Source: Candidatus Saccharimonadia bacterium (lineage in GTDB: Bacteria; Patescibacteriota; Saccharimonadia; Saccharimonadales; Saccharimonadaceae). From it: a DNA stretch of 36,325 bases. Numbering within the stretch: the stretch's first letter is position 1; every line of letters begins with the position of its first letter. Where the stretch lies: assembly GCA_023262335.1 (NCBI GenBank), contig JALRBE010000009.1:1-36325 (forward strand), given 5' to 3'. Positions 1-36,325 of the stretch are shown here, one piece after another. The notes below the pieces were generated by a model. That model ran no database searches, had not been told where the DNA came from, and saw only the letters and a program-made list of their open reading frames with translations. The position numbers and the translations under genes are program-made.

Positions 1-1059
1 TACATGTTGTCGGTGAACTCATACCGGCCGGTGTATGGCAGCTTGCCAGCGACGACCAATCCGGACACGGCAAAATACGTCAGGAGCAGCGTCTGGAAAC
101 ACTCGGCGGTGTACTGTCCGGGTAGCGCGGCGCCGTCGAAGAAGCCGCAGGTACAGGTGACCGGCGATGACGTGCGCGTGGGTGGCAAGATAGAAACCAG
201 CTATTCGACGTATCCGGTCGCAGGGCTCACGACGCGCTTTGGCAGTTGGGGGCAGTACGCCTCGTACTCCGTCGGCACGGTGACCGGCTTCGCCACGCAA
301 GCGGCGCTTCGCGGCAGCGGTATCGCGGACGGCGGGCCTGCAAGAGACTACAGCGCGCTGACGTTCGCGAACGTCACGTCGCCGTTCGGTGGCTACGCGC
401 CAACCAAAAGCGCCGTGAATTCGCCTGGCGCTACCGGAGTCAAGCAGCTGTTCATGCCGCTCGCGAACGCGACGCCCGTGACGGCGCCGACGCTTGCCGG
501 TCCTGCGTCGGTTGAGATTTCTCGCATTGGCAGCAGCAAGAAGCCGTATCTCGTGTCGGGACCCGTATCGATTACGGCGGGCACGCCTGCCGAGATGCCT
601 GCCGGCAAGACCGTCATTTTGGTAGCAACGGGGACGGTGACCATACGGAGCGATTTGCGCTACACGCCGGCGGCGCTGGACGCGCGGCTCGGGCTTGGGC
701 AGATTCCGCAGCTTGTCATTATCGCGCCGAATATCCACATCGCGGAGAACGTCCGGAACATCGACGCTTGGCTGATCGCCGACAGCGACAACGGGACGAT
801 CGATACCTGCGAACCTCGGTCCTCGGCGACACTGAGCCCGACGGTCTGCCGCGACCAGCTGGTGGTGAACGGTCCGGTCGTCACGGACAAGCTCAAGCTG
901 CATCGTACTGCCGGTGCTGAGTCCGGGCAAGAAGACAATCCGGCGGAGCGGTTCAATAACAGGGGCGATTCCTACTTATGGGCGCTGAATTACCTCCGCG
1001 ATAATAACCAGAGCAATCTCATAACGACGAACAGAACGGAGTTACCGCCACGGTACTGA
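1..1059 (+). CDS. Hypothetical secreted/pilus-associated protein, probably the 3' part of a gene that starts upstream of the window
   Basis: Frame is open from base 1; 351-aa ORF with low-complexity Ser/Thr/Gly/Ala-rich extracellular character; sits just upstream of the T4P locus. Confidence 0.6.
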   Translation, partial: YMLSVNSYRPVYGSLPATTNPDTAKYVRSSVWKHSAVYCPGSAAPSKKPQVQVTGDDVRVGGKIETSYSTYPVAGLTTRFGSWGQYASYSVGTVTGFATQAALRGSGIADGGPARDYSALTFANVTSPFGGYAPTKSAVNSPGATGVKQLFMPLANATPVTAPTLAGPASVEISRIGSSKKPYLVSGPVSITAGTPAEMPAGKTVILVATGTVTIRSDLRYTPAALDARLGLGQIPQLVIIAPNIHIAENVRNIDAWLIADSDNGTIDTCEPRSSATLSPTVCRDQLVVNGPVVTDKLKLHRTAGAESGQEDNPAERFNNRGDSYLWALNYLRDNNQSNLITTNRTELPPRY

Positions 1060-1064
1060 CGCCT

Positions 1065-2069
1065 ATGAAAACGAACGAACCTGAAGCAATCAAAGAAGTG
1101 TCGCAACAATCTGGCGAGGGCCGGCGAAAGCTGCCTGCGCGCCGTAAGCGGATGATCGCAGCGGTCACGGCCGCAGCGGTGATTGTGGTCGGCGCGGGAG
1201 CGGTCATCTACTCAATGGTCGTCGATACCCCTGAAAAACTGCTTGCGGACAGTCTGTATAATACGTTCAGTCTAAAAAAGGTGACGTACGAGGCGACACT
1301 GGACAATCCGGCGGCAGACCCGTTGAAGGCTGAGTCGAGGAAGCTGACGGCCACGGGGCGGTACGCCAGTGATGTCGGCCACGGGGCGACCCTTACCACG
1401 ACGTTGCCATTGTCTGGGTATGACCTCTCGATCGTCGCCGAAGCGGTGCTTGTGAACGACGGCGACGCGTACGTGAACTACAAGGATATTACGTACATGC
1501 CAGTGTCCGGCGGCGCCTTGCCAGGGCATATTGACGACGCCATGCAGGCGTCGACCAAAAGCATGCTCACCAACAAATGGCTGAAGACGGAAGCCGAGGA
1601 GCTCCGAGTTGGCAGCAGCTGCGAGCTTGGCGCGTTCCAGAAGCTCCAAAAGGAGCCTTCACTGGCCAGGGATCTGGTCGGCGCGGTGCAGCGTGCCGGG
1701 GGCATGCGAATAGGCACCAAGGACGCCACTGACAGCGAGGTGACGCTTACGGCAATGCCGAAGCCCGAAAAAGCGGCAGATGCTTTGGCGGCATACAAGG
1801 AGACGTCGTTTTACAAAGATATCCTGGCGTGCAGCGGGTCGGAAGAGACGGCGCTGCAGGGCGTCAGCGACGTGATCCTGAAAGGATCGTTTGAACTGCG
1901 GATCGACAAGAAGGCGCGGCTGATCAAGGAGCTACGCCTGACGCACGGCGAAGAGGGTGGCAAGGCGACGCTACGCGTGGCGATCAAACCGGCATCTGAC
2001 GTTACGGTGGACATACCCAAGGGCGCTGTCAGTAGCCTGGCTCCTGTCGCCCCTGTGCCAAGCAACTAA
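1065..2069 (+). CDS. Hypothetical single-pass membrane protein with large extracytoplasmic domain
   Basis: ORF with basic N-terminus followed by TM (MIAAVTAAAVIVVGAGAVIYSMV). Confidence 0.75.
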   Translation: MKTNEPEAIKEVSQQSGEGRRKLPARRKRMIAAVTAAAVIVVGAGAVIYSMVVDTPEKLLADSLYNTFSLKKVTYEATLDNPAADPLKAESRKLTATGRYASDVGHGATLTTTLPLSGYDLSIVAEAVLVNDGDAYVNYKDITYMPVSGGALPGHIDDAMQASTKSMLTNKWLKTEAEELRVGSSCELGAFQKLQKEPSLARDLVGAVQRAGGMRIGTKDATDSEVTLTAMPKPEKAADALAAYKETSFYKDILACSGSEETALQGVSDVILKGSFELRIDKKARLIKELRLTHGEEGGKATLRVAIKPASDVTVDIPKGAVSSLAPVAPVPSN

Positions 2070-2116
2070 AAATCCCTTTTCCATACCATGACGCTTATGG
2101 TATCATTAGGACTATT

Positions 2117-3160
2117 ATGGCGATTATAAAAGGCGTGGGCGATTTCTTCGGTCTGGACATAGGCACTGCCGGGGTACGTGTCGTGCAGCTTGCTCCTGGG
2201 GCGAACGGCCGCTGGTCCCTGAAGCATTACGGGTACGCTCCTATCGATCTCAAGACGGCGCTGGCGGATTCGGCGGAGGCCAAACAACGGCTTTCCGAAG
2301 TGATCATGACGGTCGTTGGGCAGAGCGGCATCAAGACCAAAGCGGTAGCCATAGGGCTGCCTGCGACCAAGACCTTCGTGACGGTCATCGACGTGCCGAG
2401 CACGAGCGTGCCTGATTTGAAAAGCACCTTGCGGTACCAGTTGGACCAGTATATTCCGATGGCCGTGGACGATGCCAAGGTGGACTGGGCGGTACTCGGG
2501 CAGTCTCCGCAGGACCCCGCGTTGCACGAAGTCCTGATCGCGAGCACCGCGGCGTCGTACGCGGAAGAACGGCTTGAACTGATCGAAGGGCTTGGTTTCG
2601 ACGTGATTGCTGCCGAACCGGAACCGCTCGCGACCATGCGCTCGGTACTGACTCCCGGCGCGAAGGACGCGCAGGTAATCGTGGATATGGGCGAACAGTC
2701 GGTAAACGTCGTTGTCAGCTACGGCGACATGCCACGCTTGGTGCGAACGATACCGAACGGCTTGAGCACGCTGACGCATGCGGCCGTTCAGAACTTAGGC
2801 GTCGAAGAAGACCAGGCGCGCCAGTTCATCTTGAAATTCGGCCTTGCCAGCGACAAGCTCGAAGGCAAAATCCCGCAGGCACTAGCTGGCACTCTTGACG
2901 GCTTTACGTCAGAGCTGTCAAAGTCAATCAAGTTCTTCCAAACCAAGTACACGTCTTTGACCGTCGGCAATATCGTCCTGGTGGGCTACGCGGGGACGAT
3001 TCCGCAGATGGCGGAATACTTGTCGAACAAATTGGGAATCCAGGTTTCGGTCGCGAATCCTTGGCAGTTCGTTGCGGCGCCGACCGACCCGAACTTCGTG
3101 GCGAACACGACTGAGTTTGCCGTTGCCGTCGGTTTGGCGCAGCGGGGAGGCGACTTATGA
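2117..3160 (+). CDS. pilM: Type IV pilus assembly protein PilM (actin-like ATPase)
   Basis: FFGLDIGTAGVRVVQL start motif, length, operon position before pilN/pilO-like genes. Confidence 0.9.
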   Translation: MAIIKGVGDFFGLDIGTAGVRVVQLAPGANGRWSLKHYGYAPIDLKTALADSAEAKQRLSEVIMTVVGQSGIKTKAVAIGLPATKTFVTVIDVPSTSVPDLKSTLRYQLDQYIPMAVDDAKVDWAVLGQSPQDPALHEVLIASTAASYAEERLELIEGLGFDVIAAEPEPLATMRSVLTPGAKDAQVIVDMGEQSVNVVVSYGDMPRLVRTIPNGLSTLTHAAVQNLGVEEDQARQFILKFGLASDKLEGKIPQALAGTLDGFTSELSKSIKFFQTKYTSLTVGNIVLVGYAGTIPQMAEYLSNKLGIQVSVANPWQFVAAPTDPNFVANTTEFAVAVGLAQRGGDL

Positions 3161-3888
3161 TAGAAATCAATCTCGTCCCTGACGTCAAACAGGAATTCAT
3201 ACGAGCAAAGCGCGTTAGGAATCTTGTGGTTTCCGGAGCGGTACTGGTCGGAATCGCTGCTATTGGGATCGTGGTACTGCTTGCCGTTTATCTGTACGGA
3301 GTTCAGACGCTCCGCTCGAGCTTGGCGAACGATGCTATCAAGGAGAACTCTTCCAAGTTGCAAAAGACCCCTGACCTTGCGAACATACTGACGATCCAAG
3401 GCCAGCTCGCGAGTCTCAGCTCGCTGCACGACCAAAAAAACGTCGGATCCCGCGTGTTCGAGGTACTGCAGGCGATCAATCCGTCAGCACCGAACCAAGT
3501 CACGTTCTCGACCGTCAAATTCGACGCGACGACCGGCATCGTTCATTTGGACGCACAGGCCGCCGGCGGCTACGTCGCGGCGGATGTCTTCGAGAAGACG
3601 GTACGAGCGATCACGTTTACCTACCAGGTGGAGGGCGACAACAACGCGACGAGCAAACCGCTTGTTACCGACGTGTTGTTGTCTGGTCTCAGCTACGGCG
3701 AAGATGCCAGTGGCAAAAAAGTTTTGCGGTTCTCGGCCGATCTGACGTACAGTCCGGAACTGTTCCAGGTCTCGTCGAAGGAAGTCCGCATCGAGCGGCC
3801 GGATTATCAGAACGCGACGGACTCGTTCAAGTACCTGCCAGGCAGTTTGTTCAGTAGTCGTGCGACCGACATAGGGGAGGGACAGTAA
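3157..3888 (+). CDS. pilN: PilN-like type IV pilus inner-membrane assembly protein
   Basis: MIEINLVPDVKQEFIRAKRVR start plus TM; overlaps pilM by 4 nt. Confidence 0.75.
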   Translation: MIEINLVPDVKQEFIRAKRVRNLVVSGAVLVGIAAIGIVVLLAVYLYGVQTLRSSLANDAIKENSSKLQKTPDLANILTIQGQLASLSSLHDQKNVGSRVFEVLQAINPSAPNQVTFSTVKFDATTGIVHLDAQAAGGYVAADVFEKTVRAITFTYQVEGDNNATSKPLVTDVLLSGLSYGEDASGKKVLRFSADLTYSPELFQVSSKEVRIERPDYQNATDSFKYLPGSLFSSRATDIGEGQ

Positions 3889-4595
3889 TGGATAATACCG
3901 TGTCGGCAGGCGTGCGAAAACGGCAGCAAATCAAACGGGCGAACAGGACGATGTTCCTTTGGATAGCCGGAGTTTCGGCGATTGTCGGGGTGGCCGTCGT
4001 TTTGTCGATTTTCCTCGTGCAAAAGATCGTGTTTGGCGAAAAAGTCATCGCCGAGAAGAACAAGACGGTCGACGTGCTGCAAAAGAACCTGCAAGCGGTT
4101 GACGGATTGAAGCAGAATATCAACGTGTTGAACACGAACGAGGCATTGAATAAAACGAAACTCAAAGAAACCGACACGGCAATCCAATCCGTCCTAGACG
4201 CGCTGCCGGCAAACGCGAACCCGACGGCGTTGGCATCGTCGTTGCAAACGAAGTTGCTCGCGGGTATTCCGGGAGTGACCCTTGAGGCGCTCAGCGTCGA
4301 TTCGCCTGGCGTCACGACGGGCGCGGCGGCGCCAGCGGCGCCTACGGGTACAGGCACGACAAGCACGGGCGCGGCGAACCAGATCAACTACAGCTTTTCG
4401 GTGAGTGCCGGCGCTAATAATTACGATGCGCTCAGGCAAGTATTGGCGCGCGTCGAGCGGTCGATCCGACCGTTCAACAACCAGATGGTAAGCATCGAAA
4501 CGCAGGGCGAGAAGTTGACGATGAAAGTCGACGGCGCAAGCTACTACGAACTGGCGCGTACGCTCGAACTCAAAGACAAGGTGGTAAAACCATGA
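3888..4595 (+). CDS. pilO: PilO-like type IV pilus assembly protein
   Basis: N-terminal TM, coiled coil, PilO-like C-terminal ferredoxin-like region; position between pilN and pilB. Confidence 0.6.
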   Translation: MDNTVSAGVRKRQQIKRANRTMFLWIAGVSAIVGVAVVLSIFLVQKIVFGEKVIAEKNKTVDVLQKNLQAVDGLKQNINVLNTNEALNKTKLKETDTAIQSVLDALPANANPTALASSLQTKLLAGIPGVTLEALSVDSPGVTTGAAAPAAPTGTGTTSTGAANQINYSFSVSAGANNYDALRQVLARVERSIRPFNNQMVSIETQGEKLTMKVDGASYYELARTLELKDKVVKP

Positions 4596-4810
4596 AACGC
4601 AGTGATATAGCGGCGATCGTATTCATAGCCAGCACGAGTGTCATTATCGCGTATTTCGTCGCGAACGCGATCGTCGGCAGTCCGTCGTCGAAGAACGAAA
4701 CCGTCAAGACGGCAGACCCTATTACGGCCGAGATCGAGGAACCAAAGCCATCTATCTTTAACGAGGAAGCGATTAATCCTACCGTCGAGGTAACGATCGG
4801 TGATGAATAG
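4592..4810 (+). CDS. Small single-pass membrane protein encoded inside the T4P assembly operon
   Basis: 72 aa, N-terminal TM, acidic tail; translationally coupled to pilO-like gene (ATGA overlap). Confidence 0.7.
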   Translation: MKRSDIAAIVFIASTSVIIAYFVANAIVGSPSSKNETVKTADPITAEIEEPKPSIFNEEAINPTVEVTIGDE

Positions 4811-4834
4811 CCGTCGGGTGCAGGAAGACGAAAC

Positions 4835-6598
4835 GTGGCATTACTGACGACGGAAATCCAAAGCAAGCTGACGGCGCTTCTTATTGAAGAAGGCCTCGTG
4901 TCGCAAGCGGTGCTCGACGCCGCGCGGCAAGAGTCCGAGGAGACGAAGAAGCCGTTCTTCGAACTGTTGACGGAGCGTCGGATCATCGACGAGGAGATGC
5001 TAACCCATGCGCTTGCCCAGCTTTCAGGCGTGCCGTACGTAAACCTGACGAACAGTATCATCAGCCAGCAAGTCCTTGACTTGATTCCGGAGGACGTCGC
5101 CGAGCGGTTCATGACCGTACCGCTCGCGGAACTGCAAAACAGGCTGGCGGTGGCGATGGTCGACGCGAGCAACGTCCAAGCCGTCGACTATCTTTCGAAT
5201 CTCATCGAGCGGCCATTGAAAGTATTCATGGCATCGGAAGTCGGCGTGCGTCACATACTCGACCAGTACAAGACGGATCTTTCCACGGTCAACGAGGCGG
5301 CGAACGCGTCGCAACAGGAAGCCGACCGCGAAGAAGAGAGCAATATAAAGACGATCGTTCAGGACTCGCCGATCAGCCGTGCGCTGTCGACCATACTTGA
5401 GTACGCGGTCAAGTCTCGGGCGAGCGACATCCATATCGAGCCGCTCGATTCGGCCCTCAAAATTCGTTGCCGCGTGGACGGCGTGTTGCGTGAGGTCATG
5501 CAGTTGCCGAAGGCGATCGAACCCGCGCTTGTCAGCCGTATCAAAATCCTTTCCGACCTGAAAATCGACGAGCATAGGGTGCCACAGGACGGTCAGTTCG
5601 CCGTGAAGGTGGCAAACAAGGAAGTCGACCTTCGTGTCGCGATCAGCCCGGTTGTTTGGGGCGAGCAAGTGGTGATCCGTCTGCTCGACAAATCCGGGAC
5701 CGCGCTCGACCTTGAGGCGATGGGCTATGCAGGCAGGGCTCTGCGCGCGATTCAAAAAGGCGTCAGACGGCCAAACGGCATGGTGTTGACGTCCGGTCCG
5801 ACCGGAAGTGGCAAGTCAACGAGCCTGTACGCCCTCATACAAGAGGTGAAGGACGACACGGTCAACATCGTCACCCTGGAAGACCCTGTTGAATACAAGA
5901 TGAGCGGCGTGAACCAAATACAAGTCAATAGCGACGTCGGGCTGACGTTCGCGACCGGTTTGCGGTCGATTCTGCGACAGGACCCGAATATCGTCATGGT
6001 CGGCGAGATCCGCGACGGCGAGACGGCGAACCTCGCCATACAGGCGGCGCTGACAGGACACTTGGTACTCAGCACGTTGCACACGAACAGTGCGGCGGGC
6101 GTCTTGCCGCGCTTGCTCGACATGCAGATCGAGCCGTTCCTTATTGCCAGCACCGTCAATACTATCATTGGCCAGCGCTTGGTGCGCCGGGTTTCCGCTA
6201 AGCGTGACGCGTACCAGTCAAACCCTATAGAAACGCAGAATATCCTCGCGACCGTCGGGCACCTGTTGCCAAAGACGCCGGCCGAAGTCGCTCAGGTTTC
6301 GGCGGATCTTGGCTATAAAGACTTGCCACTTGCCGGTCAAAACGCTTATACTCTAGTCAAGGGTAAAGATACCCCAGCGACCCCAAGAGGATACAGTGGT
6401 CGCGCAGGGTTGTATGAAGTCATGGACGTCAGCGAGTCGATTCAACAGTTGATTACCGCTCGCGCGACTTCAAGCCAAATACAGAAACAAGCGATCGCCG
6501 AAGGCATGATCACGATGCGCCAAGACGGATACCTGAAGGCGCTGCAAGGAATAACGACGCTCGAAGAAGTCAACAGGGTAACGGCTGACACGGCATAA
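4835..6598 (+). CDS. pilB: Type IV pilus extension ATPase PilB/GspE family
   Basis: MshEN-like N-domain, Walker A GPTGSGKST, Walker B region QDPNIVMVGEIRDGETA; GTG start. Confidence 0.92.
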   Translation: MALLTTEIQSKLTALLIEEGLVSQAVLDAARQESEETKKPFFELLTERRIIDEEMLTHALAQLSGVPYVNLTNSIISQQVLDLIPEDVAERFMTVPLAELQNRLAVAMVDASNVQAVDYLSNLIERPLKVFMASEVGVRHILDQYKTDLSTVNEAANASQQEADREEESNIKTIVQDSPISRALSTILEYAVKSRASDIHIEPLDSALKIRCRVDGVLREVMQLPKAIEPALVSRIKILSDLKIDEHRVPQDGQFAVKVANKEVDLRVAISPVVWGEQVVIRLLDKSGTALDLEAMGYAGRALRAIQKGVRRPNGMVLTSGPTGSGKSTSLYALIQEVKDDTVNIVTLEDPVEYKMSGVNQIQVNSDVGLTFATGLRSILRQDPNIVMVGEIRDGETANLAIQAALTGHLVLSTLHTNSAAGVLPRLLDMQIEPFLIASTVNTIIGQRLVRRVSAKRDAYQSNPIETQNILATVGHLLPKTPAEVAQVSADLGYKDLPLAGQNAYTLVKGKDTPATPRGYSGRAGLYEVMDVSESIQQLITARATSSQIQKQAIAEGMITMRQDGYLKALQGITTLEEVNRVTADTA

Positions 6599-6606
6599 GG
6601 GGGGGT

Positions 6607-7677
6607 ATGGTAAACCAAGAACTGAGAATCGAGATCTTACTTGAAGAAGTCGTGCGCCGACGCGCGTCCGACCTTCATATTCAGGTCGGGCTGCCACCGA
6701 TGCTTCGGGTCGACGGTTCCTTGACGGCGTTCCCAGGCTTTGACGCGCTCGACGCCTCAGCGGTCGAGACGCTTTTGTTCTCGATTCTTGACCAAGAGCA
6801 GCAGCAGATTCTCGACAAGGACAAAGAGTTCGACTTCAGCTTCGCGTTCGGCACTCTTGGCCGATTCCGCGTGAACGCGTATCACGAGCGAGGTAACCTC
6901 GCTGCCGCGCTCAGGTTCATCCCGAACGAAATCAAAACGATCAGCGAGCTCGGCGTGCCTCCGGTCGTCATGAACTTTTCAAGCTATCCTCGCGGTCTCG
7001 TGTTGGTGACGGGGCCGACCGGCAGCGGCAAATCAACGACGCTTGCCGCGCTCGTCGACAAACTCAATACCGACACCGCGCAGCACATCATTACCATCGA
7101 AGATCCTATAGAATTCACGCACAAATCGAAGAAGTCGGTCGTCGTGCAGCGCGAAGTGCATTACGATACGTACAGCTTTTCGGCAGCGCTCCGCTCGAGC
7201 CTTCGTCAGGACCCCGACGTCGTGCTTATCGGCGAGATGCGCGATCTTGAAACGATCAGCGCCGCCATTACCATCGCAGAGACGGGCCACCTCGTGCTCG
7301 CTTCGTTGCACACGAACAGCGCCGCCCAGTCGATCGACCGTATGATCGACGTATTTCCGCCGCATCAGCAATCACAAATCAGGGCGCAACTTGCGAACAT
7401 CCTCATGGGCATATGCTCGCAGCGGCTCGTGCCGACCATCGGCGGCGGACGCATCGTGGCTGCCGAGGTGCTCGTCGCCAACCCGGCAGTCCGTAATATC
7501 ATCCGCGAAGGCAAGACGCACCAGCTCGACGCGGTCATTCAGACTGGTGCCGACGCGGGCATGCAGACCATGGATCGCACCTTGGTCGGCTTGGTACAGA
7601 GCGGCGTGGTCACCTATGACGACGCGCGCAGCTTTGCCGTTGATGTCAGCGAGTTCGAACGGTTAATGCGGGGGTAA
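6607..7677 (+). CDS. pilT: Type IV pilus retraction ATPase PilT
   Basis: RASDLHIQVGLPPMLRVDG, GPTGSGKSTT, RQDPDVVLIGEMRDLETI, AETGHLVLASLHTNSA. Confidence 0.95.
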   Translation: MVNQELRIEILLEEVVRRRASDLHIQVGLPPMLRVDGSLTAFPGFDALDASAVETLLFSILDQEQQQILDKDKEFDFSFAFGTLGRFRVNAYHERGNLAAALRFIPNEIKTISELGVPPVVMNFSSYPRGLVLVTGPTGSGKSTTLAALVDKLNTDTAQHIITIEDPIEFTHKSKKSVVVQREVHYDTYSFSAALRSSLRQDPDVVLIGEMRDLETISAAITIAETGHLVLASLHTNSAAQSIDRMIDVFPPHQQSQIRAQLANILMGICSQRLVPTIGGGRIVAAEVLVANPAVRNIIREGKTHQLDAVIQTGADAGMQTMDRTLVGLVQSGVVTYDDARSFAVDVSEFERLMRG

Positions 7678-7683
7678 TCAAAC

Positions 7684-8895
7684 ATGCGCAAATTCCATTA
7701 CGAGGCACGAGACGGCAGCACTGACAAAGTCGTGAAGGCGTTCGTGCAGGCCGAGTCGGAGAGAGACGCCGCCAAGCTGCTGATCGGGCAGAATTTCACG
7801 CCTCTTGAGATCACCGAGGTCGATGAGAACGGGGGCATGTTCGAGAAGTTCAAGCATCGGATCACCACGAAAGACAAAGTCGTTTTCACGAGGCAGCTTG
7901 CCACTCTGATCGCCGCAGGCTTGCCGCTCTCGCAGAGCTTGCGGTCGCTGGTCGATCAGACGCAGAATCCGCGTATGAAAGGGGTGGTTCAGGAAATCAT
8001 CGCGTCGGTCGAAGGTGGTTCTTCGCTTCATGATTCCTTCGCCAAGCATCCCGCGGTGTTCAATCAACTATTCCTGGCGTTGGTCGCGTCCGGAGAAGTC
8101 TCCGGTACGCTCGACGAGGCGCTGCAGAGCGTCGCCAACCAGCAGGAAAAAGACGCTGCCATCATGAGCCGTATCAGGGGTGCTCTGACGTACCCTGTCA
8201 TCGTGTTGTTCGTGATTTTCGGCGTGTTGATATTCATGTTGGTCACGGTCGTTCCCCAGGTAGAAAAACTGTATAAGGACCTGCATCAGACGCTTCCGTT
8301 CATCACGCAGGCGATCGTGTCGGTTTCGGGCTTCGTGACGCAATACTGGTGGGCGGTTCTGCTTGCTTTGGCGTTCGTTCTGTCGGGCGCCATCAAATAT
8401 TTCCGGAGCGAAGGCGGCAAGCAGACGCTTGACGCGATCAAACTGAACGTGCCGCTGTTCAAAGGGTTGTTCCGTAGGCTGTACATGGCCCGCTTCACAA
8501 GGACTGGCGAAACGCTGCTCCGAGCAGGTGTCAGCATGCTCGACATGTTGGCGATTGCCAGCACGGCCGTCAACAACAGGCTCATAAGCGCCGAGATCGA
8601 CGCCGCGGCAGAGAAGGTGAAAGGAGGCAAAGACCTCTCGACGTCTCTTGCTGCTGGCGAGTATTTCCCGCAACTTGTCCCGCAGATGATCGGCATCGGC
8701 GAAAAATCCGGCCGTATCGACGAAATGCTTGGCAAGACGGCGAAGATTTACGAAGACGAGCTCGACGAGGAAATCAGGACGATATCGACGGCGATCGAGC
8801 CGATTCTCATGGTAGTGCTCGCGATAGTCGCGGGCGGCATGGTCGCGGCGATCCTGCTGCCTATTTACAGCCTCGTGAACACGATCCGCATTTAA
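7684..8895 (+). CDS. pilC: Type II secretion/type IV pilus platform protein PilC
   Basis: Two T2SSF repeats, TM segments, FTRQLATLIAAGLPL motif. Confidence 0.93.
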   Translation: MRKFHYEARDGSTDKVVKAFVQAESERDAAKLLIGQNFTPLEITEVDENGGMFEKFKHRITTKDKVVFTRQLATLIAAGLPLSQSLRSLVDQTQNPRMKGVVQEIIASVEGGSSLHDSFAKHPAVFNQLFLALVASGEVSGTLDEALQSVANQQEKDAAIMSRIRGALTYPVIVLFVIFGVLIFMLVTVVPQVEKLYKDLHQTLPFITQAIVSVSGFVTQYWWAVLLALAFVLSGAIKYFRSEGGKQTLDAIKLNVPLFKGLFRRLYMARFTRTGETLLRAGVSMLDMLAIASTAVNNRLISAEIDAAAEKVKGGKDLSTSLAAGEYFPQLVPQMIGIGEKSGRIDEMLGKTAKIYEDELDEEIRTISTAIEPILMVVLAIVAGGMVAAILLPIYSLVNTIRI

Positions 8896-8994
8896 TCTGG
8901 ACATGCCGTAGCACGTGGTGTACGATTATAAACGTTACCATTATTAATACGTAAGCATCATATAACGACACGTTCATAGAAAGGTGGAAATTCC

Positions 8995-9531
8995 ATGAAC
9001 ACACAACACAAACAAGCTAACGCGGATGGACGAGGTTTCACGATCATCGAAGTCGTGCTCGTGCTTGCCATTGCTGGACTCATATTCCTGATGGTGTTCA
9101 TCGCGCTGCCCGCCTTGCAACGCGGCCAAAGGGACACGTCCCGCAAGAGCGACGCGGGTATCGTTTCGTCTGCCATTACCGGCTATACGAGCAACAACAG
9201 GGGCGCTTTCCCGTCCACGACGAACCTGACCGGCGTATCGACCGGCGTGCTTGCCGCTTCGGGCGGGTATGTCAATTCGAGTTCGGTTTCTCAGAGTACG
9301 ACTACGGTTACCGTGGTGACGTCCGCGACCGCTCCTGCGGCAACGACGACGGCTACGTATACCGCTACTGACGGCGTAATCGCGGTGTATCAGGGCTATA
9401 AGTGTGACCCATCCGTCAGTACTGGTCCTCTTGTCGCCGGCCTGCGTGGCTCTGGCAACAAGTCCAAGTTCGCGACGGTTACGTACGTCGAAGCGGGCGG
9501 TAGCGGGGCCTACCACTGCCAAGACAACTAG
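8995..9531 (+). CDS. Type IV prepilin, likely major pilin
   Basis: Class III signal GFTIIEVVLVLAIAGLIFLMVFIALPAL; RBS aaaggtgg. Confidence 0.88.
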   Translation: MNTQHKQANADGRGFTIIEVVLVLAIAGLIFLMVFIALPALQRGQRDTSRKSDAGIVSSAITGYTSNNRGAFPSTTNLTGVSTGVLAASGGYVNSSSVSQSTTTVTVVTSATAPAATTTATYTATDGVIAVYQGYKCDPSVSTGPLVAGLRGSGNKSKFATVTYVEAGGSGAYHCQDN

Positions 9532-9541
9532 GCGTTGATTA

Positions 9542-9579
9542 GCAATGAAACGAGGGCGAATTCGCCCTCGTTTCATTGC
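9542..9579 (+). terminator. Perfect palindrome/terminator-like hairpin between pilin and pilD
   Basis: gcaatgaaacgagggcgaa|ttcgccctcgtttcattgc: 19-nt arms, zero spacer. Confidence 0.75.
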
Positions 9580-9604
9580 GTCCTTTGGTGTATCATAAGA
9601 GCAT

Positions 9605-10489
9605 ATGCTTTTCGGTTCGGTTCTTGTTTTGATAACATTGGCCCTTTTGGGCCTCGTGCTCGGCAGTTTTGCGGGGGCGACGGTTTGGCGGTTGCGCGCG
9701 CGGCAGTTGCGCCTGGACGCAGCCGCGGGTGAAAAGGCCGCCAAGGCCGAGCGGCGGCAGGTCGAAAAGCTCGAAAAACGGCCGCTATCGAAGGATCGGT
9801 CCGTTTGCTTGCACTGCGGCCACCCGCTCGGCTGGCGCGATTTGATCCCGCTCGTAAGCTGGCTTTCGCTTCGTGGCAAATGCCGGTACTGCCATAAGGC
9901 CATAGGCCGCTTCGAGCCGTTGATGGAACTCGGCCTCGCTACCTTCTTCGTCGTGTCGTACGCGTTCTGGCCCGTCGCGCTCGCGCAGCCCGTCGACGTG
10001 TTGCAGTTCGCGATTTGGCTGGTGGCTGGTTTCGGTCTGGCAATCCTGTTTGCTTATGACGCCAAATGGTTCCTGCTTCCGAACGTCGTGACGTTCCCAC
10101 TGATCGGCTTAGGTGCGTTCAACGCCGTGCTGGTCGTGACAACCAGTCCGATTCCCGTGGCAGCGCTGTTCAGCGTGCTGATGAGCTGCGTAGTACTCAG
10201 CGGGCTGTATTATGTCATTTACGTACTCTCACGGCACCAATGGGTCGGTTTCGGCGATGTCAAGCTAGGCTTGGCACTGGCGCTACTGCTTGCCAATTGG
10301 CAACTCGCGGTCATCGCGTTGTTCCTTGCGAACCTCGTGGGAACGCTCGTCTTCTTGCCTCAGATGCTGACGGGAACCATGAAACGGCACTCGCACATAC
10401 CGTTCGGGCCGCTGCTTATCATAGGATGGGCGCTTGCGGGCATTTTCGGCATGCAACTCCTGCAATGGTACGTGGGCATCGTGCTGTGA
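9605..10489 (+). CDS. pilD: Prepilin peptidase (A24 family)
   Basis: N-terminal CxxC...CxxC (CLHCGHPLGW...CRYCHKAIG), multiple TMs, GFGDVKLG catalytic motif. Confidence 0.93.
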   Translation: MLFGSVLVLITLALLGLVLGSFAGATVWRLRARQLRLDAAAGEKAAKAERRQVEKLEKRPLSKDRSVCLHCGHPLGWRDLIPLVSWLSLRGKCRYCHKAIGRFEPLMELGLATFFVVSYAFWPVALAQPVDVLQFAIWLVAGFGLAILFAYDAKWFLLPNVVTFPLIGLGAFNAVLVVTTSPIPVAALFSVLMSCVVLSGLYYVIYVLSRHQWVGFGDVKLGLALALLLANWQLAVIALFLANLVGTLVFLPQMLTGTMKRHSHIPFGPLLIIGWALAGIFGMQLLQWYVGIVL

Positions 10490-10522
10490 CCGCTATAAAA
10501 CTTATGCTATAATCGACCTCAA

Positions 10523-11266
10523 ATGACTGCGGCTTCGGACAAGGGTTTCACGATTATCGAGGTAGTGCTTTTTTTGGCCATTACGGGGATTTTGTTCGCG
10601 GCCCTTATGGCTGGCGTCGGTACGAATATCGCGCGGCAAAATTACGTCGAGGGCGTCCGCAGCTTCAAAGCGTTATTGCAGGATCAGTTCGCGGAAGCCA
10701 TGAACGCTCGCCAGGAGGACGGCAACCCTGCGGCTTGTGACGCGGCGACCGGAAGGGTCGAAACCGGGGGCGCGGCGCGTGCAGAGCGACGCGGCTCATC
10801 GGGCTGCGTGATACTTGGAAGAATCGTCGAGGTAACGAACAACGGTGCCGCGGTGAGAGTGGCGAGCGTCACGGGTCTGGATACGGCACTCGCGAGCGCC
10901 GGACTAGGCGACATTGCCGCTCTTAACGCCGCGGAGCCGGCCATCGCCGACATCAACGGCCAGACGATCGATCTTGACGGAGGGATTACGCTCAGGGCTC
11001 CGGTCAGCGGTGGGGCAAGCAGGTATTCGACCGCCGCCGTGCTTTTTGTTCGTTCACCCGTTTCCGGCTCTATGAGGACGTTCGTCGCGGACAGCGTTCC
11101 GACCGCTCTCAAGGATATGATTACCCAGGGAAACCAGCGGGAGCTGACCAATTGTTTTGACGGGGCGGTGGCGGTACCGACGCAGGTTGTCAGGATTGAC
11201 GCGCGCGTGGCGGGTGCCGACGCGTTTAATACCGGTGACGCTCCGACTGGGACCTGCGCCTCATGA
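10523..11266 (+). CDS. Minor prepilin
   Basis: GFTIIEVVLFLAITGILFAALMAGVGT class III signal. Confidence 0.85.
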   Translation: MTAASDKGFTIIEVVLFLAITGILFAALMAGVGTNIARQNYVEGVRSFKALLQDQFAEAMNARQEDGNPAACDAATGRVETGGAARAERRGSSGCVILGRIVEVTNNGAAVRVASVTGLDTALASAGLGDIAALNAAEPAIADINGQTIDLDGGITLRAPVSGGASRYSTAAVLFVRSPVSGSMRTFVADSVPTALKDMITQGNQRELTNCFDGAVAVPTQVVRIDARVAGADAFNTGDAPTGTCAS

Positions 11267-11988
11267 ACCAACGAGGTGATACGCTGATAGAAGTCATTTT
11301 AGCGGTGACGGTATTCAGTATCGTTGCCGTCGGCGGCATGGCGGTCATGAACCAAGGCGTGGCGACGGCTCAGCGCTCGCTTGAAATAGGACTCGTCCGT
11401 GCCCAAATGGATGCCCAGGCGGACGCGCTCAGATACATGCACGAGGCCTACGTCAGCAGTCTTGGTTCGGGAGTGAATTCGGAGGCGCGGACCGTGTGGA
11501 ACGAAGTGGCGGCGAGACACGCGGTCGTTCCAGCGAGCGCCCAGTCGTTTTCTGACGCGTCGGACGGCGAGAAGTGCCAGATGCCAGCACCTGCCGCAAA
11601 CGGTTCTTCGGACGGCCAGGCATTCGCGATCGACACGCGGCGGCTTGACGGCGCGAATTCGCCGAATGCTCCCGCAGGAACGATATCACTCTTGCCGGTT
11701 ATACCGTTCGACTCGTCGAATTGGGGATCTTCTCGCGGATTCATGCCTGTCAGTTCGTCGGCCGTTGGCTTTCCTGAGACATACGCGCAGATACGATACG
11801 GCGATATGAACAACCCGACGACGCCGGCGGTCGCTCAAGGCATATGGATACAGGCGGTCAGGACGGTCGCGACGCCGACAGAGCTCGGATACGTCGATTT
11901 TAATATTCGGGCATGTTGGCAGACACCCGGTCAAACGCTTCCGGTAACGCTTGGGACCGTCGTGAGGTTATATGAACCTGCGGTTTAG
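11263..11988 (+). CDS. Minor prepilin (PilV-like)
   Basis: RGDTLIEVILAVTVFSIVAVGGMAVMNQG class III signal. Confidence 0.8.
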   Translation: MNQRGDTLIEVILAVTVFSIVAVGGMAVMNQGVATAQRSLEIGLVRAQMDAQADALRYMHEAYVSSLGSGVNSEARTVWNEVAARHAVVPASAQSFSDASDGEKCQMPAPAANGSSDGQAFAIDTRRLDGANSPNAPAGTISLLPVIPFDSSNWGSSRGFMPVSSSAVGFPETYAQIRYGDMNNPTTPAVAQGIWIQAVRTVATPTELGYVDFNIRACWQTPGQTLPVTLGTVVRLYEPAV

Positions 11989-12655
11989 AAATGATTCTCG
12001 CGGCTTCACGTTGGTGGAGCTGATGATCGCCATGGCGTTCATCGCCATGTTACTGCTCGCTATCGCCATGCTAGTCATCCAAATAGGGGGGACGTACAAC
12101 AAGGGCGTGACGATGAAATCGGTCAATCAGGCAGGACGGGCGATTACCGAAGACATGCGTCGTACGATCGCCGCGAGCAAGCCGTTCGACGCGACGGTCG
12201 TGGCTCACTATAACGACGCGGCTGGCCGTTTGTGCACCGGAACGTATTCGTACATTTGGAACAAGGGCAGCTTGGCGTCGCCAGCCAACGAGTATGCGGC
12301 CGGTCCTCATAGCGCGACGCCTATCCGTTTCGTGAAAGTCATCGATAACGGAGCCGGCTACTGCGCCGACCCGACCAAGGATATCGTTTTCGGTGATGCT
12401 ACCGAGCTTTTGTCGGAGAATAATCTTGCCGTGCAGTTGTTTTCGATACGTCCGCTCAGCGGAGCCGTTTTTAGCGGTTCAAAAATGTACGGCCTGCGTA
12501 TGGTCCTAAGCGATGCAGGCCAGGAGTCCGTGTACGTGAACACGATCGATGATTCAGGGTGCAAAGCGCCGGGTGAAGACGGCGCCAGTCCGAATCACTG
12601 CGCGGTGAACGTAGTGGAATTTACCGCGCTTGCGGGAAGAAGGGAGGTGCGGTAA
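11972..12655 (+). CDS. Minor prepilin (PilW-like)
   Basis: SRGFTLVELMIAMAFIAMLLLAIAMLVIQ class III signal; overlaps previous ORF by 17 nt. Confidence 0.82.
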   Translation: MNLRFRNDSRGFTLVELMIAMAFIAMLLLAIAMLVIQIGGTYNKGVTMKSVNQAGRAITEDMRRTIAASKPFDATVVAHYNDAAGRLCTGTYSYIWNKGSLASPANEYAAGPHSATPIRFVKVIDNGAGYCADPTKDIVFGDATELLSENNLAVQLFSIRPLSGAVFSGSKMYGLRMVLSDAGQESVYVNTIDDSGCKAPGEDGASPNHCAVNVVEFTALAGRREVR

Positions 12656-13837
12656 GTGGTGAACGTTCACAGTAAGCAAAGGGGGGCGGTGTCGATTTTC
12701 GTCGTGATTTTCGCGGCGCTGTTGATCGTCATGACCGCGACCGCCTTCGTGAGGATCATGCTGCAGGATCAAATGCAGGCGACCAAAGACGATTTGTCAC
12801 GGAGCGCGCTTGATTCGGCGAATGCCGGCGTCGAAGACGCGAAGCGGCTCCTCGTGAAATTCAACAAAGAGTGCGTCCAGGCTGCCGGACCGAACTGTGG
12901 CACTTGGAGGAACGCGCTCAACGGCGAGGACTGCGACGCACTGCATACGGTGCTTGGCTTAGGGGCGAGCGGGAGCGAAACTGCCGTTGGTAGCGACAGT
13001 TCTTTGCAACAGGCGTATACCTGCGTGACCGTGGAGCTGGATACGATCGACTATGTCGGGAGCCTTGCGCCGGGCGTATCGCAGTTCATACGGCTCAAGG
13101 GTGTCGGCGATTTCACTCAGGTGAAGATCGACTGGTATTCGAAAGACAACTTGCAAGCGTCGAACGTCTCGACGATTCGCCTCGATGCTGATCCTGCCAG
13201 GCCCGATCTGGCAGCCCGTTCGTCGTGGCCGGCAAATACGCCGTCGGTACTGCGTGCTCAGTTCATGCAGTTCGGCGCTTCGTACGCGCTGTCGAGCCTC
13301 GACGCCAGCGATCCGGCCAACGACAACAACGCGTCGACGATATTCATGATGCCGGTGACGGATAGCAGGTTGCGAGTACCGCTGACGACGCTGAATTTCA
13401 ATAGCGCCGCCTACGCGTCGCCGCTGCAGCCCGTGCGTTGCTATGCTGACTTTACGACTTCGAGCAACGACCCATACGCCTGCTCCGTGACGATCGGCGC
13501 CGGCGATCCCGACGATTCGGCGAATCCTTCCGCCACCGTACGTCGCGAAGACGCGTACTTGCGCCTGAACGCGCCGTACAACGACACGACCCACTACCGA
13601 ATCCAGCTGCTCGATGCTAGCGGGGGAGTCGTCAGGTTCGCTGGCGTACAGCCACGGGTCGATTCGACAGGGCGGGCGAACGATTTGTTCCGAAGGATCG
13701 TGAGCCGTATCGAACCGGTCGGCAACGACTTTCCGTTCGTCGAAGGCGCCTTGGACGTGACGGGCGATCTTTGCAAAGCGTTCAGCGTAAGTTCCACGAC
13801 GTTCACCGACAGTACGACGTGCCCGATTCCTCGCTGA
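12656..13837 (+). CDS. PilX-like pilus accessory protein
   Basis: N-term KQRGAVSIFVVIFAALLIVMTATAFVRIM, gene order after PilW-like; GTG start. Confidence 0.65.
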   Translation: MVNVHSKQRGAVSIFVVIFAALLIVMTATAFVRIMLQDQMQATKDDLSRSALDSANAGVEDAKRLLVKFNKECVQAAGPNCGTWRNALNGEDCDALHTVLGLGASGSETAVGSDSSLQQAYTCVTVELDTIDYVGSLAPGVSQFIRLKGVGDFTQVKIDWYSKDNLQASNVSTIRLDADPARPDLAARSSWPANTPSVLRAQFMQFGASYALSSLDASDPANDNNASTIFMMPVTDSRLRVPLTTLNFNSAAYASPLQPVRCYADFTTSSNDPYACSVTIGAGDPDDSANPSATVRREDAYLRLNAPYNDTTHYRIQLLDASGGVVRFAGVQPRVDSTGRANDLFRRIVSRIEPVGNDFPFVEGALDVTGDLCKAFSVSSTTFTDSTTCPIPR

Positions 13838-13838
13838 T

Positions 13839-14750
13839 TTAAGACTCGCTGTGGTACTTTTCGTACACTTCTCGCAGGTGTTCGTCGGTGACGTGCGTAT
13901 AGACCTGGGTAGTGCTGATATTGCTATGGCCAAGCATCGACTGCACCGAACGCAGATCCGCGCCGTTCATGAGCAGGTCGGTCGCGTAGCTGTGTCGCAT
14001 CGTATGGGGGCTAACGTGCTTGGTGATTCCCGCTAAGCGCGCATAACGGCTCAATATACGCTGGATGCTCCGTGCTGTCAGGCGCCGGTAATCGCCAGAA
14101 GTATCGGGACTGACGTTGCGGCTGTAGCTGATAAAAAGTGGCCCAAGGCTGTCGTCGCGAGCCTCCAAGTAGTTCGTTATGTGGTCGGCTGCCGCTTGGC
14201 TGATGAACACGGGCCGGTCCTTCTGGCCCTTTCCGCGCACCATGAATTCCCGCCGCTTCGTATTGACGTGATCGCGGTCCAGTCCGACGAGCTCGGAGAC
14301 GCGCAGGCCGCTCGAAAAAAGCAGCTCGATGATCGCTCTGTCGCGAAGGCCTTGCTCGGTGGCGTCATCGATCTGGCTGATGAGCCGGCGCACTTCGTCT
14401 TGATAGAGAAACGTGACCTGTTTGCGGCTGACTTTCGGCAGGACGATCTTGTCAGGAGCAAGCGTAGGGATGTCACGATTGGAGAGGTAGTGTAGGAAGC
14501 CGCGTAGCGCTATCAGATGGTAGCTCTGCGTGATCGTCGCGAGCTCTTCGTCATTGAAATTTTTGTAGCGGTTCAGCCAAAGCCGATACTTGCGTACCAC
14601 TTCGCTAGTAATTTTTGCAACCTGTATGTCCTCCGTGAACTCGACGAACCGTTCAAGGTACAGCCTGTAATTCTCGGCGGTTTTGCGTGAACGGCCGCCT
14701 TCGACTTCGAGGTGTTCGATGTAATCCTGAATCAGTTCGGACGTGTACAT
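13839..14750 (-). CDS. Tyrosine recombinase XerC/XerD-like
   Basis: SAM-like N domain; catalytic R (SGLRVSEL), HTMRHSYAT, GH box (LGHSNISTTQVYTHV). Confidence 0.9.
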   Translation of the reverse strand: MYTSELIQDYIEHLEVEGGRSRKTAENYRLYLERFVEFTEDIQVAKITSEVVRKYRLWLNRYKNFNDEELATITQSYHLIALRGFLHYLSNRDIPTLAPDKIVLPKVSRKQVTFLYQDEVRRLISQIDDATEQGLRDRAIIELLFSSGLRVSELVGLDRDHVNTKRREFMVRGKGQKDRPVFISQAAADHITNYLEARDDSLGPLFISYSRNVSPDTSGDYRRLTARSIQRILSRYARLAGITKHVSPHTMRHSYATDLLMNGADLRSVQSMLGHSNISTTQVYTHVTDEHLREVYEKYHSES

Positions 14751-14881
14751 ACCATTAGCATAACCTAAAACCGGCAGATGCGACAAAGCAGGCGACGGTC
14801 GCTCATGAGAGCCGGCGCATTTATTCCGATAATGATAATAAGGGTGGGAAGCGCAAGCTCTTCCCTGTATACTTGGTAGCA

Positions 14882-15670
14882 ATGACTATCCTCGAAAGCA
14901 TCGTGCTCGGCTTGATCCAAGGCTTGACCGAATTCATTCCCATCAGCAGTTCCGGGCATCTCGTTATCGCGCAGTATTTTTTCTCGGGCGCGTCCGAGCA
15001 TTTGTTCTTGGAGTGGATCAACATCGGCACCATGCTCGCGCTCGTCGTTTATTTTTGGCAACGCATCCTGACGATTTTCGGTGACATTTTCGTTCGCAAG
15101 AACTACCGGCTGCTGCGAAATATCATCATTACTTCCGTTCCTGCCGGAATCGTCGGATACCTTGCGGCCGATTTCATAGCGGGGAGCGCGTTTTTTGGCA
15201 GCGTGGAAGTGGTCGCCGTCATGGCTCTTGTCGTCGGTATCATCATGATCGTCCTCGAAAGACTGCCCAAGGCGTCGGCAATCGAAAACGGAGAAGCCTT
15301 GACCAAGCCGCGTGCCCTCGCCATAGGCCTGGCGCAAATGGTAGCGTTGATTCCTGGGACGTCGCGTTCGGGCGCGACCATCATCGCCGGGCGTTTGAGC
15401 GGCCTTTCGGCAAAAGAGGCGGCCGAATACAGCTTTTTGGCGTCGCTGCCTATCATGGCCGGCGTGACGTTAAAGGTTGTTATTCAGGATCACGCGTATT
15501 TCGTCGCGAACGTCGACGCGCTGATCGTCGGGAACATCGCGGCCTTTCTTTCGGGTCTTTTTGCCGTCGGGTTCCTCATGCGGTATTTGGCAAAGCACGG
15601 CCTGGCACTCTTCGGATGGTACCGAGTTGGCCTTGCGGTAGTGCTCGCCACGATACTTTTGTTACAATAG
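14882..15670 (+). CDS. uppP: Undecaprenyl-diphosphatase
   Basis: LGLIQGLTEFIPISSSGHL and PGTSRSGATI motifs. Confidence 0.95.
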   Translation: MTILESIVLGLIQGLTEFIPISSSGHLVIAQYFFSGASEHLFLEWINIGTMLALVVYFWQRILTIFGDIFVRKNYRLLRNIIITSVPAGIVGYLAADFIAGSAFFGSVEVVAVMALVVGIIMIVLERLPKASAIENGEALTKPRALAIGLAQMVALIPGTSRSGATIIAGRLSGLSAKEAAEYSFLASLPIMAGVTLKVVIQDHAYFVANVDALIVGNIAAFLSGLFAVGFLMRYLAKHGLALFGWYRVGLAVVLATILLLQ

Positions 15671-15748
15671 TGAAGTCCGTACGAATGGCATGAGCCGTTC
15701 CGAAGCGTGTTCCGCACGCGATAACAAAGCAATTATCCAAGGAGAAGC

Positions 15749-16255
15749 ATGAGCGAACATATCCAACGCACCCTGATACTATTCAAGCCTGATGCCGTCC
15801 AACGCGGCGTCGTCGGCGAAATCCTGACCCGCTTCGAGCGTGTCGGCCTTAAGATCATTGGTACCAAAATGATCGCGCCCGACAAAGATCATTACTACAA
15901 GCACTACGAGGAAATCGGTCAGGTTATTACCCGTCGCGGCGAGACGACGTTCAACAACGTGCTCGACATGATGAACCAAGGGCCGGTCATCGCCATGGTA
16001 CTCGAAGGCGTCGAAGCGGTGGAGCTTGTCCGTAAGCTCGTCGGCTCGACCGAACCGAAATCGTCAGCGCCTGGCACGATTCGCGGCGACTTCTCGCACA
16101 TGAGCTACGGCTACGGCGACGAAAAGGGCGTCGGTATCCCGAATCTCATCCATGCGTCCGGCGACCTCGCCGACGCCAAGAAGGAAATCCCGCACTGGTT
16201 CAGCGACGACGAACTCTACGACTACAGCGTGGTGAACGAGAAGTTTACCCGCTAA
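15749..16255 (+). CDS. ndk: Nucleoside diphosphate kinase
   Basis: TLILFKPDAVQRG, GTIRGDF, NLIHASGDLADAKKEI; SD aaggag. Confidence 0.96.
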   Translation: MSEHIQRTLILFKPDAVQRGVVGEILTRFERVGLKIIGTKMIAPDKDHYYKHYEEIGQVITRRGETTFNNVLDMMNQGPVIAMVLEGVEAVELVRKLVGSTEPKSSAPGTIRGDFSHMSYGYGDEKGVGIPNLIHASGDLADAKKEIPHWFSDDELYDYSVVNEKFTR

Positions 16256-16261
16256 CAACGA

Positions 16262-16290
16262 AAATAACCCCATCAGGGGTTATTTTTTTG
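16262..16290. terminator. Bidirectional Rho-independent terminator (ndk / HIT gene)
   Basis: aaataacccc-atca-ggggttattttttt. Confidence 0.85.
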
Positions 16291-16743
16291 GAAATACGCC
16301 AATAGCCTCTCGGCGAACGGCAGTCTCTCTTCCGGACTCACGAAGCGCTTATGTTCGTGGTTTTGGTACAGTTTGTCGTCTGGGTATCGCGGAAACACAT
16401 GAACGTGAAGGTGCCAGACATCCTGGTTGCCGTCGGGTTCGTTATGCTGCCTCGTTGACGTGCCCGTGCAGCCGTACGTCTCGCGGATCGCGACGGTGAT
16501 TTTTTGCACGGTCTTTCCAACTGCGACATAGGAGTCCTCTGGTATTGAATAGAGGCTCTCGTGGTGTTCCCGGGGAATGACGATAACATGGCCTGGGTTG
16601 TTTACCCACCACTTCGGGGCGATGAAGGCGACCGTCTCAGCGTCTTCGTAAACGATGTCACTGTTACGTTTGTAATCGGTTTCGTTGCCGTCGAGCCAAT
16701 CGCAGAACGGGCATACGTAATCGGTCGGTTCATGAGAGTGCAT
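16273..16743 (-). CDS. HIT family hydrolase
   Basis: HLHVHVFPR histidine triad; C-x2-C near N-terminus. Confidence 0.92.
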   Translation of the reverse strand: MHSHEPTDYVCPFCDWLDGNETDYKRNSDIVYEDAETVAFIAPKWWVNNPGHVIVIPREHHESLYSIPEDSYVAVGKTVQKITVAIRETYGCTGTSTRQHNEPDGNQDVWHLHVHVFPRYPDDKLYQNHEHKRFVSPEERLPFAERLLAYFQKNNP

Positions 16744-16783
16744 ACGAGCAGTGTATCATAAGGGGTGGTATAATAACGCATGC

Positions 16784-16860
16784 GCCCCGGTAGCTCAACT
16801 GGATAGAGTAGATCCGTCCTAAGGATATGGTTGCAGGTTCGACTCCTGCCCGGGGTACCA
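16784..16860 (+). tRNA. tRNA-Arg(CCT), CCA encoded
   Basis: Cloverleaf foldable by eye; loop GTCCTAA gives anticodon CCT; extended -10 TGGTATAAT upstream. Confidence 0.92.
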
Positions 16861-16861
16861 A

Positions 16862-16896
16862 AGAAAATAGGCCAGCGAACTGGTCTATTTTCTTTT
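16862..16896 (+). terminator. Terminator after tRNA-Arg
   Basis: agaaaataggccag-cgaa-ctggtctattttct. Confidence 0.8.
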
Positions 16897-17098
16897 GTAG
16901 ATTCGTGACACGAATCCGAACCTGGAGGGTTCGGCGTAGTGAAAAAAGGAAACGAAAAGTTCTTTTCGTCCCTTTTTGAACGGAGGAGCGAAGCGATCTC
17001 CTGCCCATATTCTGATAATTTCTGCATCTTAAGCGCGCACATTGCTCCTGTTCGACCAAAGTCTTCTTCGCCCCATTTCGTGCTAAAATAGCAGCACT

Positions 17099-17623
17099 AT
17101 GAGCCGCGACGATAGCCAGCGTGATTTCGAAGGCCAGCGCGAGGGCGAGGAGCTTCTCTTCGTCTTTCGTCGGCATATGATCGCCATGCGCAAGGGTTTT
17201 TATTTGTTTCTTATCCCGTTTGCCGTTTCGTCGCTGCCCGTGTTCGTGTGGCCTACGGTGCTGGAGGTGTACTGGATTCCGCTTGGAGGCTTCGTTCTCG
17301 GTTTCGTATTGTTCCTGTACCACTATTTGATGTGGTATTACACCATTTACATCGTGACGGACCAGCGGCTACGCCAGGTGACGCAAAAGGGGTTCTTTGG
17401 CAAGGATGTCGTGGAGCTTGGTCTGTCAAAGATACAAAACATAAGCTATAATGTACCAGGACTGAGCGGTGAACTGTTCGGGTTTGGCACGATTGTCATT
17501 CAAACGTATGTCGGCGATCTCGTGATCAACAAAGTGGAACACCCTGAAAAAATCTATAACCAACTGCAAGATGCGGTCCAGGCGGCATCACCAAGGGAGA
17601 GCAATGAAGAAACTCCGTCTTAA
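17099..17623 (+). CDS. Bacterial PH-domain membrane protein
   Basis: Two TMs then YIVTDQRLRQVTQKGFFGKDVVELGLSKIQNI. Confidence 0.8.
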   Translation: MSRDDSQRDFEGQREGEELLFVFRRHMIAMRKGFYLFLIPFAVSSLPVFVWPTVLEVYWIPLGGFVLGFVLFLYHYLMWYYTIYIVTDQRLRQVTQKGFFGKDVVELGLSKIQNISYNVPGLSGELFGFGTIVIQTYVGDLVINKVEHPEKIYNQLQDAVQAASPRESNEETPS

Positions 17624-18662
17624 GCGAAAAGCGGCACCTCAGGAGCCGCCAAGTCGTATCACCAACGAGACCGTCGCCGAGCACCGCGAACGGATTCTTG
17701 CTGGTGGCCGGCGTTTCAAGTATCCCGTCCAATACGCACGACACCGGCTTGTTATCAACGCGATCATTATCAGCGTCGTGGCGCTGCTCGCAGTAGTCGT
17801 TTTGGCATGGTGGCAGCTGTATCCTCAGCAGAATACCTCAACGTTCTTCTACCGTATTACGAGGGTGCTGCCGTTGCCTGTCGCTACCGTTGACGGTCAG
17901 AGTGTTCCCTATAGCAGTTATTTGTCCGCGTTCCGCTCGCAGGAGCATTATTTGCAGACCAAAGAAGGCGTCGACCTTTACAGCAAAGAGAACAAGCAGC
18001 AACTGGACTTCATCAAGCGTAAAGCTCTTGATGACGCCGTTGCCGATAGCTATGCCGCTAAGCTCGCGAAAGAGCGGAACATTACCGTCACCAGTGAGCG
18101 TGTCGACGCGGCGATCGCCCATCAGCGAGCATCAAGGGACGGCGTGACGTCGCAGGAAACCTACGATGCGATCGTCATGGATCACTTCAGTTGGACCCCG
18201 GCGGAAGCGCGCGAAGTTACCGAGCGAAAACTCTTGTTGCAAGAGGTAGCTTACGCCATAGACAAGACGGCCATGACGCAGCGCGACCAAGTCCTTGCCA
18301 AACTCAAGACGGAAGCCGATTTCGATAAGGTCGCGACGAGCATCGCGCCCATAGGCGAGGCGCGCGTCCAGGCGGGCCTCACGCCGCTGGTGCCTGGTAA
18401 TAACCAGGACGGCGGGCTTGCGGCGGCAGCGGTCAAGTTGGATGTCAATCAGGTGTCGGACGTATTCCGTTCAACGACTGGAGATGGCTACTACGTGGTC
18501 AAACTGCTCGAGAAAACCAGCGACAATCGGGTGCGATACGCATACCTGAAGGTGCCATTGACGACGTTCGGTGAGCAGTTGAAAGCACTGAAGAAAGACG
18601 ATAAGAGGTACACTGAGTACATATCGGTCGCTGCTGTGAAGGCGGAGCTGCAAACGCAATAA
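17604..18662 (+). CDS. SurA/PpiC-like membrane-anchored peptidylprolyl isomerase/foldase
   Basis: N-terminal TM, SurA_N-like helical region, C-terminal rotamase-like segment. Confidence 0.75.
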   Translation: MKKLRLKRKAAPQEPPSRITNETVAEHRERILAGGRRFKYPVQYARHRLVINAIIISVVALLAVVVLAWWQLYPQQNTSTFFYRITRVLPLPVATVDGQSVPYSSYLSAFRSQEHYLQTKEGVDLYSKENKQQLDFIKRKALDDAVADSYAAKLAKERNITVTSERVDAAIAHQRASRDGVTSQETYDAIVMDHFSWTPAEAREVTERKLLLQEVAYAIDKTAMTQRDQVLAKLKTEADFDKVATSIAPIGEARVQAGLTPLVPGNNQDGGLAAAAVKLDVNQVSDVFRSTTGDGYYVVKLLEKTSDNRVRYAYLKVPLTTFGEQLKALKKDDKRYTEYISVAAVKAELQTQ

Positions 18663-18673
18663 AGGAGGAAATT

Positions 18674-19276
18674 ATGTATACGGTCCCTGATCTTGGGTAT
18701 GACTACGACGCACTTGGCAATTATATCAGTAAAGATATCATGATCTTGCACCACGACAAGCATCATCAGGCGTACGTCGACAAATTGAACAAAGCGCTCG
18801 ACGACGCTCCGGCTCTGAAAGAACGACCGCTCGAATCGCTGCTCGGCGATCTCGACAGCCTTCCTGAGCAGGTGCGAACCGCCGTGCGTAACAATGGTGG
18901 TGGTCATTACAATCATTCGCTCTTTTGGCAGTGGATGTCACCGGCCGGAGGCGGCGAGCCATCCAAGGAGCTGGCAGATGCCATAGCCGCCAAGTACGGA
19001 AGCTTCCAGGGATTCGTTGACGAGTTCAGCGCCAAGGCGCTCGGAGTGTTCGGAAGCGGATGGGTGTGGCTGCAGCCGAACCTCGAGATTATCACGACTG
19101 CCAACCAGGATAATCCTATAAGTTCAGGCTTGGCGGCGCCGATCCTGGGTTTGGACGTTTGGGAGCACGCGTACTACCTTGATTACAAGAACAAACGTGA
19201 CGATTACGTGCAGGCGTGGTGGAACGTCGTCGATTGGGACGTGGCGCAGGCGCGTTTCAACGGCGGTACGAAATAG
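18674..19276 (+). CDS. sodA: Superoxide dismutase (Fe/Mn)
   Basis: HHDKHHQAYVDKLN, GGHYNHSLFW, DVWEHAYYLDY; SD aaaggagg. Confidence 0.95.
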   Translation: MYTVPDLGYDYDALGNYISKDIMILHHDKHHQAYVDKLNKALDDAPALKERPLESLLGDLDSLPEQVRTAVRNNGGGHYNHSLFWQWMSPAGGGEPSKELADAIAAKYGSFQGFVDEFSAKALGVFGSGWVWLQPNLEIITTANQDNPISSGLAAPILGLDVWEHAYYLDYKNKRDDYVQAWWNVVDWDVAQARFNGGTK

Positions 19277-19282
19277 CTGCAA

Positions 19283-20785
19283 CTACTGCTTGCCAGGGGG
19301 CCGCTCGAACATATCGAGCGGCTCTTCTTCGTCGATGTACACCGAATTGTTGTGACGGGATTGCGGCGATGCGTTTTGCGGTGGGGCTTCAACGGGCTGC
19401 CGGGGCGCTTCCGGACGTGGGTTTTGCTCCTGGCGCCAGTTGTATCCATCGTCGATAACAACGGTTGATGACGGAGTGCTGCTTACGGGCGACCGCTCGA
19501 ATTTGTTCCGTCGGTATGCCATGAATCCAAGAAACCCGAAGGCGAGCACGACAGTGCCTCCAACGAGCACGCCAAGGAACGTCAATATCGTCGTACCTGA
19601 GCCAGGTCCGCCTTCGAGGGGGGAGCTGGTAAGGTTGTAGGCGAACGTTTGGGATTCGGGCGCGCTGCCGTTTTCGGGGATGGTTTTCTTCACGATGGTC
19701 AGCTCGACGGTTTTTGAAGCGGTTTCCGTGGTGATGACCGCTTTGTAGTCGCCTGTCGCCAGTCCGAACGACGCTTTTCCGCTGGCTGCGGTCGTGAACG
19801 TTCGTGAGTCGACGCGTATTTGCGCGCCTTTGACGGGCGCGTCATTTTCGGTGATCGTCATCGTTACCGGCAGACCGCTTGTCACGATCGTCCCCGTGTA
19901 CGTACCTGTTGCGGTATTCGTGCCCGAACCGGCAATAGAGAAGTAGTAGCGTTTGCCTGGTTCGAGACCCGTGATGTTCGTGCTGAACATGCCGTCAGTG
20001 AGCGCGACGACCGCCTGCTTGTCCATTTCCGACGATGAGCTGCCGTAGGTCGCGGTACTTTTGGGGTTGGGAGCATTGACTTTCCATGTGACGGTTGCCG
20101 CGTTGTAGCGCGGTTGTATTTGCACGGCGCTGACGATTCCTGTCGGATCCGGCGTATCCTCGGGTTCGGGTTCCGTCGACGGCGTCGGTGTCGGACTGAC
20201 GGAGACGGTCGGCGTCGGAACAGTTGAGGGGCGGACCGATACCGAGGGCTTTGGTGCCGGAGGCGACCCTGCGGCGGGCGGTGCCGGACTTGCTATCGTG
20301 ACGACGGAGCTCTTGTAGCTCGTCGGGGAGTTATTTACGTAGCTGTCACCGCTGAAACTGATGACCGCGGTGCCGGCCGCTGTCGGTTTGAGCGCGACGG
20401 TGAAGAGCGTCGAGAAGCCGGTGTCGGTCGAGCTTCTTGTGAGAGAGAAGCTGATCGTTCCTTGACCTTGATTGACGGCCGCGGTCCCGGCCCAACCGCT
20501 ACCGAGAGTCGTTGCGCTGGCCTGCAAAAGATTCGCAGGGAATGTCACCGTTCCGGCTGCTCGCTGAGGCGAGGTACCGGAAGTAATGAACAAGGCTTTG
20601 ACGGAGTAGGTTTGTGCTGCCGCGCCCACGGAAGTGCTGCCTGTTGCCGGCGTTATGATGAGTTGGTTGTTGTCGGCTCTTGCGATCGGCGCTGGTGCGC
20701 CCCATAGCACGAGCGCGATTGTCAGGATACCGGTAACAAGACGTGACGGTACCGTCTTGAAGCCTGTCATGCGGCGCTCTGTCAT
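19283..20785 (-). CDS. Membrane-anchored surface protein, paralog A (cohesin-like + Fn3-like + CnaB/carboxypeptidase-regulatory-like)
   Basis: Signal peptide, beta-rich N-domain, Pro/Thr linker, C-terminal TM and cytoplasmic tail. Confidence 0.75.
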   Translation of the reverse strand: MTERRMTGFKTVPSRLVTGILTIALVLWGAPAPIARADNNQLIITPATGSTSVGAAAQTYSVKALFITSGTSPQRAAGTVTFPANLLQASATTLGSGWAGTAAVNQGQGTISFSLTRSSTDTGFSTLFTVALKPTAAGTAVISFSGDSYVNNSPTSYKSSVVTIASPAPPAAGSPPAPKPSVSVRPSTVPTPTVSVSPTPTPSTEPEPEDTPDPTGIVSAVQIQPRYNAATVTWKVNAPNPKSTATYGSSSSEMDKQAVVALTDGMFSTNITGLEPGKRYYFSIAGSGTNTATGTYTGTIVTSGLPVTMTITENDAPVKGAQIRVDSRTFTTAASGKASFGLATGDYKAVITTETASKTVELTIVKKTIPENGSAPESQTFAYNLTSSPLEGGPGSGTTILTFLGVLVGGTVVLAFGFLGFMAYRRNKFERSPVSSTPSSTVVIDDGYNWRQEQNPRPEAPRQPVEAPPQNASPQSRHNNSVYIDEEEPLDMFERPPGKQ

Positions 20786-22740
20786 GATTGGCCCCCGGTT
20801 GGTGGCGTACTCTGCGCTGGGGGCGCATGGGCTATGCTGAGGTCGGTGTCATCGGTGTCCGGAAGTGTCTGTTCGGTCGTTGTCGGTACCTGGTTTCCGG
20901 GCGTCTGACGGTGTATGATATCCAGTTCGCCAGTGGCCGCGTCGTAAATCGCACTCGGTTCTTCTGACTCGGCGACGGGCATCGATTCGATGGCGGTCAG
21001 TTCGGGAGAAATTTGTTCATCCACAGGGTATTCCATGGGAGTCTGGGACGTAGGATCGGTTTGCTGGGCTGCGTCGCCCTCGGGCTGTAGCGGAGGCAGC
21101 GGCAGCGACTCGGGACTGAAGCTTTCCATGGGTGCCTGCGCTGGAGCCTGTTGTTCGGGTGCTGTCTCATAGTCAGGTTGTTGGGGAGCTATTGAGGCCT
21201 CTTGAGGGAGTGTCGGAGTTGTTTCCGTTGAATAATTATTTTGTTCACTTATGCTTGCGGGAGTGGCGTACGTCGCGGCTTCTATGTTTGGGGCCGGCGT
21301 GTTGCCGTTGTTGTTCGTACGATACGTTTCCAGCGCGGTGCCATAGTTGGCGATAAGCAGGTCCTCGTCAACGCTGCCGTTTTCGGACGTTTCTTGTTGG
21401 CGTCGCTTGGCTAGGAAGAACCATAGTGCCCCGCCTATGCCAAGCAGAACGGCCACGAGACCTGCGATTGCAAGGAGGAGATTGTCGTTGTCGTCGTTAC
21501 CACTGCCATCAATGGCCGCGTTGAGGACGAACGATTGCAGTTCGATGCTTCCGCTTGCGTTCGCTTGCTTTTTGGCAACGGTGAATTTTGCCGAGTATGC
21601 CGCCGTCGCTCCTACGGGAGTAATCGATGCCGTGAACGCTCCGTCTCCGAGCTCTGCCGTAATGATCGCGTTCTTGTTTGCGGTAAACGTGCGCGAACCG
21701 ATCGTGACTTTTGCTCCGGGTGCGAGCACGCCGTTTTGCTGCACGGTCAGTTGGACCGGGTAGCCTCTGGTGGTGAACGTTCCATTGTAAGTTGCTCCTT
21801 GCAGACTGTCAGAAGAAGCCGCTTTTATGGTGAAATGATACAGCGTGCCGGCTTTGAGCGCTGGCAATTCAGCCTCGTAGCTTCCGTCGTCTTGTTGTTC
21901 TACGGTCGCCTTCGTCGTGGCGGCGTTCTTTGATGTGCCGTACGTGAGCGTTGGGGTGATGCCGTCTCGGTTCAGCGTCCATGTCACGCTGTTTCGCTGG
22001 CGGGTCGTTACCGACTTTATGTTCTCGATTTTCAGGCCTCCGTCGCTGTTGGTGGTCGGTTCGGGGGTTTCTTCTTGCGTTGGCGCGGGCGTTACCGAAG
22101 GTTGAGGACTAGCGCTCGGCGTAGGGGTTGGCGACGGCCGCGAAGGATTGGTTGGCGTCGTCGGTCGCGGCGCGGGAGTTGGCGTTGGAGTTGGCGGCGG
22201 TGGAGTCACGCAGTTCGGCGGGGTGCCCGTTTGCCCGGCGGGACAAACGTTGGGAATGATCGTGAACGTCTGTGAGGTGCCCGAGGTAGGGCCATTATTC
22301 ACGTTCGTGCTCGAACCGAAGCTCATGACGACGCTACCCGTAGCGATGGCTTTGAACTTCATGCTGATGATTTTCGAGCCGTTGACCCCGGGCGCGTTAA
22401 TCGCGTAATACGCGACGTAGCGAACGGTTCCCGATCCCGTACCGTCCCATACGCGCGAGTTCGCGCCCCTGAAGGCACCTCCGCTGTCGTTACGATCCGT
22501 CAATTGCAGTTTGCTCGCGTCATAGTTGACGACGATAGTCGCGCCGCCGCCCCAAAGGCCTGGATCCGGCACGTTGCCCCTGACTTCCACCGTAATCTCG
22601 TTGCCGAGAATTACCGTGCCGCCAGGAGGGGTGAGCGAGACGGTGCCAGCGACGGCGAAAGCACGGGCTGGAAAAATCGAAACCACCGCAATAAGGGCCA
22701 GGAGCCCTGCGAATAACCGGTTTCTGTTCAAGCGTTTCAT
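20782..22740 (-). CDS. Membrane-anchored surface protein, paralog B (cohesin-like + Fn3-like + CnaB-like) with long acidic cytoplasmic tail
   Basis: Signal peptide; cohesin-like GTVSLTPPGGTVILGNEITVEV; PT-rich linker; TM LLLAIAGLVAVLLGIGGALWFFLA. Confidence 0.78.
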   Translation of the reverse strand: MKRLNRNRLFAGLLALIAVVSIFPARAFAVAGTVSLTPPGGTVILGNEITVEVRGNVPDPGLWGGGATIVVNYDASKLQLTDRNDSGGAFRGANSRVWDGTGSGTVRYVAYYAINAPGVNGSKIISMKFKAIATGSVVMSFGSSTNVNNGPTSGTSQTFTIIPNVCPAGQTGTPPNCVTPPPPTPTPTPAPRPTTPTNPSRPSPTPTPSASPQPSVTPAPTQEETPEPTTNSDGGLKIENIKSVTTRQRNSVTWTLNRDGITPTLTYGTSKNAATTKATVEQQDDGSYEAELPALKAGTLYHFTIKAASSDSLQGATYNGTFTTRGYPVQLTVQQNGVLAPGAKVTIGSRTFTANKNAIITAELGDGAFTASITPVGATAAYSAKFTVAKKQANASGSIELQSFVLNAAIDGSGNDDNDNLLLAIAGLVAVLLGIGGALWFFLAKRRQQETSENGSVDEDLLIANYGTALETYRTNNNGNTPAPNIEAATYATPASISEQNNYSTETTPTLPQEASIAPQQPDYETAPEQQAPAQAPMESFSPESLPLPPLQPEGDAAQQTDPTSQTPMEYPVDEQISPELTAIESMPVAESEEPSAIYDAATGELDIIHRQTPGNQVPTTTEQTLPDTDDTDLSIAHAPPAQSTPPTGGQS

Positions 22741-22840
22741 TGAGTTGTTTTTATGTTGTTGCCGTTACCGCTTCAGCTTATCATGACGACCGCTGTTACG
22801 TCAACTAAAACACCCCTGTTTTTGCCGTGTCTCTTCGCCA

Positions 22841-22868
22841 CGAAAAAAGTCCACCTTGGGGGTGAACT
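22841..22868 (-). terminator. Terminator after tRNA-Asp
   Basis: On minus strand: gttcacc-cccaa-ggtggac followed by TTTTTT. Confidence 0.75.
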
Positions 22869-22875
22869 TGTTTCG

Positions 22876-22953
22876 TGGCGGGCCCGACCGGATTCGAACC
22901 GGCGATCTCCTCCGTGACAGGGAGGCGTGATAGGCCAACTTCACTACGAGCCC
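22876..22953 (-). tRNA. tRNA-Asp(GTC), CCA encoded
   Basis: Loop CTGTCAC; 7-bp acceptor GGGCTCG/CGGGCCC. Confidence 0.94.
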
Positions 22954-23069
22954 TCGTATTGTTGCCTAAGCTCCACGTATCATACCAACTTTTCGCCCCT
23001 GGCGCAACGCCTAAGTGACAGTTTATTTATCGGCGGGCGAATGCTATAATCATTCGGACGAGCTCACAT

Positions 23070-23145
23070 GCCGCTGTAGCTCAGTTGGTAGAGCGGCGCT
23101 TTCGTAAAGCGTAGGTCTCCGGTTCAAATCCGGACAGCGGCTCCA
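23070..23145 (+). tRNA. tRNA-Thr(CGT), CCA encoded, discriminator U73
   Basis: Loop TTCGTAA; acceptor GCCGCTG/CAGCGGC + TCCA; extended -10 TGCTATAAT upstream. Confidence 0.95.
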
Positions 23146-23154
23146 CTAAGGTAC

Positions 23155-23229
23155 GCGGGTATCGTATAGTGGCTAATATGTAACCTTCCCAAGGTTAAGA
23201 GCAGAGTTCGATTCTCTGTACCCGCACCA
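23155..23229 (+). tRNA. tRNA-Gly(CCC), CCA encoded
   Basis: Loop TTCCCAA; acceptor GCGGGTA/TACCCGC. Confidence 0.94.
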
Positions 23230-23246
23230 AGGTTAGATTAGAATTT

Positions 23247-23624
23247 ATGAAACATCGTATTACGGATTCACTGAAGACGCTCACCATGGACAGGCCGCTA
23301 GCCATCGTGCTTGGACTCTTCCTGTTCGGATGCCTGGCGCTGCTCATCTATTTCACGCTCACTATCCGTCCGAGCGAGTTGCAGGTCGTGAATCATTACA
23401 CAAGCTTTGGAACGACCAACTTTTACCGTGACCGTTGGCATTATCTTATAGGCTTCGCCGCGTTCGTTATCGTCATGGCGTTTGCCCACGGCGCTTTGAC
23501 GCTACGCGTGTTGGCGCAAAAAGGGCATGATCTCGCGATGGCGTTCGCTTGGCTCGGCGTAGTATTGGTCGTGATCACTGCCATGATCTCGTACCAAGTC
23601 TTAAGTATCGCTTCGTTGACGTAA
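23247..23624 (+). CDS. Small three-TM membrane protein
   Basis: Hydrophobic segments; directly upstream of glycosyltransferase. Confidence 0.75.
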   Translation: MKHRITDSLKTLTMDRPLAIVLGLFLFGCLALLIYFTLTIRPSELQVVNHYTSFGTTNFYRDRWHYLIGFAAFVIVMAFAHGALTLRVLAQKGHDLAMAFAWLGVVLVVITAMISYQVLSIASLT

Positions 23625-23627
23625 GCC

Positions 23628-25253
23628 ATGACTGATATCGAAATTCCCCTTGGAAAACGAACGAAACTGTACCGGCTTTTCGAGATGATACCGGCCGTAT
23701 TCAGTTACGGGGCGATCATCCTCTTGATCGTCTTGTCGCTTGTCAATCCGCTTCTTGCCGCGATCTATCTGCTCGCCGTCATCATAACGACGCTCGTCAA
23801 AGCGGTAGGTATCGCGTACCATACGACGACCGGTCGTAATAATCTCGATCGTGCGCAGCGGGTGGACTGGCACGAGCGCCTGCAGCAGCTCGAAGATCCC
23901 ACCGGTTCGCTCGACAAGATCGCGCCCAAGTCTTCCGGCTTTCAGTATGGCATTCATATCGAGAACTTGCGAACGATCGCCGCCCATGCGGATTCGTACC
24001 CAAAACCGTCGCAGTTATATAACGCGGTGATCATTCCTGCGTACAACGAATCATACGATATTATTCAGCCGACCGTGCAATCTGTTGTAGATACGACATT
24101 CGATAAAAGCAAAATGATCGTCGTATTGGCATATGAAAAACGCGGCGGGGATCAGATAGCGGCAACGATCAAACGGCTCGAGTCTGAGTACAAAGATGAA
24201 TTTTTTGCGTTGCTAACAGTACAACACCCTGACAATATTCCGGACGAAGTCATCGGCAAGGGTGGAAACATAACCTATGCGGGCAAGTACCTGCAGGGGT
24301 GGCTAAAGTCAAAGGCCATTGAATATAATAATGTGATGGTTACAACGATGGATGCAGACAACCGACCGCATCCAAGTTATTTTGACTACGTCATGTATGA
24401 GTACCTCGTGCATCCGGACCGCAAGCAGTTGTCGTACCAACCCGTATGTTTATTTATTAACAACATATGGGACGTCCCCGCGCCGATGCGCGTCGTCGCG
24501 ACGGGCAACTCGTTTTGGAATATCATCAGCTCCATGCGCCCGCACACGCTCCGTAATTTCGCGTCCCATTCGCAGCCCATGGATGCGCTCGTGGAAATGG
24601 ACTTTTGGAGCACGCGGACGATCGTCGAAGACGGCCATCAGTACTGGCGCAGTTATTTCCATTTCGATGGTAATTATTCCGTATTACCTATATTCGTTCC
24701 GATTTCACAGGATGCCGTGCTTGCGAGTACGTATGTCAAAACCTTGAAGGCGCAGTTCATTCAGCTTCGCCGCTGGGCGTACGGCGCGTCCGACGTGGCG
24801 TACGTTGCCACGAGGATATTTCATAAGGACCGTACGGTGCCGCTTGGCGGCAGCTTGGCGCGGCTCATCAGGCTCCTCGATAGCCACGTGACCCTTGCGA
24901 GCGTTGCCATACTCATCGCCGTCGGTGGCTGGGTGCCGTTACTTATCAATCCTGAGTCCGCGCATAGCATAGCGGCACATCAGCTGCCAGAGGTCATCAG
25001 CCGGGTGCAACAGGTAGCGCTCATCGGTCTCTTTATCACGATATTCTTCGCGTTTAAGATGTTGCCACCGCGCCCCGCCCGGTACAAGAAGCATCGCAAT
25101 CTCTTCATGGTCGCGCAGTGGCTGCTCATGCCGGTGACGGCCGTGGCGTACAGTTCGCTGTCGTCGTTCACGTCGCAAACGGCACTGCTGATTGGCAAGT
25201 ACTTCGATAAGTTCGACGTGACCGAAAAGGCCACGGTAAAAGACAAGAAATAA
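23628..25253 (+). CDS. Membrane glycosyltransferase, GT2-like
   Basis: N-terminal TMs, VIIPAYNES, MDADNRPHPSYF, QLRRWAYG (QxxRW), C-terminal TMs. Confidence 0.85.
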   Translation: MTDIEIPLGKRTKLYRLFEMIPAVFSYGAIILLIVLSLVNPLLAAIYLLAVIITTLVKAVGIAYHTTTGRNNLDRAQRVDWHERLQQLEDPTGSLDKIAPKSSGFQYGIHIENLRTIAAHADSYPKPSQLYNAVIIPAYNESYDIIQPTVQSVVDTTFDKSKMIVVLAYEKRGGDQIAATIKRLESEYKDEFFALLTVQHPDNIPDEVIGKGGNITYAGKYLQGWLKSKAIEYNNVMVTTMDADNRPHPSYFDYVMYEYLVHPDRKQLSYQPVCLFINNIWDVPAPMRVVATGNSFWNIISSMRPHTLRNFASHSQPMDALVEMDFWSTRTIVEDGHQYWRSYFHFDGNYSVLPIFVPISQDAVLASTYVKTLKAQFIQLRRWAYGASDVAYVATRIFHKDRTVPLGGSLARLIRLLDSHVTLASVAILIAVGGWVPLLINPESAHSIAAHQLPEVISRVQQVALIGLFITIFFAFKMLPPRPARYKKHRNLFMVAQWLLMPVTAVAYSSLSSFTSQTALLIGKYFDKFDVTEKATVKDKK

Positions 25254-25333
25254 TAACTCTACGGAGCAGCGTTTCGGGCGCTGTGATCGCAACTAAGCGG
25301 GAGTATCAAAAAGGCAACCTGTCATGAAGATCG

Positions 25334-25357
25334 ATCGCTGAAGGCGATTATTTTTTT
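25334..25357 (+). terminator. Terminator downstream of GT operon
   Basis: atcgc-tgaag-gcgat-tattttttt. Confidence 0.65.
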
Positions 25358-25482
25358 GATGGGCGGGGTTTGACCGTTTGGCTCGCCTGGCTCCATGGCA
25401 CGTCGTATTCGAACGACAGCGCGAACTTGTCGAGAGCGGTGGGCGGGGTAACGGTAATGTGTGTTTTTGACTGGTTTGTCAT
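25348..25482 (-). CDS. Small ORF (44 aa) with strong own promoter, putatively leaderless
   Basis: MTNQSKTHITVTPPTALDKFALSFEYDVPWSQASQTVKPRPSKK; consensus promoter placed with predicted +1 at the ATG. Confidence 0.5.
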   Translation of the reverse strand: MTNQSKTHITVTPPTALDKFALSFEYDVPWSQASQTVKPRPSKK

Positions 25483-25488
25483 GCTTTT

Positions 25489-25517
25489 ATATTAGCATAA
25501 GCAATTATAATTGTCAA
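25489..25517 (-). promoter_or_regulatory. Sigma70-type promoter
   Basis: Minus strand TTGACA-17 nt-TAATAT. Confidence 0.75.
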
Positions 25518-25705
25518 TGGAACAAAGTTACTTAGCGTATATCATGCATGATATGAACTACTGGTATATGGCGTAAAATGGGTGGTGGAAAACTGGTGTG
25601 GATACGTGGATAACAGAAAATACCCCTGTTAATGAGATCGTTTTTATTAGTGTGCGATAGGCGGGGAGGTATTTTCTAACGAAGAAGACCACCTCGTCGG
25701 ATGGT

Positions 25706-25735
25706 CTTCTTTCTATGGTGGGCGATGAGGAATTC
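25706..25735. repeat. 30-bp direct repeat, copy 1 (detached tRNA-Val 3' end plus flank)
   Basis: cttctttctatggtgggcgatgaggaattc, identical to 25882..25911. Confidence 0.9.
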
Positions 25736-25881
25736 TGCGCGGCGAGTCGTAAGACGAGCCAAGAAGCGAAGGCTGTGGCCGGAGCGATACCTCGAGTTTT
25801 GTGGCGCAAAACATCGGGGATCCGAATTCACCGCGGAATATAATCGCCTATAGAAAAAAGGATTACCATATGCCGGTAATC

Positions 25882-25911
25882 CTTCTTTCTATGGTGGGCG
25901 ATGAGGAATTC
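25882..25911. repeat. 30-bp direct repeat, copy 2 (native 3' end of tRNA-Val plus flank)
   Basis: Identical to 25706..25735. Confidence 0.9.
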
Positions 25912-25968
25912 GAATCCCCGACCTCCTCAACGTCAATGAGGCGCTCTAGCCAGCTGAGCTAATCGCCC
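25892..25968 (-). tRNA. tRNA-Val(GAC), CCA encoded
   Basis: Loop TTGACGT; acceptor GGGCGAT/ATCGCCC. Confidence 0.95.
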
Positions 25969-26034
25969 ATAGATGCTTGGTAGCCGTATTATCGTAACAG
26001 ATTCGGACAAGTGTTGCAATAACCGGGGTGGGTG

Positions 26035-26215
26035 CGTTATGATGACAAGTGAGCGACGATGCGGACCAACCACCCGCTGAGCTCCGTGAGGCGTAGGAGC
26101 GTACGACAACGCTGCTTCATAAGTGAAAGTCCGGTGGAACCGCCCGTACGAACGGGCCCGAGACATGCGATTTATGGATTTACGGAGTGAATCTGAACAT
26201 CGCATGTTTTTATTT
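26035..26215 (+). promoter_or_regulatory. T-box riboswitch (thrS leader) with transcription terminator
   Basis: Antiterminator GTCCGG[TGGAACC]GCCCGT-acga-ACGGGC-CCGAGAC (26129..26164); mutually exclusive terminator acatgcgat...atcgcatgtttttattt (26163..26215); directly upstream of thrS. 5' boundary approximate. Confidence 0.85.
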
Positions 26216-26235
26216 ACCTAAACGAAAGGAACGAT

Positions 26236-28047
26236 ATGAACGACGAGCAACTGCACGCTATGCGCCACAGCTTGGCACACATTACCGCCACCGCTGTAAA
26301 GCACCTGTGGCCAGAGGCAAAATTCGGCATTGGACCGGTGGTCGAGAACGGCTTTTATTATGACATCGACCTTGGCGACACGAAAATCAGCGAGCAGAAC
26401 TTTCCAAAAATCGAGAAAGAGATGCGGAAGGTTATCGCGCAGAACCAAGAATTCGTGCGTTCGACCAAGCCGGTCGACGAAGCGATCAAGTGGGCCAAGG
26501 AAGGCAAGCAGCCTTACAAAGAAGAGCTGTTGAACGACCTGAAGCGCAGCGGCACGACGGTCGCCAAGGATCTCGACGCTGATGCCATGGGTACGATCGC
26601 TGACGGGGACGCTGCCGTAGAAGAGGTCGGGTTTTATACGAACGGTGACTTTACCGATCTTTGCCGCGGGCCGCATGTGGCGAGTACCAATGAGGTCGGT
26701 GCGTTCAAGTTGATGCGCGTCGCTGGCGCGTATTGGCGCGGCAACGAAAAGAATCCGCAGATGCAGCGTTTGTACGGCGTGGCATTCGCGACCCAAGAGG
26801 AGCTCGACGTGTACTTGGAGCGCCTGGAGCAGGCGAAACTGCGCGATCACCGAAGACTTGGCAAGGAGTTGGACCTCTTTACGTTTTCCGATCTCGTCGG
26901 TTCTGGCCTGCCGCTCTATACGCCGCGCGGTACGCTGATTCGTGACGGACTCATCAAGCTTTCCGAGAACGTTCGCTCGGAAGTCGGCTTCCAGAAGGTG
27001 TGGTCGCCGCACATTACCAAAAAAGAGCTTTATGAAAAATCCGGCCATTGGGCAAAGTTCGGTGACGAACTGTTCCTCGTGAAGAGCCAGGAGACGACGG
27101 ACGAGCTTGTCATGAAGCCGATGAACTGCCCTCACCATGCGCAGATTTACGCTTCCAACCCAAGGAGCTACCGTGACCTGCCTTTGAAATACATGGAAAC
27201 CACCACGAACTACAGAGATGAAAAGACTGGTGAATTGCACGGATTGAGTCGTGTCCGTTCGCTGAGTCAAGACGACAGTCATACGTACTGCATGCCCGAG
27301 CAGGTGGACGAGATTTTCGATCAGCTCATAGAAAAAATCCAGTATTTTTACAAGGCGATCGACATGGACCTGAAGCTGCGGCTTTCGCTGCGCGACGACA
27401 GTCCGTCGTATCTTGGTCCTGACGAACTATGGGATTTCGGCCAGAAGAAGCTCGCGGAAATCGCCGAGCGCCACCACATTGATTTTTACAGCGAAGAGGG
27501 TGAAGCGGCATTTTACGGCCCCAAGCTCGATTTCATGGCTGAGGATGCCATAGGTCGGACGTGGCAGGTCGCGACTATCCAATTCGATTTCGTGCAGCCA
27601 GAACGCTTTGAGCTTGAATATATCGACGCTGACGGCACCGCGAAACGGCCTATCATGGTACACTGCGCGATCATGGGCAGCTTCGACCGCTTCTTCTCGG
27701 TGTTCATCGAGCATACAGCCGGTTGGTTCCCGTTCTGGCTGGCACCGGAGCAGGTTCGTATTCTGACGATCAACGACACCGTGCTGGATTACGTCGAAGA
27801 GATCGAGACGGTACTGCGCGATACGGTGCTTATGGCGCCGATAAAGTATAACGAGATCCGCTTTGCCCGCGATGATCGCAACGAGTCGCTCGGCAAGAAA
27901 ATCCGCGAGGCTACTGCCTGGAAGATTCCTGTCCAACTGATCGTCGGCCCGAAGGACAAAGAGGCGCGTGAGGTGAGTGTCCGTACGCAGCAGGGCGAAG
28001 AGAAGGTCTCTCTTGACGCTCTCGCTGACTATCTTAAACGGCTATAA
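26236..28047 (+). CDS. thrS: Threonyl-tRNA synthetase lacking N-terminal TGS domain
   Basis: RHSLAHITATAVKHLWP, MNCPHHAQIY, class II motifs, anticodon-binding C-domain; RBS aaaggaa. Confidence 0.95.
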   Translation: MNDEQLHAMRHSLAHITATAVKHLWPEAKFGIGPVVENGFYYDIDLGDTKISEQNFPKIEKEMRKVIAQNQEFVRSTKPVDEAIKWAKEGKQPYKEELLNDLKRSGTTVAKDLDADAMGTIADGDAAVEEVGFYTNGDFTDLCRGPHVASTNEVGAFKLMRVAGAYWRGNEKNPQMQRLYGVAFATQEELDVYLERLEQAKLRDHRRLGKELDLFTFSDLVGSGLPLYTPRGTLIRDGLIKLSENVRSEVGFQKVWSPHITKKELYEKSGHWAKFGDELFLVKSQETTDELVMKPMNCPHHAQIYASNPRSYRDLPLKYMETTTNYRDEKTGELHGLSRVRSLSQDDSHTYCMPEQVDEIFDQLIEKIQYFYKAIDMDLKLRLSLRDDSPSYLGPDELWDFGQKKLAEIAERHHIDFYSEEGEAAFYGPKLDFMAEDAIGRTWQVATIQFDFVQPERFELEYIDADGTAKRPIMVHCAIMGSFDRFFSVFIEHTAGWFPFWLAPEQVRILTINDTVLDYVEEIETVLRDTVLMAPIKYNEIRFARDDRNESLGKKIREATAWKIPVQLIVGPKDKEAREVSVRTQQGEEKVSLDALADYLKRL

Positions 28048-28050
28048 ATC

Positions 28051-28647
28051 ATGGCGAAGGCTAAGATTGCGCTTGATATCGATGACGTCACGGCGGACAG
28101 TACCGAGTCGCTGAGGCTTCTCGTGAATGAGCGTATGGGGGTGAGCCTGACACGCGAGGATTATCTGGTGTCATCCGGTCATGCCGACTATTACGAATAC
28201 GTTTGGGAAAAGAATGGTCTGAAAGACATCAACTACGCGGCGTTCGAGGCAGAGATGGAAGTCGACCAGTCGCATGTGCCGCTCATGGATGGTGTCAAGG
28301 AAGCTATGGTGACGCTGAGCAAGACGTATGACATCGTCTTCATTACCGCACGTGATGTCGCCTGGGAGAAGGCGACACGAGAATGGTTCGCGCGGCATTT
28401 CGACGGTGATGTCGAGCTGTATTTCTCCGAAGGGTATACCAATGTGGGCAGGATGACCAAAGGGCAGATATGTAAGGCTGTCGGCGCGCAGTGGTTGATT
28501 GACGACGTGCCGAAGCATTGTCAGAGCGCGCTTGACGAAGGAGTAAGGGCTATTTTGTTTGGCACGTACGGATGGCATGGCGACGTGCCCGAAGGCGTTA
28601 TCCGCTGCAAAGACTGGCAGGAGGTCAAAAAGGTGCTTGAGGCATGA
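28051..28647 (+). CDS. HAD-family phosphatase, 5'(3')-deoxyribonucleotidase-like
   Basis: IALDIDDVTADS HAD motif, VFITARD, WLIDDVPKH. Confidence 0.75.
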   Translation: MAKAKIALDIDDVTADSTESLRLLVNERMGVSLTREDYLVSSGHADYYEYVWEKNGLKDINYAAFEAEMEVDQSHVPLMDGVKEAMVTLSKTYDIVFITARDVAWEKATREWFARHFDGDVELYFSEGYTNVGRMTKGQICKAVGAQWLIDDVPKHCQSALDEGVRAILFGTYGWHGDVPEGVIRCKDWQEVKKVLEA

Positions 28648-28955
28648 GCGACGGCGCATTCAGGCGACGTGTCGAAGAGCTGATGGCACAGGTTCCATAC
28701 GGCCACGTAACGACATATGGCGATCTAGCGGCAATGGCCGGCCAACCCGCGGCGAGTCGCATCGTTGGCGGTATCGCGCACTTTGGTGACCCTGATTTGC
28801 CATGGCATCGGCTCGTGAATCGCTTTGGCGGGCTTGCGAGCGGATTTCATGGTGGCCGTGAAGCCCAGGCTCAGCTTCTTGAGCAAGAAGAAATATATTG
28901 TACGAATCACATCGTCGATAACTTTAAGGATATTCGATGGCAACCCCACCTCTGA
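28644..28955 (+). CDS. Alkyltransferase-like protein (ATL), MGMT family with Cys to Trp active site
   Basis: VPYGHVTTYGDLAAMAGQPAASRIVGG ... LPWHRLVNRFGGLA (PCHR replaced by PWHR). Confidence 0.88.
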   Translation: MSDGAFRRRVEELMAQVPYGHVTTYGDLAAMAGQPAASRIVGGIAHFGDPDLPWHRLVNRFGGLASGFHGGREAQAQLLEQEEIYCTNHIVDNFKDIRWQPHL

Positions 28956-29812
28956 TTGTTGTTGTAGGTCCTACAGCAAGTGGCAAAACCGCTCTGGCTA
29001 TCGACCTGGCAAAGCGCTTTGGTGGCGAAATCATTTGTGCCGATAGCAGGACGGTGTACAAGGGAATGGATATCGGCACGGCCAAGCCAAGCGCGGCAGA
29101 CCGCGCGGCAGTACCTCATTGGGGCTTGGATCTCGTAGAGCCCGGTGAACGGTTTACGGCGGCTGATTTTCAGCGGTACGCGACAGCGAAGATAGCCGAG
29201 ATACGAGAGCGTGGCAACGTGCCGTTCCTCGTCGGGGGTACGGGGCTGTACGTGGACGGGGTCGTCTTTGCATATCAATTCGGTCCCGAAGCCGACGCTA
29301 CGGCGCGCGCGCTGCTTGAAAGCATGAGCTTAGAAGAATTAATAAATTATTGTGTTGATAGCAACATAAACGTGCCAGAAAATAAGAATAACAAACGGTA
29401 CGTCATTCGTGCGATCGAGCAGAAGACGGTGAATGAGAAGAGAAGTAGTGAGCCGATACACGGTGCGATCATTGTAGGAATCGCTACGGAACGCAATGAG
29501 TTGCGAACACGAATAGAATCCAGAAGTGAACAACTTTTTCAAGATGGAATGGTAGAAGAGGCAACAATGTTGGGCAAAAAGTACGACTGGGACAGCGAGG
29601 CCATGACGGGTAATATTTACAGGCTCGTTCATGAGTACCTGCTCGGTAAAATAACGCTTGAGGAAGTGAAGCGAAAATTCGCTGTTCGAGATTGGCAGCT
29701 CGCGAAGCGGCAGCTGACATGGCTACGCCGAAATCCCCACATCAGGTGGCTTGATCGTGAACAAGCGGCTGCGTTTTTGTCTGAGCGCCTCGAAAACTGG
29801 CACGAATCATGA
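28937..29812 (+). CDS. miaA: tRNA dimethylallyltransferase
   Basis: VVVGPTASGKTALAIDLAKRFGGEIICADSRTVYKGMDIGTAKPS; overlaps ATL gene by 19 nt. Confidence 0.95.
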   Translation: MATPPLIVVVGPTASGKTALAIDLAKRFGGEIICADSRTVYKGMDIGTAKPSAADRAAVPHWGLDLVEPGERFTAADFQRYATAKIAEIRERGNVPFLVGGTGLYVDGVVFAYQFGPEADATARALLESMSLEELINYCVDSNINVPENKNNKRYVIRAIEQKTVNEKRSSEPIHGAIIVGIATERNELRTRIESRSEQLFQDGMVEEATMLGKKYDWDSEAMTGNIYRLVHEYLLGKITLEEVKRKFAVRDWQLAKRQLTWLRRNPHIRWLDREQAAAFLSERLENWHES

Positions 29813-29848
29813 TATAGTCGGGTACAAGAGAATTATTCGGGGAAAAAC

Positions 29849-30442
29849 ATGATTGACGCGCTATTCGGTTCAAAGACAAGGGTGAAATTGCTCCACCTGT
29901 TCCTGAACAATCCAGGCAAGTCGTTTTACGTGCGTGAGATCACAAGGCTCATTGACGAACAAATCAACTCGGTGCGGCGCGAACTCGCGAACATGCTCGG
30001 CGTCGGAATCATTACGAGCGACACCGCCGACAACAAGTTGTACTACGAAGTGAACCAACGGTACGAACACTACGTGGCACTACGAGCCATTTTTGCCGAT
30101 CAGCCAACGAAGACTGCGAAATCGGTAAAAGCCGCGGATGATTGGCAGCCGATCATCGAGCAGTTGCCTGGGGTGCGAATCGCGGTTGCCGCAGGTATTT
30201 TGGTGCAGGGCTCAGGCAGCAAGGTAGATTTGCTCGTCGTTGGCGCCATCGCTCCTGCGAAGCTGAAGTCGGCAATCAAATCCATAGAGCGTCTCGAGGG
30301 CAGGGAGTTAACGTACAGCGTGTTGCCATATGACGAGTTCTATTACCGATTGAGCGTTCGTGATAAATTTATAACAGAGATAGTGAACGGCGGGCACCAG
30401 GTAGTGGTGGATACGGATAACGTGCTCAAGAGTCAGAAATAA
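29849..30442 (+). CDS. Winged-helix DNA-binding protein with possible nucleotidyltransferase-like C-domain
   Basis: MIDALFGSKTRVKLLHLFLNNPGKSFYVREITRLIDEQINSVRRELANM. Confidence 0.7.
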   Translation: MIDALFGSKTRVKLLHLFLNNPGKSFYVREITRLIDEQINSVRRELANMLGVGIITSDTADNKLYYEVNQRYEHYVALRAIFADQPTKTAKSVKAADDWQPIIEQLPGVRIAVAAGILVQGSGSKVDLLVVGAIAPAKLKSAIKSIERLEGRELTYSVLPYDEFYYRLSVRDKFITEIVNGGHQVVVDTDNVLKSQK

Positions 30443-30451
30443 GGAGAAGCA

Positions 30452-31090
30452 ATGTTTGATATCGAATACAAGGGCGGCAACGGCATCGTTATCGCCACCA
30501 AAAAAACGGAAGTCGTTATCGACCCGAAATTGTCAGTGAACGGCTTGAAGGATCTTTCCGTCAAGGATGCCGTTGAGCTCGCGACCGAAGCGCGCTTCAT
30601 GATAGCGAGCGACGACGCGAAAATCGTCATCGAAGGTCCGGGTGAGTATGAGGTCGGCGACGTCTCGATTCGGGGGGTAAGGGCAACGCGTCACATAGAC
30701 ACGAGCGCTGACGAGCCCGTCAGTACGATGTACCGGCTCGAAATCGGTGACATGCGTATCGCGGTCCTTGGCAACGTGGCTGCCAAGCTGAGTGAGGACC
30801 AGATGGAAGAAATCGGTGTCGTGGACATTCTTATCGTGCCTGTTGGTGGCGGCGGATACACGCTGGACGCGGTGAACGCGGCAACGGTCACGAGGCAGAT
30901 CGATCCACGCGTGGTCATTCCTGTCCATTACGCGGACGATGGCGTCAGGTACGAGGTGCCTCAGGATGACGTCGAACTGTTCGAAAAGGAACTTGGGTCT
31001 CCCGTGGAAGACGCTGGAAGCAAATACAAGGTGAAATCCTCGTCAGTCATCCCTCAGGTATTGACGGTCGTCAAGCTAAGCCGAGGGTAG
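30452..31090 (+). CDS. Metallo-beta-lactamase-fold protein with degenerate metal motif
   Basis: UlaG/Lactamase_B_3-like strand pattern; IEGPGEYEVGDVSIRG; SD aaggag. Confidence 0.7.
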   Translation: MFDIEYKGGNGIVIATKKTEVVIDPKLSVNGLKDLSVKDAVELATEARFMIASDDAKIVIEGPGEYEVGDVSIRGVRATRHIDTSADEPVSTMYRLEIGDMRIAVLGNVAAKLSEDQMEEIGVVDILIVPVGGGGYTLDAVNAATVTRQIDPRVVIPVHYADDGVRYEVPQDDVELFEKELGSPVEDAGSKYKVKSSSVIPQVLTVVKLSRG

Positions 31091-31100
31091 GAGCCAAGTC

Positions 31101-31135
31101 AAATCAAAAACCCCCGAGCGGGGGTTTTTGATTTT
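31101..31135. terminator. Bidirectional Rho-independent terminator
   Basis: aaatcaaaaaccccc-gagc-gggggtttttgattt. Confidence 0.95.
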
Positions 31136-31142
31136 TGGTGAT

Positions 31143-31346
31143 TTATTTTGCCGGAGAAAGGATGCCCTTTTTCTTGAGCGTTCGGATAGCCTGAGTACTA
31201 AGGGTCATGGTGACCTTCTGGCCGTCAACAACGAAGGTTTTCTTCTGTAGGTTCGGCTTGAAGACGCGTTTGGTGCGTCGCAAAGAAAAGCTCACATTGT
31301 GGCCGAACTGTTTGCCTTTTCCAGTAAGTTCGCAGCGTGCTGCCAT
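31143..31346 (-). CDS. rpmB: 50S ribosomal protein L28
   Basis: MAARCELTGKGKQFGHNVSFSLRRTKRVFKPNLQ. Confidence 0.95.
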   Translation of the reverse strand: MAARCELTGKGKQFGHNVSFSLRRTKRVFKPNLQKKTFVVDGQKVTMTLSTQAIRTLKKKGILSPAK

Positions 31347-31450
31347 TTCTTTACTCCAATTAAATTAACAATCCGAACCATTGTAATCAATTTTCGCACC
31401 CCTGTCAAGTCCGTACTGGAAATCTGTTCCAGGGTGATACAATGAGGGTG

Positions 31451-32104
31451 ATGAGTATAGATATCTTGCAACTGGCAGTCGTTCTTGGGGTGATTCTCGT
31501 GTCCATGACGCTTCATGAGGCCATGCACGGCTTCGTGAGCTATTGGCTAGGTGACGATACGGCAAAATTACAGGGGCGGTTGACGCTGAATCCTATAAAG
31601 CATATCGATCCCTTCCTGACGATTCTCTTGCCGTTGACGCTGGCGATCGTGGGCGCGCCGATTTTTGGGGGTGCCAAGCCTGTGCCGTTCAATCCGGAAA
31701 GGGTACGAGGCGACGAATGGGGTGTCGCGGCTGTCGCGCTTGCCGGCCCCCTGACTAACTTGGTCCTGGCATTCGTCTTGTTCGGCGTTGGTACGCTGCT
31801 TGGCTTCAACCTTACGGATTACGGCTACGTGTCAGTCGAGGAAATGATCCTTACGTACGCCGTGTTCATTAATCTTGGGTTCTTTGTCTTTAACATGATT
31901 CCAGTGCCGCCGCTCGACGGTTCCAGGGTGCTCTACGCCCTTGCGCCCGACTTTGTCAGGAGGGGCATGGAGTACGTCGAACAATACGGGCTGATATTCG
32001 TATTCGCGATCGTCCTTCTCGCAAGTTCGGTCATAGGGTCGTTCATGCTTGCCGTGATTAGCGCTATCATCAGCGTCTTCGCCAAGATTTTCATGCTCGG
32101 ATAG
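31451..32104 (+). CDS. Site-2 protease family (M50) membrane metalloprotease
   Basis: HEAMHGF zinc motif, PVPPLDGSRVL (N-P-D-G like); start moved to second Met because -10 overlaps the first ATG. Confidence 0.88.
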   Translation: MSIDILQLAVVLGVILVSMTLHEAMHGFVSYWLGDDTAKLQGRLTLNPIKHIDPFLTILLPLTLAIVGAPIFGGAKPVPFNPERVRGDEWGVAAVALAGPLTNLVLAFVLFGVGTLLGFNLTDYGYVSVEEMILTYAVFINLGFFVFNMIPVPPLDGSRVLYALAPDFVRRGMEYVEQYGLIFVFAIVLLASSVIGSFMLAVISAIISVFAKIFMLG

Positions 32105-32106
32105 TC

Positions 32107-32112
32107 TATAAT
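32107..32112 (+). promoter_or_regulatory. -10 element TATAAT of the structured ncRNA candidate
   Basis: TATAAT 3 nt after M50 stop codon. Confidence 0.6.
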
Positions 32113-32118
32113 AGGTAC

Positions 32119-32266
32119 TGTCCCAAGGTCGCCATGACGTGTAAGATTTTCCTAACACAACGATAGGGAGTTCAAATGATTTATTTCCGTGGAAATACTT
32201 TGAGAGCACCCACCTTGCACTAACGCGGGGAATATCGTACGTCATGTGCCTCACCTTGGGGCTTTT
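32119..32266 (+). ncRNA. Rod-like structured ncRNA candidate (6S-like architecture)
   Basis: Nested perfect helices: 32122-32129/32253-32260, 32133-32140/32239-32246, 32160-32165/32233-32238, 32172-32176/32199-32203, 32182-32187/32192-32197; own -10. Confidence 0.65.
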
Positions 32267-32274
32267 ATGCGTTC

Positions 32275-32350
32275 CGGGATGTGGCGCAGTTGGTAGCGCG
32301 CACCGCTGGGGGTGGTGAGGCCGCTGGTTCAAGTCCAGTCATCCCGACCA
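32275..32350 (+). tRNA. tRNA-Pro(GGG), CCA encoded
   Basis: Loop CTGGGGG; acceptor CGGGATG/CATCCCG. Confidence 0.94.
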
Positions 32351-32388
32351 TGGTATTATTGAGAAGTAAACAGGTAAAACAAAAAACG

Positions 32389-33267
32389 ATGAACCAACGA
32401 ATCGCTGTCCGTGCCGTCGTAAGGCAAGGTGACAAAACACTGCTGCTCCGGCGAGCGAACGGACGTGTTTCCATATTGGGCAAGTTCGAGCTGCCCGGCG
32501 GCAAAATAGCGTACGGCGAACAGCCTGAGGACGCGTTGCGCCGCTATCTTCATCATGATGTCGGCGTGCACGTACGCGTTGCCGAGCTTGCCGACGTCGT
32601 CACCTACGTGGATCGAGATGACCGGGATATTCAATATGCGATTATCGTGTACGCGGTTGAGATGGCAGAGGGGCACCATGCCTTGAAACTGAGCGGGAAT
32701 TACGACAAGTACGTTTGGCAATCGATGCAAAATACGCAACAAAATACGACAACCGATTTAACACAACTATTGTTGGGTATCATACAACAACAAGGAATTA
32801 CAGATAACAGTATAAAGTCATTTATTCATAACGATGTAGCAAAGTCTACGGAAAGCGATGCGATTATCTATACTGACGGTGGTTCCCGAGGTAATCCTGG
32901 TCCGTCCGCTTCCGGATTCGTCATCATGGATTCGTCTCAGAAAATCATTGCGGAGGGTGGCGAGTTCTTGGGTATCACCACGAACAACCAGGCTGAGTAT
33001 CACGGCGTGCGGATCGGCTTGGAGAAGGCAAAAGAGCTTGGGTTGAAGAAAATCGACTTCCGTCTGGACAGCATGCTCGTCGTCAATCAGATGAACGGTG
33101 TCTATTCGATCAAGAACAGGGATCTTTGGCCGATCAATGAGCGCATACGGGACCTCATGGGAAACTTCGAAAGCGTCACGTTCAGGCACGTTCCCAGGGA
33201 GTCGAACCAGCTAGCAGACGCGCAGGTGAACCGCACGCTCGATGCCCAAGAGCGAAGTGGTGTATAA
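32389..33267 (+). CDS. Nudix-like domain fused to RNase HI-like domain
   Basis: N-term FELPGGKIAYGEQPEDALRRYLHHDVGV Nudix-like; C-term IIYTDGGSRGNPGPSASGFV ... NNQAEYHGV ... HVPRESNQLADAQVN RNase HI. Confidence 0.88.
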   Translation: MNQRIAVRAVVRQGDKTLLLRRANGRVSILGKFELPGGKIAYGEQPEDALRRYLHHDVGVHVRVAELADVVTYVDRDDRDIQYAIIVYAVEMAEGHHALKLSGNYDKYVWQSMQNTQQNTTTDLTQLLLGIIQQQGITDNSIKSFIHNDVAKSTESDAIIYTDGGSRGNPGPSASGFVIMDSSQKIIAEGGEFLGITTNNQAEYHGVRIGLEKAKELGLKKIDFRLDSMLVVNQMNGVYSIKNRDLWPINERIRDLMGNFESVTFRHVPRESNQLADAQVNRTLDAQERSGV

Positions 33268-33275
33268 TAGCGACT

Positions 33276-33606
33276 GACAGTTCGTTAGATGATCGCTTTG
33301 CCTATGGCGAAGAGGAAAGTCCGGGCAGCGCAGGACATGACAGTTGCTAACGGCAACCGGGGGCAACCCTAGGGAAAGTGCCACAGAAACGAAACCGCCT
33401 CTTCGGAGGTAAGGGTGAAAGGAGTGGGGTAAGAGCCCACAGCGACATACGGCGACGTATGAAGGAGGTAAACCCTGTCAGCTGCAAGGAGGTCTGCGTC
33501 AAATGGGCGGTCCGTCCGCAGGCCGCTATCCGCTTGATCTTGCGAGCAATCGCAAGGCTAGATAGATGATCATCCACGACAGAACCCGGCTTACCGATGG
33601 GCTGTC
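33276..33606 (+). ncRNA. rnpB: RNase P RNA (class A)
   Basis: gaggaaagtccgggc ... gccacagaaacgaaaccgcc ... acagaacccggctta conserved cores; P1 gacag/ctgtc; -10 TATAAT at 33263. Confidence 0.95.
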
Positions 33607-33608
33607 AC

Positions 33609-33642
33609 CTAAAATGACCTCCGTTCACGGAGGTCATTTTAG
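33609..33642. terminator. Bidirectional terminator shared by rnpB and rplT
   Basis: ctaaaatgacctccg-ttca-cggaggtcattttag. Confidence 0.92.
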
Positions 33643-33658
33643 TTCGTTCGTCTTGCGG

Positions 33659-34003
33659 CTACTTGGTGACCGTTTTGACGATCGCGGTGAAGGCCTTCGG
33701 TTCGCTTACGGCGATTTCCGACAGGACTTTCCGGTCGAGCTGGCTGTCGGCTGCCTTCAGGGCTGCGATCAGCTTCGCGTACGTGGTGCCGTTCTCACGA
33801 GCGGCTGCGTTGATACGGGTGATCCATAGGCCTCGCAGGTCACGTTTGCGGTTGCGGCGATCCCTATAGGCATATACCAAGGCGCGGATGACCGCTTGCT
33901 TGGCAAGGCGGAATGAGCGCGTGCGGTTATGCTGCATGCCTTTCGCGGCTTTGAGAATCTTCTTGTGTTTGGCGCGTGCAGTGACGCCTCGTTTGACTCG
34001 CAT
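33659..34003 (-). CDS. rplT: 50S ribosomal protein L20
   Basis: [24 protein letters not shown]...[22 protein letters not shown]. Confidence 0.96.
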
Positions 34004-34006
34004 GAA

Positions 34007-34201
34007 TTATACTCCTAGCGCTCGTTTAATGTTCTTGGCGGCCGAACCGGTAACGGTTGCCGAGGTACCGATCGCACGCTTGCGGCTCTTGCTCTTCTTT
34101 GCCAGAAGGTGGGTGCCGAAGGCGCGACGGCGGGTGAGCTTACCGGTGCTGGTAAGCTTGATTCGCTTCGCGGTGCCTTTGTGGGTCTTTAGCTTTGGCA
34201 T
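34007..34201 (-). CDS. rpmI: 50S ribosomal protein L35
   Basis: [28 protein letters not shown]. Confidence 0.95.
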
Positions 34202-34707
34202 TATTTACTCCTTATTACGACGCTCAGATTGCGACCAGCCATCTGAGGTTGCTGCTCCATAACCGCGTCATCTTCCAACATCGTCGCGATCTTGTTGATC
34301 ATGTCGTATCCAAGCTCCTTGTGGGCCATCTCGCGGCCTCTGTAGAAGATTTGGATTCGTACCTTATGGCCTTCCTGGAGAAAGCTTCGTATTTTGCGAA
34401 GCTTGATCTCGAGGTCGCCTGAGCCGATCTTAAGACCGAACCGCATTTGTTTCAGCTCGCTTTGCTTGCTGCTCTTGCGATTTTTCTGCTGTTCCTTCAT
34501 CTTTTGGTACTGGTATTTGCCCCAGTCGATGATTTTTGCAACAGGTGGGTCGGCGTTCGGGGATATCTCGACCAAGTCGACTCCTGCATCGTTGGCGCGT
34601 TCAAGCGCTTCAGCCCGTGACATGATGCCCAGCTGCTCGCCGTCGCTGCCAATCACACGAAGCTCGGATGCCCTGATTGCCTCGTTGATGCGAATGGTAG
34701 TGTTGAT
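34201..34707 (-). CDS. infC: Translation initiation factor IF-3, putative AUC start
   Basis: [32 protein letters not shown] 7 nt upstream of ATC at 34707; promoter excludes the TTG at 34770. Confidence 0.88.
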
Positions 34708-34773
34708 CGTCGATCTCCTCGTTGTTAGATACTGGTTGACTACTGACGTAGTTTGAGCGTTTACTCGCAAACT

Positions 34774-34802
34774 ATCATATCAGATATGACGCCTCTATTC
34801 AA
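34774..34802 (-). promoter_or_regulatory. infC promoter
   Basis: Minus strand TTGAAT-17 nt-TATGAT, predicted +1 near 34767. Confidence 0.75.
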
Positions 34803-34807
34803 GAGGT

Positions 34808-36313
34808 TTATCCACGATACTGCAATGCTTCCGCGATATGCATTTTTTGGATCGTCGCGTCACCGTCCATGTCGGCGATCGTTTGCGCCACTTTGATGAT
34901 TTTGAAATAGCTGCGAGCACTCAGCCCAAGGCGCTCGCCGGCGGCATTGAGGAGCTGTTTGGCGTCTTCTTGGAGGGAAAACAGCTTGTGTACTTGGCTG
35001 CTCGTTAAGGAACCGTTGTATATCATACTACTTTCATAACGTAATTCTTGTGCTTTTCGCGCTCGTTCAATGAACTCTAAAGCTGTTAAGTGTTGTTCGT
35101 TTTGCTTCGCCTTTTGTTCGAGTAGCGTTTCGTTTGGTACTCGTGAAACGCCGACGATCAGATCGATGCGGTCGAGGAGCGGACCCGACAGACGCTTCTG
35201 GTAGCCGATGATTTGGGTTGTGCTACAGCTGCATTCTTTGGTCGGGTCGCCGAGATAGCCGCACGGGCAGGGGTTCATGGTCGCGACAAGCATGAAATCC
35301 GCCGGGTAAACGACCCGTCCCCCTGCTCGCGTCACTGCTATTTTCTTGTCTTCGAGGGGCTGTCTGAGCGCTTCTAGCACTGAGCGGGGGTATTCGGGCA
35401 TTTCATCCATGAACAGGACGCCTAGGTGGGCTAAACTGATTTCTCCCGGCTTGGGCTTTGTGCCGCCACCTATGACCGCTACCGGGCTTGTGGTGTGGTG
35501 AGGCGCTCTGAAAGGCCGGGAAGCGACGATTTCGCCGTCGACCTCGCCAGCTATGCTGTGCAGCTTCGTGACGGCAATCCGTTCGTCGGGGGTGAGCGTG
35601 GGCATGAGACCGAGAAGCGTTTTCGCAAGCATGGTCTTGCCTGCGCCAGGTGGGCCGCTCAGCAACATGTTATGGCGGCCTGCGACGGCAATCGTCAGTG
35701 CTCGCTTCGCTTGCTCTTGCCCATGGACGTCATCAATGAGAGGCGCCGATGCGCCTGATGCTTTCGAGCGATCCTCGCTGTCGGCGGTGGGACTAAGTCG
35801 CGCTTCTCCTTTAAGGTGTAAGTAGAGCTCTTTGAGGGACGCGATTCCAATGACAGCGATGCCGTCAATAAGACACGCTTGATCGGCGTTCGTCTTGGGG
35901 ACGTACAACGTCGAAACGCCTGCTTTCTTCGCGGCTTCGGCAATGTTGATAGCGCCCCGTATTGGCCTGAGTGATCCGTCGAGCCCGAGTTCACCAGCAA
36001 AAACCGCGTCATTGACCTCGTTCTGACGGACCTGGCCGCTGCTGATAAGGAGAGCCAGCGCGATAGGTAAGTCGAACTGAGCCCCATCTTTTACTAGCTC
36101 CGCGGGCGCCAAGTTGATCGTTATCTTTTTCGCGGGGAATTCGAGCAGGGAGTTCCCGATAGCGCTACGGACCCGCTCCTTCGCTTCGTCGACGGACTTC
36201 GTGCCCATGCCGACGATTTGGATCGCCGGCAGGCCTGATTTCGCGTCGCTTTCAACCTCGACCATCGAGCCTTCGAAGCCGACGGGAGCGACCGTATGTA
36301 CTCGTGCCACCAT
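34808..36313 (-). CDS. comM: ComM/YifB family Mg-chelatase-like AAA+ ATPase
   Basis: FEGSMVEVESDAKSGLPAIQIVGMG, GPPGAGKTMLA, FRAPHHTTS, MNPCPCGY. Confidence 0.95.
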   Translation of the reverse strand: MVARVHTVAPVGFEGSMVEVESDAKSGLPAIQIVGMGTKSVDEAKERVRSAIGNSLLEFPAKKITINLAPAELVKDGAQFDLPIALALLISSGQVRQNEVNDAVFAGELGLDGSLRPIRGAINIAEAAKKAGVSTLYVPKTNADQACLIDGIAVIGIASLKELYLHLKGEARLSPTADSEDRSKASGASAPLIDDVHGQEQAKRALTIAVAGRHNMLLSGPPGAGKTMLAKTLLGLMPTLTPDERIAVTKLHSIAGEVDGEIVASRPFRAPHHTTSPVAVIGGGTKPKPGEISLAHLGVLFMDEMPEYPRSVLEALRQPLEDKKIAVTRAGGRVVYPADFMLVATMNPCPCGYLGDPTKECSCSTTQIIGYQKRLSGPLLDRIDLIVGVSRVPNETLLEQKAKQNEQHLTALEFIERARKAQELRYESSMIYNGSLTSSQVHKLFSLQEDAKQLLNAAGERLGLSARSYFKIIKVAQTIADMDGDATIQKMHIAEALQYRG

Positions 36314-36325
36314 AATGGTGCTTAT

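Follow-up and report, generated by a model that had tools for sequence, protein, structure and literature searches.

A short-Stem I T-box riboswitch predicted upstream of thrS in a Saccharibacteria genome, and T-box leaders elsewhere in Patescibacteria

For T-box riboswitches, an elbow clamp and an S-turn Stem II are thought to be necessary for tight tRNA binding. T-boxes are on record in Firmicutes, Actinobacteria, Chloroflexi and Deinococcus, as well as in a few Proteobacteria (PMC2494555). In classes I and II, Stem I is long, the tRNA elbow is clamped and the target is transcription; in classes III and IV, Stem I is short or of intermediate length and control is mostly translational (PMC10482949, PMC7583486). 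The open-access literature searched, outside which most subscription papers lie, held no mention of T-box riboswitches with Saccharibacteria, Parcubacteria or Patescibacteria, and no paper in which T-box, riboswitch and candidate phyla radiation occurred together. Judged by these open-access papers, as distinct from the species lists of Rfam and TBDB, T-boxes in Patescibacteria may not have been described before. What appears to be new is the lineage, together with the coupling of a short Stem I to termination of transcription.

The window, that is, the whole stretch of DNA analysed, comprises 36,325 nucleotides of a Saccharibacteria genome (contig JALRBE010000009.1). A first-pass annotation had placed a T-box riboswitch controlling thrS at 26035-26215. 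The predicted regulated gene, thrS (threonine--tRNA ligase; TIGR00418, 589.5 bits), occupies 26236-28047 on the forward strand, as do all features given below; its closest relatives are from Candidatus Saccharibacteria, and the draft genome measures 1.13 Mb at 88.6% completeness. Sequence comparison identifies 26050-26215, 5' of thrS, as a T-box riboswitch. The positions proposed earlier for the antiterminator and terminator stood, but the leader starts at about 26050 rather than 26035. Covariation, codon, bulge and an independent model all supported both the identity of the element and its assignment to thrS, and on these comparative grounds thrS transcription is very probably under the control of a tRNA-Thr-sensing T-box riboswitch. 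Directly after thrS come three tightly spaced ORFs, among them miaA (tRNA i6A37 synthesis) and a gene similar to ogt, the whole group spanning 26236-29812; with this spacing the T-box may control an operon.

The thrS loci of 60 genomes and 80 public contigs were gathered, many with the same leader; 82 distinct leaders were compared, and Stem I was parsed in 81. When 37 leaders were aligned by MAFFT without structural information, 90.2% of cells paired, and 22 of 27 pairs, distributed over Stem I, the pseudoknot and the antiterminator, changed on both sides. There were 152 cells changed on both sides, compared to a mean of 49 after shuffling and a maximum of 28 after sliding. For all 82 sequences, in an alignment fitted to the model, the count was 400 compared to 130 shuffled and up to 70 slid. 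The covariation check that had been proposed for homologous thrS leaders therefore gave a strong result, on the structure-free alignment. On the raw alignment RNAalifold failed to recover the antiterminator and instead placed a spurious hairpin across the bulge; structures were therefore named by hand and then counted.

Covariance model R2, whose 18 training leaders all came from other families of the order, found 26050-26164 (87.4 bits, E 3.6e-20, E-values of this model and of model R1 being rough). Chance is excluded because this was the sole match in the whole genome for a model trained on other families, and because GTGGAACC recurs upstream of thrS in dozens of relatives. The pattern RRNGGTGGNACCGC had no match in the window's genome, since the bases before GGTGG are TCC here and not RRN. 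The first-pass annotation had named the lack of a significant T-box match as grounds against its call, and Rfam RF00230 indeed gave none in the genome, scoring 9.0 bits at 26127-26161, where the gathering score is 93. We ascribe this to the long Stem I that RF00230 expects, not to the absence of a T-box.

A predicted promoter at 26014-26043, with a -35 box TTGCAA (26014-26019) and a -10 box TATGAT (26038-26043), would start transcription at about 26050. As the -10 box ends at 26043, Stem I, which begins at 26051, starts about where transcription is expected to start. Of 79 relatives' leaders with a -10 match, 72 had the box 6-8 nt 5' of the start of Stem I, a spacing into which a long canonical Stem I cannot fit. 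The shortage of upstream space for a canonical Stem I, remarked on at first pass, is thus explained by a promoter directly before an ultrashort Stem I. Covariation places this stem at 26051-26084, with helices GAGC/GCUC (26051-26054/26081-26084) and GCGG/CCGC (26061-26064/26074-26077). These helices were 92-99% paired, with compensatory changes in 8 of 8 pairs of the structure-free alignment, and the consensus in relatives was GAGC-NNN-GA-N-GCGG-[loop]-CCGC-N-GA-GCUC, with the codon within the loop. A kink turn is predicted at the base of Stem I from its sequence signature (26055-26080): a 3-nt bulge GAC (26055-26057) and tandem GA (26058-26059) facing GA (26079-26080), the NNN-GA/GA arrangement being present, as sequence, in 76 of 81 parsed leaders.

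The Stem I loop carries the specifier codon ACC at 26069-26071. All 81 parsed leaders of the 82 had a Thr codon at this position (ACC 70, ACU 5, ACG 5, ACA 1), always followed by a purine (A 71, G 10). The specifier candidates put forward earlier were incorrect: 26083-26085 reads TCC, and the ACG at 26103-26105 is a pseudoknot strand. Threonine codons could also act by stalling a ribosome on a leader peptide and so attenuating transcription, and in this one genome an ATG at 26059 does start a short reading frame. However, in most relatives GAC replaces the GAT of this genome, which removes the ATG; in addition, indels disrupt the frame, it is not rich in Thr, and the helices covary. Leader-peptide attenuation was considered and rejected on this evidence as extremely improbable.

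The tRNA side of the predicted interaction agreed with a T-box for threonine. All three tRNA-Thr of the genome (GGU, UGU and CGU) end in UCCA, that is, they have U73, which among the listed tRNAs of the genome occurs only in those for Thr, Lys and Cys. The proposed match of bulge UGGA to U73, made for tRNA-Thr(CGU) at 23070, which ends in UCCA, therefore extends to the whole set. The likely ligand is tRNA-Thr(GGU), encoded on a different contig, and not the tRNA-Thr(CGU) of the window, because GGU reads ACC by codon pairing and CGU does not.

Downstream of Stem I, a predicted pseudoknotted hairpin occupies 26085-26113. CGU (26085-26087) pairs with loop ACG (26103-26105), and the stem is formed by AGCGU/ACGCU (26098-26102/26109-26113). 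In the 82-sequence alignment the CGU/ACG pseudoknot was about 96.6% paired, with U-A replaced by C-G, and it lies outside the fitted model. No separate S-turn Stem II was seen by eye in the window leader; the ileS leaders of relatives differ in this respect. An outer Stem II helix GAGGC/GCUUC in the window fold was paired in only 47% of cells, and we do not claim it as conserved. The following linker, AAGUG-AAA (26121-26128), resembles in sequence and alignment the described RRRNG-Stem III-AA motif (PMC7778990). A Stem III hairpin is absent from the window leader and present in some relatives.

The T-box antiterminator (26129-26164) was as first described, with a 7-nt bulge UGGAACC (26135-26141) whose UGGA (26135-26138) is the predicted tRNA-pairing element. 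It is composed of GTCCGG (26129-26134), the A2 strands GCCCGT/ACGGGC (26142-26147/26152-26157) and the 3' strand of A1, CCG-A-GAC (26158-26164). Across the 82-sequence alignment, A1 was paired in 93% and A2 in 95% of cells, with covariation, and the bulge UGGA was present in 81 of 82 distinct leaders. Folding predicts an intrinsic terminator at 26163-26215, with stem ACATGCGAT/ATCGCATGT (26163-26171/26199-26207) and a U-tract at 26207-26215, which overlaps the 3' strand of A1. The overlap of 2 nt noted previously was seen again as the AC common to both helices, and becomes 5 nt (GAGAC) if U-tract pairs are counted. Comparison of leaders and tRNA genes thus established the helices, the codon, the bulge, the terminator overlap and U73.

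Calculated folding energies were -33.7 kcal/mol for the terminator state and -30.9 kcal/mol for the antiterminator state, a difference of 2.8 kcal/mol in favor of the terminator, suggesting that off is the default and that tRNA would have to tip the switch. Binding of tRNA, sensing of aminoacylation and the direction of the response follow the analogy of known T-boxes. Stem I would fold as the RNA emerges, and its loop would offer ACC for pairing with the GGU anticodon of tRNA-Thr. The 3' UCCA of an uncharged tRNA would pair with the bulge UGGA and lock A1/A2, which would block the base of the terminator stem and let RNA polymerase read into thrS. The 3' end of charged tRNA-Thr would be unable to pair, the stabler terminator would form, and transcription would stop before thrS. 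The strict overlap, at only 2 bp a point against this reading, adjoins the U-tract at the foot of the terminator stem; from what is known of intrinsic terminators, we infer that loss of pairs there would suffice to disable termination.

Known T-boxes with a short Stem I raise the possibility that this one acts mainly on translation and that its terminator is incidental. Class III short-Stem I T-boxes mostly regulate translation (PMC10482949), and the thrS leader of one relative (L056, 1818-1942) has no terminator before the Shine-Dalgarno sequence and is perhaps translational. However, a terminator with a U-tract overlapping A1 was kept in 77 of 82 leaders, by 3-5 nt when U-tract pairs are counted, and the Shine-Dalgarno sequence of thrS, AAAGGA (26225-26230), is 3' of the terminator and not part of it. 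We therefore regard a mainly translational mode as very improbable and favor transcriptional control.

On every feature testable here the leader agreed with membership of the T-box family, within which it is, by sequence, a variant. Similar to class III ileS T-boxes of Nocardia farcinica and Mycobacterium tuberculosis, it has a short Stem I without the elbow-binding double T-loop, a kink turn at the Stem I base (here as a signature only), a specifier in the apical loop and a downstream pseudoknot (PMC10482949, PMC7583486). Unlike these, it has a transcription terminator, precedes thrS rather than ileS, occurs in Patescibacteria, and apparently has one pseudoknotted hairpin in place of the S-turn Stem II and Stem IIA/B. 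With class I thrS T-boxes of Firmicutes (RF00230) it shares the gene, a Thr specifier, the T-box bulge and the antiterminator/terminator switch, but its Stem I, of 34 nt, lacks the long distal part, and the score is 9 bits compared to a cut-off of 93. In its predicted transcriptional control and apparent lack of an S-turn Stem II it resembles class II (B. subtilis glyQS), which, however, retains a long Stem I with a double T-loop that the window leader does not have. Its sequence features thus combine the short Stem I of class III with predicted transcriptional control. The mostly translational control of class III was not found, the terminator being conserved and the Shine-Dalgarno sequence outside it; the difference in control mode, and the failure to find a separate S-turn Stem II, argue against classing the leader as an ordinary class III T-box.

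Of 298 genomes sampled from the order, 127 had a match to model R1, in nearly all cases a single one, leaving about 57% of these genomes without a match. Among 389 genomes sampled across the phylum, R1 matched 55 and RF00230 matched 129 at E up to 0.001, only 13 of these above its own cut-off. The two lists had 22 genomes in common, which gives about 162 of 389 sampled Patescibacteria with a T-box by these tests. The extension of T-boxes to Patescibacteria suggested at first pass therefore holds, and is wide.

Outside the order, genes 3' of R1 matches were mostly thrS, and also encoded GlyRS, AspRS, TyrRS, ValRS and IleRS. Where a short Stem I was parsed, GlyRS leaders had specifier GGA or GGC and bulge UGGA. 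The corresponding pairs were GAC and UGGC for an AspRS leader (L288, 1934-2083), UAC and UGGU for a TyrRS leader, and, in some Saccharibacteria, AUC and UGGU for IleRS leaders; tRNA-Gly with U73 and tRNA-Asp with G73 were present in the two genomes concerned. That codon and bulge both track the downstream gene is the strongest argument, on sequence grounds, for tRNA sensing. E. coli ThrRS binds its own leader as a tRNA mimic, and the hairpin beside thrS, with a loop of 7-9 nt, could be read as a similar site for autoregulation. That reading has next to no probability and was also rejected: the loop holds a codon and not an anticodon, UGGA and the terminator are left unexplained, and leaders of this architecture, with codons that match, stand before genes for GlyRS, AspRS, TyrRS and IleRS.

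T-boxes in about two fifths of the sampled Patescibacteria, many of them under the Rfam cut-off, would revise both the known range and the minimal size of these riboswitches. A short Stem I that controls transcription also tests the view that transcriptional T-boxes require contact with the tRNA elbow. Patescibacteria may hold an ancient, separate transcriptional branch of T-boxes, in which a kink-turned Stem I of 34 nt alone decodes, without elbow clamp and S-turn Stem II, in leaders of down to 85 nt; we put this forward tentatively, as a possibility that falls a little short of probable. Patescibacterial T-boxes would also provide a native regulatory handle in bacteria that live as obligate epibionts, have reduced genomes and may rely on their hosts for amino acids.

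Several further leaders were observed. Stem II was lacking in thrS T-boxes of one Patescibacteria family (L211 1966-2050, L218 333-417 and L243 2033-2119), in which the stretch from Stem I through the antiterminator is about 85 nt long. Most thrS genes of gut and rumen Saccharibacteria (L069-L110) had no leader, suggesting loss. Some Saccharibacteria had a second T-box, before ileS (L285 1973-2113, L286 313-465 and L287 295-464), with a short Stem I carrying AUC, an S-turn-like AGUAGAA, Stem III, UGGU and a terminator. One ileS leader (L242 1981-2103) departs from the match of bulge to gene, having UGGA where A73 of tRNA-Ile would predict UGGU. A T-box-like leader was found directly 5' of a DNA-3-methyladenine glycosylase I (tag) gene in one Saccharibacteria genome (L185 478-640), an unusual target. 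The locus with the AspRS leader also gave a weak match to a type III hammerhead ribozyme (L288 495-549; 37.4 bits, cut-off 48.5).

Follow-up and report, generated by a model that had tools for sequence, protein, structure and literature searches.

Within the 36,325-nucleotide stretch of DNA analyzed here (the window), which belongs to a Candidatus Saccharibacteria (TM7) genome, a 6S-like RNA gene occupies approximately positions 32120-32266 (+), flanked by an M50 protease gene and tRNA-Pro. As a global transcriptional regulator, 6S RNA shuts off bacterial RNA polymerase by mimicking an open promoter. From structure and homology, we infer that the RNA encoded here very probably functions as a divergent 6S RNA of Saccharibacteria. 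Among the papers that we searched, none describes a 6S RNA from Saccharibacteria or from elsewhere in the candidate phyla radiation; an earlier TM7 prediction is possible.

Gene anatomy and conserved structure

The predicted gene is preceded by a -10 promoter box, TATAAT, at 32107-32112 (+). This box had been recognized in a first-pass annotation of the sequence and placed 3 nt after the M50 stop codon; the box is indeed present, but the spacing is 2 nt, as the stop ends at 32104. An exact TATAAT was conserved in 29 of 38 same-family and 22 of 39 same-order homologues, and at least five of its six positions were matched in 38/38 and 33/39, respectively. In nearly all homologues, a TATAAT-like box lies upstream of the closing stem at a spacing of 6-9 nt. 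Only the -10 box is conserved; a scan for the sigma-70 consensus did not detect a -35/-10 pair. On the other side, the closing stem is followed by a terminator-like UUUU run (32263-32266, +), an arrangement shared by the window and many relatives. With its ends predicted from the -10 box and the T-run, the RNA would be about 147 nt long, and R1, a covariance model built from close relatives, matched 32116-32268 with 141 bits. Sigma-70 family genes are encoded in the same genome. In a separate observation, two or three adjacent sigma-70 region 2 matches were located on contig C44 (23213-28184) of this genome (G000), with similar pairs in relatives, suggesting either several sigma factors of the RpoD type or a single split one.

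The folding energy of the RNA was -54.1 kcal/mol, in comparison to -39.6 ± 4.06 kcal/mol for dinucleotide shuffles (z = -3.57), and only 1 of 200 shuffles folded equally well. From the outside inward on the plus strand, a covarying closing stem pairs GUCCCAAGGU (32120-32129) with ACCUUGGGGC (32253-32262), followed by a covarying lower stem of CAUGACGU (32133-32140) and ACGUCAUG (32239-32246). Helix P2, formed by GAUUUUCC (32145-32152) and GGAAUAUC (32229-32236), is near-invariant in 30 relatives and displays covariation at the order level; its 5' arm is the predicted template of a product RNA. The 5' side of the central bubble, UAACACAACGAUA (32153-32165), is unpaired in the RNAalifold consensus. 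Beyond it, helix P3 joins GGGAGUUC (32166-32173) to GAGCACCC (32204-32211), where, across 77 sequences, GGG/CCC is nearly invariant and GUUC/GAGC covaries. The rod is capped by a strongly covarying apical hairpin, UAUUUC CGUG GAAAUA (32182-32197), and a small hairpin in the 3' side of the bubble, CCUUGC...GCGGGG (32213-32230), was identified from the fold and from counts of its pairs, the last two of which compete with P2. Among relatives, the blocks GATTTTCCT, CCACCT and GGAA are invariant.

Using a structure-blind alignment of 30 close homologues, we tested covariation against the named structure. Paired cells amounted to 90.8%, in comparison to 81.2 ± 0.6 in shuffles, and both-side changes at kept pairs were found in 149 cells against 49.3 ± 7.7 when shuffled, a value reached in none of 500 shuffles; the signal was lost when the partners were slid. 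In a second alignment of 77 homologues, which was made with the model and therefore leans towards the structure, both-side changes were present in 40 of 43 pairs. Applied unaided to this alignment, RNAalifold recovered the closing stem, the lower stem, a large open internal bubble, the GGG/CCC helix and the apical hairpin. Covarying stems thus flank an open bubble: the RNA is a long hairpin-like rod, mostly unpaired in its central bubble, as is characteristic of 6S RNA.

The structured non-coding RNA proposed in the first-pass annotation is therefore real, as judged by its fold energy, conservation and covariation. The helices that it had listed, CCCAAGGT/ACCTTGGG, CATGACGT/ACGTCATG, ACGATA/TATCGT, TATTTC/GAAATA and the GTGT/ACAC arm, all recur in the predicted fold. 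A further pair, TCAAA/TTTGA, is complementary as described, but the consensus at this place pairs GUUC with GAGC. All nested helices exist, but they do not form the one single rod that had been drawn, because ACGATA/TATCGT and GTGT/ACAC exclude the more conserved GATTTTCC/GGAATATC. Covariation was strong, and neither an unrelated RNA nor a coding gene, the matches that had been named as counting against the candidate, accounted for the locus. A coding gene was considered separately, since minus-strand open reading frames cross the region, but it was rejected because homologue indels are not multiples of three and conservation tracks the helices.

Genomic context bears on whether the RNA is independent of its neighbors. 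In 38/38 family and 33/39 order homologues, the RNA is preceded by the M50 gene in the same orientation. Instead of being independent, the RNA might belong to the transcript of the downstream tRNA-Pro or NUDIX-RNase H gene, as a leader or a processing element; this reading draws on the tRNA-Pro that starts 8 nt past the UUUU run in the window, on the tRNA-Pro(GGG) found directly 3' of the RNA in many loci, though not all, and on the NUDIX-RNase H gene located downstream in 33/38 family and 25/39 order homologues. However, many loci retain the RNA while tRNA-Pro is absent, distant or on the opposite strand, which led us to reject the tRNA-Pro leader; the downstream gene is likewise missing or elsewhere at some loci, and a T-run is often found at the end of the closing stem. 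Overall, we attach scarcely any credence to a leader. As to the neighbors themselves, the window encodes a fusion of NUDIX and RNase H domains at 32389-33267 (+; Pfam NUDIX 5.4e-11, RVT_3 4.4e-24) and a class A bacterial RNase P RNA at 33277-33609 (+; 258.5 bits). Of 20 order-level loci scanned, 14 had an RNase P RNA close to the 6S-like RNA.

Distribution and relation to known 6S RNAs

By blastn, the RNA was conserved in 38 of 101 genomes. R1 detected it in 129 of 160 relatives, in a single copy each; in the 31 relatives with no R1 match, the genome is in some cases incomplete or the RNA has drifted. A further model, R2, which was built from Saccharibacteria only, located the RNA in 118 of 287 Patescibacteria genomes sampled from the phylum. 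One sampled genome (G211) was the only one with two R2 matches (C1:6219-6348 and C16:2401-2531), possibly representing two 6S RNAs. A pattern search with the conserved core returned 25 loci in named genomes, mostly labelled Candidatus Saccharibacteria, TM7 or Patescibacteria, with a Candidatus Nanosynbacter and oral TM7 HOT-352 among them; generic labels were attached to a few, and one was labelled Chloroflexi, probably in error. These labels place the window in a Saccharibacteria genome.

A scan of the window at Rfam gathering thresholds returned no 6S RNA. The first-pass annotation had proposed a search with the 6S model RF00013, which yielded a match covering the whole model, but at 18.3 bits (E = 0.1 in a 351-base search) it fell below the cut-off of 46.4. 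Over the whole genome, RF00013 returned nothing at E ≤ 10, the window locus included, so that no second, canonical 6S RNA was seen. Orthologues matched more strongly: two same-order loci covered the full model with 39.5 and 32.4 bits (per-genome E = 5e-7 and 2.7e-5), both with RNase P RNA nearby and the former also with tRNA-Pro, as in the window, and two further order-level loci scored 36.4 and 29.9 bits. Among Rfam families, 6S gave the best match to the orthologues. The cut-off itself marks a limit of detection rather than describing the RNA.

Across the 287 Patescibacteria, RF00013 detected 19 loci at E ≤ 0.001, of which 3 exceeded the cut-off. With R2, 16 of the 19 were recovered at identical coordinates; eight of the RF00013 loci were also fetched, among them the three that exceeded the cut-off, and R2 found every one of these eight at E ≤ 7e-4. 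The two models derive from separate data, and their agreement on loci is therefore our main argument for homology. It also bears on whether the RNA might be a structured RNA confined to these bacteria, with only an outward resemblance to 6S and a different function. The sub-threshold score of the window and the distance of its sequence from E. coli 6S would suit such an RNA, but the concordance of RF00013 and the Saccharibacteria-only model on locus and boundaries (16/19) and the per-genome E of 5e-7 reached by orthologues speak against it, and we regard it as improbable. The earlier suggestion of a 6S-like RNA is thus supported, as far as sequence can tell, by the orthologue matches and the shared phylum loci, and the new family offered beside it is unlikely.

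The rod, closing stem, central bubble and apical arm are shared with E. coli 6S and RF00013, and the RF00013 alignment extends over the full length with the GGGAG and CACCCACCU blocks in register. E. coli 6S is longer, at 184 nt against about 147 nt here, and its sequence (ssrS) gave no meaningful match to R2, indicating that the sequences have diverged far and that homology across phyla rests on Rfam's model. Separately, a weak match to the Caulobacter sRNA family CC0196 was recorded at 32197-32224 (+; 10.8 bits), via CUUUGA..GCACCCACC; CC0196 RNA may share the 6S bubble motif.

The actinobacterial RNA Ms1 is structurally related to 6S and has a central bubble (PMC9130861). An Ms1-like RNA, binding the RNA polymerase core without a sigma factor and controlling the level of the enzyme, would share that kinship, and core and holoenzyme binding are indistinguishable by computation. 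However, Ms1 is about 300 nt long, with two extra hairpins, 5' and 3', and binds core polymerase (PMC9130861), whereas the RNA described here is about 147 nt long, has no extra hairpins in its consensus, and has orthologues whose best Rfam family is 6S. We thus assign an Ms1-like role a very small probability and favor a 6S RNA.

Two competing folds and a predicted product RNA

The conserved structure and the minimum-energy fold of the window differ around the bubble. In the open-bubble fold, P2 flanks the bubble. In the minimum-energy fold, ACGAUA (32160-32165, +) pairs with UAUCGU (32233-32238, +) in a collapse helix, GUGU...ACAC closes an alternative hairpin in the 5' side of the bubble (32139-32158, +), and the 3'-bubble hairpin is lengthened. 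The collapse helix excludes P2, as does the 5'-bubble hairpin, which also covers the template arm. The two folds are separated by 2.0 kcal/mol in the window, and across homologues an open distal bubble costs about 2.3 kcal/mol on average.

We compared the pairing energy of cognate arms with that of arms permuted among species, in family and order sets. The resulting z-scores were -5.3 (family) and -6.3 (order) for the 5'-bubble hairpin, -4.7 and -6.3 for P2, and -6.0 and -2.1 for the collapse helix. When arms were exchanged between nearest relatives in 38 pairs, thereby controlling for relatedness, cognate pairing was again better (p = 0.002 for the 5'-bubble hairpin, 0.002 for P2 and 0.0004 for the collapse helix). 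Column-wise counts for the alternative helices in the alignment of 30 homologues were barely above shuffles, so the case for a switch is carried by the pairing-swap tests, in which the arm boundaries were taken from the model alignment and the arms partly overlap. Collectively, these results make a two-fold switch likely, short of established.

The putative switch fits the published behavior of B. subtilis 6S-1, in which P2 unwinds, a 3'-bubble hairpin forms, and a collapse helix arises between the distal 5' bubble and the 3' strand of P2 (PMC8876501). The small 3'-side bubble hairpin and the position of the collapse helix are shared with 6S-1. By contrast, the 5' bubble of 6S-1 is open in the consensus, and a weak 5'-bubble hairpin predicted there was unconfirmed by probing (PMC8876501), whereas the hairpin described here lies over the template arm with compensatory pairing. 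This conserved 5'-bubble hairpin would be the new element of the switch.

By analogy, we predict a product RNA with the sequence 5'-GUUAGGAAAAUCUU, starting opposite C32156 in CCUAAC. The corresponding column is C or U in all 30 aligned sequences, so that the product RNA would start with a purine. In B. subtilis, the 6S-1 product RNA is GUUCGGUCAAAACU (PMC12005410) and initiates at C40 with GTP (PMC8876501); at the equivalent place, it reads GUUCGG.., against the predicted GUUAGG.. here.

Proposed mechanism and implications

In our proposed model, transcription from the gene's own -10 promoter would yield a rod of about 147 nt, and its central bubble would mimic an open promoter. This bubble would bind RNA polymerase carrying the housekeeping sigma factor and keep the enzyme away from DNA promoters. 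Once nucleotides are abundant, the polymerase may copy the 5' arm of P2 into the short product RNA, which would unzip P2, allowing the RNA to collapse into its second fold, with ACGAUA/UAUCGU and the lengthened 3'-bubble hairpin, and thereby to release the polymerase. Afterwards, the 5'-bubble hairpin may re-cover the template arm, or it may keep part of the free RNA inactive.

We further propose, tentatively and with rather less than even confidence, that saccharibacterial 6S RNA is a built-in two-state switch, in which a maintained 5'-bubble hairpin and the collapse helix compete with the polymerase-binding bubble, and that divergent 6S RNA is general across Patescibacteria and missed by current models. 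Through this competition, the free RNA would be able to hide the template of its own product RNA. The Rfam cut-off was reached in only 3 of 287 Patescibacteria, in comparison to 118 of 287 with R2, indicating that standard searches miss the RNA. If our assignment is true, models can now be built for annotating the 6S RNA of Patescibacteria, and, as relatives of the RNA occur in oral TM7 genomes, the proposal is testable in cultured strains. It would also mean that the very reduced genomes of these dependent bacteria retain RNA-based control of RNA polymerase.
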